From the NCBI RefSeq assembly GCF_019974135.1, contig NZ_AP025017.1, forward strand, positions 1,860,001 through 1,924,000: a stretch of DNA of 64,000 bases, read 5' to 3'. The DNA comes from Actinomyces capricornis (lineage in GTDB: Bacteria; Actinomycetota; Actinomycetes; Actinomycetales; Actinomycetaceae). The position numbers were made by a program, and so were the translations under genes. This document shows positions 1 to 64,000 of the stretch, piece by piece. The stretch's first letter is position 1, and each line of letters opens with the position of its first letter. The notes under the pieces are model-generated. The model was not told the origin of the DNA, ran no database searches, and saw only the letters and a program-made list of their open reading frames with translations.

Positions 1-13
1 CGCCGGGCAGCCC

Positions 14-2704
14 GTGGAGGCCGCTCCACAGGCATCGCCGGCCCTGAGCGCGGCGCAGGGGCCTGCCCGCGGCGATGGCCACCTGGATGGTGATGGCGGG
101 GGCGAGCCCGTGGCCACCGGCTCCGGGCCGGGGGCGGCGGCCTTACCGGCCCCGCAGCCCGATGAGCGCACGGAGCCCGATGAGCACATCATCGAGCCGG
201 CCGACCCCCGCGATTTCGCCGACGACGCCGGCCCCCAGTATGAGGATGAGGACTTCGACGAGATCGACGAGGCCCCCGCGCCCTCGGCCCCCTCGTGCGG
301 GCAGGCCGGCGCGCACACCGGTGGGGCGGGCGGCTCCGGTGCTCCGGCGGCCCCGGCCGACCCAGCGGAGGGGGGCGACGGCTGCAGCCCCGGCTCCCCG
401 ATCCCCAGCAGGGCGGAGACCCTCGCCGCGGCCGTGGCAGCGGGTGGCGCCGGCACCGCACCCGTGAGCACCACCGCCCCGGCGACCACCGCGGGAGCCT
501 CCTCCTCGGGCGCCGCGGGCCTCGCTGTCGGAGCCGGCCCGGCGGCCCCCGCCGGCGAGGGCTCCCCCCAGGCCCCCGATCCCGAGGAGGGCCTGCCCGA
601 CCTGGAGTCCTTCGAGGACCGCTTCGCCGACCGCGAGCTGACCTGGATGGACTTCAACGAGCGGGTCCTGGAGCAGGCCGAGGACCGCAGCCTGCCGCTG
701 CTGGAGCGCGCCTGGTTCCTATCGATCTTCTCCTCCAACCTCGATGAGTTCTACATGGTGCGCGTCGCCGGCCTCATGCGCCGCATCAAGGCGGGCATCA
801 CCCCGGTGCGCGCCTCGGGCCTCAACGCCCACCAGGTCCTGTCCCGCGTCACCGCCCGCGCCAAGGAGCTCACGGCCCGCCAGGCCGCCGTCTTCCAGCA
901 GGACGTGCGCCCCGCCCTGGCCGAGCACGGCATCGAGATCCTCACCTGGGACCAGCTGGCCCCCGAGCAGCAGGAGCGCCTGACCCGCTACTTCCGCCAC
1001 CAGATCTTCCCCGTGCTCACGCCCCTGGCCGTGGACCCCTCCCACCCCTTCCCCTACATCTCAGGGCTCTCCCTCAACCTGGCGGTCATCCTGCGCAACC
1101 CGCGCAGCGGCAAGGAGCACTTCGCCCGCATCAAGGTCCCCGGCTCCCTGCCGCGGCTCATCACCGTCCCGGGCCGCGAGCTCAACACCGCCGATACCCG
1201 GGCCGGCTGCGCCGTCATCCCCATCGAGGTGGTCATCGGCCAGCACCTGGACCACCTCTTCCCCGGCATGGACATCCTGGAGCACCACCTCTTCCGGGTC
1301 ACCCGCAACGAGAACCTGGAGGTGGAGGAGGACGACGCCGAGAACCTCCTCAAGGCCATGGAGAAGGAGCTGGAGCGGCGCCGCTTCGGCGACAGCGTGC
1401 GCCTGGAGGTGGAGGACACCATTTCCTCCTTCACCCGCCGCTACCTGGTGCGCGCCCTGCGCCTGCGCGACGACGACGTCTTCGAGCTGCCCGCGCCCCT
1501 GGACCTCAACGGCCTCAACGAGTTGCACGACCTGGACATCCCGGCGCTGAAGTACCCCCGCTTCGTGCCGGTCACCGCCAGGGGCCTGGCCACCCGCGAG
1601 TCCTCCAGCGCCCCGGACGTCTTCGCCGCCATGCGCGAGCACGACATCCTCCTGCACCACCCCTACGACTCCTTCTCCACCTCCGTCCAGGAGTTCGTGG
1701 CCCAGGCGGCCGCCGACCCCAAGGTGCTGGCCATCAAGCAGACCCTCTACCGCACCTCGGGGGACTCCCCGATCGTCGACGCCCTCATCGAGGCCGCGGA
1801 GGCCGGCAAGCAGGTGGTGGCGATCGTGGAGATCAAGGCGCGCTTCGATGAGGAGGCCAATATCTCCTGGGCCCGCAAGCTCGAGCGCGCCGGGGTGCAC
1901 GTGGTCTACGGCATGGTGGGCCTCAAGACCCACTGCAAGCTGCTGCTGGTGGTGCGCCAGGAGTCCGACGGCCTGCGCCGCTACTGCCACGTGGGCACGG
2001 GCAACTACCATCCCAAGACCGCCCGGGGGTATGAGGACCTGGGCCTGCTGACCTGCGACCGTGATGTGGCCCAGGACCTGACCACGCTGTTCAACCAGCT
2101 CTCGGGCTACGCCCCCCGCGCCCGCTTCCGGCGCCTGCTCGTGGCCCCGCGCAGCCTGCGCGACGGGCTGGTGGAGCGCATCGAGCGGGAGGTGGACAAC
2201 CACCGTGCGGGCCTTCCTGCCTGGATCCGCATCAAGGTCAACTCGATCGTCGATGAGACCGTCATCGACGCCCTCTACCGGGCCTCGCGCGCGGGGGTGC
2301 CGGTGGACATCGTCGTGCGGGGCATCTGCGGCATCCGTGCGGGGGTGGCGGGGCTCAGTGAGAACATCCGGGTGCACTCGATCCTGGGTCGGTTCCTGGA
2401 GCACTCGCGCATCTACGCCTTCGCGGCGGGGGGCGAGACCGAGCTGTACATCGGCTCGGCCGACCTCATGCACCGCAACCTGGACCGCCGGGTCGAGGCC
2501 CTGGTGCGCATCACCGATCCCGCCATGGTCGCCGAGCTCGAGGAGCTGGTCACCCACTGCGCCAGCGATGAGGTGGCCTCCTGGCACCTGCAGCCCGACG
2601 GCACCTGGACCCGCCATGTGCACGGCCCCGACGGCGAGCGGCTGGAGGACATCCAGGACAGCCTCATGGCCCGGGCCCGCTCCCGGGTCAAGGGCCGCAG
2701 CTGA
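14..2704 (+). CDS. ppk: Polyphosphate kinase (PPK1) with long disordered N-terminus
   Basis: PPK1 reversibly moves the gamma-phosphate of ATP onto inorganic polyphosphate. The conserved core starts near residue 196 and runs to the end, about 700 residues, the usual family length. The phosphate-accepting His640 lies in KTHCK and a second active-site histidine, His797, in EHSRIYAF, followed by [13 protein letters not shown]. The first ~195 residues are rich in Ala, Gly, Pro and acidic residues and look disordered; this extension is not part of the PPK fold. GTG at base 14 is the first start visible, but the frame is open to the window edge, so the true start may lie outside. A Nudix gene follows after 12 bp, probably in one operon, and pst/pit phosphate uptake genes lie a few kb downstream. 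The identity is secure; the start is not. Confidence 0.95.
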
Positions 2705-2716
2705 GGGGGAGCGGCG

Positions 2717-3727
2717 ATGAGCACGAAGCAGCTGAGGGTTCGCGCCGCCGGGGCCCTGGTGTGGCGCCAGGAGGGCAAGCACCTGGAGGTCCTCCTGGTC
2801 CACCGCCCCCGCTACGACGACTGGTCCTTCCCCAAGGGCAAGGTCGAGCCGAAGGAGTCCGCGCGCAGCTGTGCGGTGCGCGAGGTCGCTGAGGAGACCG
2901 GGGTGCCCATCATCCTGGGCCAGCCGCTGAGCACCCAGGGCTATCGGCTCGACGACGGCGCCCGCAAGGAGGTCCGCTACTGGGTCGCCCGGCCCGCCGA
3001 CCCCGGCGCGGCGGCCCTGAGCGCCCGCCCCGCGGTGCGGCCGGCCTTGGCCTCGGAGATCGACGACGTCGCCTGGGTGCGGGCCAAGGCGGCACGCCGG
3101 CTGCTGAGCTATGAGCGCGACCGCGAGCTGCTGGGCGAGCTGGTGGACCTGTGGGAGGACGGCAAGCTCGACACCTGGACCCTGGTGCTGGTGCGCCACG
3201 CGCGCGCCGTCAAGCGCTCGGTGTGGAACCGCCCCACGAAGCGCGACAAGGAGGCCGATGAGGCCACCCGGCCCCTGACGAAGGACCAGGGCGAGGTGCG
3301 GGCCCGCGCCCTGGTCCAGGTGCTGTCGGCCTACGGGGTGGGCAGGGCGATCACCAGCCCGTGGCGGCGCTGCTACGACACGCTCGCGCCCTACACCGCC
3401 GCGGCGGGCATCGAGCTGGAGACGGAGGCGGCCATCACCGAGCACGCGCACGCCGAGCGCCCCAAGGCGGCGCGGAAGGTGGCGGAGCGGGCGCTGCGGG
3501 TGCGTGAGGCGCCGGTGGCGCTGTGCACGCACCGCCCGGTGCTGCCCACGCTCATGGAGGCGGTGGCCGAGTACGCCCCGGGCAGGCTGCTGCGCTCGGT
3601 GCCCGATCGCGACCCCTGGCTCAAGACCGGGGAGATCATGGTGCTGCACATGGCCCGCCGCCCCCACGGGCGCATCCGGGCCGTGGCCATCGAGAAGCAG
3701 CGCCCGGCCCTGTCCGAGGGCCGCTGA
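2717..3727 (+). CDS. mutT1: Nudix hydrolase fused to histidine phosphatase (MutT1-like)
   Basis: This is a two-domain nucleotide hydrolase of the mycobacterial MutT1 type. The N-terminal Nudix domain carries a perfect Nudix box at residues 41-63, with G41, E47 and REVAEETG. The C-terminal histidine phosphatase domain starts at about residue 154 and has its RH pair at R160-H161 (LVLVRHARA). MutT1 proteins hydrolyse 8-oxo-dGTP and diadenosine polyphosphates, and the phosphatase half removes a further phosphate. ATG at 2717 has a GGGGGAG ribosome site and lies 12 bp after ppk, so the two are likely cotranscribed; coupling to polyphosphate chemistry is plausible but inferred. The length (336 residues) fits the fusion family. 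Confidence 0.88.
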   Translation: MSTKQLRVRAAGALVWRQEGKHLEVLLVHRPRYDDWSFPKGKVEPKESARSCAVREVAEETGVPIILGQPLSTQGYRLDDGARKEVRYWVARPADPGAAALSARPAVRPALASEIDDVAWVRAKAARRLLSYERDRELLGELVDLWEDGKLDTWTLVLVRHARAVKRSVWNRPTKRDKEADEATRPLTKDQGEVRARALVQVLSAYGVGRAITSPWRRCYDTLAPYTAAAGIELETEAAITEHAHAERPKAARKVAERALRVREAPVALCTHRPVLPTLMEAVAEYAPGRLLRSVPDRDPWLKTGEIMVLHMARRPHGRIRAVAIEKQRPALSEGR

Positions 3728-3748
3728 GGCGCTTGCCCGAAGGCGCCT
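3727..3748 (+). terminator. Short hairpin after the Nudix gene
   Basis: A 6-bp stem (AGGCGC at 3727-3732 pairing with GCGCCT at 3743-3748) overlaps the stop codon region of the Nudix gene. There is no T-run. It could end transcription of ppk-mutT1 before the convergent minus-strand genes. Confidence 0.4.
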
Positions 3749-3820
3749 GGCTGGGGGATCGGCGTCGCTGGGATCCAGCGTCGCCGGAACGCTTGGCATG
3801 CGTGCGGCTGGCCGGGGAGG

Positions 3821-4168
3821 TCAGCCCTCCCGGCTCTGGGCAGCCCGGGGCGCCGGCTCTCGCGCATCGACCGATGCCCGCCGGTGCCGCCATGCCCGGC
3901 GCAGCGCGGGCATGGCGATGACGTCAAGGATCAGGACGCTGAGTAGTGAGGCATGTGCGGCGAACCAGAATGCTGTGGCATGGGGCAGGAACTGCTGAGG
4001 GGCGAAGCCGTGCTCCTCGGCGCGGTTGACTGCCGCAGTATCGGCGATATGCCACAGTGCATAGAAGCTGATCACGGCTGCATTGACCGCGACGAGCGCG
4101 ACCGTGAACGCCGTACGGGAGGCGATGGTCAGGGCCCCATGTGGTACAGTGCTGCTTATCGTTCGCAT
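3821..4168 (-). CDS. Small two-span membrane protein, unknown function
   Basis: The predicted protein has 115 residues with two hydrophobic stretches: one near the N-terminus (TAFTVALVAVNAAVISFYALWHI) and one in the second half (FAAHASLLSVLILDVIAM). A charged Arg-rich tail follows. I do not recognise a family. Its ATG at 4168-4166 shares one base with the TAA stop of the upstream secreted-protein gene (TAATG), so the two are almost certainly translated from one message. A TTG nine bases upstream is a weaker start. The pair lies in an AT-richer stretch next to an IS30 remnant, which suggests acquisition by transfer. A secreted protein followed by a tiny membrane partner recalls effector/immunity or secretion-helper pairs, but nothing in the sequence proves that. 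Confidence 0.6.
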   Translation of the reverse strand: MRTISSTVPHGALTIASRTAFTVALVAVNAAVISFYALWHIADTAAVNRAEEHGFAPQQFLPHATAFWFAAHASLLSVLILDVIAMPALRRAWRHRRASVDAREPAPRAAQSREG

Positions 4169-5142
4169 TAGTTGCAACCGCTCCAGAGGAACCCTAAGTA
4201 GCCCTTATCTGGTAGTTTCGTGTCGAGATTCCAGCTTTCTTTTCTGGGTGAACGGAGGCGAACGAAATCCCAGTGGCAAAGAAACTGGTTGTACATCGTC
4301 CCGGTGTCAGGGTTCGGGTGGCCGTCGCGTTCAGTCTCTTCGAGTGTTTCCCACCATGCGGGGTCGCCATAAATGGGATGCGCGATCCTTCCCCAAAGTG
4401 TTGGGTATACTTTCAGTGTGGGGCTCCACTCCCATAGGTCGTTTGCCCATTCGGTGTGGTCGATGAGATTTCCGGCCCACCACGGGTCCGCAACAACTGG
4501 AAATGCGGTATTATTGTTGAACGAGATATGTTGAGTGATCTTATTTCCGTCCACGCGATAGAATGTGGGAAGGCTGTTCCCGTTGGCGTCTTTAGCCCAG
4601 GGGGCTGCCAACCCTCCTTCCCATTTCCCATTTGCTCCGATCAGTGAGACTCCGCCGTCTTCTTCCGTGCGGAAATGAGATCCGTCGTTGATGGCGAATG
4701 TGTATGTGTAATCCTGGGGGGATGTTGCGGACTTTGCGGTGGTCACCAGTTGAACGGACCCGTCGCTCTTTGGGAGTACGGTGGTGCTGTAATCTTGATT
4801 CTCATAGGCGATGCCGCCTGCTGCTAATGGGGTTGCTGTTTCCGTTGAGTCTCCTGGGATGCTGATTGCAATGTCGGATGCGTCGGATTTCTGGTCGTCA
4901 ATAATGACATTGCCCGACGTTTGGTGCGGAATTGTTATTGTGCTGTTGGCTGTGGTGGAGGAATATCCTGAGGTATTGGGGGTCGGGGTCACGTTCTCTT
5001 GAGTGACAATTTCTCCGGCAATGAGGAGGGCGGAGGCTGTCTCGTCTGTTGAACTCTGATCCGCTGATGCTGGCGAGACTATTAGGGTGGAGAGGGGGAT
5101 GCTGAGTAGAGTAAAGAGTAGGGGCGTCTTTCTGGGGGTCAT
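4168..5142 (-). CDS. Secreted protein with DUF2599-like C-terminus
   Basis: The 324-residue protein has a Sec signal peptide (hydrophobic residues 7-23, likely cut after ASA27). A Ser/Thr/Asn-rich middle follows, then a Trp-rich C-terminal region. From about residue 228 it reads like the actinobacterial DUF2599 family: YPTLWGRI, then MYNQFLCHWDF, WNLDTKLPDKGYL and a final Cys. The two cysteines (in FLCHW and at the C-terminus) could form a disulfide. DUF2599 has no assigned function that I know. The start has AGGAG nine bases upstream of ATG. Codon use is clearly more AT-rich than in the flanking ppk and pst genes. It is coupled to the small membrane protein downstream. The family call is from memory of the motif pattern, not a search. 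Confidence 0.75.
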   Translation of the reverse strand: MTPRKTPLLFTLLSIPLSTLIVSPASADQSSTDETASALLIAGEIVTQENVTPTPNTSGYSSTTANSTITIPHQTSGNVIIDDQKSDASDIAISIPGDSTETATPLAAGGIAYENQDYSTTVLPKSDGSVQLVTTAKSATSPQDYTYTFAINDGSHFRTEEDGGVSLIGANGKWEGGLAAPWAKDANGNSLPTFYRVDGNKITQHISFNNNTAFPVVADPWWAGNLIDHTEWANDLWEWSPTLKVYPTLWGRIAHPIYGDPAWWETLEETERDGHPNPDTGTMYNQFLCHWDFVRLRSPRKESWNLDTKLPDKGYLGFLWSGCN

Positions 5143-5441
5143 GGCCGGAAACTCCTGTCGTTGGGGGTGCTGATGCCGGTTCCCTGGATTCTATGCCCGT
5201 GGGCGGGTCGGTGTCGGCGTCTGCTGCTGCAGACTTATTGGCGATTCAATGAGTCCACCTCCATTGACTATATGAGGGCGTCGTATTTTCCGTTTTATAA
5301 TAACACTATTCGTGGATTGCGCAAGGTATTTATGGCCTAGTGGTGAAAATTCTCTGGAGACTGTCGCCTTGCGTGCACTGGATGTCAAGAGAGTGTTGAG
5401 ATGTCATTTAGATTCTCACTTGCTGAGGCTCGGACTTGGTG
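5143..5441. other. AT-rich intergenic stretch beside IS30 remnant
   Basis: About 300 bp upstream of the secreted-protein gene, visibly AT-richer than the rest of the window, with runs such as TTTTATAATAACACTATT near 5291-5308 that could hold promoters. I see no convincing coding frame; the short open frames have no ribosome site and unlikely composition. It probably belongs to the same acquired segment as the neighbouring genes. Confidence 0.4.
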
Positions 5442-5681
5442 TCAAGGGGTGGGAGCAACGAGGAAGCGTTCGATGGCTTGGCGTGGGGTGAGGTGGTCCA
5501 GGGTGGTGCGGGGGCGCCCACCCGTGTTCTTGGGCGATGGCGGTGGGGTAGGGCTGGTGCTGGGGGATGGGGTGCCTTTGGGTCGGTGCTCGCGGATCAG
5601 GCCACCTGTGCTCTCGTTGGAGCCTCGTTGCCATGGCCTGTGGGGATCGGTGAAGTAGACCGGCATATCGGTGGCCCCGGT
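5442..5681 (-). pseudogene. IS30-family transposase, C-terminal remnant
   Basis: Only the last ~75 codons of an IS30-type transposase remain. The diagnostic stretch reads VYFTDPHRPWQRGSNESTGG, then LIREHRPKGT and GGRPRTTLDHLTPRQAIERFL, matching the DDE catalytic-domain end of IS30 enzymes, including the final Glu in SNES. The N-terminal helix-turn-helix and the first catalytic Asp are absent; upstream sequence in this frame does not resemble the family. The link between KGT and GGRPR is Pro/Ser-rich and looks degraded. No terminal inverted repeats were found, so this is a dead fragment that marks the edge of the inserted AT-rich segment. Confidence 0.85.
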
Positions 5682-5838
5682 ACATAGCGGCGTGGCCGGT
5701 GCATCTGGCTGCCCTGGTCCGGCGTCGGGGTGTTTTTCATCAAGCCGGGCACAGCGTGGACATGGGGCGTGACAGCGGACAGCGCATCTGTTCACTGGGT
5801 GTTCACCTCCGGCACTTTCCGCGGTCATCCGGGCTCCT

Positions 5839-5850
5839 TAGTCTCCTGGC
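5839..5850 (+). promoter_or_regulatory. Leaderless -10 box for pstS
   Basis: TAGTCT at 5839-5844 is followed by exactly six bases and then the GTG start of pstS, with no Shine-Dalgarno site. This is the TANNNT-N6-start layout of leaderless actinobacterial transcripts. Confidence 0.6.
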
Positions 5851-6954
5851 GTGCCACGATCCGACTCACCGCGCGCCCCCGGTCTCACCCGCCGCAGCGC
5901 CCTGGGCGCGTTCAGCGCCATGGCCGCCACCACCGCCCTGGGCGCCTGTGGGCGCGACGCCGGACCCCCCGCCCCCGGCGCCTCCACCGACCTGGAGGGC
6001 GAGATCAAGGGCGCCGGCGCCACCTCCCAGTCCGATGCCCAGGATGCGTGGGTCAACGGCTTCATGGACCGCAACCTCAACGCCGCCGTCGACTATGCGG
6101 GAGGGGGCTCCGGGGCGGGCCGTACCAAGCTGGTGGCCGGGGCCGTGGACTTCGCCGGCTCCGACGCCCCCCTGGATGAGGAGGAGTCCCAGGCGCTGGG
6201 CGGCGCCGTCGAGCTCCCCCTCTACATCTCCCCGATCGCCGTGGCCTACCACCTGCCCGGCCTGGCGGGCCAGGGGCGCCTGAACATGACCGGGGAAGTC
6301 ATCGCCAGGATCTTCGCCGGGGACATCACCTCCTGGCGCGACCCGGCCATCGCCGCCCTCAACGAGGGCACCGAGCTTCCCGATACCCGCATCACGGTGG
6401 TGCACCGCTCGGACGACTCGGGCACCACCAAGAACGTCACCGGATACCTCCACGCCGTCGCCCCCCAGGCCTGGCCCCACAAGGGCGCCGAGACCTGGCC
6501 GCTGGGCGGCGGGCAGTCCGGGGACGGCACCTCGGGCATGATCCAGACCCTCACCGCCGCCCCCGGCACCATCGGCTACGCCGACGCCTCCAAGGTCCCC
6601 GAGACCCTGGGCACCGTGGCGGTGGGCGGCCCCGGCGGCTTCGTGGCCTACTCCGCCCAGGCCGCGGCCGCCACCCTGGACGCCTCCCAGCTCTCGGAGC
6701 ACGCCACCGAATCCCGGCTGGTCTACTCCCTCAACTACTCCGCCGAGGGCACCTACCCCATCATCCTGGTGTCCTACCTCATCGCCCGCCAGCGCTACGA
6801 GGACCCCGAGATCGCCCCCGTCCTCAAGGCCTACCTGCGCTACGCCGCCTCCGCCGAGGGCCAGCAGGCAGCCTCCCGGGCCGCCGGCTGCGCGCCCATC
6901 TCCGAGGAGCTGCGCACCAGGGTCAACGCCGCCATCGAGACCATCGTGGGCTGA
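5851..6954 (+). CDS. pstS: Phosphate ABC transporter substrate-binding lipoprotein
   Basis: PstS captures inorganic phosphate outside the membrane and hands it to PstCA. The N-terminus has a twin-arginine motif (TRRSALG, R14-R15), a hydrophobic stretch and a lipobox LGAC with Cys33, so it looks like a Tat-exported lipoprotein. The mature part shows PstS signatures: GAGATSQ near residue 52, DYAGGGSGAGR, FAGSDAPL, and HRSDDSGTTKN in the phosphate-binding region. The length (367 residues) is normal. GTG at 5851 is supported by a TAGTCT box six bases upstream. It heads pstS-pstC-pstA-pstB, and PstS genes are usually induced by phosphate starvation, though no Pho box was identified here. Confidence 0.95.
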   Translation: MPRSDSPRAPGLTRRSALGAFSAMAATTALGACGRDAGPPAPGASTDLEGEIKGAGATSQSDAQDAWVNGFMDRNLNAAVDYAGGGSGAGRTKLVAGAVDFAGSDAPLDEEESQALGGAVELPLYISPIAVAYHLPGLAGQGRLNMTGEVIARIFAGDITSWRDPAIAALNEGTELPDTRITVVHRSDDSGTTKNVTGYLHAVAPQAWPHKGAETWPLGGGQSGDGTSGMIQTLTAAPGTIGYADASKVPETLGTVAVGGPGGFVAYSAQAAAATLDASQLSEHATESRLVYSLNYSAEGTYPIILVSYLIARQRYEDPEIAPVLKAYLRYAASAEGQQAASRAAGCAPISEELRTRVNAAIETIVG

Positions 6955-7025
6955 GGGCCCCGCCCCAGCCCCCCGGCGCATCCGCCCGACGGCGCCGCGC
7001 CCCACCACCACAAGGAAGGCCGCAC

Positions 7026-8069
7026 GTGGATCACTCAGCACCCACAGCATCCGCTCCGCCCCCCACGGGGCCGGGCCCGGCCCCCTCGCGCCCGGCGCCC
7101 CAGGCAGCCACCCCGCTGCCCGACGACGCCGCCATCCGCACCGGGCGGGCCCCGGGCCGGACCGGCAACCGGGTCTTCTCCGGGATGTCGGCGGGCGCGG
7201 GCCTGCTCATCATGGCGGTGCTCGCCCTGGTGACGGTCTTCCTCATCAGCCAGGCACTGCCGGCCTTCACCGCCTCCGCCGACGACCTGGCCGAGATCTC
7301 CTTCCTGCGGGGCAGGGGCTTCTGGGGGTACGTGGCCCCCCTGGTCTTCGGCACGCTCCTGTCCTCCCTCATCGCCCTGGGCGTGGCGGTGCCCCTGAGC
7401 ATCGCGGTGGCCCTGTTCATCTCCCACTACGCCCCGCGCCGCCTGGCCCAGGGGCTGGGCTACCTGGTGGACCTGCTGGCGGCCATCCCCTCGGTGGTCT
7501 TCGGCCTGTGGGGCTTCCTGTGGCTGGTGCCCCAGCTCGACCCCCTCTACTCCTGGCTGACCCGGGCACTCGGCTTCATCCCCCTGTTCGCCGACTACAC
7601 GGCCCCGGCCAAGAACATCATGACCGCCTCCCTGGTCCTGGCGGTCATGATCCTGCCCATCATCACCGCCACCATCCGCGAGATCTTCCTGCAGACCCCC
7701 ACCCTCCACGAGGAGGCCTCCCTGGCTTTGGGGGCCACCCGCTACGAGATGGTCCGCCAGGCGGTCCTGCCCTTCGCCCGCTCGGGCATCATCTCGGCCT
7801 CCATGCTGGGGCTGGGCCGAGCCCTGGGCGAGACGATGGCCGTGCTCATGATCATGTCCCCGGGGCTGAGCACGAGTCTGCATCTCCTGGAGGCCGGCCG
7901 CCACCAGACCATCGCGGCCAATATCGCCGCCCAGTTCCGCGAGGCCTTCGGCATGAGCGTCAACGTCCTCATTGCCACCGGTCTGGTCCTGTTCCTCATC
8001 ACCTTCGCCGTCAACTCCATGGCCCGCTGGGTGATCGCACGCCGCGCCGAGTTCTCGGGGGCCAACTGA
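7026..8069 (+). CDS. pstC: Phosphate ABC transporter permease PstC
   Basis: One of the two inner-membrane permeases of the Pst complex. After a ~50-residue Pro/Ala-rich cytosolic tail, a first membrane span lies at about residues 57-80, followed by five more. The ABC-coupling (EAA-type) loop is visible as EEASLALGATRYEMVRQAVL. The length (347 residues) is slightly above average because of the N-terminal tail. The start is GTG at 7026 after AAGGAAGG, 71 bp downstream of pstS; pstA begins one base after its stop, so the two permeases are translationally linked. Confidence 0.95.
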   Translation: MDHSAPTASAPPPTGPGPAPSRPAPQAATPLPDDAAIRTGRAPGRTGNRVFSGMSAGAGLLIMAVLALVTVFLISQALPAFTASADDLAEISFLRGRGFWGYVAPLVFGTLLSSLIALGVAVPLSIAVALFISHYAPRRLAQGLGYLVDLLAAIPSVVFGLWGFLWLVPQLDPLYSWLTRALGFIPLFADYTAPAKNIMTASLVLAVMILPIITATIREIFLQTPTLHEEASLALGATRYEMVRQAVLPFARSGIISASMLGLGRALGETMAVLMIMSPGLSTSLHLLEAGRHQTIAANIAAQFREAFGMSVNVLIATGLVLFLITFAVNSMARWVIARRAEFSGAN

Positions 8070-8070
8070 T

Positions 8071-9201
8071 ATGAGCACCACCCCATCGACGTCATCGACC
8101 CGCAGCTCCGCCGGCTCGCCCCTGGGCCCGCAGGCGGGCGCTCCCCACGACCCCCTGGCCGACCCTCCCACCATCGAGGGCGTGCCCCTGACCTCCTACC
8201 GCCTGCCCCACTGGTTCCTGTGGGCGGCCCTGGGCGCCGCCTTCATCGTCATGGGGGGCATCGGCCTGCTCGCCTCCTGGTCCCCGGCCGCCGTCCTGGC
8301 CGCCACCGCGGTGGTCTGGGTGGTGGGCGCCACCGCCGTGTCCTGGTTCAAGGAGGGAGAGCGCTGGGGCCGCAACACCCTGGCCACCTCCCTGGTCTAC
8401 CTGGCCTTCGCCCTGGTGATGGTGCCGCTGGTCTCCCTGATCTGGATGGTCCTGTCCGGCGGGGCCGCCCGCTTCGGCCCCGAGTTCCTGCTGACCAACA
8501 TGCGCGGGGCCGATGACTCCAACGGCGGCTTCTACCACGGGATCGTCGGCACCCTCCAGATCACCGGGATCGCCTCGGCCATCTCCATCCCCCTGGGGCT
8601 GTTCACCGCCATCTTCCTGGTGGAGTACAACGGCGGCTGGGTGGCCCGGGCGGTGACCTTCCTGGTGGACGTCATGACCGGCATCCCCTCGATCGTGGCC
8701 GGGCTGTTCGCCTACTCGGTGTTCCTGACCCTGGCCGGCCCCCGCTACCAGGCGGGCATCATCGGGGCGGTGGCCCTGAGCGTCCTGATGACCCCTGTGG
8801 TCATCCGCGGCGTGGAGGAGATGCTCAAGCTCGTCCCCAACGACCTGCGCGAGGCCTCCTACGCCCTGGGGGTGCCCAAGTGGCTGACCATCGTCAAGGT
8901 CGTGCTGCGCACCGCGGTGGCCGGGATCACCACCTCGGTGATGATCGCCATCGCCCGGGTCATCGGGGAGACCGCGCCCCTGCTCATCACCGTGGGCCTG
9001 ACCATGCGCACCAACACCAACCCGCTGGAGGGCTCCATGTCCACCCTGCCGGTGCTCGTCTACGACCAGTACTCCCGCGGCGAGGCGGCCACCATGGAGC
9101 GGGCCTGGGCCGGCGCCCTGACCCTCATCCTGCTGGTGATGCTGCTCAACCTGGCCGCCCGCCTCATCTCCAAGCGCTTCAGCCCCAAGGGCAAGCGCTA
9201 G
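8071..9201 (+). CDS. pstA: Phosphate ABC transporter permease PstA
   Basis: The partner permease to PstC. It has six or more hydrophobic spans, two of them near the N-terminus (around residues 48-66 and 70-88), ahead of the core that begins near residue 107. The coupling loop reads [20 protein letters not shown]. The 376 residues exceed many PstA proteins (~280-300) by an N-terminal ~80-residue extension that includes an additional hairpin of membrane spans; related actinobacterial PstA proteins also have this feature. It sits one base after pstC and 73 bp before pstB, in the same direction. Confidence 0.95.
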
Positions 9202-9274
9202 GCCCGGCCGGCGCTGCCGCCCAGCGCCGCCGCCTCAGCACCGCCCGGCCCCCGACCCTGCGAAGGAAGCACCC

Positions 9275-10054
9275 GTGTCCAAGCGAATCGACGTCATCGA
9301 CGAGAACATCTACTACGGCGATTTCCTGGCCGTCAAGGACGTCAACGTCACCATCGAGCCCAAGACCGTCACCGCGCTCATCGGCCCCTCGGGCTGCGGG
9401 AAGTCCACCTTCCTGCGCACCCTCAACCGCATGCACGAGGTCATCCCCGGTGCCCGCGTCGAGGGGGAGGTCATCGTCGACGGCGTCAACCTCTACGGCC
9501 CCGGGGTCGACGCCGTCCAGGTGCGCCGCGCCATCGGCATGGTCTTCCAGCGCCCCAACCCCTTCCCGACGATGTCCATCGCCGAGAACGTCCTGGCCGG
9601 GGCGCGCCTGAACAACCGGCGCCTGAAGAAGGAGGAGGCCGAGGAGCTCATCGAGACCTCCTTGCGGGGCGCCAACCTGTGGGATGAGGTCAAGGACCGC
9701 CTGAACCGCCCCGGCTCGGGCCTGTCCGGGGGCCAGCAGCAGCGCCTGTGCATCGCCCGGGCCATCGCCGTCAAGCCCGCCGTGCTGCTCATGGACGAGC
9801 CCTGCTCCGCACTGGACCCCATCTCCACCCTGGCCATCGAGGACCTCATCGCCGAGCTCAAGAGCGACTACACGATCGTCATCGTCACCCACAACATGCA
9901 GCAGGCCTCGCGCGTGTCGGACATGACCGGCTTCTTCAACCTGGAGGCCACCGGCAAGCCCGGTCACCTCGTGGAGTACGACTCCACGGCCAAGATCTTC
10001 TCCTCGCCCTCCGAGCAGGCCACGGAGGACTACATCTCCGGCCGCTTCGGCTGA
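9275..10054 (+). CDS. pstB: Phosphate ABC transporter ATP-binding protein PstB
   Basis: PstB powers phosphate import. Walker [10 protein letters not shown] is at residues 37-45, the ABC signature LSGGQQQRL at 150-158 and Walker B LLMDEP at 171-176, followed by the D-loop SALDP. PstB-specific features are [16 protein letters not shown] and the FQRPNPFP Q-loop. Length (259 residues) is typical. The GTG start has GAAGGAAG upstream. It ends the pst operon; no phoU follows, and the PhoU-like function may be supplied by the DUF47 gene of the convergent pit operon. Confidence 0.97.
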
Positions 10055-10111
10055 GGCGCGCGCCGGACACCGGGGCCCGGCGGCGTCACAGGTGCGTCGC
10101 TTCGCGGAAAA

Positions 10112-10170
10112 GACGTCACTTCGCGGAAACGGCGTCGCCTGCGGGGTACGTTCATTCCGCGATGTGACGC
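10112..10170. terminator. Hairpin between convergent pstB and pit
   Basis: Bases 10113-10128 pair with 10155-10170 (14 of 16 positions, core TTCGCGGAA). A direct repeat of CTTCGCGGAAA lies just upstream (from 10099). The element sits exactly between two convergent operons, so it may stop transcription in both directions; it has no T-run and may instead be a dispersed repeat. Confidence 0.5.
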
Positions 10171-10209
10171 CCAAGTCGCCAACCGACGTCGAACCTGGGC
10201 CCGGCGGGC

Positions 10210-11241
10210 TCACAGGCCCAGGAGCCAGGCCAGGAGGCGGCTGACGACGGCGCCCACCAGTCCTGCCGCGGGCAGTGTGGCCACCCAGGCGAAGGCGATG
10301 CGCCCCAGCACCCTCCAGTGCACGTGGCGCATGCGCCGCGCCCCGCCCGCCCCGGCGATCGAGGCCGAGACGGTGTGCGTGGTGGACACCGGCGCGGCCA
10401 GCCCGACGGCCGAGACGCAGAGCACCGCCGCAGTGACCGCCTGGGCCACGAAGCCCTGGGCGGCATCCAGCCGTGCGATACGCGCTCCCAGAGTCCGGAT
10501 GATCCGCGCGCCGCCCGCCCAGGTGCCGGCCCCCAGCGCCACCGCGGCACTCAGGCGCACCCACAGGGGCACCGCCGAGACCTCCTGCCCCAGGCCCGCC
10601 AGGTCCAGCCAGCCGCCCGCGACCAGGGCGATGAGCATGACCCCCATGGTCTTCTGCGCGTCCTGGAGTCCGTGGCCCAGGGCGGTCAGGGCGCCGGCCA
10701 CCGTCTCCAGGAGCCGGAAGCGGCGCATGGTGGGGTGGTAGGGACGGGCGGCCAGGAGGCGGCGCAGCCCCGCGGTGATCGCCCAGGCGGCGGCGAAGCC
10801 CAGCAGGGGCACCGCCACCATGGGGGCCACCACGACGTCGAGCAGCCTGCCCCAGTGCACTTCCACGCCACCGGCCAGGCCCGCACCGGCCAGGGCCCCG
10901 ATGAGGGCGTGGGAGGAGGATGAGGGCAGGGCCAGCCACCAGGTGATGAGGTTCCAGCAGATCGCCCCCACCAGGGCGCCGCCCACGACCACCAGGCCCA
11001 CGGGGCCCACGACGTCGTCGCTCTCCAGGATCCCCGAGCCCACGGTGAGTGCCACCTGCGTGCCCAGCAGGGCCCCCAGGGTGTTGAGCCCCGCAGCCAT
11101 GGCCAGGGCCCGGTGGGTGGTGATCGCGCGGGTGGAGACCGAGGCCGCCACGGCATTGGCGGCGTCGTGGAAGCCGTTGGTGAAGGCGAAGACAAGGGCC
11201 AGCGCGATCGCGACCGCCGTGGCCGGGCCCAGGGCCTCCAT
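10210..11241 (-). CDS. pit: Inorganic phosphate transporter, PiT family
   Basis: Pit carriers are low-affinity, ion-coupled phosphate (metal-phosphate) transporters in the cytoplasmic membrane. The protein has 343 residues and about ten hydrophobic spans. The PiT signature occurs twice, as the family's internal duplication requires: NGFHDAANAVAASVSTR near the N-terminus, and SATLTAL-like GHGLQDAQKTMGV with a C-terminal TTHTVSASIAGAG. I place the start at ATG 11241 (MEALGPA); the open frame runs further upstream, but that part is the neighbouring gene in another frame. The DUF47 gene ends 8 bp upstream, the classical DUF47-pit pair. Confidence 0.93.
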   Translation of the reverse strand: MEALGPATAVAIALALVFAFTNGFHDAANAVAASVSTRAITTHRALAMAAGLNTLGALLGTQVALTVGSGILESDDVVGPVGLVVVGGALVGAICWNLITWWLALPSSSSHALIGALAGAGLAGGVEVHWGRLLDVVVAPMVAVPLLGFAAAWAITAGLRRLLAARPYHPTMRRFRLLETVAGALTALGHGLQDAQKTMGVMLIALVAGGWLDLAGLGQEVSAVPLWVRLSAAVALGAGTWAGGARIIRTLGARIARLDAAQGFVAQAVTAAVLCVSAVGLAAPVSTTHTVSASIAGAGGARRMRHVHWRVLGRIAFAWVATLPAAGLVGAVVSRLLAWLLGL

Positions 11242-11249
11242 GGGGCTCC

Positions 11250-11870
11250 TCAGCCCTCGCGCATCGCCAGGGACTCCACGGCCCCGGCCAGGTGCTCGAA
11301 GGCGTCGGCGGCGGCCTCCAGGTGCTCGATGACCTCCTTGACCTTGATGAGGCGGATGGCGTCCCGCTCGGTGGCGAACAGCTCGGCGATGGCGCTGCGG
11401 AAGAGCCGGTCGGCGGTGTTCTCCAGCGAGTTGACCTCCACCCAGTACTCGCGCAGGCCGGAGGCGGCCCGTAGCCGGGGCAGGGCCTGGGCGCTGAGCT
11501 CGGCGCAGCGCTGGAGGATCTGGGCCTGCTCGGTGCAGGCCGGCGGCAGCCACCCCACCTGGTAGAGCACCACGATGTCACCGGCCTCATCGAGGGCATC
11601 CATGCAGTCATCCAGCAGGGATCCGATGCGGTGGAGGTCCTCGCGGTCCACCGGGGTGACGAAGGTGTCGTGGATGAGGCGGATGAGCCGGTGGTGGAGC
11701 TCATCGGCGGTGTGCTCGACGGCGTGCAGCTCCTCGCGCAGGGCGGCCCGGTCGGTGCGGTCCGCGGCGATGATGCGGGCCAGCAGGTCCGAGGCGGTCA
11801 CCAGGGACCGGGCGGCCTCGCCCACGAGTGCGATGAGCTCGTCGTCGTTGTTGCGGGGATGCAGTCGCAC
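11250..11870 (-). CDS. DUF47 family PhoU-like phosphate transport regulator
   Basis: DUF47 (YkaA-type) proteins are all-helical, PhoU-related and almost always encoded next to PiT transporters, whose activity they are thought to control. The 206-residue protein is helical and charged, with the typical ADELHHRLIRLIHDTFVTPVDREDL segment and SLENTADRLFRSAIAELF. GTG at 11870 is chosen because AGGAG ends five bases upstream; another GTG six bases earlier overlaps that ribosome site. It precedes pit in a two-gene operon. Since pstSCAB lacks phoU, this protein may be the only PhoU-like regulator in the locus; that is inference. Confidence 0.9.
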   Translation of the reverse strand: MRLHPRNNDDELIALVGEAARSLVTASDLLARIIAADRTDRAALREELHAVEHTADELHHRLIRLIHDTFVTPVDREDLHRIGSLLDDCMDALDEAGDIVVLYQVGWLPPACTEQAQILQRCAELSAQALPRLRAASGLREYWVEVNSLENTADRLFRSAIAELFATERDAIRLIKVKEVIEHLEAAADAFEHLAGAVESLAMREG

Positions 11871-12024
11871 GCGCACTCCTGACCGGCGGTGGGTGGGGAC
11901 GTCGGGCCGGAGAGCGCCAGTCGGCGCGAATGCCGCTCGTGGCGGCTTGAGTTGGAGCCCGGGGCCCGTCGCGGCCCGACGTCGGCACTCAGGATACCGC
12001 GCATGGCCGGCGGGGCCGAATGCG

Positions 12025-12693
12025 CTACTCCTCGGGGGCGTCCAAGCGGTAGCCGACGTTGCGCACAGTGCCGATGATGTGGTCGTGCTCGGGGCCGAGC
12101 TTGGCGCGCAGCCGCCGGATATGGACATCCACGGTGCGCGATCCGCCGATGTAGTCCTCGCCCCAGACCTCGTCCAGGAGCGTGTCGCGGGTCAGGACCC
12201 GGCCGTGGTTGGCGGCCAGGAACTTCAGCAGCTCGAACTCCTTGTAGGTCAGGTCCAGGATGGTCCCGCGCAGGCGCACCGTGTAGGCGGTGGCGTCGAT
12301 GACCAGATCGCCGACCTCGATGAGGTCGCTGCTCAGGGGCTCGACCACCGGCACATGGGCCCGCAGGAGGCGCAGTCGGGCGGAGAGCTCGGCGGGTCCG
12401 ACGGCCGAGACGACGAAGTCGGCGGCCCCCCAGTCCCCCTGGACCACGGCCACCCCGCCCTCCTCCAGGACCAGGATGATGGGCGGGCAGTCCATGGGGC
12501 CGGTGAACAGCTGGCACAGGGCGCGGGCGCGGGCGAGGTCGCCGCGGGCGTCGATCATGACGACGTCGGCGGAGTCCACGGCGGCGTAGGAGGAGGGGGT
12601 GGGGGCCAGGCACTCGACCTCGGAGTCCAGGAAGGCGGCAGCGGGGAGCACCTTGGTGGCGTCGGTCTCACGTGTGAACATGATGATGCGCAC
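12025..12693 (-). CDS. glnR: GlnR-type orphan response regulator
   Basis: The 222-residue protein matches actinobacterial GlnR, the global nitrogen regulator, along most of its length: VLPAAAFL, ADVVMIDARGDLARARALCQLF, EGGVAVVQGDWG, then an OmpR-type winged helix with LDLTYKEFELLKFLA, GRVLTRDTLLDEVWG and RTVDVHIRRLRAKLGPEH. The Asp equivalent to GlnR Asp50 is Asp48, but the acidic phosphorylation pocket is incomplete, as in GlnR, and no kinase is adjacent. GTG at 12693 has AAGGA seven bases upstream and is preferred to ATG at 12708. In Mycobacterium glnR also lies close to a pstB homologue, so the context fits. It may connect phosphate and nitrogen control. Confidence 0.85.
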   Translation of the reverse strand: MRIIMFTRETDATKVLPAAAFLDSEVECLAPTPSSYAAVDSADVVMIDARGDLARARALCQLFTGPMDCPPIILVLEEGGVAVVQGDWGAADFVVSAVGPAELSARLRLLRAHVPVVEPLSSDLIEVGDLVIDATAYTVRLRGTILDLTYKEFELLKFLAANHGRVLTRDTLLDEVWGEDYIGGSRTVDVHIRRLRAKLGPEHDHIIGTVRNVGYRLDAPEE

Positions 12694-12899
12694 GGCGTCT
12701 TCCTTCATGGGTCGCGTCGACCCGGCCTCCGCGGCGCTCCCAGGCGGGAGCGCACCTGGATCCGGACGGGGCAAGTCAATCACATCGGCGGACCGCCCCG
12801 CCTCCGACCTGCGGAATCGGCGTCGTCGCGCGCCTGGCGGGCCGGGCGCGGGCCGCCAGGCCGACCCACCGGTGCCCGGGGTGTGGGACGATGCGCCCT

Positions 12900-13880
12900 G
12901 TGAGCACCCACCACCGCCAGCCCGGCCCCTCCCGATCCGCCGCCTCACCCGCGCCCGCAGGCGCCGGGCAGATGAGCGGCCCGCTCGGGGGCGCGCGGGG
13001 CCGGGATGCTCAGGCGGATACGGCGCCTGAGGAGGGGCTGGCCTCGCCGTTGGACGAGATGCCCGCCGAGCCGGTCCCCGTCGAGCTGGGGCTGGTGGAG
13101 CCGGGCTGGACCCGCCTGGCCTTCGCCGGCCTGGTGCCGGTGCTCCTGGCGGTGAGCGCCTCCCTGCCCGCCTGGGCGCGCCTGGCCCTGGTGGCCCTGC
13201 TCATCCCGGCGGCGGCCCAGGGCTGGCCCGCCCTGCTGCGGGCCCACCACGACCGGGGCGCCGCGATCGTCATGACCCTGACCGGCTGGGCGGCCACGGT
13301 CGTGGTCTTCCTCCTGCACGACCTGGGGGCCGCGGGTGTGGTGATGGCGCTGTCGGTCCTGGGGGCCTTCATCGCCCAGATGATGCGCCGCGACGGGCGC
13401 CGGGGGCTGGTGGAGGACCTGTCCTCCACGGTCAGCGGCTGCCTGGTGGTGGTCTCGGGGGCGGCCTGGTGCGCCCTGGAGTCGGGCCTGGCCGACCCCG
13501 CGGTCATCGTGCCCACCTGCCTGGCGCTGTTCATCGGCGCCCTGCTCTCGGTCCTGGAGGTGCGGGCCACCGTCCTGGAGATCCTCACCGTCACGGTGCC
13601 CACCCTCGTCTCGGGCATCGCCGGGGGCGTACTGGCCTCGGCGGGGTTCTTCGGCATCGCGCACATGGGCGTGACCGCGGGCCTGCAGAGCGCCGCGGCC
13701 TGCCTCATCGTGGGCTTCGTGGCGGGCGTGCTCATGGCCGCCGGCAACCGGGTCCTGTGGACCCACCGGTGGGTGCCGGGCGGCCGGGCGGCGGTGACCT
13801 CCGCCGTCGTGCCGATCCTGGCCGTGGGCATCCCGGTCTACGCCATCGCGCGCCTCATGGGCAGCTTCATCGCCGGCTGA
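12900..13880 (+). CDS. Polytopic membrane protein, unknown function
   Basis: The protein (about 326 residues) has a Pro/Ala/Gly-rich cytosolic N-terminus of ~60 residues and then roughly eight hydrophobic spans. There is a conserved-looking loop IAQMMRRDGRRGLVEDLSSTVSG in the middle. Hydrophobic layout and the late D-L-S-S-T motif recall integral membrane proteins of the CDP-alcohol or cytidylyltransferase neighbourhood, but no catalytic motif is visible, so I leave it unassigned. GTG at 12900 has GACGAT seven bases upstream, consistent with a leaderless start; ATG at 12891 is the alternative. It is divergent from glnR and 61 bp before the nitrobindin-like gene. Confidence 0.7.
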   Translation: MSTHHRQPGPSRSAASPAPAGAGQMSGPLGGARGRDAQADTAPEEGLASPLDEMPAEPVPVELGLVEPGWTRLAFAGLVPVLLAVSASLPAWARLALVALLIPAAAQGWPALLRAHHDRGAAIVMTLTGWAATVVVFLLHDLGAAGVVMALSVLGAFIAQMMRRDGRRGLVEDLSSTVSGCLVVVSGAAWCALESGLADPAVIVPTCLALFIGALLSVLEVRATVLEILTVTVPTLVSGIAGGVLASAGFFGIAHMGVTAGLQSAAACLIVGFVAGVLMAAGNRVLWTHRWVPGGRAAVTSAVVPILAVGIPVYAIARLMGSFIAG

Positions 13881-13929
13881 TTCATCACCGGCTGAGCGAG
13901 GCCCCTGCCGCCGGGGGCGCCCCATCTCC

Positions 13930-13941
13930 TAGGCTGCCCCC
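13930..13941 (+). promoter_or_regulatory. Leaderless -10 box for nitrobindin-like gene
   Basis: TAGGCT at 13930-13935 lies exactly six bases before the ATG at 13942 and there is no ribosome site, the leaderless arrangement seen repeatedly in this window. Confidence 0.6.
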
Positions 13942-14652
13942 ATGGCTTTCACCCTCCCGGACGACATCGCCCCCGAGCTCTACCCCCTGTCCTGGCTCAT
14001 CGGGACCTGGCGCGGCTACGGCATCCTCACCTATGGGGAGACGATCCCCGAGCAGGCCGTCTACCAGGAGATGGTCTTCGACCACGACGGCGGCCCCTAC
14101 CTGCGCCAGCTCACCACGATCTGGACGGTGGATGCCACCCGCAGCCAGGACCTCGACTTCGAGATGCCGGGCCTGGAGGGGGCCGCCCTGCTGGCTCCCG
14201 CCCGCATCTGGTCCACCGAGACCACCTACTGGCGCCCGGTGGGCCAGGAGCAGCCCGACGATGACGACGCCGACACCCGCACCCCGATCACCAGCCTGGA
14301 GCTGGTCTCCGCCGATCCCGCCGGGCATGTGGCCGTCTGGGAGGGCTGGATCCAGGGACCGCGCGCCCAGGTGGGGAGCCAGGCCGTGGGGCGCACCCGC
14401 ACCTCCGCCGCGCTCACCGAGATGACCCGCATGCTCGGGCTGGTGGGCGGGGACCTCATGTGGACCCAGGACATGGCGGCCTTCGGCGTGGAGACGCCCA
14501 CCACCTACGCCTCGGGGCGCCTGGGGCGCGTGGAGGACCCCGAGGACCCCGCCAACCAGCCGGGCGCCGCACTGGCCGCCGGTGCGGCGGATGAGGAGGG
14601 CGGAGCCGGCCGGGAGGACTCGCAGGCGGGCCCGGAGGCTGGGCAGGGCTGA
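13942..14652 (+). CDS. Nitrobindin-like beta-barrel (FABP/DUF1794 family)
   Basis: The family forms a ten-stranded barrel; in nitrobindins it binds ferric haem and isomerises peroxynitrite. The start motif PLSWLIGTWRGYG (residues 15-27) and the C-terminal GDLMWTQDMAAFG are family hallmarks. In classical members (for example M. tuberculosis Rv2717c as I recall it) the haem-ligating histidine follows in DHLAAVLHR; here the aligned segment is TTYASGRLGR, with Tyr189 where the histidine would be. The protein is also longer (236 residues) through a ~35-residue acidic/Ala/Gly tail. It therefore may bind haem differently or bind another ligand. The family is secure, the activity is not. Confidence 0.85.
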   Translation: MAFTLPDDIAPELYPLSWLIGTWRGYGILTYGETIPEQAVYQEMVFDHDGGPYLRQLTTIWTVDATRSQDLDFEMPGLEGAALLAPARIWSTETTYWRPVGQEQPDDDDADTRTPITSLELVSADPAGHVAVWEGWIQGPRAQVGSQAVGRTRTSAALTEMTRMLGLVGGDLMWTQDMAAFGVETPTTYASGRLGRVEDPEDPANQPGAALAAGAADEEGGAGREDSQAGPEAGQG

Positions 14653-14670
14653 GGCCTCCGGCCCCGGTCC

Positions 14671-14743
14671 GCAGTTCTCCCCTTCAGGACGCAGATCCAC
14701 CCCCGGTGCCCCGGGAGAGCTGCGTCCTGAAGGGGAGAACTGC
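14671..14743. repeat. Perfect 24-bp inverted repeat, 25-base loop
   Basis: Bases 14671-14694 are exactly complementary to 14720-14743, with a 25-base spacer rich in C and G. It separates the nitrobindin-like gene from ygfZ. It could be a terminator, but with no T-run and GCAGATCC repeated at both arm ends it looks more like a mobile or dispersed palindromic element. Confidence 0.85.
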
Positions 14744-14794
14744 AGATCCCATCGACTCGTATCCAACCGCAGACCCGCATGGAGGTCAGGCCCT

Positions 14795-16081
14795 ATGCCG
14801 CCACTGCCCCTGATGAACCGGCCCGGCGCCGTCGCCAATCCCGAGGCCGATCCCGACGCCGCCGTCCCTGCCCACTTCGGCGACCCCCTGCGCGAGCAGG
14901 CCGCCCTGGGGGAGGGCCTGGCGCTCAGCCCCCTGGCCCGCGACGTGGTGGCCGTGTCCGGCCCGGACCGGCTGAGCTGGCTGACCACCCTGTCCAGTCA
15001 GGTGCTCACTGGACTGGAGCCCGGCGACGGCGGCACCGAGACCCTGCTGCTGGACGCCAACGGCCGCATCAGCCACGCCCTGGCGGCCATCGACGACGGT
15101 GAGCGGCTCTTCCTGGTCACCCAGGCCGGGCGGGGCGCGGCGCTGGTGGAGTTCTTGGAGCGCATGCGCTTCATGCTGCGCGTGGAGGTCGGTGAGCGCC
15201 CCGACCTCGTGGCCCTGGGGGCCATGGGCCAGGGGCTGGCAGCGCTGGAGGAGGCCTGCGGCCTGGCGGGGCCGGCTGATGCTGCTGGTCCTGCGAATCC
15301 TGAGGGGGTGGCCGCCGAGGCGGGCGCCGAGAAGGCGGCTGCTGACGGGCCTGCGGCCGGTGGGCCCGCGGCCGAGGGCGGGGGCCTGTGGCGCGACCCG
15401 TGGCCCGGCGTTGTGGAGGGCGGCACCAGCTACGACGTCGGGCTGGAGGACTGGACGCACCCGGGCCGGGACTACCGGGCGGGACTGGTCCTGGTCGGGT
15501 CCGCGCAGGCGGGGCGCGTCATCGAGGCCTTCGAGCGGATCGTTGGGCCCACCCCGGTGGGGCCGCTGGCGGGTTCCCTGGCCTGGGAGGCGTTGCGCGT
15601 GGAGGCGGGGCGGCCCCGGTGGGCGCGTGAGGCCGACGCCCGGGCGATCCCCCATGAGCTGGACTGGCTGCGCACGGCCGTGCAGCTGGACAAGGGCTGC
15701 TACCCGGGCCAGGAGACGGTGGCCCGCACCCTCAACCTGGGCCGGCCCCCCAGGCGCCTGACCATCCTGCAGCTCGACGGCCTGGGCGGGGACCTGCCCG
15801 CGCCGGGGGCGGTGGTGCGCCTGGGGGAGCGGGCCGTGGGGGCGGTGACCTCCGTGGTGCGTCACCATGAGCTGGGGCCCATGGCCCTGGCCCTGCTGCG
15901 GCGGGCGGTGCCGGTGGGCGAGCAGCTGACCGTGGCCCTGACCGAGGAGGAGGACGGCCGGCTCGTGGAGGTGGGTCGCGTGGATGCCGCCCAGGAGCTG
16001 CTGGTCTCCCCCGAGGGGCGGGCCCAGGCGAGTCCTGCGCAGCGCCCGGGGGAGGGCCTGCGCAAGGGCCTCCTGCGCTGA
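14795..16081 (+). CDS. ygfZ: Folate-binding YgfZ/GcvT-like iron-sulfur protein
   Basis: YgfZ proteins bind tetrahydrofolate and support assembly or repair of certain Fe-S enzymes. The signature K-G-C-Y-x-G-Q-E is present as KGCYPGQE at residues 300-307, with Cys302 the functional residue. Upstream are the GcvT-fold pieces SGPDRLSWLTTL and LLLDANGRISHAL. Residues about 157-198 form an Ala/Gly-rich insert that is probably an unstructured loop. ATG at 14795 has GGAGGT eight bases upstream; the frame is open further up but that part crosses the palindrome and has no start signal. Length is 428 residues, larger than E. coli YgfZ (~326) mainly through the insert and C-terminal tail. Confidence 0.92.
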   Translation: MPPLPLMNRPGAVANPEADPDAAVPAHFGDPLREQAALGEGLALSPLARDVVAVSGPDRLSWLTTLSSQVLTGLEPGDGGTETLLLDANGRISHALAAIDDGERLFLVTQAGRGAALVEFLERMRFMLRVEVGERPDLVALGAMGQGLAALEEACGLAGPADAAGPANPEGVAAEAGAEKAAADGPAAGGPAAEGGGLWRDPWPGVVEGGTSYDVGLEDWTHPGRDYRAGLVLVGSAQAGRVIEAFERIVGPTPVGPLAGSLAWEALRVEAGRPRWAREADARAIPHELDWLRTAVQLDKGCYPGQETVARTLNLGRPPRRLTILQLDGLGGDLPAPGAVVRLGERAVGAVTSVVRHHELGPMALALLRRAVPVGEQLTVALTEEEDGRLVEVGRVDAAQELLVSPEGRAQASPAQRPGEGLRKGLLR

Positions 16082-16092
16082 GCCCTCCGGGG

Positions 16093-16186
16093 CTGCACAT
16101 CTTCGGCCGGGCTCGGGGCCAGTCACTGGAGGAGGACCGCGGCATTCCAGGGCTCGACCGGTCGGTGGATTGTTGAAGATGTGCAG
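16093..16186. repeat. 94-bp palindromic element, copy A
   Basis: The ends are CTGCACATCTTC (16093-16104) and its exact complement GAAGATGTGCAG (16175-16186). The GC-rich interior holds GCGGCATTCC. It is 94 bp long, the same as copy B that follows 11 bp later in the same orientation. A related copy lies at 39613-39695. Confidence 0.8.
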
Positions 16187-16197
16187 CGAGGGAGGCG

Positions 16198-16291
16198 CTG
16201 CACATCTTCGGCGGCGCGCGAGCTGGATTCTGCGGGGAGGCTCGCGGGATTCCGCCGTTCGAGGGCGTGAGCGGCGGTTGAAGATGTGCAG
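16198..16291. repeat. 94-bp palindromic element, copy B
   Basis: Identical 12-base terminal inverted repeats to copy A (16198-16209 and 16280-16291) and identical total length, but the interior is largely different apart from a GCGGGATTCC-like segment. Conserved ends with variable centres suggest a structured or mobile element, not a simple terminator. Confidence 0.8.
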
Positions 16292-16344
16292 GGGCGGGGC
16301 TGTTCTCGCTGGGCGTGGGCCTTGGGGTTGGGCGGCCTCACCGG

Positions 16345-16356
16345 TAGCCTGGGCGG
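16345..16356 (+). promoter_or_regulatory. Leaderless -10 box for DUF2516 gene
   Basis: TAGCCT at 16345-16350 lies exactly six bases before the GTG start at 16357. Confidence 0.55.
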
Positions 16357-16755
16357 GTGAGCGTTTTGTACACCATTGCCGTTGTCCTGCAGGAGGCCGT
16401 GGTCTGGGCCTGGCGCCTGGCCCAGGTGGCTGGGCTGGTCATGGGCGTGTGGGCACTGATCGACTCGGCCCTGCGGTCGCCGTCGCACTATGTTGCGGCG
16501 GGGAAGCGCACGAAGGGCTTCTGGCTGGGGGTCAATGCTGCGGGCCTGGGCGTGGTGGCGCTGATGGGGGCGGCCTCGATGCTGGGGCTGCTGGGTGTGG
16601 TGGCCAATGCGGTCTACTTGGCTGATGTGCGCCCGGCCCTGCGGTACTACGCGCCGGTGCGGGTGCGCTCCTCGATCCGGATCCCGGGGCGGGCCTCTCA
16701 GCGGCGGCCGGGCGGGCCGGGCTCGGGCCCGCGCGACTGGCGGCCGGGGCGCTGA
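16357..16755 (+). CDS. DUF2516 small membrane protein
   Basis: The 132-residue protein has two to three hydrophobic spans (about residues 5-35, 47-65 and up to VANAVYLADVRPAL). The ending VYLADVRPALRYY is characteristic of DUF2516, an actinobacterial family of unknown function. A basic, Gly/Pro/Arg-rich tail follows. The GTG start is preceded by a TAGCCT box and no Shine-Dalgarno site. Its TGA overlaps the ATG of dtd (TGATG), so the two are co-translated. This adjacency with a tRNA quality-control gene is suggestive of an old operon, but no functional link is known to me. Confidence 0.8.
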   Translation: MSVLYTIAVVLQEAVVWAWRLAQVAGLVMGVWALIDSALRSPSHYVAAGKRTKGFWLGVNAAGLGVVALMGAASMLGLLGVVANAVYLADVRPALRYYAPVRVRSSIRIPGRASQRRPGGPGSGPRDWRPGR

Positions 16756-17204
16756 TGCGCGCGGTTCTCCAGCGGGTGAGCCGCGCGGCAGTGCGCGTTG
16801 AGGGTGAGGTGGTCGGGGAGATCACCCGGCCCGGGCTCCTGGCGCTGGTGGGGGCCACGCATGACGACGGCGAGGCGCAGGTGGCGACTATTGCGCGCAA
16901 GATCGCGGAGTTGCGGCTCTTCGAGGGCGAGGATGGCGCGGCGGGCTCGGAGCGCTCGGTCAGTGACCTGGGGGCGCCGGTGCTGGTGGTCTCCCAGTTC
17001 ACGCTCTATGCGGATGTGCGCAAGGGCCGGCGGCCCTCGTGGAACAGGGCGGCCCCGGGGCCGGTGGCCGAGCCCCTGGTGGAGTCGGTGGTGGCGCAGT
17101 TGCGGGGCCGCGGCCTGGAGGTGGCCACGGGGAGCTTCGGCGCCCACATGAGCATCGACATGGAGGCCGACGGGCCGGTGACGATTCTGGTGGAGGCGGA
17201 GTGA
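16755..17204 (+). CDS. dtd: D-aminoacyl-tRNA deacylase
   Basis: Dtd removes D-amino acids (and glycine) wrongly attached to tRNA. The 149-residue length is typical. Hallmarks are MRAVLQRVSRAAV at the start, SQFTLYAD at residues 80-87, FGAHMSIDMEADGPVT near the end, and the Gly-cisPro pair G140-P141. ATG at 16755 overlaps the stop of the DUF2516 gene. The last ~13 codons and 40 bases beyond were duplicated in tandem immediately downstream, leaving a spare copy of the C-terminal coding segment outside the gene. Confidence 0.96.
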   Translation: MRAVLQRVSRAAVRVEGEVVGEITRPGLLALVGATHDDGEAQVATIARKIAELRLFEGEDGAAGSERSVSDLGAPVLVVSQFTLYADVRKGRRPSWNRAAPGPVAEPLVESVVAQLRGRGLEVATGSFGAHMSIDMEADGPVTILVEAE

Positions 17205-17325
17205 CACCGGTTGGATCTGCCGGTGCGGAGGCCGACGGCGGATGATGATGGCCGACGGGCCGGTGACGATTCTGGTGGAGGCGGAGTGACACCGGTTGGA
17301 TCTGCCGGTGCGGAGGCCGACGGCG
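17165..17325. repeat. Tandem duplication of the dtd 3' end
   Basis: A 76-bp segment (17165-17240) recurs at 17250-17325 with a period of 85 bp and no mismatch seen. The first copy contains the final dtd codons (DGPVTILVEAE and stop); the second repeats them downstream. A partial third start (ATGACCGTGGCCGACGG) follows at 17327. Confidence 0.9.
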
Positions 17326-17390
17326 AATGACCGTGGCCGACGGCCCGACCCCATGTGGCCCGGCCGTGGGCGGTATGGGGCGCCTCGAGC

Positions 17391-18779
17391 TCAGTCCTCC
17401 TCGTTCCCCGCGACGGCCTCCAGGTTCTCGGTGTGGGGACTGCCGTCGTCGGCGGCGCTCAGCCAGAGCACGGGGATGGGCCGCCTCCTCTGATCATCGG
17501 AGTCGTCGGGGGAGGTATCCGTCCTGGTGACCAGCAGTCCGGGTCCCGTGGGCAGTCGGCGTGCCTCGACCTCCATGGCGGTGGTGGACACCGCTGCTCC
17601 GGTGTCGACATCCACGACCTCGCGGGCCAGGTCTGTCCAGTACGTGTCGATCTCCTCGAACTCCGACAATGTGGCGGGCACCTCTCGGACCGCCAGGTCG
17701 GCGGCCTCGATGGCCTCGGTGTACCGCTCGACCCAGCCGCCGGGGTAGACCTTGATGGCACTGTCGATCGTCCCCAGGCTCTGGCCGCCCAGGCTCATCC
17801 TCGTCACGGTTGTCACCTGGCACCCCAGGCCGCAGTTCGTCTCATCGTGCCTTGCCTGGAAGAGAAAGTCGGCGAGCAGGAGGGAATCCTGGCCTGCTCC
17901 GACGAGCCACTTGTCGGAGGGGATGGTTGTGGCCTCAGCGCTGTCACCATCCAGTGGGAAGACGGAGATCGTTCCCTTGCCACGTCCCCCGGGGAAGAAG
18001 TCCTGGGCGGTCTGGACGGCCAGGGCGCCGTTGGTCAGGGCCTGGCCCAGGACTAGCCCCGTGACCTCCTCCACGCGCACGATCCTCCCGGTCGCCGCCT
18101 CCAGAACCGCGATGCGCGTGCGCTGCTGCGGGATCCTCGCAGCTGCTGAGGCGGTGGTGTCCTCCTCCCCGGGAACCCATGGGCGCAGCAGGAGGGACAG
18201 GTGCCTCCCATCCGGGCTGACGACGCCAGTGCCGGAGGCGGCGGGCTTGCGCAGCTCGGGAACTGCGCGCTGTGGGGCCGTCCAGTCATGGTGGTCCTCA
18301 GGCGCCTTGGCCTCTTCGAGTGTCAGCGCCCATTGCATGCGTCCGGTGTCGTGGTCGCGGCAGATGATCGTCAGTGTTGGGACGGTCGTCTCCTCGTCGT
18401 CGGAGGGTGTGCTGCTGGCAGTGCTGCCGCCGGCCCCACCGCTCCCGGCGCCGTCGCCCCCGCTCTGCCGGCCGGTCTGCCTGGAGGTGTCCAGGACCCA
18501 GACCCCGCCGCTATCCGTGGCCAGGACGCGATTGCCGGAGCCGAGGTAGGAGGGGCTGGTCTCCTCAAGCCTGCTGACCTCCTCGGCGTCCAGGCCTCTG
18601 GTGGTGATCGCCTGCGCCGGGTTCTCGACGTCGGCCCCCACCTCCGTGCTGGCGCTGCAGGCGGAGATGACCAGGGGGAGGAGCGCGGCGACGGTGATGA
18701 GGCGGGACAGGCGGTCGCGCAGGCTCGGCCGGCCCCGCGGAGCCACCTGGTGGTGCCGGTGCGCGCTGGCAGGGCCCAT
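17391..18779 (-). CDS. Lipoprotein with beta-propeller-like repeats
   Basis: The 462-residue protein has a basic N-terminus, a hydrophobic segment and a lipobox ISAC with Cys41, so it should be a membrane-anchored lipoprotein. The body has repeating units like those of its two large neighbours: VLATDSGGVWVLDTS, VVSPDGRHLSLLLRP, IAVLEAATGRIVRVEEV. These resemble PQQ/WD-type propeller blades. A Gly/Ser/acid-rich insert lies near residues 85-108. Its ATG shares a base with the TAA of the upstream paralogue (TAATG), making one operon. No enzymatic motif is visible. It may be a solute- or protein-binding partner of the two membrane proteins; that is inferred from coupling and shared blades. Confidence 0.75.
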   Translation of the reverse strand: MGPASAHRHHQVAPRGRPSLRDRLSRLITVAALLPLVISACSASTEVGADVENPAQAITTRGLDAEEVSRLEETSPSYLGSGNRVLATDSGGVWVLDTSRQTGRQSGGDGAGSGGAGGSTASSTPSDDEETTVPTLTIICRDHDTGRMQWALTLEEAKAPEDHHDWTAPQRAVPELRKPAASGTGVVSPDGRHLSLLLRPWVPGEEDTTASAAARIPQQRTRIAVLEAATGRIVRVEEVTGLVLGQALTNGALAVQTAQDFFPGGRGKGTISVFPLDGDSAEATTIPSDKWLVGAGQDSLLLADFLFQARHDETNCGLGCQVTTVTRMSLGGQSLGTIDSAIKVYPGGWVERYTEAIEAADLAVREVPATLSEFEEIDTYWTDLAREVVDVDTGAAVSTTAMEVEARRLPTGPGLLVTRTDTSPDDSDDQRRRPIPVLWLSAADDGSPHTENLEAVAGNEED

Positions 18780-20857
18780 TACTGCTCTCCTCCCGTGAGG
18801 CCCACGAGCCGGTAGGTTCGTGGTGCTGCTTCGCCGGCGTAGGAGCCCTGGTCGATCGTGGGGGCGGTGTCCAGGGCGATGATCGTGGCCCCCGGTGCGC
18901 TCAGGGCGCGAAGTCCGGGATCCTCGCCGATGAGTCTCTGGAGCTGATTGGCGCCCTTGCTGCGGAAGGCCAGATTCGTGGGGGACAGGTAGGTGCCACC
19001 CTGCGTTAGGGGGATCGTGGCCTGGGCAGTGCCGCTCTGGGATTCCAGGATGATCTGTCCCGAGAGGGATCCCTCATCGTTGCTGAGGACGACGCCGAGG
19101 CGGGCGCTGCCCAGACCGGTGTCCTCCGAGGCGGCGACGGCGGTGCGCCGGGAGGGGTCGAAGATGGTCTGCGCCCGCGGCAGTCGGGGGTCCTGCATGA
19201 TGATGTCCTCGTTCGTGACGTCGTCGTAGAGGGGGTAGGTCACCAGAGTGCCCGAGGCCTTGGAGGCCACGGAGTTGAGGCCCGCCGTCGCACCCAGGGG
19301 GACGGCCCGGGTATCGGCCTGGTCCTGTACCCCGGCCAGGGCATCGAGGCTGACCGCCTGGGCCTCCCTCCTCGCAGAGGCGCTCGTCTCGCCGGAGGCC
19401 CGGCCCGTGTCCTGCGCCGTCCACCCGCCGACCACCGTGATGCCCGCCCTGAAGGGATCGACGAGAATACCGTGGGCCCGGCTCACAGCGGTGGGGTCGG
19501 TGTCCGGAACGAGGGAGAGGCCGGCGCGCTCCTCCCACTGCTCACCTCCCTCCTCGGTTCCCTCGTTGTCATCCTCATCGCAGTCCAGGATGAAGGAGGC
19601 GTGACCGGCGGGCCCGTGGTAGCCGCAGTCGTGGTCATCCTTCGACGTGCCGGACTCCGGATCCAGGCGCCAGCGCTGGGAGCCGTCGGCCAAGGACAGG
19701 GCGGTGCCGTCGTCGAGGATGGCGGAGTCGGACAGCTGCAGCGGCGCCCCCACGCCGGTGGTGCTGACGCGCTCCAGGACGGTGCGGCCTGTGATCGCGT
19801 CCAGGACGACGGTCACGGAGATGGCGCTGTTGCGGCGAGCGCCGATGTCCACACCTCTGGGGCCGTCAATGCGGACGGCCAGGTGGCGCCCGTCCGGGCT
19901 GACTACGGGTTCGCCGTAGTGGGCCGGGCGCTGATAGGACCACAGGGTGGTGCCGTCGGCGGGGTTGATGGTGGTGATACCGCCGGTGGTGAGGATGGCC
20001 AGGCCGGCGGCGGTCGTGGTGATGTCGACGACGTCGGGAATCTCCTGATCCCAGGCGATCCGGGTGCCGATCGTCGCCGGGCGCTCAGGCAGTGGGCTGG
20101 GCGGCGTGGCGGACAGCTCGGTGGTCGGACGGGCCCACAGGTGGGGCAGTACGGCCGCAGCCGTGATGGCCAGGATCACTGCCAGTGCTGTGGCGGCCAT
20201 GCTCAGGCGCGTCCGTGCGGCCAGGCGGAGGGTGGTGTAGTGCGTGGGCTTGCGGTTCCCGGGCCTGCTGCTCTCCCCCGGCTCGATGCGACGGCGCAAC
20301 CGCCCCAACTTGGAAAGGTCGTTGTGGTCATGACTCCACTGCGGGTTGGCAGTGCGCAGATGATGCAGCAGCAGGTCGGTGACGAGCACGGAGGCCAGGG
20401 CCATGGCTGCCGCGGCGTGGACGAGCCGTAGCGGGATGGAGACGCTGGTCTCCTGGTAGTCCGCCCACCAGCGCAGGAGTTGGAGGAGGACGACGCCTGT
20501 GGCGCACAGCAGGATGATGAGACTGGCGCCGATGGCGGCTCGGCGCCTGAGCTCCCGGCCCAGGGTCGCGACGATCCAGGTGAAGAGCCCGATGATCGCG
20601 CACCACAGGAGTGGGCTGAACAGCAACGGGCGGTCCAGCGGATCCCTGAGCCACGTGTCCTTGCTCGTCATGTAGTAGATCGTCACGCCCGCTTGCTGCA
20701 GGACGGCGATGAGGAGGCCGACCCTCAGGGCTCGCAGCATCAGGGCTCCGCGCGGCGGGACGGGCCCGCCTTCCGGAGGTGGCGGCACGCCGTCGTCGGC
20801 GCGGGAGGCGTGGGACGGGGCCGAGTCGCGGGTGGCGGCACGGGGGGAGGGCGACAT
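18779..20857 (-). CDS. Membrane-anchored beta-propeller protein, paralogue 1
   Basis: The 692-residue protein has a Pro-rich cytosolic tail, four membrane spans (about 42-62, 82-100, 107-128, 145-165), a basic loop, a fifth span at about 221-241, and an outside domain of ~450 residues. That domain has PQQ-like blade motifs: GITTINPADGTTLWSYQRP, VVSPDGRHLAVRI, AILDDGTALSLADGSQRWRLD and GPAGHASFILDC. I chose ATG at 20857, because AACAAT lies six bases upstream and the resulting length equals that of paralogue 2; an upstream GTG/ATG extension of 20 codons is less likely. A perfect palindrome abuts the start codon. Function unknown. Confidence 0.75.
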   Translation of the reverse strand: MSPSPRAATRDSAPSHASRADDGVPPPPEGGPVPPRGALMLRALRVGLLIAVLQQAGVTIYYMTSKDTWLRDPLDRPLLFSPLLWCAIIGLFTWIVATLGRELRRRAAIGASLIILLCATGVVLLQLLRWWADYQETSVSIPLRLVHAAAAMALASVLVTDLLLHHLRTANPQWSHDHNDLSKLGRLRRRIEPGESSRPGNRKPTHYTTLRLAARTRLSMAATALAVILAITAAAVLPHLWARPTTELSATPPSPLPERPATIGTRIAWDQEIPDVVDITTTAAGLAILTTGGITTINPADGTTLWSYQRPAHYGEPVVSPDGRHLAVRIDGPRGVDIGARRNSAISVTVVLDAITGRTVLERVSTTGVGAPLQLSDSAILDDGTALSLADGSQRWRLDPESGTSKDDHDCGYHGPAGHASFILDCDEDDNEGTEEGGEQWEERAGLSLVPDTDPTAVSRAHGILVDPFRAGITVVGGWTAQDTGRASGETSASARREAQAVSLDALAGVQDQADTRAVPLGATAGLNSVASKASGTLVTYPLYDDVTNEDIIMQDPRLPRAQTIFDPSRRTAVAASEDTGLGSARLGVVLSNDEGSLSGQIILESQSGTAQATIPLTQGGTYLSPTNLAFRSKGANQLQRLIGEDPGLRALSAPGATIIALDTAPTIDQGSYAGEAAPRTYRLVGLTGGEQ

Positions 20858-20875
20858 GGTCACATTGTTGTGACC
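20858..20875 (-). promoter_or_regulatory. Palindrome over leaderless start of propeller gene 1
   Basis: GGTCACA (20858-20864) and TGTGACC (20869-20875) form a perfect inverted repeat with a 4-base spacer, touching the ATG at 20857. The presumed -10 hexamer AACAAT (20869-20864 on the minus strand) lies inside it, so a repressor bound here would block transcription start. Confidence 0.5.
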
Positions 20876-20971
20876 AGGGTGTGATCCTGTCGAGGCGGGG
20901 AGGATGGGGCGGGGCATGGATCCGCCCTGGCCGTGGGTCCAGTGGCCTGCCCGGTCAGGGCATCGAGCGGC

Positions 20972-23056
20972 TCAGGAGTCGCCGGCGCCTGCCAGGGCGA
21001 TGATGTGCACGGTGCGTGGGGCGGGGGAATCAGTGATGGATTCCTGCGCCGCGTCCGCGTCGGTGTCCAGGATGAGGATGGTGGCGCCGGGAGTGCTCAC
21101 CGCCGTCAGCGCCGTGGAGAGCGCAGCCGCACCGAGAGTGGTCGGCCCGGCGCTGCGGGAGGTGGAGGAGGTCGGACCCTCCTCCAGGGGGATGGTGGCT
21201 GTGGTGGTTCCATCGCCTGCCTGCAGGTGGATCGCCGCTGAGCCTGCCTGCTCATCCCCGGGCACGATGCCCATCAGGGCCCCGGCCAGGCCGGCGTCCT
21301 GAGCGATCGGCGTCACACTCTGCCGGGCGGGGTCGACAACCGCCAGCGCCTGGGAGCCGAGCTGGTCGGGCTCCACATGGGCCTCGTCCTCCTCGGGATC
21401 GTAGAGCGGTTGGGTGACGAGCATGCCTGAGGCGGTGGAGGCCGCATGGTTGAGACCACTCGTCCTGCCCAGGGCGGTGGTCCGGCGGTCGGCGCCCGCG
21501 ATGCCGGCCAGGGAGTCAAGACTGACGGCGTCGGCCTCGCGAGCCTCGGCACTGGTCGTGGGCGTCGTCTCCACGCTCTGGCCGGTCCACCCCTCGACCA
21601 CCGTGATCTCACCGGAGAGGGTGTCCACCAGAACCCCCGATGCCTCGGTGACGGCGGTCGGGTCGGAGTCGGCGACAAGCGTGAGGGTGGCGTGCGCCCA
21701 CCGCTGGGATCCCTTGGTGGTTGAGCTCCGCGGGACGACGCAGTCGAGGATGAAGGAGGCGTGACCCGCCGGTCCGGAGTAGGGGCATCCGCCGACCAGT
21801 GTCGGATCCGGGCTCTCGGAGCCATGGTCCTCGAGGCGCCAGAGCTCAGAGCCATCGTCCAGGGAGAGGGCGGTCCTGCCGTCCAGGACTGCGGAGTCGG
21901 TGAGCTGGAGCATCCCTCCGGCGCTGTAGCGCTCCAGGACGACCTTGCCGGTGCGCGTCTCCAGGACGAGGGTGAGAGGAAGGGGGTCGCTGAGAGGAGA
22001 GGCATCATTGGCCCGTTCCAGGATGCGGGGGCCCTGGATCCTGACAGCGAGGTGCTCCCCGTCCGGGCTGACGACGGGCGTGCTGTAGTCCGCCGCACGC
22101 TGGTAGATCCACAGGGGCGCCCCATCGGCGGGGCTCAGCGCCGTGATCCCCTCATTGCTGATGACGAGCGGTCCCCTCTTGCCGGCGACCACCGGGAGCC
22201 CCTCGGTCACCTCCGTGACCCCGGTGACCTCTGTGCGCCAGGCGACCTCAGTGCCGATGGAGGCCGGCCGGGCGGGCGCGTCACCGGCGGAGAGCCGGGT
22301 GGCCTCGGGGAAGGTGCGGGTGGCCGGCCGGCTCACCGCGTGGGGGGTGGCGGTGAGCACCAGGCAGATGAGGGCCGGCAGGCACGCGACGACGGCCAGG
22401 CGCGCCCTCGCGGGCTGCGGGCGGTGCCGGCGGAGTCCGGCGCTGGAGGCGCGGCTCGCATGGACGCCGGGGCCGAACCACCGTGCCGGATCCGGGCCGC
22501 CGGGAGGGCCTCCCCGATCGCCGGTGCGCAGGAAGCGCAGGCGGAGGTCGATGATGAGCATGGCGGCTATCGCCGGCGCAGCGGTGGCCCCGCACAGAAG
22601 GCGCAGGATCGAGACGCCCGACTCCTGGTAGGCGCCCCACCACAGGGACAGCATGCGGGCGGCGACCCCGGCCGCCGAGGCGGCGATGACCACGGAGGCC
22701 AGGACCACCGCGCTGCGGTTGAGGCTGCGGATGCCGGCAGCCACCATCCACGCCACAGCTCCTAGTAGGGGGAGGATGACCGGGGAGACCAGGTGCCCGC
22801 TGGGGCTGCCGGCGCCGCCCCTGTCGTCCTCGAGCAGGGTGCTGGAGGCGACGGCCAGGTACGCCGCGGTGAGCATGAGCAGGACGACAGCGGCCATCGT
22901 CCCGGCCCGCAGTGCGCGCAGGACGGTGATGCTGGGGGGCCGTGCACCGGGGCCCTGGGCCGCGCCCCTGTCGGGGCCGACCGACGCCATGGTCTCGTCG
23001 GCGGAACTGCCGGCGTTGTCGACCGCTCCGTGCGGGGCCTGATCGAGAGACGGCAT
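20972..23056 (-). CDS. Membrane-anchored beta-propeller protein, paralogue 2
   Basis: The 694-residue protein has the same architecture as its downstream neighbour: cytosolic tail, four spans, a fifth span (LAVVACLPALICLVLTAT), then a large outer domain. Shared motifs include GITALSPADGAPLWIYQRA, VVSPDGEHLAVRI, AVLDGRTALSLDDGSELWRLE and GPAGHASFILDC, the last present almost unchanged in both. ATG at 23056 is chosen because GACAAT lies six bases upstream, matching the leaderless layout of paralogue 1. The gap to paralogue 1 is 114 bp with its own promoter, so the genes can be expressed separately. The two are clear tandem duplicates. I do not recognise a named family; a single outer cysteine pair could be involved in disulfide bonding. 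Confidence 0.75.
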   Translation of the reverse strand: MPSLDQAPHGAVDNAGSSADETMASVGPDRGAAQGPGARPPSITVLRALRAGTMAAVVLLMLTAAYLAVASSTLLEDDRGGAGSPSGHLVSPVILPLLGAVAWMVAAGIRSLNRSAVVLASVVIAASAAGVAARMLSLWWGAYQESGVSILRLLCGATAAPAIAAMLIIDLRLRFLRTGDRGGPPGGPDPARWFGPGVHASRASSAGLRRHRPQPARARLAVVACLPALICLVLTATPHAVSRPATRTFPEATRLSAGDAPARPASIGTEVAWRTEVTGVTEVTEGLPVVAGKRGPLVISNEGITALSPADGAPLWIYQRAADYSTPVVSPDGEHLAVRIQGPRILERANDASPLSDPLPLTLVLETRTGKVVLERYSAGGMLQLTDSAVLDGRTALSLDDGSELWRLEDHGSESPDPTLVGGCPYSGPAGHASFILDCVVPRSSTTKGSQRWAHATLTLVADSDPTAVTEASGVLVDTLSGEITVVEGWTGQSVETTPTTSAEAREADAVSLDSLAGIAGADRRTTALGRTSGLNHAASTASGMLVTQPLYDPEEDEAHVEPDQLGSQALAVVDPARQSVTPIAQDAGLAGALMGIVPGDEQAGSAAIHLQAGDGTTTATIPLEEGPTSSTSRSAGPTTLGAAALSTALTAVSTPGATILILDTDADAAQESITDSPAPRTVHIIALAGAGDS

Positions 23057-23068
23057 GGGGGTATTGTC
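23057..23068 (-). promoter_or_regulatory. Leaderless -10 box for propeller gene 2
   Basis: On the minus strand GACAAT is followed by six bases (ACCCCC) and the ATG at 23056; there is no ribosome site. Confidence 0.5.
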
Positions 23069-23161
23069 GTAATAAACACGTGACCGTGTCGAGGTCCGGC
23101 ATGTCCACCGATCGGCGGACACCACTGTGAACCGGCTGACGGCTACCGCCCGGGCGCCCCA

Positions 23162-23178
23162 GTTCCAACACTGGAACC
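23162..23178 (+). promoter_or_regulatory. Palindromic operator over ABC exporter start
   Basis: GTTCCA (23162-23167) and TGGAAC (23172-23177) form a perfect inverted repeat with spacer ACAC, ending one base before the ATG at 23179. AACACT at 23167-23172 sits six bases before the ATG and could be the -10 box. A LuxR-type response regulator, such as the one encoded downstream, often binds repeats of this size; that link is inferred. Confidence 0.5.
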
Positions 23179-24138
23179 ATGATCACCACCGCCCCAGTCC
23201 CCGCCCTCGCCGCAGCCGCCACCACAACCGCCCCCGCAGCTCCCACCGCACGCCCGGCCCCAGCCCTCACCGCCCCGGCCATCGAGATCCGCTCCCTGGC
23301 CAAGGCCTACGGTGCCAAGCAGGTCCTCGACGGCCTCGACCTCACCGTCCCTGCCGGCAGCGTCCTGGCCCTCCTGGGCCCCAACGGCGCCGGCAAGACC
23401 ACCACCGTGGAGATCCTCCAGGGCCTGCGCCGCCCCGACTCCGGCACCATCACGGTCCTGGGCCAGGACCCCCGCCACGCCCCCCGCTCCTGGCGCGCCC
23501 GCCTGGGCATCGTCTCCCAGGCCTCCACCGACCTGGCCGACCTCACCGTCACCGAGGCCGTCACCCACATCTCCCGCTTCTACGCCGACCCCCAGGACGT
23601 GGCCACCGTCATCGAGCGCGTCGGGCTGGCCGACGACGCCCGCACCCGCGCCTCACGCCTCTCCGGCGGCAGGCGCCGTCGCCTCGACGTGGCCCTGGCC
23701 ATCATCGGACGCCCCGAGCTGCTGTTCCTCGACGAGCCCACCACCGGCTTCGACCCCCAGGCCCGGCGCGACTTCTGGGGGCTCGTGGAGGACCTGCGCG
23801 ACGGCGGCACCACCGTGCTCCTGACCACCCACTACCTCGACGAGGCCGCCCACCTTGCCGACGAGGTCGCCATCATCCTGGGCGGGCGCGTCGTCACCCA
23901 CGGCAGCCCCGACCAGCTCGCCCGCCAGGCCGGCACCGAGCGCACCGTGCGCTGGATCGACAACGGCCGGACCCACGAGGTCAGTACCACCGCCCCCACC
24001 GCCGTCGTGCGAGACCTGCTCGCCCGACTGGCCGACGACGACGGGGAGATCGAGGGCCTGGAGGTCATCACCCCCACCCTGGAGGACCACTACCTGGCGC
24101 TCATCGCCGAGCATGCCAGTCGCCCCGACCGATCCTGA
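23179..24138 (+). CDS. ABC transporter ATP-binding protein (drug/lipid exporter type)
   Basis: The ATPase energises the ABC-2 permease encoded next. After a ~33-residue Ala/Pro/Thr-rich leader come Walker A GPNGAGKTT (residues 67-75), signature LSGGRRRRLDVALAI and Walker B LLFLDEPTTGFDP, then the switch His in TTHYLDEA. The signature has Arg in place of the common Gln-x-Gln, as in many DrrA/CcmA-like exporters. A C-terminal ~80-residue domain after GRVVTHGSPDQL is typical of the DrrA/NodI class. Length 319 residues. The start has no ribosome site and lies directly after a palindrome. It heads an operon with permease, histidine kinase and response regulator. Confidence 0.92.
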   Translation: MITTAPVPALAAAATTTAPAAPTARPAPALTAPAIEIRSLAKAYGAKQVLDGLDLTVPAGSVLALLGPNGAGKTTTVEILQGLRRPDSGTITVLGQDPRHAPRSWRARLGIVSQASTDLADLTVTEAVTHISRFYADPQDVATVIERVGLADDARTRASRLSGGRRRRLDVALAIIGRPELLFLDEPTTGFDPQARRDFWGLVEDLRDGGTTVLLTTHYLDEAAHLADEVAIILGGRVVTHGSPDQLARQAGTERTVRWIDNGRTHEVSTTAPTAVVRDLLARLADDDGEIEGLEVITPTLEDHYLALIAEHASRPDRS

Positions 24139-24192
24139 CCGCCCCTGACCGGTCCCAGCCCACCGCACCAGCCGCCACGAAGGAGACCCGCC

Positions 24193-25119
24193 ATGACCGC
24201 CACCGCCCCCATCTCAGCCCCCGCCTCAGCCACCACCCCCGTTGCCGATCCGGGCGCCGTCACCGCCGCCAGCGCCACCGTCGCAGCCGCCGTCGCCCAC
24301 CTCATGCCCCACCCCGAGCGCCCGCGCCCGTCCAGCCCCCTGGCCGCCGTCGTCACCCTGACCCGCACCAGCCTGCTCACCTTCATCCGCGAGCCCATCA
24401 GCCTGGCCATGCAGTTCTTCTACCCGCTGTTCATGCTGGGCATCTTCAGCGCCGTCTTCCCCGACGACATCGCCCCCGGCGTGTCCTACGCCGAATACCT
24501 CCTGCCGGCCATGATCACCACCGGCATCCTGACCACCTGCCTGCAGCACCTCACGGTCATCGTGGCCACCGAGCGCGAGAACGGCGCCCTCAGGCGCCTG
24601 GCCGGCCTGCCGGCCCCCGCCTGGGTGGATGTGGCCTCCAAGTGCGCCTCCAACACGATCCTGGCCCTGGCCAACAGCGCCATGCTCCTGCTCGCGGCCC
24701 GCTACGCCCTGGGCATCGAGCTGCCCACGACCGCCCGGTCCTGGGTCCTGCTGGGGGCCACCGGCCTGCTCATGATCGCCGCCTGCACCGCCCTGGGGCT
24801 GGCCATCGGCCGGCTGAGCCCCACCGCCCGCTCCGCCGCCGGCCTCATCACCCCGCTGGTCATCATGCTCCAGTTCGTCTCCGGCATCTTCTTCCCCCTG
24901 TCCCAGCTGCCCGACTGGATGGTGAGCACCTTCTCGGTGCTTCCCGCGCGCTGGTCCGCCCAGCTCATGCGCGAGGCGCTCCTGCCCTCCACCTTCGCCG
25001 CGGCCGAGCCGACAGGCGCCTGGGAGACCGCCCGGGGGCTGGTGATCGTGGGCGCCTGGCTGGTGGCCGGGATCATCGCCGCCATCGTCATCATCCGCCG
25101 CGATACCGTGGACCGGTGA
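24193..25119 (+). CDS. ABC-2 type permease
   Basis: The 308-residue integral membrane protein has a ~55-residue Ala/Thr/Pro-rich tail and six hydrophobic spans, with the ABC-2 signature region MLQFVSGIFFPLSQLPDWMVSTFSVLPARW. It forms the membrane channel of the exporter with the preceding ATPase. ATG at 24193 follows AAGGAG. Its last codons, ending AAIVIIRRDTVDR, overlap the GTG of the kinase (GTGA). The same ending persists as a relic before the second kinase gene. Substrate unknown; such exporter plus LiaRS/DesRK-like sensor modules often answer to envelope stress or antimicrobial agents. Confidence 0.9.
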   Translation: MTATAPISAPASATTPVADPGAVTAASATVAAAVAHLMPHPERPRPSSPLAAVVTLTRTSLLTFIREPISLAMQFFYPLFMLGIFSAVFPDDIAPGVSYAEYLLPAMITTGILTTCLQHLTVIVATERENGALRRLAGLPAPAWVDVASKCASNTILALANSAMLLLAARYALGIELPTTARSWVLLGATGLLMIAACTALGLAIGRLSPTARSAAGLITPLVIMLQFVSGIFFPLSQLPDWMVSTFSVLPARWSAQLMREALLPSTFAAAEPTGAWETARGLVIVGAWLVAGIIAAIVIIRRDTVDR

Positions 25120-26309
25120 GCCCCATGGAGCCGGCCGGCCCGACGACGCCCCGGACCCCCGCCACCGGCAGGGTCCGGGGCGGGCTTCGCCCCGGACCGG
25201 GGCAGCCCCCGGCAGCGGTGCCCGCCCCGAGGATCCGCGCCCTCCTGGACCGCCTGGGCCTGCCGCGGTGGGCCTGGCGCCTCCTGGCCTGGGGGCTCAC
25301 GGCTCTGACCCTGGTCCTGCTGTGGTGGCACACCGGGGCCTTCGTGCTCTTCTTCGCCGTCTACCCCCTGCTGTGGCTCGCCCACGACGCCTTCCGCCGC
25401 GGCGTGGGGGCCACCGTCCTGTTCGGCCTGGGGATCGCCGTGGTCGGCTCCGCCGCGCATGACGCCAGCTGGCTGGCCACTGCCCTCATCTCCACAGGCT
25501 TCTCCCTACTCATGGGCATGTGGGTCAGGGGTGTGCACGTGGCGCGCGCCCAGGCCGTCCAGGCCCTGGCGGACAAGCAGGAGGCCCTGGAGGCCCTCCT
25601 GGCCGCCCAGGAGGGCCTGGCCGCGGCTGAGCGCGCCGCCGGTATCGCCGCCGAGCGCGAGCGCTGGGCCAGGGAGGTCCACGACACCCTCGCCCAGGGC
25701 TTCGTCTCCGTCATCACCCTGGCCCAGGCGGCCCAGGCGGCCCAGGTGGAGGCGGCGCTCCCCGGTGACCCCGGCGCCGCGGCGTCGGAGTCGGCGCCGG
25801 GGGAGGAGAGGCGCCGCAGGGAGACGGGGGAGCGGCTGCGGCAGATCGAGGAGATCGCGCGCGAGAACCTCGCCGAGGCCCGCGCCCTGGTGGCCGGGCA
25901 GGGGCCCCGCGCCCTGCAGGACTCCGGCCTGGCTGCGGCCCTGGAACGCCTGGCCGCCGACCAGCGCCGGCACGGCCTGGAGGTCGCCCTGACCACCAGC
26001 CTGCCCGAGGACCTGCCCGTGGCCAGGCAGGTGGCGGTCCTGCGCACCGTCCAGGAGGCGCTGAGCAACATCGTGCGCCACGCCGATGCCACAACGGCAC
26101 AGGTCAGCACCGGCGTTGAGGACGGCGAGATCGTCATCGCGGTGAGCGACGACGGCCGGGGTACGCGCGGGGCCCCGGAGGGCACGGGCCTGAGCGGGAT
26201 GAGGGCGCGCCTGGAGTCCCTGGGCGGCACCCTGACCGTCGACCCGCTCCATGCCCCCGACGCCCAGGGCTGCACGGGAACGGTCCTGGAGGCGAGGATG
26301 GGCCTATGA
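25116..26309 (+). CDS. Sensor histidine kinase 1 (NarL/LiaS class)
   Basis: A HisKA_3-type kinase of 397 residues. Three to four short hydrophobic spans lie at about residues 52-130, with almost no outside loop, so it likely senses membrane state. A coiled linker follows, then the phospho-acceptor His189 in WAREVHDTLAQGF and the ATPase domain with EALSNIVRHADA and VSDDGRGTRG. GTG at 25116 overlaps the permease stop; ATG at 25125 is the alternative. It overlaps the response regulator by 4 bp. It is a close paralogue of the kinase at 27271. Regulation of the upstream exporter is inferred from operon structure. Confidence 0.9.
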   Translation: MSPMEPAGPTTPRTPATGRVRGGLRPGPGQPPAAVPAPRIRALLDRLGLPRWAWRLLAWGLTALTLVLLWWHTGAFVLFFAVYPLLWLAHDAFRRGVGATVLFGLGIAVVGSAAHDASWLATALISTGFSLLMGMWVRGVHVARAQAVQALADKQEALEALLAAQEGLAAAERAAGIAAERERWAREVHDTLAQGFVSVITLAQAAQAAQVEAALPGDPGAAASESAPGEERRRRETGERLRQIEEIARENLAEARALVAGQGPRALQDSGLAAALERLAADQRRHGLEVALTTSLPEDLPVARQVAVLRTVQEALSNIVRHADATTAQVSTGVEDGEIVIAVSDDGRGTRGAPEGTGLSGMRARLESLGGTLTVDPLHAPDAQGCTGTVLEARMGL

Positions 26310-27103
26310 GCCCAGAGCAGAGCCGCGCCGGAGCGGGCGGCGCGCACGGACAGCCCCCGCCATCGCCCGCCCCCGATCCCGTCGCGCCGCGGGACGAGTC
26401 GCAGGGCGGAGGCACGGGGGCCTCGGGTGCCGCGGTCAGGCTCCTCGTCGTCGACGACCACCCCGTGGTGCGCTCCGGGATCGTGGGCATGCTCTCGGGG
26501 CAGGAGGACCTGGTCGTCATCGGCGAGGCCGACGATGGGCAGCAGGCCGTCCGGCTCGCGGGCGAGCTGGCCCCCGACGTCGTCCTCATGGACCTGCGCA
26601 TGCCGGTGCTCGACGGCGTGGAGGCCACGCGCCGGATCCTCGCCGCGCCACTCGCCCCGCGCGTGGTGGTCCTGACCACCTACGACACCGACGGCGACAT
26701 CCTGCGTGCCGTGGAGGCGGGGGCCATCGGCTACCTGCTCAAGGACTCCCCGCGCGAGGACATCCTGGCCGCCGTGCGGGCCGCCGCGGCGGGCCAGAGC
26801 GCCCTGAGCCCCGCGGTGAGCACGCGCCTGGTGGGGGCGGCCCGCAGTCGGGGTGCGGCCCCTGCGGCCGGGCGCCGTGCGGGCGCGATGCGCAGCGGGC
26901 CAGTGGCCATCTCGCCGCGCGAGCGCCAGGTGCTGGCCGCGGTGGCGCGGGGCCTGTCCAACAGTCAGATCGGCCGCGAACTCTACATCACCGAGGCCAC
27001 GGTCAAGACCCATCTGCTGCGGGTCTACGGCAAGCTGGGGGTGGATACGCGCACCGCCGCCGTCACCGAGGCGCTGCGCCGCGGCCTGCTCGACCTGGGC
27101 TGA
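26306..27103 (+). CDS. LuxR-type response regulator 1
   Basis: The 265-residue regulator has an unusual ~43-residue disordered leader, then a receiver domain with acidic pair D50-D51, phospho-acceptor Asp96 (VVLMDLRMP) and Lys in LLKDS. A Gly/Arg/Ala-rich linker leads to a C-terminal NarL/FixJ helix-turn-helix: ISPRERQVLAAVARGLSNSQIGRELYITEATVKTHL. It pairs with kinase 1 through an ATGA overlap. The likely target is the exporter operon, possibly the GTTCCA-N4-TGGAAC palindrome at its start. Confidence 0.92.
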   Translation: MSPEQSRAGAGGAHGQPPPSPAPDPVAPRDESQGGGTGASGAAVRLLVVDDHPVVRSGIVGMLSGQEDLVVIGEADDGQQAVRLAGELAPDVVLMDLRMPVLDGVEATRRILAAPLAPRVVVLTTYDTDGDILRAVEAGAIGYLLKDSPREDILAAVRAAAAGQSALSPAVSTRLVGAARSRGAAPAAGRRAGAMRSGPVAISPRERQVLAAVARGLSNSQIGRELYITEATVKTHLLRVYGKLGVDTRTAAVTEALRRGLLDLG

Positions 27104-27187
27104 GGCCGGTGGGTCGGGCTCATGCGCGAGTGCCTGGCGCCCGCCGGGGCCCGCACCGCTGAGCCCCCAGGCGCCCCCGATGCCAGC

Positions 27188-27274
27188 AGGGGAACGGCGA
27201 TCAGGCCCGTGTGGCCGTTCCTGGGCGTCATGGCCGCCATCGTCATGGCCCGGCGCGATACTGTGGACCGGTGA
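27188..27274 (+). pseudogene. Relic of the ABC permease 3' end
   Basis: Read in frame from 27188 to the TGA at 27272-27274, the DNA encodes 28 codons that align without gaps to the last 28 residues of the permease gene at 24193: both start RG, share W and G at matching places, and end AAIV..RRDTVDR. The TGA overlaps the GTG of kinase 2 exactly as the true permease overlaps kinase 1. It shows that an exporter-kinase-regulator block was duplicated and the second exporter was lost. Confidence 0.85.
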
Positions 27275-28434
27275 GTGGTGGTGCTGTGCCGTCGGGGCCC
27301 GGGGGGCCGATGTCCCCAGCGGCCCGGGGTGCCCCGACGCCGCGGCCCCGCCGCTGGGACCGGCTCGTGGCCTTCGTGCTGCGCGACAACGGCGATCCCG
27401 GGGGCGTCCACCTCCCGCTGCGGCGCCTGGGGCTGCCGGGGTGGGTATGGCGCCTGCTCACCTGGGTGCTGGCCGTCGCGGACCTGGTGCTCCTGACGCG
27501 CACCCCCTGGGCCTACCTCGGGCTGTTCCTCCTCTTCCCCCTCATCTGGCTGGTCTACACCAGGTACTGGGCCAATGTGGCGGGCCTGGCGGTCCTGGGT
27601 GCGGGCATCGTGGCGGTCGAGCACCTCCAGGGCAATACGAGGGGCTGGGCGACAGCCCTGGTGGCGGTCCTGATCTCCCTGGTCACGGGCACCTGGGTGA
27701 CCGCGGTCCATATCCGCCGCGCCGAGGCCGAGGCCCTCCTGGCCGCCAAGGCCGAGGCGCTGACCGCCCTGGCCCGGGCCCAGGAGCAGCTCGCCGCGGC
27801 CGAGCACGCGGCGGGCGCCGCCGCCGAGCGCGAGCGCTGGGCCCGGGAGGTCCACGACACCCTGGCCCAGGGCTTCGTCTCGGTGGCCACCCTGGCCCAG
27901 GCCGCGCAGGTCGAGCTGGAGGAGCCGGGTCATCAGGGGCCCAAGGCCCTCCGGGGCCGATTGGCGCAGATCGAGGAGGTCGCGCGCGACAACCTCATCG
28001 AGGCCAGATCCCTGGTCACGGGCCAGGGGCCCAGCGCCCTGAGCGAGGGCGGCCTGGGCCAGGCACTGGAGCGGCTCGTGGCCTCCCAGGAGCGTCACGG
28101 GCTGAGGATCTCGCTGAGCACCGAATTGCCCGAGGGCCTTGCCCCCGCCCTCCAGATCGTTGTCCTGCGCCTGGTGCAGGAGGCCCTGAGCAATGTCGTG
28201 CGCCACGCCCGGGCCGAGCGCGTTGACGTGGTGGTCGCCCCCGAGAACGGGACCCTGGTCGCCGTCGTCCAGGACGACGGCGTGGGGGCCCTGGGCGCCC
28301 CCGAGGGCGCCGGGCTCGGCGGCATGCGCTCGCGCGTGGCGGACATGGGGGGAGAACTATCCATCACCGCGCTGGGGGAGCCGGAGGCCAAGGGTCGTCC
28401 GGGCACCGTCATCCGGGTGAGAATGCCCTTGTGA
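27271..28434 (+). CDS. Sensor histidine kinase 2 (paralogue of kinase 1)
   Basis: This 387-residue HisKA_3 kinase has the same layout as kinase 1: short Pro-rich tail, about four membrane spans (roughly residues 49-140), coiled linker, His195 in WAREVHDTLAQGF and an ATPase domain with EALSNVVRHARA and QDDGVGALG. GTG at 27271 is identical in context to that of kinase 1 (CCGGTGAG). It overlaps regulator 2 by 4 bp. The membrane half differs more from kinase 1 than the catalytic half does, which suggests a changed signal. It no longer has an adjacent exporter. Confidence 0.9.
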   Translation: MSGGAVPSGPGGPMSPAARGAPTPRPRRWDRLVAFVLRDNGDPGGVHLPLRRLGLPGWVWRLLTWVLAVADLVLLTRTPWAYLGLFLLFPLIWLVYTRYWANVAGLAVLGAGIVAVEHLQGNTRGWATALVAVLISLVTGTWVTAVHIRRAEAEALLAAKAEALTALARAQEQLAAAEHAAGAAAERERWAREVHDTLAQGFVSVATLAQAAQVELEEPGHQGPKALRGRLAQIEEVARDNLIEARSLVTGQGPSALSEGGLGQALERLVASQERHGLRISLSTELPEGLAPALQIVVLRLVQEALSNVVRHARAERVDVVVAPENGTLVAVVQDDGVGALGAPEGAGLGGMRSRVADMGGELSITALGEPEAKGRPGTVIRVRMPL

Positions 28435-29222
28435 GCAGTATCGTCGACCTCGATGCCCCCGCCCGGGGGCCCCGGCCCTCACCTCCGGGGGCGCGCCGCG
28501 TGCGGCTCCTCATCGTCGATGACCACCCGGTGGTGCGCTCGGGGCTCGTGGGGATGCTGGCCCCCGCCCCGGATATCGACGTCGTGGGCCAGGCCGTGGA
28601 CGGCGCTGAGGCCATCCGGCTCACCGAGGCCCTCGATCCCGATGTCGTCCTCATGGACCTGCGCATGCCCGGCATGGGCGGGGCCGAGGCCACCCGCAGG
28701 ATCACCTCGCCCAGGGGCCCGAGCCACGGCGGCATCCCCCGCGTGGTGGTGCTGACCACCTATGACACCGACGGTGACATCCTGAGCGCCATGGAGGCCG
28801 GGGCCATCGGCTACCTGCTCAAGGACTCCCCGCGCGAAACCATCCTGGCCTCGGTGCGGGCAGCCGCCGTGGGCCACGGCGTCCTGAGCCCCACCGTGAC
28901 CTCGCGCCTGGCCGAGGCGGCCCGCGGGGCCGGTGGCACCGGCAGTGGGGATCGAGCCGCGGGGGCGGCCGAGGGCAGGGCCGGTGGCCCTGCCGGCGGG
29001 CGGCGCGGGGTGGGCGGGCCGGTGGGCCTCTCCCCGCGCGAGCGCCAGATCCTGGAGGCGGTGGCGCGGGGCCTGTCCAACAGTCAGATCGGCCAGGAGC
29101 TGTTCATCACCGGCTCCACGGTCAAGACCCATCTGCTGCGGGTCTACGGCAAGCTGGGGGTGGATACGCGCACCGCCGCCGTCACCGAGGCGCTGCGCCG
29201 CGGTCTGCTCGACCTGGGCTGA
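28431..29222 (+). CDS. LuxR-type response regulator 2 (paralogue of regulator 1)
   Basis: A 263-residue regulator with receiver Asp76 (VVLMDLRMP), acidic pair D30-D31 and a C-terminal LuxR helix-turn-helix nearly identical to regulator 1 (ARGLSNSQIGQELFITGSTVKTHLLRVYGKLGVDTRT). The last ~35 codons match regulator 1 even at the DNA level. The linker is Gly-rich. It overlaps kinase 2 by GTGA. Near-identical DNA-binding helices suggest that both regulators can see the same sites, so cross-regulation of the exporter is plausible. Confidence 0.92.
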   Translation: MSSIVDLDAPARGPRPSPPGARRVRLLIVDDHPVVRSGLVGMLAPAPDIDVVGQAVDGAEAIRLTEALDPDVVLMDLRMPGMGGAEATRRITSPRGPSHGGIPRVVVLTTYDTDGDILSAMEAGAIGYLLKDSPRETILASVRAAAVGHGVLSPTVTSRLAEAARGAGGTGSGDRAAGAAEGRAGGPAGGRRGVGGPVGLSPRERQILEAVARGLSNSQIGQELFITGSTVKTHLLRVYGKLGVDTRTAAVTEALRRGLLDLG

Positions 29223-29402
29223 GACCCGGTGGTGTCCAGATCCCTGACAAAGGGGTCTGAGGAGCGTGCCGTGTCGATACGGATCCGCATGATTCCTGCT
29301 CGCCGTTCAACGGCGCGGAAGGCCCTGTGTGAGGACGATGGGCATCGAGGCCTCCGCGGGGCGCCGGGGCAGGCCCGCTCCTGGCCCCGGTGATCGGAGG
29401 GC

Positions 29403-30509
29403 TCAGCGATCCGGGGAGACCCCGGCCAGCTCCTCGTCATCGGCGTTGCCACCGGTGCACACGACGGCGCAGGGTCCGCCGCGCTCCAGGCGCCCCGCAT
29501 CGGCCATGAGGCCCGCCAGGGCCGCCGCCCCCGCGCCCTCGGCCAGGGTGTGGGCGCGGGTGGCCATCAGCTGGACCGCCCGCTGGATGTCCTCATCCTC
29601 CACCAGCAGGAAGTCGTCCAGGCGCTCGCGCAGCACCGACTGGGTCAGGGTGAAGCCGGTGCCGACCGCCAGGCCCGCCACCCGCGTGGTGCATGGGGCG
29701 ACCACCGGCTCCCCGCCGCGCCAGGAGCGGTAGGCGGCCGGGGCCGAGGCGGATTGGACCGCCACCACCCGGCACTGGGGGGCCAGGGCATCGCGCACCA
29801 GGCAGGCCCCCGCCGCCCCCGAGCCGGAGCCTGCCGGCACGTAGAGCGTGCGCAGGTCGCCGTGGCGCAGGAACAGCTCGAGGTAGACCGTGGCATGCCC
29901 CAGGACGATCGCCGGCTCATCACCGGGGGAGACCAGGCGCAGTCCACCGGTGCCCGCCAGGTGCTCGGCGTGGGCCAGGGAGTCGCACATCGTGGCGCCC
30001 TCCACCACGACCCGCGCGCCCAGGGCCCGCACCGCCTCGATCTTGCGCGCCGGGGCACTGGTGGGCATGACCACCGTCACCGGCACACCGCGGCGGGCCC
30101 CCGCCCAGGCCAGGGACTGGGCGTGGTTGCCGGTGGAGGCCGTCACCACCCCTGCGCTGCGCTCCTGGGGGCTCAGGGCCGCCATGAGCGCCACCCCGCC
30201 GCGCACCTTGAAGGCGCCGGTGGGCTGGACGTTCTCGTGCTTGACCACCACCTCCACCCCGGCGGCCTCATCGAGCAGCGGGTAGGACCAGGCCGGCGTC
30301 TCGGGCAGCAGGGCGCGCACCTCGTCGAAGGTGCTCAGCACGGCCGCGAAGTCCAGGCCTGCGGGCACCGAGCCTGGGGAGGAGGGTGCGGCGCTGGCGG
30401 CAGCGGGGGCGCCAGGGGCGATCGCTGCGGAGGTCTCAGTGGGGGTCGCAGTGGCGGTGCTGAGCATGCCCTCCATCATCCCCACCGCCGTCACATCGGT
30501 CCAATGCAT
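29403..30509 (-). CDS. PLP-dependent threonine/serine dehydratase-like enzyme
   Basis: A fold-type II PLP enzyme of 368 residues. The PLP lysine is Lys101 in PTGAFKVRGG; the substrate loop is TASTGNHAQ and the phosphate-binding glycine loop is AGSGSGAAGA. This matches threonine ammonia-lyase or serine dehydratase, which convert L-threonine to 2-oxobutanoate. There is no C-terminal ACT-type regulatory domain, so it is a catabolic-type or non-allosteric form. The first ~50 residues are Ala/Thr/Pro-rich. ATG at 30509 has no ribosome site but an A/T-rich TATTAA six bases upstream; ATG at 30464 (MLSTAT) is an alternative. It is divergent from a LysR regulator 52 bp away, which probably controls it. 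Confidence 0.85.
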   Translation of the reverse strand: MHWTDVTAVGMMEGMLSTATATPTETSAAIAPGAPAAASAAPSSPGSVPAGLDFAAVLSTFDEVRALLPETPAWSYPLLDEAAGVEVVVKHENVQPTGAFKVRGGVALMAALSPQERSAGVVTASTGNHAQSLAWAGARRGVPVTVVMPTSAPARKIEAVRALGARVVVEGATMCDSLAHAEHLAGTGGLRLVSPGDEPAIVLGHATVYLELFLRHGDLRTLYVPAGSGSGAAGACLVRDALAPQCRVVAVQSASAPAAYRSWRGGEPVVAPCTTRVAGLAVGTGFTLTQSVLRERLDDFLLVEDEDIQRAVQLMATRAHTLAEGAGAAALAGLMADAGRLERGGPCAVVCTGGNADDEELAGVSPDR

Positions 30510-30549
30510 GTTTTTTTAATATCCAATCAAGATTCCGCATGCATGGACG

Positions 30550-30561
30550 TAGTATGGCGCC
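30550..30561 (+). promoter_or_regulatory. Leaderless -10 box for lysR-type gene
   Basis: TAGTAT at 30550-30555 lies six bases before the ATG at 30562. The 52-bp divergent region holds the T-rich tract of the dehydratase start and two ATGCATG copies, so both promoters and any LysR operator must share it. Confidence 0.6.
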
Positions 30562-31464
30562 ATGCTCGACCTCCGCCAGCTCGAGGCACTGGTGGCGCTC
30601 TCGCGCCACGGGACCGTCTCGGCCGCCGCCCAGGCGCTGGGCTACAGCCAGCCCACCGTCTCCCATCACCTGGCCGCGCTCGCGCGCGCCACCGGCGCGG
30701 TCCTGCTGACCCGGGCCGGGCGCGGGGTGCGCCTGACCCGGGAGGGGCGGGCCTTGGCGGCCCGCGGCGAGGAGATCCTGGGGCTCATGGACCGGGCTGA
30801 GCGCGAGATCGGCGCCATGGCCCGCGCCGAGGCCGGGCGCGTGCGCCTGGCGGCCTTCCCCTCGGCGGTCGCCTCCCTCGTCCCCGGCGTCCTGGCCCTC
30901 CTGCGCGAGCGCCACCCCGGCCTGGTCGTCGAGCTCGTCGACGCCGAGCCGCCCGAGGCCCTGGAGGCCCTGAGCCGGGGCCGGGTCGATGCCGCCCTGT
31001 CCTTCTCCTACACCGAGGGCGAGGAGGATCCCCAGGGCACCCGGACCATCCCGCTCATGGACGACCCGCTCTACCTGGTCACCGGCCCTGATGGGATCGA
31101 GAGCATCGCGCAGGGCGGCCAGTGCCGGTGGGTCACCGGCTGCGCGCGCTGCCACGAGGAGCTGGCGGCCGTCGGGCGATCGGCGGGATTCGACCCGGAG
31201 GTCGCCTACGCCAGCGACGACTACGTCGCCGTCCAGGGCCTGGTGGCCGCGGGCATCGGCGCCTGCCTGCTGCCGGGCATGGCGCTGCGTGCCTACCGCC
31301 ACCCCGAGGTGGTGGTGCGGCCGCTGGTCGGCGAGTGCCGCCACGTGGCCATCGTCGTGGACGCCGCCGTGCCGCGCCCTGCCGCCATCGACGCCCTGGT
31401 CGGCGCCTGCCGCGGTGCCGCCGGGGCCGTGGCCCCCGGTGATCCGCAGGGCCCGGCGCTCTGA
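30562..31464 (+). CDS. LysR-family transcriptional regulator
   Basis: The 300-residue protein has an N-terminal winged helix-turn-helix (LRQLEALVALSRHGTVSAAAQALGYSQPTVSHHLAAL) and a periplasmic-binding-like effector domain from about residue 90 (GRVRLAAFPSAVASLVPGVLALL). Length is standard. ATG at 30562 starts directly at the helix-turn-helix and follows a TAGTAT box, so the message is probably leaderless. It is divergent from the dehydratase gene, the usual LysR target arrangement; the effector is unknown but could be the amino-acid substrate. Cys195, Cys198 and a third Cys in CRWVTGCARC could bind metal or be redox-active. Confidence 0.93.
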   Translation: MLDLRQLEALVALSRHGTVSAAAQALGYSQPTVSHHLAALARATGAVLLTRAGRGVRLTREGRALAARGEEILGLMDRAEREIGAMARAEAGRVRLAAFPSAVASLVPGVLALLRERHPGLVVELVDAEPPEALEALSRGRVDAALSFSYTEGEEDPQGTRTIPLMDDPLYLVTGPDGIESIAQGGQCRWVTGCARCHEELAAVGRSAGFDPEVAYASDDYVAVQGLVAAGIGACLLPGMALRAYRHPEVVVRPLVGECRHVAIVVDAAVPRPAAIDALVGACRGAAGAVAPGDPQGPAL

Positions 31465-31764
31465 GCCTGGCCCTGTGCCAGTCCTCTCCCGGCCGCTCCG
31501 GCCGCAGGGCCGGCGCTCTGCTGTGGATGTGGGCGTGGTGGCTGGCTGCGGCCCTGTGGCGCCCGGCCCCACGGCTGGCTGTATTCCTGAGCGGACCCGA
31601 CTCAACCCTACTCACGCCTACCGCGAACAGGGGCATGGGCGCCCCCTTCGCCTGGTTAGCCTTGTCAGCACGTGCCCGCGCCATCTCTCCAACGGCGCTG
31701 CGCCACTCCCACCGCCAACACCGGCCGGGCGGCGCGCTGTGCACGTGCCGAGGAGGAATCACGG
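31465..31764. other. clpC upstream region, no gene seen
   Basis: About 300 bp between lysR and clpC. It holds a ClgR-like operator at 31611-31628 and an AGGAGG ribosome site at 31751-31756. No convincing coding frame was found; a long in-frame upstream extension of clpC lacks a start signal. Confidence 0.6.
31611..31628 (+). promoter_or_regulatory. ClgR-like operator upstream of clpC
   Basis: CTCACGCCTACCGCGAAC fits the corynebacterial ClgR consensus WNNWCGCYNANRGCGWWS, as I recall it, at all but two constrained positions. ClgR activates clpC and clpP genes in Actinobacteria, so the site is in the expected place, about 140 bp before the start codon. Confidence 0.5.
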
Positions 31765-34356
31765 ATGTTTGAACGCTTTACTGATCGCGCCCGCCGCGTC
31801 GTCGTGCTCGCCCAGGACGAGGCCCGGGCGCTCAACCACAACTACATCGGCACCGAGCACCTCCTTCTCGGCCTCATCCACGAGGGCGAGGGGGTGGCGG
31901 CCAAGGCGCTGGAGTCCATGGACATCTCCCTGGACGCCGTGCGCGCCCAGGTCGTGGAGATCATCGGGGAGGGCCAGTCGGCCCCCACCGGCCACATCCC
32001 CTTCACCCCCCGGGGCAAGAAGGTCTTCGAGCTGTCCATGCGCGAGGCCCTCCAGCTCGGCCACAACTACATCGGCACCGAGCACCTGCTCCTGGGCCTG
32101 CTGCGCGAGGGCGAGGGCGTGGCCGCCCAGGTGCTGACCAACCTCGGCGGGGACCTGTCCAGCGTGCGCCAGACCGTCATGCAGATGCTCTCGGGCTACG
32201 AGGGCAAGGAGGCGGTGGCCGCAGGACCGGGCGGCTCGAAGGAGGGCACGCCCTCGGGCAGCGCCATCCTCGACCAGTTCGGCCGCAACCTGACCGCCGC
32301 CGCCCGCGAGGGCAAGCTCGACCCGGTCATCGGGCGCCACAAGGAGATGGAGCGGGTCATGCAGATCCTCTCGCGGCGCACCAAGAACAACCCCGTCCTC
32401 ATCGGGGAGCCCGGCGTGGGCAAGACCGCCGTCGTGGAGGGCCTGAGCCAGGCCATCGTCCACGGCGACGTCCCCGAGACCCTGCGCGACAAGCAGCTCT
32501 ACTCCCTGGACATGGGTTCCCTGGTGGCCGGCTCGCGCTACCGCGGCGACTTCGAGGAGCGCCTGAAGAAGGTCCTCAAGGAGGTGCGCACCCGCGGCGA
32601 CATCGTCCTGTTCATCGACGAGATCCACACGCTCGTGGGCGCCGGCGCCGCCGAGGGTGCGGTGGACGCGGCCTCCATCCTCAAGCCCATGCTCGCCCGC
32701 GGCGAGCTCCAGACCATCGGGGCCACCACCCTGGACGAGTACCGCAAGATCGAGAAGGACGCCGCCCTGGAGCGCCGCTTCCAGCCGGTGACCGTCGAGC
32801 AGCCCAGCATCGAGGAGACCGTCGGCATCCTCACCGGCCTGCGCGACCGCTACGAGGCCTTCCACCGCGTGGTCATCACCGACGACGCCATCGAGGCGGC
32901 CGCCAAGCTCGCCGACCGCTACATCAACGACCGCTTCCTGCCCGACAAGGCCATCGACCTGGTCGACGAGGCCGGTGCCCGCCTGCGCATCCGCCGCATG
33001 ACCGCCCCCCAGGAGCTGCGCGACATCGACGAGAGGATCGCCGAGGTCAAGCGGGAGAAGGAGTCGGCCATCGACGACCAGGACTTCGAGCGCGCCGCCT
33101 CCCTGCGCGACGACGAGCGCCGCCTGGGCGAGGAGAGGGCCGCCAAGGAGAAGGCCTGGAAGTCCGGCGACCTGGACCAGGTGGCCGAGGTCGATGAGAA
33201 CCTCATCGCCGAGGTCCTGGCCATGTCCACCGGCATCCCGGTGGTCAAGCTCACCGAAGCCGAATCCGCCAAGCTGCTCAACATGGAGAGCGAGCTCCAC
33301 AAGCGCATCATCGGCCAGAACAAGGCCATCGAGGCGCTGTCGAAGTCCATCCGCCGCACCCGCGCGGGCCTGAAGGACCCCAAGCGCCCCGGAGGCTCCT
33401 TCATCTTCGCCGGGCCCACCGGTGTGGGCAAGACCGAGCTGGCCAAGGCCCTGGCGGAGTTCCTCTTCGATGACGAGGACGCCCTCATCCAGCTCGACAT
33501 GTCCGAGTTCGCCGAGAAGCACACGGTCTCGCGCCTGTTCGGGGCGCCCCCCGGCTACGTCGGCTACGACGAGGGCGGGCAGCTGACCGAGAAGGTGCGG
33601 CGCCGTCCCTTCTCCGTGGTGCTCTTCGACGAGGTGGAGAAGGCCCACCCCGACATCTTCAACTCCCTGCTGCAGATCCTGGAGGACGGGCACCTGTCCG
33701 ACGCCCAGGGCCGCGTGGTGGACTTCAAGAACACCGTCATCATCATGACCACCAACCTGGGCTCCAAGGACATCGGCAAGTCGGTGGCCACCGGCTTCCA
33801 GTCCACCGACTCCGGGGCCATGGACTACGAGGAGATGAAGGCCCACGTCAACCGCGAGCTCAAGCAGCAGTTCCGGCCCGAGTTCCTCAACCGCGTCGAC
33901 GACCTCATCGTCTTCCCACAGCTGACCAAGGCCGAGGTGCGCCAGATCGTGGACCTCATGATCGCCCGCCTGGCCGTGCGCCTGGCCGAGCAGGAGATGG
34001 CCATCGAGCTGACCGACGCCGCCAAGGAGCTGCTGGCCGAGCGCGGCTTCGACCCGGTCCTGGGCGCCCGCCCGCTGCGCCGCGCCATCCAGCGCGACAT
34101 CGAGGACGCCCTGAGCGAGAAGATCCTCTTCGGTGAGATCGAGCGCGGCCAGAAGGTGATCGTCGACGCCGAGGGCGACTCGATCCTGGGCGAGTTCATC
34201 TTCCGCGGTGAGCCCTGGACGCCGGGCGAGGCCGAGGAGGCCGCGGTGCGCGAGGCCGAGAAGATCGTCTCGGGCTCCTCGGTGAGCAGCGCCCCGATGG
34301 CCGCCCCGCGGACCTCTCCGGGCAGCGAGGGCGCCGCACCCGCACCCGGCGCCTGA
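31765..34356 (+). CDS. clpC: ATP-dependent Clp protease ATPase ClpC
   Basis: ClpC unfolds substrates and feeds them to ClpP. The 863-residue protein has two N-terminal Clp repeats (both with [13 protein letters not shown]), AAA module 1 with Walker A GEPGVGKT near residue 214, a UVR/M-domain segment near 435 ([18 protein letters not shown]), and AAA module 2 with GPTGVGKT near 550 and a ClpP-loop region. The disordered C-terminal tail after residue ~835 is Ser/Ala/Pro-rich. ATG at 31765 follows AGGAGG by eight bases. It is monocistronic, with a ClgR-like operator upstream and two strong hairpins downstream. Confidence 0.98.
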
Positions 34357-34385
34357 GCGGGCGCCGTCGGCTCCAGCCTCGGTTT

Positions 34386-34419
34386 CCGCCCGTCGTCGGC
34401 ACTGCTCGACGACGGGCGG
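34386..34419 (+). terminator. Terminator hairpin after clpC
   Basis: A perfect 13-bp stem (34386-34398 with 34407-34419) and 8-base loop, 30 bp after the clpC stop. No T-run, as is common in GC-rich Actinobacteria. Confidence 0.7.
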
Positions 34420-34437
34420 GAGCGCTTGACGGCGTCG

Positions 34438-34491
34438 CACGGGCCCGTGGGGGCAGGCGGGGTTGAACCGCCTGGCTCCCACGGGCTCGTG
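34438..34491 (+). terminator. Second hairpin after clpC
   Basis: Bases 34438-34451 pair with 34478-34491 (13 of 14), and the interior has a further AGGCGG/CCGCCT stem. It backs up the first terminator. Confidence 0.6.
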
Positions 34492-34569
34492 TGTTCATCG
34501 CGGCCAGTTCCCACTGTCCGCAGCGGCTACCGGGAGGCCTCGGAGATGGGGCGAAACCCACAGAAGCCC

Positions 34570-34593
34570 CTATATGTGATTTGCTACATATAG
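34570..34593. promoter_or_regulatory. Palindrome CTATATGT-N8-ACATATAG
   Basis: Perfect 8-bp arms (34570-34577 and 34586-34593) separated by 8 bases, in an otherwise GC-rich genome. It could be an operator for the polysaccharide operon. Confidence 0.5.
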
Positions 34594-34667
34594 TGAAAGA
34601 ATGCTTAAAAAAGAGGGGGAACACTCTGATGAGATACCCCTTCTCGGCCGAGAGCGCGGCGCTGACC

Positions 34668-34716
34668 GTTACAGTGTTGTGACACCCGTGGTCGTCAGTG
34701 ACAGCCGCCTGTGACA
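34668..34716 (+). promoter_or_regulatory. GTNACA direct repeats upstream of pelG
   Basis: GTTACA at 34668 and GTGACA at 34679, 34698 and 34711. The first two have an 11-bp period, as expected for an OmpR-type regulator such as MtrA; the assignment to MtrA is a guess. Confidence 0.4.
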
Positions 34717-34783
34717 ACCGACCCGGTCCCCCCAGGGCGCCTCTGTGCGCCAGGATCCGCGCCTTGTTACTGAGAAAGCCGCT

Positions 34784-36232
34784 ATGAGTCAGGCCAGATA
34801 CGAACCCCGCCACCTCTCACGGTTGCGGCGCCCCACCCTGCGCACCGCCAACGGGTCCGTGGCCCTGGGAGGCAGTTGCCTCATGGTCGGGGGGCTGGCC
34901 TGGGCCCAGTGGCCGCCGCCGGCGACCGTGGCGGTGCTGACCGTCATCATCGTCATCAGCCTCGGCCTGGTCACCGCGCCCCCCTCCAGCGCCCTGCGGC
35001 GAGGAGTGATGCCGCGCGGCTCCCGCCGGGCCTGGGCCGGCACCATGATCCTGGCCATGTCCCCGGCGATCCTGCTGGGCATCGTCTTCCCCATCGTCGC
35101 CCCTCGGATCGCCGGCAACTCCATCGGGGGTGTGGGACTGCAGTCCATCATCCTGAGCGTGTCCGTGGTGGTGCCCTGGATCAGCCAGGTGGTGGGCAAC
35201 CCCGTCTACCGCCTGCTCGGCGACGCCATCGGGCGCGGCCCGGCCGTGGTGCTGAGCCGTTACTGCTCCGCCTGGCCCGCCCTCTTCCTGTGGGCGCTCA
35301 TCCCCTCCCTGCTCGTGGCACTGACGGTGGCCGCTGTTACCGGCTGGAGCGCCCGGGCCATGGCAGCCCACCTGGCCCTGCTGATCGCCCACGTCGTCTT
35401 CGTCCAGTCCCTCATCATCTCCGACATCTCCGGACGTCGGCGCCTGTGGGCCGTGGGATGGCTCGTCTACGCCCTGGCGCTCCTGGCCGTGCCCGCCTGG
35501 TGGTTCCTGCCCCCGCTGCTGGGCACGGTCAGCCAGCTGCTGGCCATGGGCAGGACCCTCGGCGGCCTGCTGCGCCCCATCACGATCCCCGCCGGGCCCC
35601 TGGTCCAGGACATGGCCCGCGGCTTCATCCTGGGCGGGGTGCTGTGGTCGGACAAGTTCCTCCTCTTCCTGTCCGCCGGAACCGACTTCCATGTCGCCCT
35701 GGTCTACCTCAGCCTGCAGCCCGCGGTCGTCGCCTACTGCTACTACTTCTCGGTGACCTCCCCGCGGGTCAACACCGAGGTGGCCCTCTTCCAGGCGCTC
35801 CTGAAGGAGCGGCACATGGAGGAGCTGCGCTCCCGGGGCCAGCAGCTGCGCCACCTGCTCAACGCGAGCCTGGTGCGGGCCTGCGCCGTGGGCATCGGGG
35901 GGGTGCTCATCACCGTCGTCGTCATCGCGCTGGCCTCTCCCGGGGATCTGCACGAGGTGCTCATCGTGGGGATCTCCTCCCTGCTCTTCACCATCCTGAC
36001 CCTCCTGGCCTACGAGATCGACCATATCGGCGACCACGTGTCCTCCCTGCTGCTGTCGGCCGTCCACCTGGCCGCGGCCGCCTTCCTGCTGCTGGGCCAG
36101 GGCAGCACCCGGGCCTACCTGCCGCTGGCCTGTGTCGATCTCGTCCTGTGCCTGGCGGCCCTGGTGCTCTACCGCAGGCGCTGGGCCGCACCTGAGTACT
36201 CCTTCTTCTGGGGAAAGGCGATGTCCTGGTGA
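34784..36232 (+). CDS. PelG-like exopolysaccharide membrane protein
   Basis: The 482-residue protein has about twelve membrane spans, the size and topology of PelG, the polysaccharide transport component of Pel systems. The recognisable PelG-like stretch is GFILGGVLWSDKFLLFL, then LSLQPAVVAYCYYF and RVNTEVALFQALLKE, where PelG has its conserved W-D-K and F-x-x-x-E pattern. ATG at 34784 is preferred; an upstream GTG/ATG extension is possible. It overlaps the PelF-like glycosyltransferase gene by GTGA, and PelF-PelG pairing supports the call. No pelD or pelE is present in this window. Identity is a motif-level judgement. Confidence 0.75.
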   Translation: MSQARYEPRHLSRLRRPTLRTANGSVALGGSCLMVGGLAWAQWPPPATVAVLTVIIVISLGLVTAPPSSALRRGVMPRGSRRAWAGTMILAMSPAILLGIVFPIVAPRIAGNSIGGVGLQSIILSVSVVVPWISQVVGNPVYRLLGDAIGRGPAVVLSRYCSAWPALFLWALIPSLLVALTVAAVTGWSARAMAAHLALLIAHVVFVQSLIISDISGRRRLWAVGWLVYALALLAVPAWWFLPPLLGTVSQLLAMGRTLGGLLRPITIPAGPLVQDMARGFILGGVLWSDKFLLFLSAGTDFHVALVYLSLQPAVVAYCYYFSVTSPRVNTEVALFQALLKERHMEELRSRGQQLRHLLNASLVRACAVGIGGVLITVVVIALASPGDLHEVLIVGISSLLFTILTLLAYEIDHIGDHVSSLLLSAVHLAAAAFLLLGQGSTRAYLPLACVDLVLCLAALVLYRRRWAAPEYSFFWGKAMSW

Positions 36233-38526
36233 GCTCATCCATTCGCAAGCGGCTGGAGTCGCTGCCCTCCTACTACTCGGCGCCCGCCGGGGGATATGCG
36301 CCCATGCCTCCCTCGATGAGCAACCGGGGCTCGGCGGCCTCACCGCAGGCGGCCCGACGCCGCTCGGCCTCCAGTGCCGAGCCGGCTCAGGCCGAGCAGG
36401 CCGCGGAGCGCCGTCCTTCCGTGCCGCCCCCCGCGCCGGCACGGCCCGGGCAGGAGGGCGCCGGGCCCACGCGCCCCGCGCCGGGGCAGTCAGCGCCGGA
36501 TCAGCCCGGAGCGGGCCGGCCGGCGAGCGCGGGGGAGTCGCCAGTGCCACCGGGCCTCCAGCCCACCCCGCAGGGCTACGGCTTCGTGGCCACCGGGCCC
36601 AGCCCGGCCTCTCCTCCCGCCGCCGACCCGGTCACCCGCCAGGCCTCCGCGCCGCCGGTGCCGTCGATGCCGGTGGTGCCCACCCCGGTGGCGCCCACCC
36701 CGATGGTCCCGCCCGCCGGCGCTGGCCCTCAGGAGACCGGGCCGGCGCCCCAGCCGTCGGTGCCGTACCCGCCCGCGCCCCACCCGTATGAGGCCGACGC
36801 ACCCGAGCCCGCAGGGCCCCTGCTCGACGACGTCGTTGAGCCCGAGGGGGTCCTGCTGACCGAGGACCTCCCCGCCGTCTCGCCCAGCGAGGAGCTCCCC
36901 CTACCCGTCCAGGAGGCGGCCACAGGCCCCGGCTCACCCTCCTGGCCCGACGGCGTGCCCGCCGACGGCGTCTACCAGGACGTGGACGTGGCCATCGTCA
37001 TGGAGTCCACCTACCCCTACCTCAAGGGCGGGGTCTCGGCGGTCGTCCACGACATCATCACCGGCAACCCGGAGCTGACCTTCGGCATCATCCACCTGAC
37101 CTGGGACTCCCAGGCGCCCAACAAGGACCTGTACGGCATGCCCGACAACGTCGCCTGGGTGCGGGTGCTCTACCTGGCCATGGAGGAGCATGAGGAGGCC
37201 TTCCTGCGGGCCCGCCCCCGCGACCTGCGCATGGGTCGGCGCAAGCGCCGCGAGCTGTCCCGCCGGCTCGTCGGCTCGCTGCTGGCCCTGGCCCAGGAGG
37301 GCCGCACCGAGCCCCTGTGGGACCTCATCACCGAGGGCCTGGCCGGGGGCACGCGCCGCTACCCGGTGTGGGCGATCCTGGGAACCCAGGAGTTCATGGA
37401 GGCCTACCGGGAGATGATGCCGGACCTGGGCATGTCCATGTCCGACATCTTCTGGTGCCTGCGCGACTTCTTCTCCCTGGCCTACGCCGTGCTCTCCGAG
37501 CCCATGCCCCGCGCCGCGGTCTACCACGCGCACACCACCGGCTACGCCGCCCTGCTGTCGGTGGCCGCCTCCCGCCTGCACGGCACCGGCTTCCTGCTCA
37601 CCGAGCACAACCTCTACGTGCGCGATACCGTCAACACCCTGCTGGACCGGCGCCTGGACCGCAACATCACCCTCAACGACTACCGCACCTTCGACGTCAC
37701 CGGCCGCCAGCGCATGTGGATGGCCTGGTGGCTGGAGATGGGGCGGCTGTGCTACCCCTACGCCTACGCCAGCACCTACCTCTACCCCCGGGCCATCACC
37801 GAGGCCACCGAGCTGGGCGGGGACGCGAGCAAGGCGATCATCATCCCCAACGGCATCGTCACCACCGAGTTCGATGCCTCCTACGCGGCCCGCATGAGGG
37901 CGCTGGAGGCGATCAGGAGGGAGGGCGCGGGCAGGCATCTGTGGAAACTGGTCTACATCGCCCGCGTCGTGCCCATAAAGGGTCTCATGGACATGATCGA
38001 CTCCATGAAGCTCATGGTGGACCGCGGCCTGAACGTGCACCTGGATGTGTGCGGCCCCACCGAGCACCGCCCCGACTACTTCGAGAAGTGCCTCAACCAC
38101 ATCATCGAGCAGGGCCTGGAGTCGGTCATCACCATCCGCGGCACCGTCAAGATCCGGGCCCTGCTGCCCGAGTTCGACCTGTTCGTCCTGCCCAGCTACA
38201 ACGAGGGGCTGCCCGTGGTCTCCCTGGAGACGATGGGGGCGGGCATCCCCACGGTGAGCACCGACGTCGGCGCCGTGCGCTCGGTGGTGGAGGACGAGAT
38301 CGTCGCCGAGGACGGCACCGTGTGGGGGCCCTGCGGCACCATCATCGAGCCGGGCGACCCCGTGGTCATGGCCGATGGGGTCCAGCGCATCATCGAGGAC
38401 CTCGACCTCTACGAGCAGCTGTGCCGGGCGGCACGCGGGCGTGTGGAGGCCGCCTACAACCTGGAGAAGGTCAACGCCGCCTACAACAAGGTCTACCGGC
38501 AGGGCGGTGCCGGGAAGGGAGCGTGA
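36229..38526 (+). CDS. PelF-like GT4 glycosyltransferase with disordered N-terminus
   Basis: From residue ~248 on, this reads as PelF: VDVAIVMESTYPYLKGGVSAVVHDII, FGIIHLTWD, then a GT4 Rossmann domain with YIARVVPIKGLMDMI, DVCGPTEHRPDYF and the EX7E motif NEGLPVVSLETMGAGIP. PelF polymerises UDP-sugars into the Pel chain. The first ~245 residues are Pro/Ala/Glu-rich and repetitive (PTPVAPTP), absent from known PelF; they may tether the enzyme to its membrane partner. The 765-residue length is due to this extension. GTG at 36229 overlaps the pelG-like stop, and its own stop overlaps the next gene's GTG. Confidence 0.82.
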   Translation: MSSSIRKRLESLPSYYSAPAGGYAPMPPSMSNRGSAASPQAARRRSASSAEPAQAEQAAERRPSVPPPAPARPGQEGAGPTRPAPGQSAPDQPGAGRPASAGESPVPPGLQPTPQGYGFVATGPSPASPPAADPVTRQASAPPVPSMPVVPTPVAPTPMVPPAGAGPQETGPAPQPSVPYPPAPHPYEADAPEPAGPLLDDVVEPEGVLLTEDLPAVSPSEELPLPVQEAATGPGSPSWPDGVPADGVYQDVDVAIVMESTYPYLKGGVSAVVHDIITGNPELTFGIIHLTWDSQAPNKDLYGMPDNVAWVRVLYLAMEEHEEAFLRARPRDLRMGRRKRRELSRRLVGSLLALAQEGRTEPLWDLITEGLAGGTRRYPVWAILGTQEFMEAYREMMPDLGMSMSDIFWCLRDFFSLAYAVLSEPMPRAAVYHAHTTGYAALLSVAASRLHGTGFLLTEHNLYVRDTVNTLLDRRLDRNITLNDYRTFDVTGRQRMWMAWWLEMGRLCYPYAYASTYLYPRAITEATELGGDASKAIIIPNGIVTTEFDASYAARMRALEAIRREGAGRHLWKLVYIARVVPIKGLMDMIDSMKLMVDRGLNVHLDVCGPTEHRPDYFEKCLNHIIEQGLESVITIRGTVKIRALLPEFDLFVLPSYNEGLPVVSLETMGAGIPTVSTDVGAVRSVVEDEIVAEDGTVWGPCGTIIEPGDPVVMADGVQRIIEDLDLYEQLCRAARGRVEAAYNLEKVNAAYNKVYRQGGAGKGA

Positions 38527-39608
38527 GCGTGAGCGGAGTCGGAGCCTGGATCCGGTACGGCAACCCCCTGGAGCCCCAGGAGGTCGACTTCGCGATACGC
38601 CACTACCGCGCGGCCATCCTCCAGCCCTGGGAGACTGAGGCGGCGGCGCGCCTGAAGGACCAGCGCCCCGATATGACGGTCCTGGCCTACCGCTGCCTGT
38701 CCTCCGCCCGCGACTTCGAGCCCCCCGAGCGCTGCGCCTCGGGCCTGACCTTCCAGGAGGTCTCCCAGCGCGGCTGGCTGGCCCGGCGCGCCGATGGCAG
38801 CGCCGTGGAGTGGTCCACCTACCCCGGCCACTTCCAGGCCCGGGTCTGGGACGAGCGCTACCGGGCCCGCTGGGTGGAGCAGGTCTGCGAGGACACCGCG
38901 GAGACGGCCTTCGACGGCATCATGTCCGACAACGACGTCTTCGATGACTACTACGGCCTGAGCCTGCCCCTGGAGGAGGTGGAGGACACCGCCTCCCTGC
39001 GCCGGGTCCTGGACGGCTTCGTGGAGCAGGTGGGCTGGGGCCTGGCCGGGGTGGGCAAGATCCTGGTGCCCAACATCGCCGAGGCCCGCCGGGAGCCGGG
39101 CCGCTGGGAGCGCCACGCCGCCTGGGGCGGCGGCCTCGATGAGTGCTGGCTGGGGTGGGGCGGCAGCCGGCTCTTCGATGAGCCCACCGCCCTGGCGCAG
39201 ATCCACGAGCTGCGCGGGCCGGGCATCTCCATGGTGCGCACCCCCGACGGCGGTGGCGGCCGGGCCCCGCACGCCCTCTACGGCCTGGCCGCGTTCTGGG
39301 TCTTCGGTGGCGGCCGGGGCGCCTACGCCTCCACGGGCCACGACGACTACTCCCGCACCCCCTGGTTCCCGGCGCTGGACGCCGACCTGGGCCGGCCCGT
39401 GGGCGAGCCGCGGCGCGCGGGCGGGGCCTGGGTGCGCGACTTCGAGGGCGGCCTGGCCGCGGTCGTCCTGGATCCCCACCATCGGGCCCAGCTCGAACTG
39501 CCCCGGGGGCTGGTCCTGCCCGGGCGCAGGGGACTGGCCGATGGGAGGCCCCTGCCCCGCAGCGTCGTGCTGCCCGGGCAGCACGGGCTCCTGGCCCTGC
39601 GCCCCTGA
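38523..39608 (+). CDS. Putative TIM-barrel glycoside hydrolase of the Pel-like operon
   Basis: The 361-residue protein has no signal peptide. Its pattern is that of GHL-type putative glycoside hydrolases: strand-1 GAWIRYGN, VLAYRCLSSARDFE, RWVEQVCEDTAETAFDGIMSDNDVF with Asp136 and Asp138 after a beta strand, VPNIAEAR, GGLDECWLGW with a candidate acid Glu, and a C-terminal beta domain. Pel systems include a hydrolase (PelA), so this may be an analogous chain-cutting enzyme, although PelA is exported and this protein appears cytosolic unless the start is further up. GTG at 38523 overlaps the PelF-like stop; GTG at 38529 is an alternative. Family assignment is tentative. Confidence 0.6.
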   Translation: MSVSGVGAWIRYGNPLEPQEVDFAIRHYRAAILQPWETEAAARLKDQRPDMTVLAYRCLSSARDFEPPERCASGLTFQEVSQRGWLARRADGSAVEWSTYPGHFQARVWDERYRARWVEQVCEDTAETAFDGIMSDNDVFDDYYGLSLPLEEVEDTASLRRVLDGFVEQVGWGLAGVGKILVPNIAEARREPGRWERHAAWGGGLDECWLGWGGSRLFDEPTALAQIHELRGPGISMVRTPDGGGGRAPHALYGLAAFWVFGGGRGAYASTGHDDYSRTPWFPALDADLGRPVGEPRRAGGAWVRDFEGGLAAVVLDPHHRAQLELPRGLVLPGRRGLADGRPLPRSVVLPGQHGLLALRP

Positions 39609-39612
39609 GCCG

Positions 39613-39695
39613 TGGCACATTTTCGGCGCCCCTCGCGCCGCCCGGGGCCGGTTCTTCCGCAGAATCCCGTCGGCCCGCGGGCTGAAGATGTGCAG
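39613..39695. repeat. Palindromic element, degenerate copy C
   Basis: The right end GAAGATGTGCAG (39684-39695) is identical to copies A and B; the left end (39613-39624) differs at three of twelve positions. Total 83 bp, with an interior TTCCGCAGAATCCC. It follows the hydrolase gene as copies A and B follow ygfZ. Confidence 0.75.
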
Positions 39696-39731
39696 CTCCG
39701 GGGCAGGGGCGGCTCGCAGGGCGCCGCGTTT

Positions 39732-39760
39732 TTGATCTAGGACTGAGGTCACACTAGAGT
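39732..39760 (+). promoter_or_regulatory. Promoter of ppdK
   Basis: TTGATC at 39732-39737, a 17-base spacer and TAGAGT at 39755-39760 form a good housekeeping sigma promoter. The start point would be near 39767, giving a leader of about 70 nt. Confidence 0.6.
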
Positions 39761-39835
39761 GGGGCCGTTGACGCGCGCAGGCGCGCAGTCCACTGACACC
39801 AGTCCCATCAGGACCACATACCGAAAGAGGCGATG

Positions 39836-42550
39836 ATGCCCACCACGTACGTGTACCGCTTCAGCGAGGGCGACAAGGACCAGAAGGACCTTCTGGGCGG
39901 CAAGGGGGCGAACCTCGCCGAGATGACCCGTCTCGGCCTGCCCGTCCCCCCAGGCTTCACCATCACCACCGACGCCTGCCGCGCCTACCTGGCCACCGGT
40001 GAGGTCCCTGAGGAGCTCGCCGTCCAGGTCACCACCGCCCTGCGCGAGGTCGAGGCGGAGCTGGGCCGCCATCTCGGCGCCGCCGAGGACCCCCTCCTGG
40101 TCTCGGTGCGCTCGGGCGCCAAGTTCTCCATGCCGGGCATGATGGAGACGGTGCTCAACATCGGCCTCAACGACGAGTCCGTCAAGGGACTGGCCGCCGC
40201 CAGCCAGGACGAGCGCTTCGCCTGGGACTCCTACCGCCGCCTCATCCAGATGTTCGGCAAGACCGTCCTGGACATCGACGGCGAGCATTTCGCCTCCGCC
40301 CTGGAGGCCAAGAAGGCCGACCGGGGCGTGAGCCTGGACTACGAGCTGGATGTCGCGGCCCTCACCGAGCTGGTCGAGGAGTACAAGGCGATCGTGCGCG
40401 AGTACGCGGGCATCGACTTCCCCCAGGACCCGCGCGCCCAGCTCGACATGGCCACCGAGGCGGTCTTCCGCTCCTGGAACACCGAGCGCGCCCACATCTA
40501 CCGCCGCCGTGAGAAGATCCCCCACGACCTGGGCACCGCCGTCAACGTGTGCACCATGGTCTTCGGCAACATGGGGCAGACCTCCGGCACGGGCGTGTGC
40601 TTCACCCGCGACCCCTCCACCGGCCGCTCCGGCGTCTACGGCGACTACCTGGTCAACGCCCAGGGCGAGGACGTGGTGGCGGGCATCCGCAACACCCTGT
40701 CCCTGTCCGACCTCAAGACCATCGACCCGGAGTCCTACAAGGAGCTGCGCGCCGCGATGCGCCGCCTGGAGACCCACTACCGGGACCTGTGCGACATCGA
40801 GTTCACCATCGAACGCGGCAAGCTCTGGCTGCTCCAGACCCGCGTGGGCAAGCGCACCGCCGCCGCGGCCTTCCGCGTGGCCACCCAGCTGGTGGACGAG
40901 AAGCTCATCACCAAGGACGAGGCCCTCACCCGCGTCACCGGCGACCAGCTCACCCAGCTGATGTTCCCCCAGTTCGAGCACACCGGGGACAACGACCTCA
41001 TCACCAAGGCCATGCCGGCCTCCCCGGGCGCGGCCGTGGGCCGCATCGTCTTCGACAACGCCGAGGCCGTGGCCCGCGCCGAGGCCGGCGAGTCGGTCAT
41101 CCTCGTGCGCCGCGAGACCAACCCCGACGACCTGCCCGGCATGGTGGCGGCGGTCGGCGTGCTCACCGCGCGCGGCGGCAAGACCTCCCACGCCGCCGTC
41201 GTGGCCCGCGGCATGGGCAAGACCTGCGTGTGCGGCGCCGACCAGCTCGAGGTCGACGCGGCCGCCAAGACCATCCGGGTACGGGGCCGGGAGGACCTGG
41301 TCCTCACCAGTGAGGACACCATCGCCATCGACGGGCAGACCGGCGAGGTCTTCCTCGGCGAGGTCCCCGTGGCCGACTCCCCGGTGATGACCTACCTGCG
41401 CCGCGGCCTGGAGGTGGCCCTCGACGCCGCCGGCGACGTCGACTCCCGCGAGCTCATCACCAGCGTGGACCGCCTCATGCGCCATGCCGACGAGGTCCGC
41501 CGCCTGGAGGTGCGGGCCAACGCGGACAACCCCGACGACGCCCGCCACGCCATCCACCGCGGCGCCCAGGGCGTGGGCCTGTGCCGCACCGAGCACATGT
41601 TCCTGGGCGAGCGCAAGCAGTTCGTCCAGAACCTCATCCTGGCCCAGACCCCCCAGGAGCGCGAGAGCGCCCTGGCGGCCCTGCTGCCCCTGCAGAAGGG
41701 CGACTTCGTCCAGATGTTCGAGACGATGAACGGCAAGCCCATGACGGTGCGCCTCATCGACCCGCCGCTGCACGAGTTCCTGCCGGACTTCACCGAGCTG
41801 AGCGTCAAGGTGGCCCTGGACCGCGAGCGCGGCACCCTGGACCCGGCCGATGAGGAGCTGCTGGCGGTCGTGCGCCGCAACCACGAGGCCAACCCCATGC
41901 TGGGCCTGCGCGGGGTGCGCCTGCTGCTGACCATGCCCGGGCTCATCGAGCTCCAGGTGCGTGCCATCGCCGAGGCCGCCGTGGAGCGCCTCAAGGCCGG
42001 CGGCGACCCGCGCCCCGAGATCATGATCCCGCTCATCGGCTCGGTGCGCGAGCTCCAGATCGCCCGCGAGCGGGTCGAGGCCGTACTGACCGAGGTCTCC
42101 CAGGCCTCGGGCTACGAGCTGGACTTTCCGGTGGGCTGCATGATCGAGCTGCCCCGCGCGGCCGTGGGCGCGGACACCATCGCCGAGGAGGCCGACTTCT
42201 TCTCCTTCGGCACCAACGACCTGACCCAGACCACCTGGGGCTTCTCGCGCGACGACGTCGAGGGCACCTTCTTCAAGGAGTACCTGGAGGAGGGCGTCTT
42301 CGGGGTCTCGCCCTTCGAGACCATCGACGAGCGCGGCGTGGGGCGCATGGTCGAGCTCGGCGCCGAGCGCGGGCGCCAGACCAAGCCCGACCTCAAGCTG
42401 GGGGTCTGCGGCGAGCACGGGGGCGACCCCGAGTCCATCGAGTTCTTCCACCGCGCGGGCCTGAACTACGTGTCCTGCTCGCCCTTCCGGGTGCCGGTGG
42501 CGCGCCTGGAGGCCGGGCGCGCGGCCGTGTTCACCTCCACCCAGGAGTAG
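39836..42550 (+). CDS. ppdK: Pyruvate phosphate dikinase
   Basis: PPDK interconverts pyruvate, ATP and phosphate with PEP, AMP and pyrophosphate. The ATP-grasp domain occupies the first ~340 residues (GGKGANLAEM, SVRSGAKFSMPGMMETVLNIG). The swivelling phosphohistidine domain has His452 in GGKTSHAAVVARGMG, and the PEP/pyruvate domain has GLCRTEHMF and the active-site Cys in GVCGEHGGDP. The 904 residues fit the family. ATG at 39836 is preferred because AGAGG lies five bases upstream; ATG at 39833 is too close. It is monocistronic, with its own promoter and a 17-bp terminator stem. It may link pyrophosphate to carbon metabolism, with pyrophosphatase also encoded in this window. Confidence 0.97.
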   Translation: MPTTYVYRFSEGDKDQKDLLGGKGANLAEMTRLGLPVPPGFTITTDACRAYLATGEVPEELAVQVTTALREVEAELGRHLGAAEDPLLVSVRSGAKFSMPGMMETVLNIGLNDESVKGLAAASQDERFAWDSYRRLIQMFGKTVLDIDGEHFASALEAKKADRGVSLDYELDVAALTELVEEYKAIVREYAGIDFPQDPRAQLDMATEAVFRSWNTERAHIYRRREKIPHDLGTAVNVCTMVFGNMGQTSGTGVCFTRDPSTGRSGVYGDYLVNAQGEDVVAGIRNTLSLSDLKTIDPESYKELRAAMRRLETHYRDLCDIEFTIERGKLWLLQTRVGKRTAAAAFRVATQLVDEKLITKDEALTRVTGDQLTQLMFPQFEHTGDNDLITKAMPASPGAAVGRIVFDNAEAVARAEAGESVILVRRETNPDDLPGMVAAVGVLTARGGKTSHAAVVARGMGKTCVCGADQLEVDAAAKTIRVRGREDLVLTSEDTIAIDGQTGEVFLGEVPVADSPVMTYLRRGLEVALDAAGDVDSRELITSVDRLMRHADEVRRLEVRANADNPDDARHAIHRGAQGVGLCRTEHMFLGERKQFVQNLILAQTPQERESALAALLPLQKGDFVQMFETMNGKPMTVRLIDPPLHEFLPDFTELSVKVALDRERGTLDPADEELLAVVRRNHEANPMLGLRGVRLLLTMPGLIELQVRAIAEAAVERLKAGGDPRPEIMIPLIGSVRELQIARERVEAVLTEVSQASGYELDFPVGCMIELPRAAVGADTIAEEADFFSFGTNDLTQTTWGFSRDDVEGTFFKEYLEEGVFGVSPFETIDERGVGRMVELGAERGRQTKPDLKLGVCGEHGGDPESIEFFHRAGLNYVSCSPFRVPVARLEAGRAAVFTSTQE

Positions 42551-42580
42551 CGCTCCCGGGGGCAGCGCACCAGCGCTCCC

Positions 42581-42630
42581 GCGGCGGCCCGCGGCCGAGG
42601 CCCTTGGTGGCACCGGCCGCGGGCCGCCGC
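42581..42630 (+). terminator. Strong hairpin after ppdK
   Basis: A perfect 17-bp GC-rich stem (42581-42597 with 42614-42630) and 16-base loop, 30 bp after the ppdK stop. Confidence 0.75.
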
Positions 42631-42810
42631 GCATGCCCGGCCGCACTCATCGGGCGAGCCCCCAGGAGGAGCCCACTGGGGGCCGGGGAGGGGTCCAGTG
42701 GCGGCCTTGTGGCGGGCCAGTGGACCACAGGGCCGGGGAGCCTCGCACTCTGCGCGGACTAGCCGTTTTGCTGAGGGTGAGGCAGCGCGAGTCCCGATCG
42801 GCGGGCGTGC

Positions 42811-42822
42811 CATGATCGCATC
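42811..42822 (+). promoter_or_regulatory. Possible leaderless -10 box for moxR
   Basis: CATGAT at 42811-42816 lies six bases before the ATG at 42823, with no ribosome site. It departs from TANNNT at the first base, so support is weaker than for other starts. Confidence 0.4.
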
Positions 42823-43845
42823 ATGACCAGTGCAGCGCCCTCGGCACCGCCCGGCAGCGCCGGCCCCCGGCCCTCATCGCCGACACCCCACGAGTGGACC
42901 GGGTCCCTCCAGGCCCTCACCAGTGCCCTGCGGGAGCGGATCGAATCGGTCGTGGTGGGCAAGAGGCGCGCCGTGGACACCTCCATCGCCACCCTCCTGG
43001 CCGGGGGCCACCTGCTCATCGAGGACGTGCCCGGGGTCGGCAAGACCACCCTGGCCACCGCCCTGGCCCGCTGCCTGGACCTGAGCGCGGCCCGCATCCA
43101 GTTCACCTCCGACCTCCTGCCCGCCGACGTCACCGGCGTGAGCGTCTACGACCAGTCCACCCGGGCCTTCCGCTTCCACCCCGGCCCCGTCTTCGCCTCG
43201 GTGGTCATCGCCGACGAGATCAACCGGGCCACCCCGCGCACCCAGTCCGCCCTCCTGGAGGCCATGGGGGAGGGGCATGTCAGCGTCGAGGGGCGCACCC
43301 TCGACCTGCCCGAGCCCTTCATGGTGGTGGCCACCCAGAACCCCCTGGACATGGAGGGCACCTACCTGCTGCCCGAGGCCCAGCGCGACCGCTTCATGGC
43401 CCGCATCTCCATGGGCTACCCCGAGCCGGGTGCCGAGACCGCCATGCACACCGCCCGCCGTGGCACCGACCCGCTCAGTGCGCTGAGGCCCCTGGCCGGC
43501 ATTGAGGACGTGCGCCGCGCCCGCGCCGCCGTGGCCGGCCTGCACCTGGCCGAGCCGGTCGCCGCCTACATCGTGGCCCTCGTGGGGGCCACCCGCACCG
43601 ACCCGGCCCTGTCCCTGGGGGCCAGCCCGCGCGCCGGGCTGCAGCTGGCCGCCCTGGCCCGCGCCCGCGCCGCCATGAGGGGCCGGGACTTCGTGACGCC
43701 CGACGACGTCGCCCGCTCCGCGCACGGGGCCCTGACCCACCGCCTCATCCCGGCCGGGCGCTTCGCCTCGGCCGCCCAGGCCCATGCCGCCGCGGGGGAG
43801 GTCCTGGCGCGCATCGTGGCGCGCACGAAGGTGCCGGGCCGGTGA
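42823..43845 (+). CDS. MoxR-family AAA ATPase
   Basis: MoxR ATPases act as chaperones for assembly of membrane or metal-dependent complexes and pair with DUF58 proteins. The 340-residue protein has Walker A EDVPGVGKTT (residues 67-76), Walker B VVIADEINRA, the sensor-1 region VVATQNPLDMEGTYLLPEAQRDRF and a C-terminal helical lid (GASPRAGLQLAALARA). It starts a three-gene operon with DUF58 and a transglutaminase, each overlapping the next by 4 bp, an arrangement very common in Actinobacteria. Confidence 0.94.
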   Translation: MTSAAPSAPPGSAGPRPSSPTPHEWTGSLQALTSALRERIESVVVGKRRAVDTSIATLLAGGHLLIEDVPGVGKTTLATALARCLDLSAARIQFTSDLLPADVTGVSVYDQSTRAFRFHPGPVFASVVIADEINRATPRTQSALLEAMGEGHVSVEGRTLDLPEPFMVVATQNPLDMEGTYLLPEAQRDRFMARISMGYPEPGAETAMHTARRGTDPLSALRPLAGIEDVRRARAAVAGLHLAEPVAAYIVALVGATRTDPALSLGASPRAGLQLAALARARAAMRGRDFVTPDDVARSAHGALTHRLIPAGRFASAAQAHAAAGEVLARIVARTKVPGR

Positions 43846-45200
43846 GCCGGGTCCTCTCCCCGCCCGCCCCGGCCCCCGGCGTCCAGCGGCCCGGACCGGT
43901 CGGCCCGCCCCGCCCGGTCCGCCTGCCCCGGGTGGGGCTGACCGCACGGGGGTGGGGGCTGGTGGCCCTGGCCGCCCTCATGGCCCTGGCCTGGTACCTG
44001 CTGCGACTGCACCTGCTCACCCACGCCGCCCTCCTCCTGCTGGCCCCCGTGGCCACCGCCCTGCTCGCCGTCGTGGTCATCGTGGTGGCCAACCTGCTGC
44101 GCCGCCCCCGCGCGGAGCTGAGCCTCCTGGGCCTGCCGCAGGTGGGCCAGCGGGTGCGGGTGGAGATCCGCACCGGCTGCCTCCTGCCCCGATTCCTGCC
44201 TGCCTGGGTCGCCTGGCGGGTGGGCCAGGCCCCCAGCGCCCCGGCCCTGACCCCCCTGGAGCGGGGCACCAGCCTCCTGATGGTCGGCGCCGCCCGGCGG
44301 GGCCCCGCCCCATTGGAGGCCCTGGGCATCGAGGTCATCGAGCCCCTGGGCCTGGCCCGCGCCCGCCTGCCCCTGGGGGCGGGCCTGACCGTGCTGGTCC
44401 TGCCCCAGCCCCTGCCATTGCCCGAGACGCTGGCCGCGCCGCAGGCCAGCCTGCGGCCGGGCGGGCGCGCCGGGGAGCAGGGCGAGGAGCGCGTGGGCAG
44501 CCTGCGGGACTACCGGCCCGGGGACGCCCTGGCCTCCATCCACTGGAAGCAGTCGGCCCGCCTGGACCGGCTCGTGGTCACCGAGCCGGAGCACGAGGCC
44601 CGGCCCCGGCCGCGCCTGGCCCTGGTCGTCGACCTCGGGGCCTACCAGGGCCCCGAGCAGGCCGAGACGGCCGTGGCCCTGGCCGCCGGCGTCATCGAGA
44701 CCTGGGAGCAGGAGCGTCGCAGCGTCGACCTGCTGCTGCTGTCGCGGTGCGGTGCGCCGCAGGCCGGGCGGGCGGGGGAGGCGTCCTGGCTGCGCCTGCG
44801 CTACCGCTGCGAGGAGGAGCGCGTGCCCGCCCTGGCCCGGGTCCTGGCGCTGCTGGAGCACGGCGCCCCCGACCCCCTCGACGCCCTGCGCCGGGCCGTG
44901 GCCCACCACGAGCCGGCCCTGAGCGCACTGGGCGGCCCACTGCCGGCCGCTCTGCGCGCCGATGTGCTGCTCACCGGGGCCCCGGGCCCGGCCTCGCCCG
45001 GGCCGGGCGACCACCCGGCGCTGGATCCCCGGGCCCGCGGCACCCTCGTCCTGGTCGGCCATGGGAGGGCCGCCTCCTCGCCTGAGCCTGAGGTCACCAC
45101 GCCCGAGCCCGCCGACGCCCCCACCACCCCGACGGCGCGGGTCCCGGCCACCTGGCGGACGGTGGAGGCCCGTGGGCACTCCTGGGGGAGGCACCGATGA
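43842..45200 (+). CDS. DUF58 (von Willebrand A-like) protein
   Basis: The 452-residue protein has two adjacent membrane spans near residues 32-80, then a cytoplasmic or exposed DUF58 domain. The DUF58 hallmark is clear: GSLRDYRPGDALASIHWKQSARLDRLVV, followed by a VWA-like fold (LALVVDLGAYQ). It is the usual partner of MoxR. GTG at 43842 overlaps the moxR stop. The C-terminal ~50 residues are Pro/Thr-rich. The function of such MoxR-DUF58-transglutaminase sets is unresolved; envelope assembly is suggested for the family. Confidence 0.92.
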   Translation: MSRVLSPPAPAPGVQRPGPVGPPRPVRLPRVGLTARGWGLVALAALMALAWYLLRLHLLTHAALLLLAPVATALLAVVVIVVANLLRRPRAELSLLGLPQVGQRVRVEIRTGCLLPRFLPAWVAWRVGQAPSAPALTPLERGTSLLMVGAARRGPAPLEALGIEVIEPLGLARARLPLGAGLTVLVLPQPLPLPETLAAPQASLRPGGRAGEQGEERVGSLRDYRPGDALASIHWKQSARLDRLVVTEPEHEARPRPRLALVVDLGAYQGPEQAETAVALAAGVIETWEQERRSVDLLLLSRCGAPQAGRAGEASWLRLRYRCEEERVPALARVLALLEHGAPDPLDALRRAVAHHEPALSALGGPLPAALRADVLLTGAPGPASPGPGDHPALDPRARGTLVLVGHGRAASSPEPEVTTPEPADAPTTPTARVPATWRTVEARGHSWGRHR

Positions 45201-47788
45201 GCCGCCGCGCCACCAGCAACTCCCGCCGCGGCCAGCGCCCCGCTGCCCCCGCCGCGCTCCGTACGCCCCACCGCCCCGCGGGCGGCCCGGCCCCCGCCCG
45301 GCTCCAGGCCCAGGAGGCGGGCGCCCGGGTGATGAGCGCCCCCGGGCGCCTGGAGCCCCTCCTGGCCGCGCTGCTGCTGACGGCCCTGTGGTGGCTGGGC
45401 CTTGACTCGCTCACCGGCCTGCTCGCCACGGGGCCCTGGCTGTACCAGGCGCTCGCGGTCTGCGCCGCCACCGTGCTGGTCACGGGAGTGGGGCGCTGCC
45501 TGTGGCCCCAGCGGGCCCTCATGATGATCCTGGCCGGGCTGGCCGCCGGTGCGGGCGCGGTGGCCTGGGCGGGGCGCGCCGGCCCCTTCCCCGAGATGTG
45601 GTGGCATGAGCCCTCCGGGGCGATGGCGGCGGTCCGGGCGCAGATCTCCCAGGGCGTGCCCCCGGTGGCACCCGCACCGGCGATGGCCTCACTGCTCCTC
45701 CTGTCCTGCCTGCTGCTGTCCTGGACCAGCGCCGTGCTCTCGGCCGGGGGCGGGGACGCCATCGCCGTCAGCGGCCTGCTGCCCGCCGGGCTCCTGCTGC
45801 TGCCCGCCCTGTTCCTCAGCACGACGCCGCCCACCGCCACCCTCGTCTCCGTCAGTGCCTGCCTGCTGGGCCTCATCAGCATCGCCGCCCCCGCCCGCTA
45901 CTGGCCCGCGCGCAGCCACGGCCCCGGCAACGCCCACGGCCCCAGGCCCCTGCGGCGCCTGAGCGCCCTGGCCATGGGGCTGGCGGCCCTGGCCCTGGGC
46001 GGGGGCCTCATCAGCAGCGCCCCCACGACCCCGGACCACGTGTGGAACCCCGAGGGCGCCTCCTCCACCGTCCCCGACCTGAGTGTGGGGCTGTCCCGCG
46101 ACCTGGTGCGCGGCTCCAACGCCACGGCCTTCTCCTACACCGGCCAGGCCGCCGAGGGCGAGAGCCTGCGCTTCACCCTGGGGGTCATCACCACCCTGGA
46201 GGAGGAGGTCTGGCAGCCGGACGCCACCGCCGAGGACCTGGCCGTCGACCAGCTCCGGGCGGGCGATCCCCCCAGCACCCTGACCGCCGGGGGCGCCGTC
46301 ACCGCCGCGGGCCTGGATGCCCAGCAGGCGCGCGAGACCCTGGGCGCCCTGACCCTGACCACCCAGGGGCTGCGCACCGACCGCCTCCCCACCCTCCAGT
46401 CCACCGCCCTGGTCACCGAGCCGGTGGCCACACCCGACTCCCTGCCCCCGGGGGCGCAGGCCGAGGTCCCCGAGCTGGGGCAGTGGCGCTGGGTGCAGGC
46501 GAGCTCCACGGCACTTGCGGGCGCCACCCCCCTCAACCCGGGCAGCACCTACAGCCTCCTGGGGTGGAGCGCGGTGGCCGATGCCCAGGGGCGCCCCCGC
46601 ACGCCGGTGCCCCTGCCCCCGGCCCCGCCCGACGCCGAGGCCCTGAGCGCCTACACGGCCCTGCCCGAGCAGACCCCGCCGGCCATCGCCGCCTTCGCCC
46701 AGGAGGCGGTCTCCCCGGCCGGGGCGGACCGGGCCTCCCAGGCGGCGGCCCTGGTGGCCCGGCTGCGCGGGCCGGACTTCACCTACGACGAGTCCGCCCC
46801 CTACGCCCAGGACACCTCTGCCATGGCCTCCATCGAGGCCTTCCTGGGCACCCGCAGCGGCTACTGCGTCCACTACGCCTCCGCCTTCACCGTCATGGCC
46901 CGCTCCCAGGGCATCCCCACCCGCATCGCCGTGGGCTACGCCTCGCGCAGCACCGGGCCCGAGCAGTGGACCGCCGTCACCGGCCACCAGCTCCACGCCT
47001 GGCCCGAGGTCTGGCTTGACGACGCCGGATGGGTGGCCTTCGAGCCCACGCCCGGCGGCGCCGGCCTGGCCGCCGATGAGGGGACGACGACGGGCAGTGC
47101 CAGTCCCGCACCGGCCACCAGCCCCGCGGGCGCGGCCACCCCCAGCGCGCCGCCCGAGTCGAGCACGCCGGCGGCGGGTGTGCCGGGGGCGGAGCCCACC
47201 GCGCCGTCGACGTCGCAGGGCTCCCAGCCCGGCGCCGAGAGCGGGATCGCGGCCCGCCTGGCCGGGGCGGCCATGGCGGTGGCCGCGGGCCTGGCCGCCC
47301 TGGCGGTGCTCGGCGCGCCGGCCCTGGCGCGCCAGGCCCTGCGGCGCCGCCGCCTGGCCCGGGTGCGCTGCGGGGATCAGCCCGCCCAGGCCGCCTGGGA
47401 TGAGCTGCTGGCCACCGCCCAGGATCTGGGACTGCCCACCGCCGGTGGTGGGCGCGCCGCCACCGAGGGGGCGGTGGAGGAGGCCCTGGCCCGGGTGCTC
47501 CAGGCGGCCGAGACGGCCCGGAGGCCCCAGGCGGCGCCCGGCGAGGCGGGCCGGGAGGCCAGGAGGGCGCTGCGCACCCTGCGGCGGGCCGTCGTCGCCG
47601 AGCGCTACGGCCCCGCGGGCCGGGCCGGGGGACCGGCTGAGGATCTTCTCACTGCCCTGGAGGCCAGTGCGCGGGCGCTGGGGGCCGCCGCGGGGCGGGC
47701 CCGGCGCCTGGTGGCCGTCCTGGCGCCGGTCAGCCTGCTCCCTGCGGGCCTGCGCCCGGGTGGCCGGGCGCCCCGCAGGCCCGGGTGA
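45197..47788 (+). CDS. Membrane transglutaminase-like protein (TgpA type)
   Basis: The 863-residue protein has about six N-terminal membrane spans (residues ~50-280), a long external domain and a C-terminal span near residue 690. The transglutaminase-like cysteine peptidase core carries Cys557 (GYCVHYASAF), His600 (HQLHAWPEVW) and Asp608, an intact catalytic triad. A Ser/Pro/Ala-rich linker separates it from the last span, and a cytosolic DUF4129-like helical tail follows. ATG at 45197 overlaps the DUF58 stop. Substrate unknown; it probably acts on cell-surface proteins or peptidoglycan-linked peptides. Confidence 0.93.
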   Translation: MSRRATSNSRRGQRPAAPAALRTPHRPAGGPAPARLQAQEAGARVMSAPGRLEPLLAALLLTALWWLGLDSLTGLLATGPWLYQALAVCAATVLVTGVGRCLWPQRALMMILAGLAAGAGAVAWAGRAGPFPEMWWHEPSGAMAAVRAQISQGVPPVAPAPAMASLLLLSCLLLSWTSAVLSAGGGDAIAVSGLLPAGLLLLPALFLSTTPPTATLVSVSACLLGLISIAAPARYWPARSHGPGNAHGPRPLRRLSALAMGLAALALGGGLISSAPTTPDHVWNPEGASSTVPDLSVGLSRDLVRGSNATAFSYTGQAAEGESLRFTLGVITTLEEEVWQPDATAEDLAVDQLRAGDPPSTLTAGGAVTAAGLDAQQARETLGALTLTTQGLRTDRLPTLQSTALVTEPVATPDSLPPGAQAEVPELGQWRWVQASSTALAGATPLNPGSTYSLLGWSAVADAQGRPRTPVPLPPAPPDAEALSAYTALPEQTPPAIAAFAQEAVSPAGADRASQAAALVARLRGPDFTYDESAPYAQDTSAMASIEAFLGTRSGYCVHYASAFTVMARSQGIPTRIAVGYASRSTGPEQWTAVTGHQLHAWPEVWLDDAGWVAFEPTPGGAGLAADEGTTTGSASPAPATSPAGAATPSAPPESSTPAAGVPGAEPTAPSTSQGSQPGAESGIAARLAGAAMAVAAGLAALAVLGAPALARQALRRRRLARVRCGDQPAQAAWDELLATAQDLGLPTAGGGRAATEGAVEEALARVLQAAETARRPQAAPGEAGREARRALRTLRRAVVAERYGPAGRAGGPAEDLLTALEASARALGAAAGRARRLVAVLAPVSLLPAGLRPGGRAPRRPG

Positions 47789-47936
47789 GGCCGCCCGGGC
47801 GGGGTGCGGATGAGGCCAGCAGGACACGAGACGGTATCGCTGCCGAACTGTGATCATGAGAGGATGAGCGGGGCGCCGCAGACGTGCGCCCCGCACTGGC
47901 GGCGGTTGATGCACGACGAGGAAGGGCTTCTTCTCC

Positions 47937-49688
47937 ATGGCCATGTACGAGCTCGACGGCAATCACCTCCTCCCGGTGCGACTGGGGCGCTCGGCGGATG
48001 CTGATACTCGGGCCCGTAGCCTGGCCGCCCTCCAGCGCCAGATCGTCGAGGTCCTGCGCCGGCCCCTGTTCCCCCTGGAGTGGGGCCGGGTCACGGGCGG
48101 GGAGAGCCTGACCGCCCTGGACGCCACCGGGCAGGTGGTGCTCGTCGAGGTCCTGCAGTCCCTCAGTGCCGCCGAGGTCATGGCGGCCATGGCCCGGCTG
48201 ACCGCCACCGCCGCCCTGGGCAGGCGCGAGCTGGCCGGGCGCTACGCCGGGGGGCTGGTGTCCTTCCGCGAGGACTGGAACGAGTTCCGCGAGGCCATGC
48301 CCGCCCAGGTCGAGGCCGGTCCCCGGCTGACCCTGGTGACGGCCGCGCTGGCACCCGAGGTGCGCTCCAGCCTGTCGGTGCTCGTCGGCTCGGGGGTCGA
48401 GCTCTACGAGGTCGATGTGCGCGTGGTCGATGAGGCCCGCGTGGTGGTGGTCGTCGAGCAGATCGTGGACGGCTCCCTGGACGCCGAGGGTCCCCTGCTC
48501 GTGGCCCGCGCCCCCCGTCCCTCGCTGACCGGGCCGGAGCAGCGCACCGGCCAGGAGGCCGCCCCGGGCGCCTCGGCGCCCCGAGCGGCCCGGCCCAAGG
48601 CCGATCCGGTCACCGGCCCCATTGAGATCGTCATGCCCCGGGGCTCGGACGGCGCCCCGCACCGGCGCCGGGATGCCGCCTCCGGTGCCGGCCGCCGCTC
48701 TGGAGCCCGTGGCGCCGCGGGCATGCGCCGCACTCCCCAGTCGAGCGGCACCGAGGAGGGCGCCGCCCCTGAGGGCGCCCCGCAGCCGCCCAGTCAGGCC
48801 GCACGCTCAGAGGCGGCGGAGCGGGACTCCTCCTCCCCGGGGGCGCCCGGGCGGGCCTCCCGGGCCGGCGGTCGGTCGGATGAGGCCCCGGGCGGTACGA
48901 AGCGCGCAGCGCATGGTGCTGGACCGACCGGCGAGGAGAGCGCCGCCTCCAGGCAATCGCGACCGGTGGGATCCGGGGGAGCGGAGCCGGCCAGGCGGGG
49001 ATCGTCGGGGCGCAGTGCCCACGCCGCCGTCTCGGCCCGCCGGGAGGCCGTGGTGCGGCGCGGCGTGCACGCCTCCGACGCCGTGGGCGGCCCTGAGACC
49101 GGCGGCAGCGGCAGCGAGCCGACGCAGGCGGGCGGTCCTCCAGACGCCCAGGCGCCCAGTGCGTCGTCGGGCACCACCCAGGAGATCCCCGCCGCCGGCG
49201 CAGGGCAGGCGGACGGGCCGGCCCACGGGGGCCCGGCCGCGGCCCAGGCCGATCCGTCCCCGGCGGTGCCCCAGGCACCGCCCCGCCTGACCCGCAGCTC
49301 CCTGCGCACGGGGGCGGGCGGTGCATCGACGCAGGAGACCGGCTCCTCCTGGGCGGCGGGCGGCGGGCCCGCTGCGGCCGCCATCCCCCCATCGCGGGGA
49401 TCGGCCAAGGATGAGGACGACCTGGTGGCCATCGCCTCCAGCTTCGACCGCCCCCAGCGGATCATCTGGCAGGGGCTGCGCCGCGGCATCTACCACGAGG
49501 CGCAGCTGTCGGCCGCCGGCATCATCACCCTGGCCGACGGGCGCAAGTTCACCGACCCGACCTCAGCGGCCAACGCCGCCCAGAACGTCACCGACGCCGA
49601 CGGGTGGCGCGTGTGGCGCCTGGGACTGCGCGGCCCCCACCTCAGCGAGCTGCGCGAGCGCCTGTCCCAGGACCGGTCGGGCTCCTGA
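47937..49688 (+). CDS. RAMA-domain protein with nuclease-like N-terminus
   Basis: The 583-residue protein has three parts. Residues 1-~190 resemble a PD-(D/E)XK-type fold: LDATGQVVLVEVLQSLSAAEVMAAM is like the nuclease strand and helix, but the catalytic E-x-K is E-V-L, so it may be inactive. Residues ~195-500 are a long Ala/Gly/Ser/Pro-rich disordered linker. Residues ~510-575 form a RAMA domain (FDRPQRIIWQGL, GIYHEAQLSAAGIITLADGRKFTDPTSAA, WRVWRL), a module found in restriction and modification proteins and thought to bind modified DNA. It stands alone, 148 bp after the transglutaminase. ATG at 47937 has GAGGAAGG about 12 bases upstream; ATG at 47943 is possible. A role in sensing modified DNA is inferred. 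Confidence 0.72.
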   Translation: MAMYELDGNHLLPVRLGRSADADTRARSLAALQRQIVEVLRRPLFPLEWGRVTGGESLTALDATGQVVLVEVLQSLSAAEVMAAMARLTATAALGRRELAGRYAGGLVSFREDWNEFREAMPAQVEAGPRLTLVTAALAPEVRSSLSVLVGSGVELYEVDVRVVDEARVVVVVEQIVDGSLDAEGPLLVARAPRPSLTGPEQRTGQEAAPGASAPRAARPKADPVTGPIEIVMPRGSDGAPHRRRDAASGAGRRSGARGAAGMRRTPQSSGTEEGAAPEGAPQPPSQAARSEAAERDSSSPGAPGRASRAGGRSDEAPGGTKRAAHGAGPTGEESAASRQSRPVGSGGAEPARRGSSGRSAHAAVSARREAVVRRGVHASDAVGGPETGGSGSEPTQAGGPPDAQAPSASSGTTQEIPAAGAGQADGPAHGGPAAAQADPSPAVPQAPPRLTRSSLRTGAGGASTQETGSSWAAGGGPAAAAIPPSRGSAKDEDDLVAIASSFDRPQRIIWQGLRRGIYHEAQLSAAGIITLADGRKFTDPTSAANAAQNVTDADGWRVWRLGLRGPHLSELRERLSQDRSGS

Positions 49689-49884
49689 GCGGGGTATCCC
49701 TCCCGTACGGCGTCCCTCCCCTACGGCCGACCACCGGGCCGGGCGCCTCAGCCTCACGGGTGGGTCGTGTGCATCGCTGGTCGTAGGGCCAGTGCCATCG
49801 CGGGCCACTAGAGGGTAGACAGCCCGGTGCTCCAGGCTGATCCCGGTCCGCAGCTCCCCGACCCCGCGGGCCGAGGAGATGACG

Positions 49885-51843
49885 ATGAGCACGATCCGAC
49901 GGGCGGCGGTCCTGGTCCTGCTGCCTTTGCTGTCGCTGCTGGCGGCCTGCTCCAGTGCCCCTCCCGCCAGCGCGCCCCCGGTGGAGGCTCCCAGCGGGAC
50001 CCATGAGTTGACGGCGCAGGATGTCAATGCGTGGCTGGATGGCCAGTTGCCTGATGCGCTGAAGAACGGCGGTGTTCCGGGGGCTGTGGTCAGTGTGGTC
50101 AAGGACGGCCAGGTGCTGACCACTCGGGGCTATGGCTGGGCGCAGACGGGCGTCGGTGGTGGTGATCCGGTGGCGGTGGATGCGGAGTCGACGCTGTTCC
50201 GGGTGGGGTCGATCTCGAAGATCCCGACCTCGATCGCGGTCATGCAGTTGGTGGAGCAGGGAAAGCTCGACTTGGATGAGGACATCAGTGCTTACCTGGA
50301 CTTCGAGATCGAGCGGGGCTTCGATGAGCCCCTGACCTTGCGCCACCTGCTCACCCATACTGCGGGCTTCGAGGAGAAGGCCAAGGCCGTGATCGAGGCC
50401 GGCGGCGGCCCCTCGGACCTGGAGGCCGCGGTCAAGAAGGACCGGCCGGCGCAGGTCTTCGCCCCGGGGACCACCCCGGCGTACTCCAACTACGGGATGG
50501 CTCTGGCGGGCTACATCGTCCAGCGCGCCAGTGGGCAGCCCTTCGAGGACTATATGCGTGAGCATGTCCTGGAGCCGGCGGGCATGGGCTCCTCGACCTA
50601 CGCCCAGCCCCTGCCCGCCGAGCTGGAGGACAGGATGGCCGGCGGTTACACCACTGCGGACCAGCCCGCTCAGCCCTTCGAGTCGGTCAATGCGCCGGCG
50701 GGGGCGCTGACCGCCTCGGCCCCGGACTTCTCGGCCTTCATGATCGCCCAGCTGGAGCGCTCCCCCGAGCTGCTCTCTGAGGCGGGCTGGGAGCAGATGT
50801 GGAGCCCGAACCCCGATCCCGAGGGGCTGGGCGACCTGGCCAAGGGCGACCGCATGGGCCTGGGCTACTGGATCTATGAGCGCAACGGTCACCGCATTGT
50901 CGAGCATGGCGGAGACACCGCCTTCTTCCACTCCGATTTTGAGATCTACCCCGAGGACGGCGTCGGCATCTTCATCGCCATGAACGGTGGCGGCACTGAG
51001 AATGCCAGTGGGACCATCCGCACCGATCTCATGGAGGGCTTCACCGACCGCTACTTCCCCGCCGAGCAGGACGCCGACCAGGCGGGCGCCGCCGGCCAGC
51101 AGGCGGATCCGGAGCAGTCGCGCGAGCGGGCCGCGCAGGTGGCCGGCAGCTACCAGGTGGCGCGTGGTTCCTTCACCACCTCCCTGGCGATCTTCGCCCC
51201 TCTCCAGACCGTGAGCGTCTCGGCCCGGGACAACGGCAACCTGGTGATCAGCGCTCAGGGGCAGACCCTGGAGTATGAGGAGATCGAGCCCTGGGTGTGG
51301 CAGCGGGTCGGGGGCTATGACCGCATTGCCGCCGACACCAGCGGGCCGGGCGTGCGCCTGTCATTCGTGGGGCCCCACACCCTCCTGCCTATTGGCGTGA
51401 GCACGCAGCTGCTCCTGCCTGTGCTGGCCGGTGGTGTGGTGCTCCTCGTCATCGTCCTGGTGTCCTGGCCGGTCGGTGCCGTGCTGAGGCGCAGGGCGAT
51501 CCGTGGCGGCGGGCAGGCCTCTCCTGCGCTGCCCTGGGCGGGCCGGCTCGCCCGGATCGGGGGACTCATCGCCCTGCTGGTCACCCCCGGCTGGCTGGTG
51601 ATATGGTCCTTGGCCTTCTCCAGCCTCGAGTTCTCCAGCGATCTGCTGCTCAGGGTCATGCAGATCCTCCAGTGGGTGGGCGTCCTGGCGATTGTCCCGG
51701 CGGCCTGGGACCTGTGGACGGCGCTGCGGGGCCGGGAGGGATGGCGGCGCATCACCGTCTCCGGCCTGCTTGTCCTGGGCCTGGTGGCACTGGCCTGGGT
51801 GGCCTGGTCCGCCAACCTGCTGACCTCCGGCACCCGCTACTAG
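49885..51843 (+). CDS. Serine beta-lactamase-like hydrolase, lipoprotein with membrane tail
   Basis: A PF00144-type serine hydrolase (class C beta-lactamase/PBP-like fold). Signal peptide and lipobox LAAC give Cys22. The catalytic S-x-x-K is S109-I-S-K112, the Y-x-N is Y200-S-N202, and H-x-G is present in VEHGGDT. After a ~150-residue beta domain come about five membrane spans from residue ~510 to the end. Such proteins act as D-amino peptidases, esterases or D,D-carboxypeptidases. The second ATG (49885) is preferred since GAGGAG would overlap the first at 49879. Codon use is a little less GC-rich in the first half. Substrate unknown. Confidence 0.88.
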   Translation: MSTIRRAAVLVLLPLLSLLAACSSAPPASAPPVEAPSGTHELTAQDVNAWLDGQLPDALKNGGVPGAVVSVVKDGQVLTTRGYGWAQTGVGGGDPVAVDAESTLFRVGSISKIPTSIAVMQLVEQGKLDLDEDISAYLDFEIERGFDEPLTLRHLLTHTAGFEEKAKAVIEAGGGPSDLEAAVKKDRPAQVFAPGTTPAYSNYGMALAGYIVQRASGQPFEDYMREHVLEPAGMGSSTYAQPLPAELEDRMAGGYTTADQPAQPFESVNAPAGALTASAPDFSAFMIAQLERSPELLSEAGWEQMWSPNPDPEGLGDLAKGDRMGLGYWIYERNGHRIVEHGGDTAFFHSDFEIYPEDGVGIFIAMNGGGTENASGTIRTDLMEGFTDRYFPAEQDADQAGAAGQQADPEQSRERAAQVAGSYQVARGSFTTSLAIFAPLQTVSVSARDNGNLVISAQGQTLEYEEIEPWVWQRVGGYDRIAADTSGPGVRLSFVGPHTLLPIGVSTQLLLPVLAGGVVLLVIVLVSWPVGAVLRRRAIRGGGQASPALPWAGRLARIGGLIALLVTPGWLVIWSLAFSSLEFSSDLLLRVMQILQWVGVLAIVPAAWDLWTALRGREGWRRITVSGLLVLGLVALAWVAWSANLLTSGTRY

Positions 51844-52010
51844 GAGGAGGAGAGGGATGAGGACAGTGCCATGGGGCGGCAGCGCACCGGTGGCCCCGGC
51901 CGTCGTGCCCGCGAGCACCGCTCCGGTGATCTCCTCGCGCGGCCGGGCGGGCAGGCGGCGGATCACTACCGCCTCCCCGCTGCTGGCGGCCCTGCCGGCC
52001 TATGAGCAGG

Positions 52011-52022
52011 GACAATGACGCC
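52011..52022 (+). promoter_or_regulatory. Leaderless -10 box for kinase 3
   Basis: GACAAT at 52011-52016 lies six bases before ATG 52023, which argues for that start over the ATG at 52002. The same hexamer and spacing occur before propeller gene 2. Confidence 0.5.
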
Positions 52023-53198
52023 ATGACTCTCCTGGGCCGGTCCTCGCCGCTACGCAACGATGTCCTGCTGGCCCTCGGGATGGCCCTCGCCCAGGGGGCC
52101 GCGGTGATCCTGCTGGGGTCGGTCAGCGACCCCTTCCCGGCCTCCTTCATCCGCCTCGGGGCGGGACTACTGGCGGCTGAGGGGCTCGCCCTGGTGCTGT
52201 GGCGCTCCCGGCCCCTGGTGTGCCTTGCCCTGGTGTGGTCGATCGAGGTGCTCCTCGTGCTCATCCTGCCCCAGGGGTACGTCGTCCATGGCTATGGCCC
52301 CTCCGTGGTCGCCTTCGCCATCGGCATGCGCCTGCCCCTGCGCCCGGCGACGGCGCTCCTGAGCGCACTGGCGATCGTCGAGATGGCGGTCATGCAGTGG
52401 AGGAGCCCCGCCGACCCATGGCAGGGAGGCGCGGCCGTCCTCCTCGGCTCGCTGGGCGCCTACCTGCTGCCGATGCTCGGAGGCGCGGCCCTGGCCAGCA
52501 GCCGCAGGTATGACACCGCCCTGCGCGAGCTCGTCAGGCGGGAGCACGCCCGTCAGCTGGAGGTCGCCCTCATCCAGGAGCGGCGCCGCCTGGCCGGCGA
52601 GCTGCACGACGTCGCCGCCCACCACCTGGCCGGGATCGCCGTGCAGGCCTCCGCCATCGAGAGGCTCATCGGCCGTGACCCCGCCGCCGCCAGGTCCGCC
52701 GCGGCCCAACTGCGCGGGCAGGCCAAGGAGGCACTGGCGGGCCTGCGCTCCGTCGTCGGGCTGCTGCGGCGCGACCACGAGGACGGAGCCGCCCCGCCCG
52801 GCCTGGCGGACCTGCCGGCCCTCATCGAGTCCATCAGCGACGTCGGCGCCGATATCCGCATGCGCACCGATGCGCAGGGCCCGCCCCCGCGCCTGTCCCC
52901 GCAGGAGGGGGCCGCCGTCTACCGCGTCGCCCAGCAGGCCATCAGCAACGCCCTCCAGCACGCCCCGGGGGCCCGGATCCTCGTCGAGGTGCGCAGGGCC
53001 GGGGACCGCCTCATCCTGTGCGTGACCAACACCGCCGCGCAGCAGGAGCCCAGTGAGTCGGGCGGCGGGGGCACGGGGCTGGCGGTCATGCGCGAGCGCG
53101 CCGCCGCCGTCGGCGGTCAGCTGGAGGCCGGGCCGAGTCCGCAGGGCGGCTGGCGGGTACGGTTGGCCCTGCCCCTGGTCCAGGAGGAGGACGCATGA
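52023..53198 (+). CDS. Sensor histidine kinase 3 (NarL class)
   Basis: A 391-residue HisKA_3 kinase with about five to six membrane spans in the first 160 residues and little external sequence. The phospho-acceptor is His195 in LAGELHDVAAHHLAGI; the ATPase domain has QQAISNALQHAPGA and a final GGGGTGLAVMRERA. It overlaps its regulator by ATGA. The membrane region is unrelated to kinases 1 and 2. ATG 52023 is preferred for the reason given at the adjacent promoter. No target gene is adjacent; the upstream serine hydrolase is a candidate by proximity only. Confidence 0.9.
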   Translation: MTLLGRSSPLRNDVLLALGMALAQGAAVILLGSVSDPFPASFIRLGAGLLAAEGLALVLWRSRPLVCLALVWSIEVLLVLILPQGYVVHGYGPSVVAFAIGMRLPLRPATALLSALAIVEMAVMQWRSPADPWQGGAAVLLGSLGAYLLPMLGGAALASSRRYDTALRELVRREHARQLEVALIQERRRLAGELHDVAAHHLAGIAVQASAIERLIGRDPAAARSAAAQLRGQAKEALAGLRSVVGLLRRDHEDGAAPPGLADLPALIESISDVGADIRMRTDAQGPPPRLSPQEGAAVYRVAQQAISNALQHAPGARILVEVRRAGDRLILCVTNTAAQQEPSESGGGGTGLAVMRERAAAVGGQLEAGPSPQGGWRVRLALPLVQEEDA

Positions 53199-53842
53199 TC
53201 ACAGTGGTACTGGTCGACGACCAGGTGGTCGTGCGCGCCGGGTTCCGGGTCCTGCTGGAGGAGCACGGCGACATCACCGTGGTGGGGGAGGCCGGCGGGG
53301 GCCGCGAGGCGGTGCGCGTGGTGCGCCAGACCCGGCCCGACGTGGTGTGCATGGACCTGCGCATGCCCCAGGGCGATGGCCTGAGCGCCACCCGGACGAT
53401 CGTTGCCGAGCGCCACGACGGCTCACCGGCCGTCCTGGTGGTCACCACCTTCGACATGGACGCCGACGTCTTCGGCGCCCTGGAGGCCGGGGCGGACGGC
53501 TTCATCCTCAAGGACTGCGAGCCCGAGGAGCTGGTGGGGGCCGTGCGCCGGCTCGCCCAGGGACAGGGGCTGGTCGACCACAGCGTCACCCGCCGGGTCA
53601 TCGCCGAGTTCGCCCGCCGCCAGGCCCCGGTGGTCAACCACGGGCAGCTGGCCCTGCTCACCGAGCGTGAGCGGGAGGTGATGGAGCTGCTGGCCAGCGG
53701 CATGTCCAATGCGGAGATCGCCGCCGAGCTCGTGGTGGAGACCAGCACCGTCAAGTCCCACCTCACCAGGATCCTGCCCAAGATCGGGGCCCGCGACCGG
53801 GTCCAGGCCGTCGTGTGGGCCTTCCGCAACGGGCTGGCCTGA
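53195..53842 (+). CDS. LuxR-type response regulator 3
   Basis: A compact 215-residue NarL/FixJ regulator: acidic pair D8-D9, phospho-acceptor Asp54 (VVCMDLRMP), switch Lys in ILKDC, and a C-terminal helix-turn-helix LTEREREVMELLASGMSNAEIAAELVVETSTVKSHL. It overlaps kinase 3 by 4 bp. Unlike regulators 1 and 2 it lacks an N-terminal extension and a Gly-rich linker, so it is a separate lineage. Confidence 0.94.
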   Translation: MITVVLVDDQVVVRAGFRVLLEEHGDITVVGEAGGGREAVRVVRQTRPDVVCMDLRMPQGDGLSATRTIVAERHDGSPAVLVVTTFDMDADVFGALEAGADGFILKDCEPEELVGAVRRLAQGQGLVDHSVTRRVIAEFARRQAPVVNHGQLALLTEREREVMELLASGMSNAEIAAELVVETSTVKSHLTRILPKIGARDRVQAVVWAFRNGLA

Positions 53843-53876
53843 GGGCCGCCACCGGCCCTGCGCGCCGGCGGGACTG

Positions 53877-55001
53877 TCACATGAGCACGTAGGCGGCCAG
53901 CCAGCGGCGCATGGCGGAGAAGACCTGCTCGCGCACCGGCGGCTCGGACAGGGTCAGATCGTGCACCCCGCCGCGGAAGCGCGCCACCGTCACCAGGTCC
54001 CCCAGTTGGACCGAGCGGCGGGCCGTGGCATCGGCGTCGATGATCGTGTCGGCGTGGCGGGAGTCCGGCGAGCGCCCCACCCCCAGGCGGGTGCGCGCCG
54101 AACTCATCGACAGCACCGGGCAGCGGATATCCAGGCCCTGGGCCACGCGCGCGTGCCCGGCCAGGATCGCCTGCAGCCAGCCGGGGCGGATGGGGGCCGA
54201 GGGCTTGAGCGACCAGGCCCGGTTGATCTCCCAGCCGGTGACATAGGGGTCGCCCTCCCAGGAGGGGTCCGGCAGCTCGCCGTCGAGCTCGGGATCCCAG
54301 CCGTCGGTGATGGAGAAGGACTTGGCCGGGTCGATCATGCCGCTGAGCAGGGCCATGCGCGGGTCGCGCAGCGCCAGGGTCCGGATGACCGGCTCGCCCA
54401 CGGTGCGCAGCAGGTCCGAGCCGTGCATCTCCAGCCAGGCGGAGTTGAGCACCAGGGCGCTCAGGGCCCCGGGGTGGCGGTCGGCCCACAGACAGGCGAT
54501 GAGCCCGCCGGTGGAGTGGCCCGAGAGCACCAGGTCGGCCTCCCAGTCCTGCTCGGCGCGGATGACCCCCAGGGCCAGCCCCAGGTCCTCGTCGTACTCG
54601 GCCAGGGAGGTGCACCACCCGTGCAGTTGGCCCTCGCGCCACGAGCGCCCGTAGCGGCGCAGGTCCAGGGCGTAGAAGGCGCCCCCGATCCGGGAGATCT
54701 CACGGGCCAGGTGGGTTTGGAAGAAGTAGTCGTTCCAGCCGTGGACGTAGAGGTAGATGAAGGTCGGGCTCGACGGCGTGCCGGGGATGGCCTGCGGGTC
54801 CAGGGCCGGCAGGTGGCGCACGAGGGTGGCCACGGCGCCGTCGTCCTCATCGTCGGGCAGCAGCTCCAGGGTGCGGGCCTGGAAGCCCGGGCCCAGGATG
54901 TCGGGCCCCCAGGCCCCCACCGGCGCGTGCTCCGTGGCCTGCTGGGGCGGTGGCGGAGGCGTGGAGGTGCGGGGCTGCGAAGGGCTGCTGGAGTCGGGCA
55001 C
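53877..55001 (-). CDS. Alpha/beta hydrolase (serine lipase/esterase-like)
   Basis: The 374-residue cytosolic protein has an alpha/beta-hydrolase core: oxyanion-side YVHGWNDYF, nucleophile elbow LSGHSTGGLIA, a central lid-like region and a C-terminal catalytic His in FRGGVHDLTLS. The pattern resembles lysophospholipase/esterase-like enzymes of Actinobacteria. GTG at 55001 follows CACAAT by six bases, consistent with a leaderless message. The first ~30 residues are Ser/Pro/Gln-rich. It is convergent with regulator 3 and does not share an operon with the lipoprotein upstream. Substrate unknown. Confidence 0.87.
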   Translation of the reverse strand: MPDSSSPSQPRTSTPPPPPQQATEHAPVGAWGPDILGPGFQARTLELLPDDEDDGAVATLVRHLPALDPQAIPGTPSSPTFIYLYVHGWNDYFFQTHLAREISRIGGAFYALDLRRYGRSWREGQLHGWCTSLAEYDEDLGLALGVIRAEQDWEADLVLSGHSTGGLIACLWADRHPGALSALVLNSAWLEMHGSDLLRTVGEPVIRTLALRDPRMALLSGMIDPAKSFSITDGWDPELDGELPDPSWEGDPYVTGWEINRAWSLKPSAPIRPGWLQAILAGHARVAQGLDIRCPVLSMSSARTRLGVGRSPDSRHADTIIDADATARRSVQLGDLVTVARFRGGVHDLTLSEPPVREQVFSAMRRWLAAYVLM

Positions 55002-55013
55002 GCCACCATTGTG
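55002..55013 (-). promoter_or_regulatory. Leaderless -10 box for alpha/beta hydrolase
   Basis: CACAAT on the minus strand (55013-55008), six bases, then the GTG at 55001. Confidence 0.5.
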
Positions 55014-55327
55014 GCCACTGCGCTGCGGCACCGCTCCCGGCTTCGCCCTCAGCGCTGAGAGGCCCCGCGCGTATCCGCCCCTGACGCCGCGGATCCGACC
55101 TTGAGGACGCACATCCGCTCCCTGCGGGCCTGCCGATCTGCTTTCTGGTGCTCCGATCCGCGAGTAGGACGGAGGCGTTGAGACCTCCTCAGCCGTCGCG
55201 GTGAAAAACGGACCAGGGCACCTTCTGCGGCAACTTCCACAGTCATCCTGGAGTGAGGATCGCTTTTCTTTAGTCGCGCACAGTCTGTTCGCGTGATGGA
55301 TCCCGTTGGGGCCTGCGGTGTCCCTCG
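55014..55327. other. Intergenic stretch, no gene seen
   Basis: About 310 bp between the alpha/beta hydrolase and the minus-strand lipoprotein. Composition shifts from GC-rich to more mixed toward 55200. A segment near 55102 (TTGAGGACGCACATCCGC) vaguely recalls the arm sequence of the 14671 palindrome. I see no convincing gene. Confidence 0.4.
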
Positions 55328-55984
55328 TTACGTACTGGTGGGTGACGGCACGATCGTTCGAACGGCGGGGCCGGAGGCGACTTCGGGGATCTGAGTGATG
55401 ACTGTGCCGACGACGTGGCGGTAGTTGTTGAGTTGTTCGGCAGTGAAATCTCCCGTGGCGTTGTTGATGGTGAGGCGAACGGTGAGGAGGTGGCCATCCG
55501 GATAGAGCCATGATATGTATGCTCCATTGTTGACCTCCCACGTCCATCCGCTTCCCTCTTGGCCCTCAAAAGTAATCGCTGTGAGGGACTCGGAAAATAC
55601 ATTCGGAATGTCTTGAAAATCAACAGGGCCATCAAATCCCGGGTTGTCAGGGAGTGTAGTGCTTGGCTGGTAAGTGAACTCAAAAAAACCGAATTCATCC
55701 GTTTTGCTGGAATGCATAGTGCAATCATAGTAATAGCCTGAGCGGCCATAGACCCTTTCCGAGGCGGATGAGTGCGTATACCTGTAGGTCACTGTTAAGA
55801 ACCCGAGGGTCTCGGTGAGCGCCTCGTTGGGAAGGACTCCGCACAGCACTTCATCGGTGAGGGGCGCTGGGGGCGTGGGTGTGCCACTAGGGTTAATGCT
55901 TCCGGATAACGCGCAACCTGCTAGAGTGAGCACTAGGAGGCTTGTGCTCACTTGCGTAAGTCTGTCGACCAACAGTCTTCCCAT
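55328..55984 (-). CDS. Lipoprotein of unknown function, AT-richer than neighbours
   Basis: The 218-residue protein has a short basic start, a hydrophobic core and lipobox LAGC with Cys24, then a Pro/Thr linker and a soluble domain. That domain has two further cysteines (LCGVLP and YYYDCTMH) that could pair, and aromatic-rich segments (GYYYDCTM, FGFFEFTYQPS, GSGWTWEVNNGAYISWLYP). The layout, with an early Cys in a DEVLCGVLPNEALTETLGF helix, recalls actinobacterial DUF3558-type lipoproteins, but I am not sure. Codon use is clearly less GC-rich than in the flanking hydrolase and metX. A broken small gene ends 10 bp upstream, so both probably belonged to one acquired operon. Confidence 0.7.
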   Translation of the reverse strand: MGRLLVDRLTQVSTSLLVLTLAGCALSGSINPSGTPTPPAPLTDEVLCGVLPNEALTETLGFLTVTYRYTHSSASERVYGRSGYYYDCTMHSSKTDEFGFFEFTYQPSTTLPDNPGFDGPVDFQDIPNVFSESLTAITFEGQEGSGWTWEVNNGAYISWLYPDGHLLTVRLTINNATGDFTAEQLNNYRHVVGTVITQIPEVASGPAVRTIVPSPTST

Positions 55985-55993
55985 GAAATTCGC

Positions 55994-56344
55994 CTACTTA
56001 TCAACGTGGATGGAAGTCGTAGAACTCCAGTCTCGATCTCTAAGTAACGCCCAACGCTTTTCGCTTTCCTCTCCAGGTGTCCACCGCTCTTTGGTAAGGT
56101 TTCTTTGAGCTGCCTCAGGATTAATCTGCCATTGCACTGAAGGCCTCAACCAGAGGGTTGTGCACTTTATAGTTTCCGTTTAACCAGGTATCAACGCTCT
56201 TTGTGGGATTATTTTGATGTTCGTGATCTTCGAGCTGATCCGCGAGGCGTACTAGAAAAGACGCTATCATTTCGAGGCAATGGAGCGTGCACTATCGTTG
56301 CTGTGGCGTGAGTCGCATTCTTTGATGTGGGTGTGGAGCTCCAC
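55994..56344 (-). pseudogene. Broken small gene in three overlapping frames
   Basis: Three short minus-strand frames overlap end to end: 56344-56267 (25 residues, GTG start, stop overlapping the next ATG as ATGA), 56270-56121 (49 residues, starting MIASFLVRLADQLEDHEHQN) and 56137-55994 (47 residues, containing NPEAAQRNLTKERW and RWALLRDRDWSS). All three have protein-like, non-repetitive composition. Removing one T near 56122 fuses the second and third smoothly (FSAMAD-NPEAAQRN); one added base near 56270 would fuse the first and second. The simplest reading is a ~116-residue soluble charged protein destroyed by two frameshifts, followed 10 bp later by the lipoprotein gene. Three tiny coupled genes are the alternative. 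I recognise no family. Confidence 0.5.
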
Positions 56345-56369
56345 TGCGATTCGGGCTTCCGCCGTCTCG

Positions 56370-57590
56370 TCACGCCCCGGCCAGGAAGTCGCGCAGGATC
56401 GCGTCCATCTGGTCGGCCTCGATGAGGAAGCCGTCATGGCCGTGCAGGGAGGAGATCGTCGCCCGGCGCGCCCCCGCGATCCCCCGCTCCAGCTCCTCGG
56501 CCTGGGCGGGCAGGAAGAGCCGGTCGGAGTCCACATCCACCACCAGGGTGCGCGCGCTCACCCGCCCCAGGGCCGCCTCGATCCCGCCGCGTCCCGTGCC
56601 CACGTCGTGGACCATCATCGAATGGGTGACGATGAGGTAGGTGTTGGCATCGAAGCGCGCCAGCAGCTTGCCCGCGTGGTAGTCCAGGTAGGACTCCACC
56701 TGGTAGCGGCCACCCACCGCCGGGTCCTCCGCCCCCTGGTGGCGGCGCCCGAAGCGCTCATCGAGCTCGGCGGCCGAGCGGTAGGTCGTATGCGCCAGGG
56801 CCCGGGCCAGGCCCAGCCCCCGCACCGGCCCCACCGGGTGGGAGTAGTAGTCGCCGTCGAAGAAGAAGGGGTCGGCCACGATCGCCAGCTCCTGGAGGTG
56901 GCACCAGGCGAGCTGGTCCGCCGTCGTCGAGGCGCCCGTGGCCACCAGTGCCAGGTTGCGCACCCGGTGCGGGTGGGTCACCGCCCACTCGATGGCCCGG
57001 TGCCCGCCCAGGGAGGCGCCGATGACCAGGTGGAAGGTCTCGATCCCCAGGGCGTCGGCCAGGCGGGCCTCGGCCTCCACCGCGTCGCGGGTGGTCAGCC
57101 ACGGGAAGCGCGAGCCCCACGGGCGCCCATCGGGCCCCAGGGAGGAGGGTCCCGTCGAGCCCTGGCAGCCGCCCAGGATATTGGCGGCCACCACGTAGTA
57201 GCGCTCGGTGTCGATGGCCCGCCCCGGCCCCACCAGGTCCGACCACCAGCCCGGCGTTGGGTGCCCCGGGCCGGCCTCGCCGGTGACATGGGAGTCCCCC
57301 GTCAGGGCGTGCAGCACCAGCACTGCGTTATCGCGCGCCGCGCTCAACTCCCCCCAGGTCTCGAAGGCCAGGACCGTCTCGGGCAGCACCTCCCCGGACT
57401 CCAGAGGCAGGTCGCCGATCTCCAGGAAGCGGCGGTGACCGGGCTCCTCCCCGGGCCGCCACGCCCCGGTGGGGGAGCCCGCCTTGCGGTCCACCAGCTT
57501 GGAGGCGGCAGTGCCCACACCGTAGGCCTGCGCCACCGGGGCTCCAGGCGGCCCGGGGTGGGCGGGCTCAGCAGTGCTGGGAGTGCTCAC
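56370..57590 (-). CDS. metX: Homoserine O-acetyltransferase (MetX)
   Basis: MetX acylates homoserine for methionine synthesis by direct sulfhydrylation. The 406-residue alpha/beta-hydrolase-fold protein has nucleophile Ser193 in VIGASLGGHRAIEW, the family segments VLHALTGDSHV, ANILGGCQGSTGPSS and RFPWLTTRD, Asp in VDVDSDRLF and His in GHDGF. The elbow is G-A-S-L-G-G where most MetX proteins have G-G-S-M-G-G, a mild variation. GTG at 57590 overlaps the metY stop, so metY-metX form one operon. The substrate (acetyl- or succinyl-CoA) cannot be read from sequence by eye. Confidence 0.93.
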   Translation of the reverse strand: MSTPSTAEPAHPGPPGAPVAQAYGVGTAASKLVDRKAGSPTGAWRPGEEPGHRRFLEIGDLPLESGEVLPETVLAFETWGELSAARDNAVLVLHALTGDSHVTGEAGPGHPTPGWWSDLVGPGRAIDTERYYVVAANILGGCQGSTGPSSLGPDGRPWGSRFPWLTTRDAVEAEARLADALGIETFHLVIGASLGGHRAIEWAVTHPHRVRNLALVATGASTTADQLAWCHLQELAIVADPFFFDGDYYSHPVGPVRGLGLARALAHTTYRSAAELDERFGRRHQGAEDPAVGGRYQVESYLDYHAGKLLARFDANTYLIVTHSMMVHDVGTGRGGIEAALGRVSARTLVVDVDSDRLFLPAQAEELERGIAGARRATISSLHGHDGFLIEADQMDAILRDFLAGA

Positions 57591-59002
57591 CGCCCGCCTC
57601 CCGCCTCGGATCCCTGCGGGCCGGTGGCCGTGCCGGTGACGGCGGCGGCCGCGGCCAGGGCCTGATCCAGGTCGGCCAGGAGGTCCTCGATGTGCTCGAT
57701 GCCCACGCTCAGGCGCACCGTGCCGGCGGTGATGCCGGCGGCGGCCAGGCCCGCGTCGTCGAGCTGGGAGTGGGTGGTGGTGGCCGGGTGGACGGCCAGG
57801 GATCGCACATCGCCGATATTGGCCAGGTGGGAGAACAGCCCCAGGGCGTTGATGAAGGCCGCCCCCGCCTCGCGTCCTCCGGGCAGGTCGAAGGCCAGGA
57901 CCGCCCCTGCCCCGCGCGGGCAGTACTTGCGGTGCAACTCGTAGTAGGGGCTGGAGGCCAGCCCCGAGTAGCGCACCCCGGCCACATCCGGCCGCGCCTC
58001 CAGCCAGGAGGCCACGGCCAGGGCGTTGTCCACGTGGCGCTCCATGCGCAGGGAGAGGGTCTCGATGCCCTGGGCGATGAGGAAGGCCGAGTGCGGGGCC
58101 AGGGGCAGGCCCAGGTCGCGCTGCCCCTCGGCGCGGGCCTTGAGGATGAAGGCGAGGTTGGCGCCCAGGGCTCCGCCCACCCCCAGGTCCCGGGCGTAGA
58201 CCAGGCCGTGGTAGGACTCGTCGGGGGTGTTGAAGCCGGGGAAGCGCTCGGGGCTCGCGGCGAAGTCGAAGTTGCCGGCATCCACGATCACCCCGGCCAC
58301 CGAGGAGCCGTGACCGCCCAGGAACTTAGTGGCCGAGGCCACCACGATATCCGCGCCCCACTCGAAGGGGCGGGTCAGGAAGGGCGAGGCCACCGTGTTG
58401 TCCACCACCAGGGGGATGCCCTCGGCGTGGGCCGCGCCCGCCACCGCCTCGATGTCCAGGATGTCGCCGCGCGGGTTGGGGATGGTCTCCCCGAAGAAGG
58501 CGATGGTGCGCTCATCGGCCAGCGCCGCCCAGGCCCGCGGGTCGGAGGGGTCCTCCACGAAGCGGGTCTCGATGCCGAAGCGGGGCAGGGAGTGGGCGAG
58601 CAGGTTCGTGGTGCCCCCGTACAGGGAGGGGGAGGACACGATATTGGTGCCCGCCGACCCCAGGGTCAGGAAGGCCAGGGTCTGGGCGCCCTGGCCCGAG
58701 GCGGTCAGCAGCGCCCCCACGCCGCCCTCCAGAGCGGCGATCCGGTTCTCCACGATCTCGTTGGTGGGGTTGTTCAGGCGGGTGTAGATGGGCCCGAGCT
58801 CGGCCAGGGAGAAGCGGGCGGCTGCCTGCTCGGCGGAATCGAAGACGAAGGAGGTGGTCTGGTAGATGGGGATGGCCCGGGCGCGGGCGGTATCCGCCCT
58901 GGGGTCGTGGCCGGCCTGGACCTGCTTGGTCTCGAAGCGCCAGCCCCGGGGGCTGGTGGGGGAGGGGGCCTGGGTGGCGGTGGGCGTGGGCTGGGTGGTC
59001 AT
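57587..59002 (-). CDS. metY: O-acetylhomoserine sulfhydrylase (MetY)
   Basis: A PLP enzyme of the Cys/Met metabolism family that makes homocysteine from O-acetylhomoserine and sulfide. The 471 residues include SFVFDSAEQAAARF, YTRLNNPTNEIVENRIAALEGG and the PLP lysine Lys226 in SATKFLGGHG; ASGQGAQTLAFLTL is typical of the long MetY subgroup. ATG at 59002 has AAGGAG six bases upstream. A ~250-nt leader precedes it, containing a leaderless 23-codon peptide frame and two hairpins, which suggests translation-linked attenuation. Confidence 0.95.
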   Translation of the reverse strand: MTTQPTPTATQAPSPTSPRGWRFETKQVQAGHDPRADTARARAIPIYQTTSFVFDSAEQAAARFSLAELGPIYTRLNNPTNEIVENRIAALEGGVGALLTASGQGAQTLAFLTLGSAGTNIVSSPSLYGGTTNLLAHSLPRFGIETRFVEDPSDPRAWAALADERTIAFFGETIPNPRGDILDIEAVAGAAHAEGIPLVVDNTVASPFLTRPFEWGADIVVASATKFLGGHGSSVAGVIVDAGNFDFAASPERFPGFNTPDESYHGLVYARDLGVGGALGANLAFILKARAEGQRDLGLPLAPHSAFLIAQGIETLSLRMERHVDNALAVASWLEARPDVAGVRYSGLASSPYYELHRKYCPRGAGAVLAFDLPGGREAGAAFINALGLFSHLANIGDVRSLAVHPATTTHSQLDDAGLAAAGITAGTVRLSVGIEHIEDLLADLDQALAAAAAVTGTATGPQGSEAGGGR

Positions 59003-59060
59003 CGTGTGCTCCTTAGGTCCGTGGTGACCAGGGGCGGACGACGGCGGTGCGGGGCACGGC

Positions 59061-59082
59061 CCCCGCCTTGCGTTGGGCGGGG
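59061..59082 (-). promoter_or_regulatory. Second hairpin in the metY leader
   Basis: A perfect 7-bp GC stem (59061-59067 with 59076-59082) and 8-base loop, about 60 nt before the metY start. With the upstream hairpin it could form alternative structures in an attenuator. Confidence 0.45.
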
Positions 59083-59149
59083 TGCGGGCTGGTGCGGCGT
59101 GTCCTGGCGCTTCCTCGATCCGCGGTCACCGGTGTGGGTGAGATGGGGG

Positions 59150-59183
59150 GACGCGCACGTGGGCATGCTGCGGCGTGCGCGTC
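59150..59183 (-). promoter_or_regulatory. Hairpin overlapping the leader peptide stop
   Basis: Perfect 9-bp stem (59175-59183 with 59150-59158, 16-base spacer). Its 5' arm begins inside the TGA of the leader peptide, so a ribosome stalled on the Met/Arg codons just before would leave it free to fold, while one ending at the stop would cover it. Confidence 0.55.
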
Positions 59184-59253
59184 AGCTGCGCATTCGCATG
59201 CGGTGGGGCTGCGGGGGCTCCGAGGCCCTCGGGCCGGACACGTTCCAAGGCAT
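59182..59253 (-). CDS. Leaderless leader peptide upstream of metYX
   Basis: A 23-codon frame starts at ATG 59253 and ends at TGA 59182 with the residues Met-Arg-Met-Arg-Ser. TACAGT lies exactly six bases before the ATG, so the transcript would start on the A of the initiator codon. The full peptide is Pro/Arg-rich (MPWNVSG at its start). A hairpin starts in its stop codon and metY follows about 180 nt later. In Actinobacteria several amino-acid genes have such leaderless control peptides; two Met codons near the end fit methionine sensing, but conservation is untested. Confidence 0.5.
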   Translation of the reverse strand: MPWNVSGPRASEPPQPHRMRMRS

Positions 59254-59265
59254 GCCCGAACTGTA
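59254..59265 (-). promoter_or_regulatory. Promoter of the metYX leader
   Basis: TACAGT on the minus strand (59265-59260), six bases, then the leader ATG. A weak TTGCCC lies about 19 bases further upstream. Confidence 0.55.
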
Positions 59266-59692
59266 GCGGCCACTCGGCTCCGGGGGGCAAGTCGGGGCGC
59301 GGGGCGTCCGTCAGGCGGACACCCCGCAGCCCGGGGGCGGTGGCTCGGAAGGACGGCTGGGGAGCGCCTGGGGTGCACCTGTGTGGGATGTCACGTGGGT
59401 CACGTCACGGTATCGACGACGGCGAAGGCCGGAATGGCGCCGATAGGCCTGAAATCACAGTGATGTAAGTGGCGGATGTGAAGAATGTGAACAGTGTTCC
59501 CAAGGTGAACTGAGGCGACTAATGTGGCGTGGGAGCACACGGAGAGGCACCTCGGTGCCGCCTCCACCGATCAGCCGGGCGCCCACCGCCGACCGCCGCA
59601 TCCCGATGTGCCGGAGGGCCGGCGGTGGCCGCACGAACGCTGACCGGCCGACCGTGACCGAAGATGACCGACCCTGACCGACGGAGACCCCA
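59266..59692. other. Divergent region between metY leader and NlpC/P60 gene
   Basis: No gene seen in ~430 bp. It holds GTCAC at 59390, 59399 and 59404, an ATCACAGTGAT palindrome at 59454-59464, and GTGAA repeats at 59478, 59487 and 59505, i.e. on a 9-bp grid, just upstream of and over the promoter of the endopeptidase gene. Confidence 0.5.
59497..59525 (+). promoter_or_regulatory. Promoter and GTGAA repeats before the NlpC/P60 gene
   Basis: TTCCCA at 59497-59502, 17 bases, TAATGT at 59520-59525. The GTGAA repeats overlap its upstream half, suggesting control by an activator; an OmpR-type regulator such as MtrA is a guess. The leader would be about 160 nt. Confidence 0.45.
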
Positions 59693-61096
59693 GTGACCCC
59701 CTCGTTCCAGAACCGATGGAGGCGCGGCACCATCGCCACCGCCGTCCTGGCGCTGGCCTGCCTCGTCATACCCGCGGCCCATGCTGATCCCGTCACCCAG
59801 GACGACGTCGATCGGGCCAAGGAGGCCGAGGCCTCGACCAGCGCCTCCATCGGCGAGCTGGAGGCCCAGCTCGCCCAGCTGAACGTCAACCTCGAGACCG
59901 CCCAGCGCAACGCCCAGATCGCCAACGAGGACTACCTCATGGCCGTCCAGGAGCTGGCCACCGCCTCCTCCGAGGCGCAGACCGCGCAGGACAGCGCCGA
60001 CTCGGCGGCCCAGGAGACCCAGACGGCCCGCGCCGACCTGGGTGCCGTCGTCGTCCAGACCTACCAGGAGGGCGGCAACGCGATCACCGCCCTGACCCCC
60101 TACGTCACCGCCACCTCCATCTCCGAGCTCGCCGACGCCGAGGTCGCCCGGGCCCGCATGGGGGAGCGCACCAATGCCAAGGTCCAGGACGTCGAGGCGC
60201 TCCAGGCCGTGGCCGAGACCATGCAGGGGATCGCCGACGAGAAGGTCGAGACCAAGCAGACCGCCGCCACCGAGGCCGAGACCGCCAAGGCCACTGCCGC
60301 CAGCGCCGCCACCACCGCCCAGGCCGAGGTCACCCAGGCCCAGACCCAGCGCGATGCCCTGGTGACCAGGCTCGCCGAGCAGCGGGGCACCACCGTCGAG
60401 CTGGAGAGGCAGCACCAGGACCAGCTCGAGGCCGAGCGCAAGGCTCGCGAGGAGGCTGCGGCCAAGGCCGCCGCCGAGGAGGCCGCCAGGACCGCGGCCG
60501 CCCAGCAGGCGCCCCAGGAGCCCGCCCCCCGGGCCACCGAGGACCAGCCCGCCACCGAGGCGCCCGAGCCCCCGGCGCAGGAGCCGCAGGACGAGCAGCC
60601 CGCGCCGGCCCCCGCCGCCGAGGAGGAGGCCGGGGAGCCTGAGGAGGCCGAGGAGGCCCCGGCCCCCGCGCCGGCCCCCGCCGTTGAGGAGGAGGCCGAG
60701 GAGCCCGCGCCCGCGCCGGCCGCCTCGGGCGATGCCGCCGCCACCGCCATCTCCGCAGCCATGAGCTACATCGGCACCCCCTACGTGTGGGGAGGCGAGT
60801 CGGCCGCGGGCCTGGACTGTTCGGGCCTGACGATGATGGCCTACCAGGCCGCAGGCGTCTCCCTGACCCACTCCTCCCGGGTGCAGTACGGCCAGGGCCA
60901 GCATGTTCCGCTCTCCAGTGCGCAGCCCGGCGACCTGGTCTTCTGGTCCTCCGACGGCACCCAGTCGGGCATCTACCACGTGGCCATCTACCTGGGCGAC
61001 GGGCAGATGATCGAGGCGCCGACCTTCGGCTTCACCGTCACCGTGACCTCCATGCGCTACTCCGGCGCCATGCCCACGGCCGTGCGCCCCTACTGA
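59693..61096 (+). CDS. Secreted NlpC/P60 peptidoglycan endopeptidase (RipA-like)
   Basis: The enzyme cuts peptide stems of peptidoglycan during growth or division. The 467-residue protein has a signal peptide cut after AHA31, a long coiled-coil of ~210 residues rich in Ala, Glu and Gln, a Pro/Glu/Ala linker (about 275-345), and a C-terminal NlpC/P60 domain. Catalytic Cys376 is in GLDCSGLTM and His429 in GIYHVAIYLG. Coiled coil plus NlpC/P60 is the RipA/CwlO layout, in which the coiled coil restrains or localises the enzyme through FtsEX-like partners. GTG at 59693 follows GGAGA. It is monocistronic, ending at a 24-bp bidirectional terminator. Confidence 0.94.
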   Translation: MTPSFQNRWRRGTIATAVLALACLVIPAAHADPVTQDDVDRAKEAEASTSASIGELEAQLAQLNVNLETAQRNAQIANEDYLMAVQELATASSEAQTAQDSADSAAQETQTARADLGAVVVQTYQEGGNAITALTPYVTATSISELADAEVARARMGERTNAKVQDVEALQAVAETMQGIADEKVETKQTAATEAETAKATAASAATTAQAEVTQAQTQRDALVTRLAEQRGTTVELERQHQDQLEAERKAREEAAAKAAAEEAARTAAAQQAPQEPAPRATEDQPATEAPEPPAQEPQDEQPAPAPAAEEEAGEPEEAEEAPAPAPAPAVEEEAEEPAPAPAASGDAAATAISAAMSYIGTPYVWGGESAAGLDCSGLTMMAYQAAGVSLTHSSRVQYGQGQHVPLSSAQPGDLVFWSSDGTQSGIYHVAIYLGDGQMIEAPTFGFTVTVTSMRYSGAMPTAVRPY

Positions 61097-61208
61097 GCCC
61101 GGCAGGCCCGCCGAGCCCGACCGAGCCCAGCTGAGCCTCTGCGGTGGCACCGCCCGCGCCGGGCAGGGGAGCACCGGAGGGCAGTTGGGCTTCGGGGCAC
61201 GGAGCGAG

Positions 61209-61263
61209 GAATCGGCTGGGGCCGGGACATCACCTCACATGATGTCCCGGCCCCAGCCGATTC
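61209..61263. terminator. Perfect 24-bp bidirectional terminator stem
   Basis: Bases 61209-61232 and 61240-61263 are exactly complementary with a 7-base loop. It lies between the convergent endopeptidase and pyrophosphatase genes and ends 22 bp from the latter's stop, so it probably serves both. Confidence 0.85.
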
Positions 61264-61285
61264 GGTGTCGCAGACTCCGGGCGAC

Positions 61286-61786
61286 TCAGTGCCCGCCGTG
61301 GGCCAGGTTCTCGGCCTCGCGCTCGTAGGAGCGGCGGATCTCCTCCTCGGCCTCCTCGCGCCCCACCCAGTGGGCGCCCTCCACGGACTTGCCCGGCTCC
61401 AGATCCTTGTAGACCTCGAAGAAGTGCTGGATCTCCAGGCGGTGGAACTCCGAGACGTCCTCGATATCCGTGCGCCAGGAGGCCCGCTGGTCCGCACTGG
61501 GCACGCACAGGACCTTGTCGTCCCCGCCCTTCTCATCGCGCATGCGGAACATGCCCAGGGCGCGGCAGCGGATGACGCAGCCGGGGAAGGTGGGCTCCTC
61601 CAGCAGGACCAGCGCGTCGAGCGGATCGCCATCCTCACCCAGGGTGCCGTCGATGAAGCCGTAGTCATCGGGGTAGCGCGTTGAGGTGAAGAGCATCCTG
61701 TCCAAGCGGATCCGTCCGGTCTCGTGGTCGATCTCGTACTTGTTGCGGTTGCCCTTGGGGATCTCGATCGTGACGTCGAACTCCAC
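61286..61786 (-). CDS. ppa: Inorganic pyrophosphatase (family I)
   Basis: Ppa hydrolyses pyrophosphate to phosphate. The 166-residue protein has family I motifs: [41 protein letters not shown] with the metal-binding Asp residues of the DGDPLD signature, and [13 protein letters not shown]. The GTG start at 61786 follows AAGGAGG with good spacing; the frame extends upstream to a GTG at 61882, but that extension is Pro-rich and has no ribosome site. Phosphate released here would join the pool handled by ppk and the Pst and Pit systems. Divergent from dacB. Confidence 0.97.
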
Positions 61787-62132
61787 GTGGAGCCTCCTTC
61801 GCTTGTCATAGCAGTCCGTATGAGGCCGATCAACCGGCGTCGGGTTCGGCGTCGAGTCCGGCGGGTCGGGCGGCAATGGCACTAGTGTGGCCTACGAGGG
61901 CGTTGGAGGTGGGAAACTACGGACCGCGGCGCCCGACCCGCCCCAAGCGGTGGGACCCGGTGCCGCCGTCCGGCGTCGCCCAGTGCCGTCCCCGGTACCG
62001 GCACCAGCCTACCGGGCATCCCTACCGGCCGCCCGGTGGTCGGCACCGGCACCGGGACGGCCCCGACCGTCAGCCTCCACTCTCGTCTTCAGCCTGTATC
62101 CACCCCGTCAACCCGCCAGTAAATGAGGACCC
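61787..62132. other. Divergent region between ppa and dacB
   Basis: About 346 bp. A CACTAGTGTGG segment near 61880 holds a TAGTGT box that may drive transcription toward dacB. The rest is C/G-rich with scattered CCGG and I see no gene in it. Confidence 0.45.
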
Positions 62133-63530
62133 ATGCGCAAGGCCCAGATCGCCTCCCTGACCGCGGCGAGCCTCCTCGTCGCGGGCGGCTACTATGGCCT
62201 GGCCGATGCACTCGACCTCGTGCCCGGACCCGTGACCGCGGCCCCGATGGACATCGCCGCCCAGCCCTACCCCACGATCTCCGCCCCCGACGCCGCCATC
62301 GCCCAGGCCTCGGGACTCGACCCCCAGGCCCCGATCCCCTCCAGCGCCGCCCTGAGCGCGATGGTCTCGGAACTGGCCGCCGACAAGGCCCTGGAGGGGG
62401 GCTCGGTCAGCGCCTCCATCATCGATGTGGCCACAGGCCAGGAGCTCGTCAACCACTCGGGCACCACTGGTGTGACCCCGGCCTCCTCCAACAAGCTGCT
62501 GGTGGCCCAGGCCTCCCTGTCCCTCCTGGGGGCCGACCACACCCTGACCACGAGCACCGTCCTGGAGGGCCAGAACCTGACCCTCGTGGGCGGGGGCGAC
62601 GTCCTCCTGGCCGAGGACGCGGGCGACCCCACTGCCACGGCCGGCCGGGCGGGCCTGGGCGACCTGGCCCGCCTCAGCGCCCAGGCCCTCAAGGACAAGG
62701 GCGTCACCAGCGTCTCGGTGCGCCTGGACGACACCCTGTTCACCGGCCCCACCTGGAATGACGGCTGGGAGGCCGGCAACGAGGCCTGGGTGGCCAAGAT
62801 CCAGCCGATCATGGTGGACGTCTCGGTCCACCACAATCACGGGACCTACCCCGAGGACCCCGCCCTGGAGGCCGCCCAGGTCTTCCGTGAGCACCTGGCC
62901 GCCGAGGGCATCACCGTCTCGGGGGACATCACCCGCGCCGCCGCCCCCGACTCGGCCGCCGAGCTGGCCTCGGTTCACTCCGCGCCGCTGGAGGACATCC
63001 TGGCTCTGTCGCTGAAGACCTCCGACAACACCATCACCGAGGTCGAGGGCCGGCTGGTGGCCGTCGCGGCGGGGCAGAGCGCCGACTTCCAGGGCGCCGC
63101 CCGCGCCGTGCTCGACCAGCTGGGCAAGGACGGCCTGGACACCACCGGGGTCACCCTCCTGGACTCCTCGGGCCTGGCCAAGGGCAACAAGGTCCCCTCC
63201 CGGCTCCTGGCGCAGATCCTGGCCAGGGCCGCGGGCCCCGACGGCGGCACCTCCGGCCGCGCCCTCATCTCGGCCCTGCCGGTGGGCGCCCTGGACGGGA
63301 CCCTGCACGACCGCTTCCACGGCAGCGATGCCGCCGGGACGGTGAGGGCCAAGACCGGGACGCTGGAGCAGTCGGTCTCCCTGTCCGGGGTGGTGACCAC
63401 CGCCGACGGGCGCCTGCTGGCCTTCGCCGTCCTGCTGGACGGATTCCCGGCCGAGAACGCGGGCAGCGCCAAGCTGGTCCTGGACAACCTTCTCATCACC
63501 CCCCTGGCCGCCTGCGGCTGCCAGGGCTGA
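62133..63530 (+). CDS. dacB: D-alanyl-D-alanine carboxypeptidase/endopeptidase (PBP4, S13)
   Basis: A class C penicillin-binding protein that trims peptidoglycan stem peptides. The 465-residue protein has an N-terminal signal/anchor (hydrophobic residues about 6-22) and the three active-site motifs: S118-S-N-K121, S297-D-N299 and K407-T-G409. The S13 family's insertion between motifs 1 and 2 is present. ATG at 62133 follows GAGGA. It precedes the zincin-like gene by 12 bp, the usual actinobacterial order dacB-DUF2342 ahead of tilS, hpt and ftsH, which presumably continue beyond the window. Confidence 0.94.
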   Translation: MRKAQIASLTAASLLVAGGYYGLADALDLVPGPVTAAPMDIAAQPYPTISAPDAAIAQASGLDPQAPIPSSAALSAMVSELAADKALEGGSVSASIIDVATGQELVNHSGTTGVTPASSNKLLVAQASLSLLGADHTLTTSTVLEGQNLTLVGGGDVLLAEDAGDPTATAGRAGLGDLARLSAQALKDKGVTSVSVRLDDTLFTGPTWNDGWEAGNEAWVAKIQPIMVDVSVHHNHGTYPEDPALEAAQVFREHLAAEGITVSGDITRAAAPDSAAELASVHSAPLEDILALSLKTSDNTITEVEGRLVAVAAGQSADFQGAARAVLDQLGKDGLDTTGVTLLDSSGLAKGNKVPSRLLAQILARAAGPDGGTSGRALISALPVGALDGTLHDRFHGSDAAGTVRAKTGTLEQSVSLSGVVTTADGRLLAFAVLLDGFPAENAGSAKLVLDNLLITPLAACGCQG

Positions 63531-63542
63531 GGAGGGGCCGGG

Positions 63543-64000
63543 ATGACAGGCGGCACCCCGACCCGACGGCCCGGCCGGCGCGGGGCAGGCGGGCCGGTCC
63601 CGCAGGCCCCCGTCCCCAGTGCCCCCGAGACCGGGGGGCTCGGCACCGGTGCCGGTAGCGCTGCCGCTTCCGGCACCGCGGCGGGCCTCATCGACTGGCC
63701 GACGGTGGACCGTCTCTCGGCGCTCGTGCCCCCGGGCCCCGTGGTCTCCCGTTCCTCGCGTGCCGGCGTCGTGGCGGTCCTGCGGCGCTCGGCCCAGGAG
63801 TCCCCGGCCTGGATCGCCGAGATCACCGGCCTGCGCCGGGCCGCGGGGCTGGTGGCCGCGGGCACCGATGTGCGCGTGGTCGACCGCCGGGGCCTCATCC
63901 GCGCCTCGGCGGCGGGCCTGCGCGCGCTCATGGAGGCTGTGCCGGCCCCGCCGGTGGGCCCCGGCCTGCGGCGGGCGGGCGCTGTGGAGGTCGCCGGGGC
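63543..64000 (+). CDS. Zinc-dependent metalloprotease-like protein (DUF2342), partial
   Basis: The first 152 codons are present and the gene runs off the window end. After a ~50-residue Pro/Gly/Ala-rich leader the sequence reads AGLIDWPTVDRLSALVPPGP, then VAVLRRSAQ, WIAEITGLRRAAG and VRVVDRRGLIRASAAGLRALM, which matches the start of the actinobacterial DUF2342 zincin-like family (sometimes called F420 biosynthesis-associated). The catalytic HExxH would lie beyond the window. ATG at 63543 is 12 bp after dacB. The family call rests on the N-terminal motif and the conserved neighbourhood. Confidence 0.75.
   Translation, partial: MTGGTPTRRPGRRGAGGPVPQAPVPSAPETGGLGTGAGSAAASGTAAGLIDWPTVDRLSALVPPGPVVSRSSRAGVVAVLRRSAQESPAWIAEITGLRRAAGLVAAGTDVRVVDRRGLIRASAAGLRALMEAVPAPPVGPGLRRAGAVEVAG

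Follow-up and report, generated by a model that had tools for sequence, protein, structure and literature searches.

Actinomyces capricornis carries three overlapping genes, here termed G, F, and H, that encode a polytopic membrane protein, a PelF-family glycosyltransferase, and a glycoside-hydrolase-like protein of family GHL15. This actinobacterial PelF-based gene set, pointed out in a preliminary description of the same DNA, proved to be conserved across species, being found in 22 of 23 Actinomyces loci and in 16 loci elsewhere. With slightly better than even confidence, we read G-F-H as a predicted glycan module consisting of a reduced Pel-like synthase-translocase pair plus a dedicated cytosolic hydrolase. 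Its probable role would be the synthesis and export of a polysaccharide of the cell surface.

Gene order and conservation of the three genes

The window, i.e., the whole stretch of DNA analyzed, comprises 64,000 nucleotides of contig NZ_AP025017.1, and genome searches were run on this single contig of 3.17 Mb. All three genes lie on the plus strand of the window. G (34784-36232) encodes a 482-aa polytopic membrane protein that has 12 predicted spans and resembles PelG in position and topology; F (36229-38526, GTG start) encodes a 765-aa PelF-family GT4 glycosyltransferase; and H (38523-39608, GTG start) encodes a 361-aa GHL15 TIM-barrel glycoside-hydrolase-like protein. The start of F overlaps the stop of G by 4 bp and the start of H overlaps the stop of F by 4 bp, just as the preliminary description had it. 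In the window, the trio is flanked by clpC on the G side and by ppdK on the H side (both named by eye from the sequence), with only G, F, and H between them. The G protein is 92% identical to its counterpart in Actinomyces bowdenii, a species to which the window's genome is close.

A known riboswitch at the locus was ruled out, as positions 34200-40000 gave two chance-level Rfam matches and none above the gathering score. Upstream of G, a perfect inverted repeat, CTATATGT-N8-ACATATAG, was noted at 34570-34593; it was rejected as a conserved operator because it is lost in A. bowdenii. Elsewhere in the window, the GC content of positions 4001-6000 is 0.586, compared with about 0.72 on either side, and a 324-aa secreted-looking ORF lies within this low-GC stretch on the minus strand (4168-5142).

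We analyzed the distribution of the genes among relatives. A survey of 200 genomes from the Actinomyces family recovered G in 23, all of them within Actinomyces, of which 37 members were sampled, and F was detected at E < 1e-200 in 29 of 49 genus genomes. When the 37 genus members tested for both genes were compared, presence of G and F agreed in every case (23 with both, 14 with neither). Of the 23 Actinomyces loci examined (the window and 22 relatives), 22 carry G, F, and H side by side; the exception, L009, lies on a contig that ends after G. In each of the 22 relatives, clpC stands before G, and in 21 of them F and H come after it; the G-F overlap measures 4 bp in 20 of these 22 loci and 7 bp in two.

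Outside the genus, G was detected in two families (14 of 149 genomes in the first, 3 of 12 in the second), and the complete trio was present in 16 of these 17 loci, including L155, where the G frame extends past its usual end. In the 17th locus, L221 of genome G651, only pieces of the three genes remain next to one another, which looks like simultaneous decay of the entire module; these remnants were excluded from the whole-locus counts. In 13 of the 16 loci, H comes after F in the same orientation, whereas in L157-L159 of the second family it has the opposite orientation, at a distance of 15 to 1873 bp. Chance adjacency was thus ruled out, since 38 of 39 loci hold the complete trio together and the 39th is cut by a contig end. 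The association also held from the side of the glycosyltransferase: when 35 PelF-like loci were scanned, mostly about 8 kb to each side, H was found in exactly the eight that carry G, and it was present in all eight further loci with a whole G and F.

The PelF-family glycosyltransferase and its membrane partner

Judged by its sequence, F is a PelF-family GT4 enzyme. It matched the NCBIfam PelF equivalog NF038011 with 234.8 bits (2.2e-69; cutoff 100) and Pfam DUF3492 at 7.9e-40, and Glycos_transf_1 was also matched. The EX7E catalytic motif (E659...E667; 38203..38229, plus strand) is retained, with both glutamates conserved in all 48 PelF-like proteins that were aligned, and the GGVS, TGY, and PIK motifs are common to F and canonical-type PelF. 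These data bear out the earlier assignment as a PelF-like GT4 and provide a significant match to the PelF profile. Across 23 F proteins of the G-F-H type and seven from canonical-type loci, 47 positions are invariant.

The F core scored 106-180 bits against the seven canonical-type F proteins and 42-93 bits against 18 F proteins of another clade. That F is closer to canonical PelF rests on these scores, because the F tree is rooted at its midpoint only, with long branches meeting. In this quick tree of 48 F proteins, which includes 15 of the 23 Actinomyces loci, the G-F-H type (23 rows) and the other actinobacterial clade (18 rows) each received an SH-aLRT of 100, and the seven canonical-type rows did not form one clade. 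The comparison covers 48 of the 50 loci given, L168 and L181 having no F hit at 1e-10.

F begins with an N-terminal extension (36229..36978, plus strand) of 250 aa, 65% of which are P, A, E, G, or S, and which is probably disordered. With the start of F taken as the in-frame start codon closest to the G stop, for the extension and overlap measures alike, 14 of the 22 Actinomyces loci have an extension of 205-415 aa and the remaining eight one of 30-43 aa. It carries a short conserved N-terminal peptide that was found in one Actinomyces group. A second PelF in the genome was ruled out: the four other matches of the F query reached at most 51 bits and involved the C-terminal glycosyltransferase half only, and with the PelF profile a single match reached E ≤ 1e-20, only 3 of 14 candidates having been scored.

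The identity of G was less clear-cut. PelG has been described as a 12-helix MOP protein (PMC13254593), and the 12 hydropathy segments of G, which bear out the earlier claim of a 12-span protein, are by themselves weak evidence for PelG. The second half of that claim, identity with PelG, did not hold up in profile searches. No significant PelG match was obtained in the protein, its relatives, or the genome: G itself matched no Pfam family, PF16933 included, and neither 16 Actinomyces relatives (chance-level E values of 0.22 and 3.4, one member each) nor six members from other families (chance-level E values of 0.14 and 1.7) gave a credible Pfam match. A PF16933-type PelG elsewhere in the genome was ruled out as well, the whole-genome search with this profile being empty; across 396 genomes of the phylum, the same profile recovered PelG above cutoff in 7.

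We compared G with PelG by hhalign, in which the probability was at most 2.1% in every comparison. With 17 Actinomyces G proteins as the query the score was 26.2, and with true PelG as the query it was 26.8 (23 G rows) and 23.0 (31 G rows). Broader G alignments used as the query scored 18.6-18.7, within the decoy range; for the seven membrane proteins used as decoys, scores ran from 13.2 to 19.6 when PelG was the query and from 11.7 to 19.3 when G was. Of the proteins encoded near other PelF-like genes, two exceeded G in their score with PelG (30.5 and 28.6) and one reached 20.2. A reversed-alignment null scored 15.7; circular rotations scored up to 23.2 and are uninformative, since local alignment retains the same region. 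G and PelG align colinearly as far as the C-terminus, keeping an LWxDK stretch and the terminal Y..F motif in register, and the C-terminal EYxxFW motif of G is invariant in the 23 rows of alignment A3, from which L155, whose frame runs on, and the near copies L008, L009, L011, L012, L014, L041, and L042 were left out. From context, topology, and sub-threshold similarity, G is likely PelG-like and likely of the MOP/PelG type.

The AlphaFold model of G was poor (pLDDT 44); the input alignments contained ten sequences for G and nine for H, the window included. When this model was searched with Foldseek, nothing was found at E ≤ 0.001, and MurJ, MATE, and WzxE were among the weak matches. These nonsignificant matches would suit a lipid- or wall-linked glycan, for which F would elongate a lipid carrier, G would act as a Wzx/MurJ-like flippase, and H would trim the carrier-bound glycan before flipping, a cytosolic hydrolase being well suited to trimming a cytosolic intermediate. 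Against it, the three genes between clpC and ppdK have no neighboring carrier-priming transferase, polymerase, or wall ligase, and the characterized enzymes of the PelF equivalog family, to which F belongs, polymerize, to our knowledge, without a known lipid carrier. We consider this pathway quite improbable.

A further possibility is that G is unrelated to PelG and to export, e.g., a membrane enzyme or scaffold, and that F and H make and remodel an intracellular or membrane-bound glycoconjugate. Such a role would fit a protein that no profile identifies and that stands beside an H of cytosolic appearance, but a polytopic partner is the rule for PelF-like genes, an open frame with at least eight predicted spans being present in 32 of 35 such loci, and G and F agree in presence in all 37 genomes compared. 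This explanation strikes us as very improbable.

The GHL15 protein

H matched GHL15 (PF14885) with 130.2 bits (1.8e-37; cutoff 27), and all 21 H proteins of alignment A4 matched this family at E ≤ 1, the near copies L010, L011, L012, L014, L041, L042, L044, L046, and L049 having been left out. As far as its sequence can tell, H is a GHL15 (GH168-like) TIM-barrel hydrolase of predicted activity, in line with the resemblance to TIM-barrel glycoside hydrolases first proposed for it. The AlphaFold model of H had a pLDDT of 41.

When the H profile was compared with solved chains, each match was the sum of weak stretches: 9f9v ("putative secreted protein") was reached at 3.2e-6, 9nhf (GHL15) at 0.0057, 8ya6 (endo-1,3-fucanase) at 0.056, 9jom at 0.08, and two GH114-named chains at 0.26 and 0.31. 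Both 8ya6 and 9jom are GH168 enzymes (PMC11943901), and 9nhf is MeGH168, with Asp167 as the predicted nucleophile and Glu237 as the acid/base (PMC12210190). H D136 (38928..38930, plus strand) aligns with Asp167 and is therefore the predicted catalytic nucleophile, and H E207 (39141..39143, plus strand) is a candidate acid/base by its spacing, lying 23 residues past N184 as Glu237 lies 24 past the matching Asn, with no program aligning E207 to Glu237. All 29 H proteins compared carry both D136 and E207. The GH168 endo-fucanases Fun168A, Fun168E, and MeGH168 are thus solved relatives within reach of the H profile, and the position of the predicted nucleophile of MeGH168 aligns with D136. In contrast to these enzymes, which serve fucoidan breakdown and of which MeGH168 has a signal peptide, H is signal-less and sits with a polymerase.

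We also examined where H might act. Neither a signal peptide nor a hydrophobic segment or membrane span was seen in H, and 19 of the 21 aligned H proteins have their start no more than a few residues from the first conserved block, while those of L160 and L161 are longer. Since H lacks a hydrophobic segment and most members start near this block, H is probably cytosolic, and the apparently cytosolic hydrolase of the preliminary description stands.

Hydrolases also accompany PelF-like genes of other kinds. Four from other PelF-like loci (L162, L168, L172, and L183) were compared with Pfam, and all are GH114. These clusters resemble G-F-H in having a PelF-like GT4, mostly a polytopic protein, and a nearby TIM-barrel hydrolase, but their F belongs to another clade (L168 stands outside the tree) and their hydrolase is GH114, not GHL15. 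Indeed, GH114 (PF03537) was matched by only one of the 21 H proteins, at an E value of 0.14, and similarity between GH114 and H by hhalign was local and not significant. An NDP-sugar epimerase is encoded in L163, another actinobacterial PelF-like locus, and L183 encodes a 735-aa protein with sub-threshold similarity to Agd3-type deacetylases (19.4 bits; cutoff 27.6). Because L162, L163, L168, L172, and L183 carry GH114 proteins, the epimerase, or the Agd3-like protein, their sequences suggest that the other actinobacterial PelF-like loci make galactosamine-type polymers.

Missing pel genes and the proposed function

The preliminary description had stated that pelD and pelE are absent from the locus. 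We searched for them with genes of L152 that were read as PelD, PelE, and PelADA from gene order and Pfam hits. These probes matched L186, a locus of another family, at 1.5e-34, 7.4e-17, and 7.7e-76, respectively, and none of them matched in 39 loci (the window, 22 Actinomyces, and 16 others). The absence therefore agrees with that statement, under a control that was partial: of four canonical-type loci from other genera than that of the probes, one was matched by PelD and PelE and two by PelADA, the PelD and PelE probes being silent in L178, L179, and the short contig L184. A 477-aa protein of L178 that matches the same stretch of L186 as PelD (9.7e-7) likewise gave no match in the 39 loci, whereas nine of these loci gave receiver-domain matches to a large sensor kinase of L178, as expected of a common domain. 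Since no tested locus showed PelD, PelE, or PelADA next to G-F-H, control by c-di-GMP via a neighboring PelD is unlikely. Profile PF16963 was discarded as a PelD detector: nothing exceeded its cutoff in the window's own genome or in any of 44 genomes, seven of them with canonical-type PelF/PelG loci (three of these seven being 77-89% complete), and its seven matches were at chance level (E 0.02-0.7).

These searches also bear on whether G-F-H is an ordinary, rearranged Pel system, in which a strongly diverged pelD, pelE, or deacetylase lies elsewhere in the genome and G is a fast-evolving PelG. The low reach of the detectors speaks for it, as PF16963 is silent even in genomes with canonical-type loci and the L152 PelD and PelE probes miss three of four canonical-type loci outside their own genus; moreover, Gram-positive pelD and pelE were initially missed and then recovered by iterative search or by hand, as described in PMC7112168 and PMC7112194, and a PelF-neighbor protein of L177 likewise reaches PelG below cutoff (20.6 bits). 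Yet the L152 probes and the 477-aa L178 protein are silent in the window and 38 related loci, the PelD, PelE, and PelADA genes of L152 and L186 adjoin pelF and pelG, and the constant companion of G and F is H, which is absent from the 27 other PelF-like loci examined. We regard a rearranged Pel system as unlikely. For the minimal system first proposed, the outcome was divided: PelF matches and no second PelF or PF16933-type PelG was found in the genome, but the PelG profile fails to recognize G.

Known systems place the trio in context. The Gram-positive pelDEADAFG system of Bacillus cereus, to which type L152 belongs, resembles G-F-H in having a PelF-family polymerase beside a 12-span membrane protein and in lacking outer-membrane genes. 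G-F-H differs from it in that no PelD, PelE, or PelADA was found nearby, G is unrecognized by the PelG profile, the gene order is G-F-H, and a signal-less GHL15 protein is part of the operon. The pel system of Streptococcus intermedius, whose PelD lacks GGDEF, is similarly not wired to c-di-GMP through PelD (PMC12345266), but it keeps a PelD, of which none was seen at the G-F-H locus. The systems of P. aeruginosa, B. cereus, and S. intermedius are reported to need every pel gene, PelD and PelE included (PMC12345266, PMC13254593).

For the module of a synthase-translocase pair and a cytosolic hydrolase, which we favor, the following course can be proposed. F, as a retaining GT4, would polymerize a nucleotide-activated sugar in the cytosol into a product that is probably alpha-linked HexNAc, as for PelF. 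G would carry the growing chain, or a lipid-linked form of it, across the membrane, and H may trim, terminate, or clear unexported chains in the cytosol. A bolder reading, possible though doubtful in our estimation, is that G-F-H represents a separate class of synthase-dependent glycan exporter, with a PelF polymerase and a new translocator family, controlled intracellularly by a dedicated cytosolic GHL15 hydrolase and not by c-di-GMP, PelD, or an extracellular deacetylase.

How much of this is new can be stated in part. Actinobacterial pelDEADAFG has already been published (PMC7112168, PMC7112194), and a supplementary figure legend of PMC7112194 mentions Gram-positive loci with only pelF and pelG; the idea of a minimal FG system is therefore not wholly new. 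The preliminary description had called the system possibly undescribed, and as regards the trio itself this stands: no publication found concerned G-F-H, judged by title or the start of the abstract. The portions of the published work found named no Pel-type system for Actinomyces.

Actinomyces are early colonizers of plaque. If G-F-H makes a matrix glycan, the trio would offer a three-gene target for biofilm work and would raise the question of the minimum that a PelF polymerase needs. A conserved cytosolic hydrolase beside the polymerase would, if the proposal is true, represent an unusual form of chain-length control.
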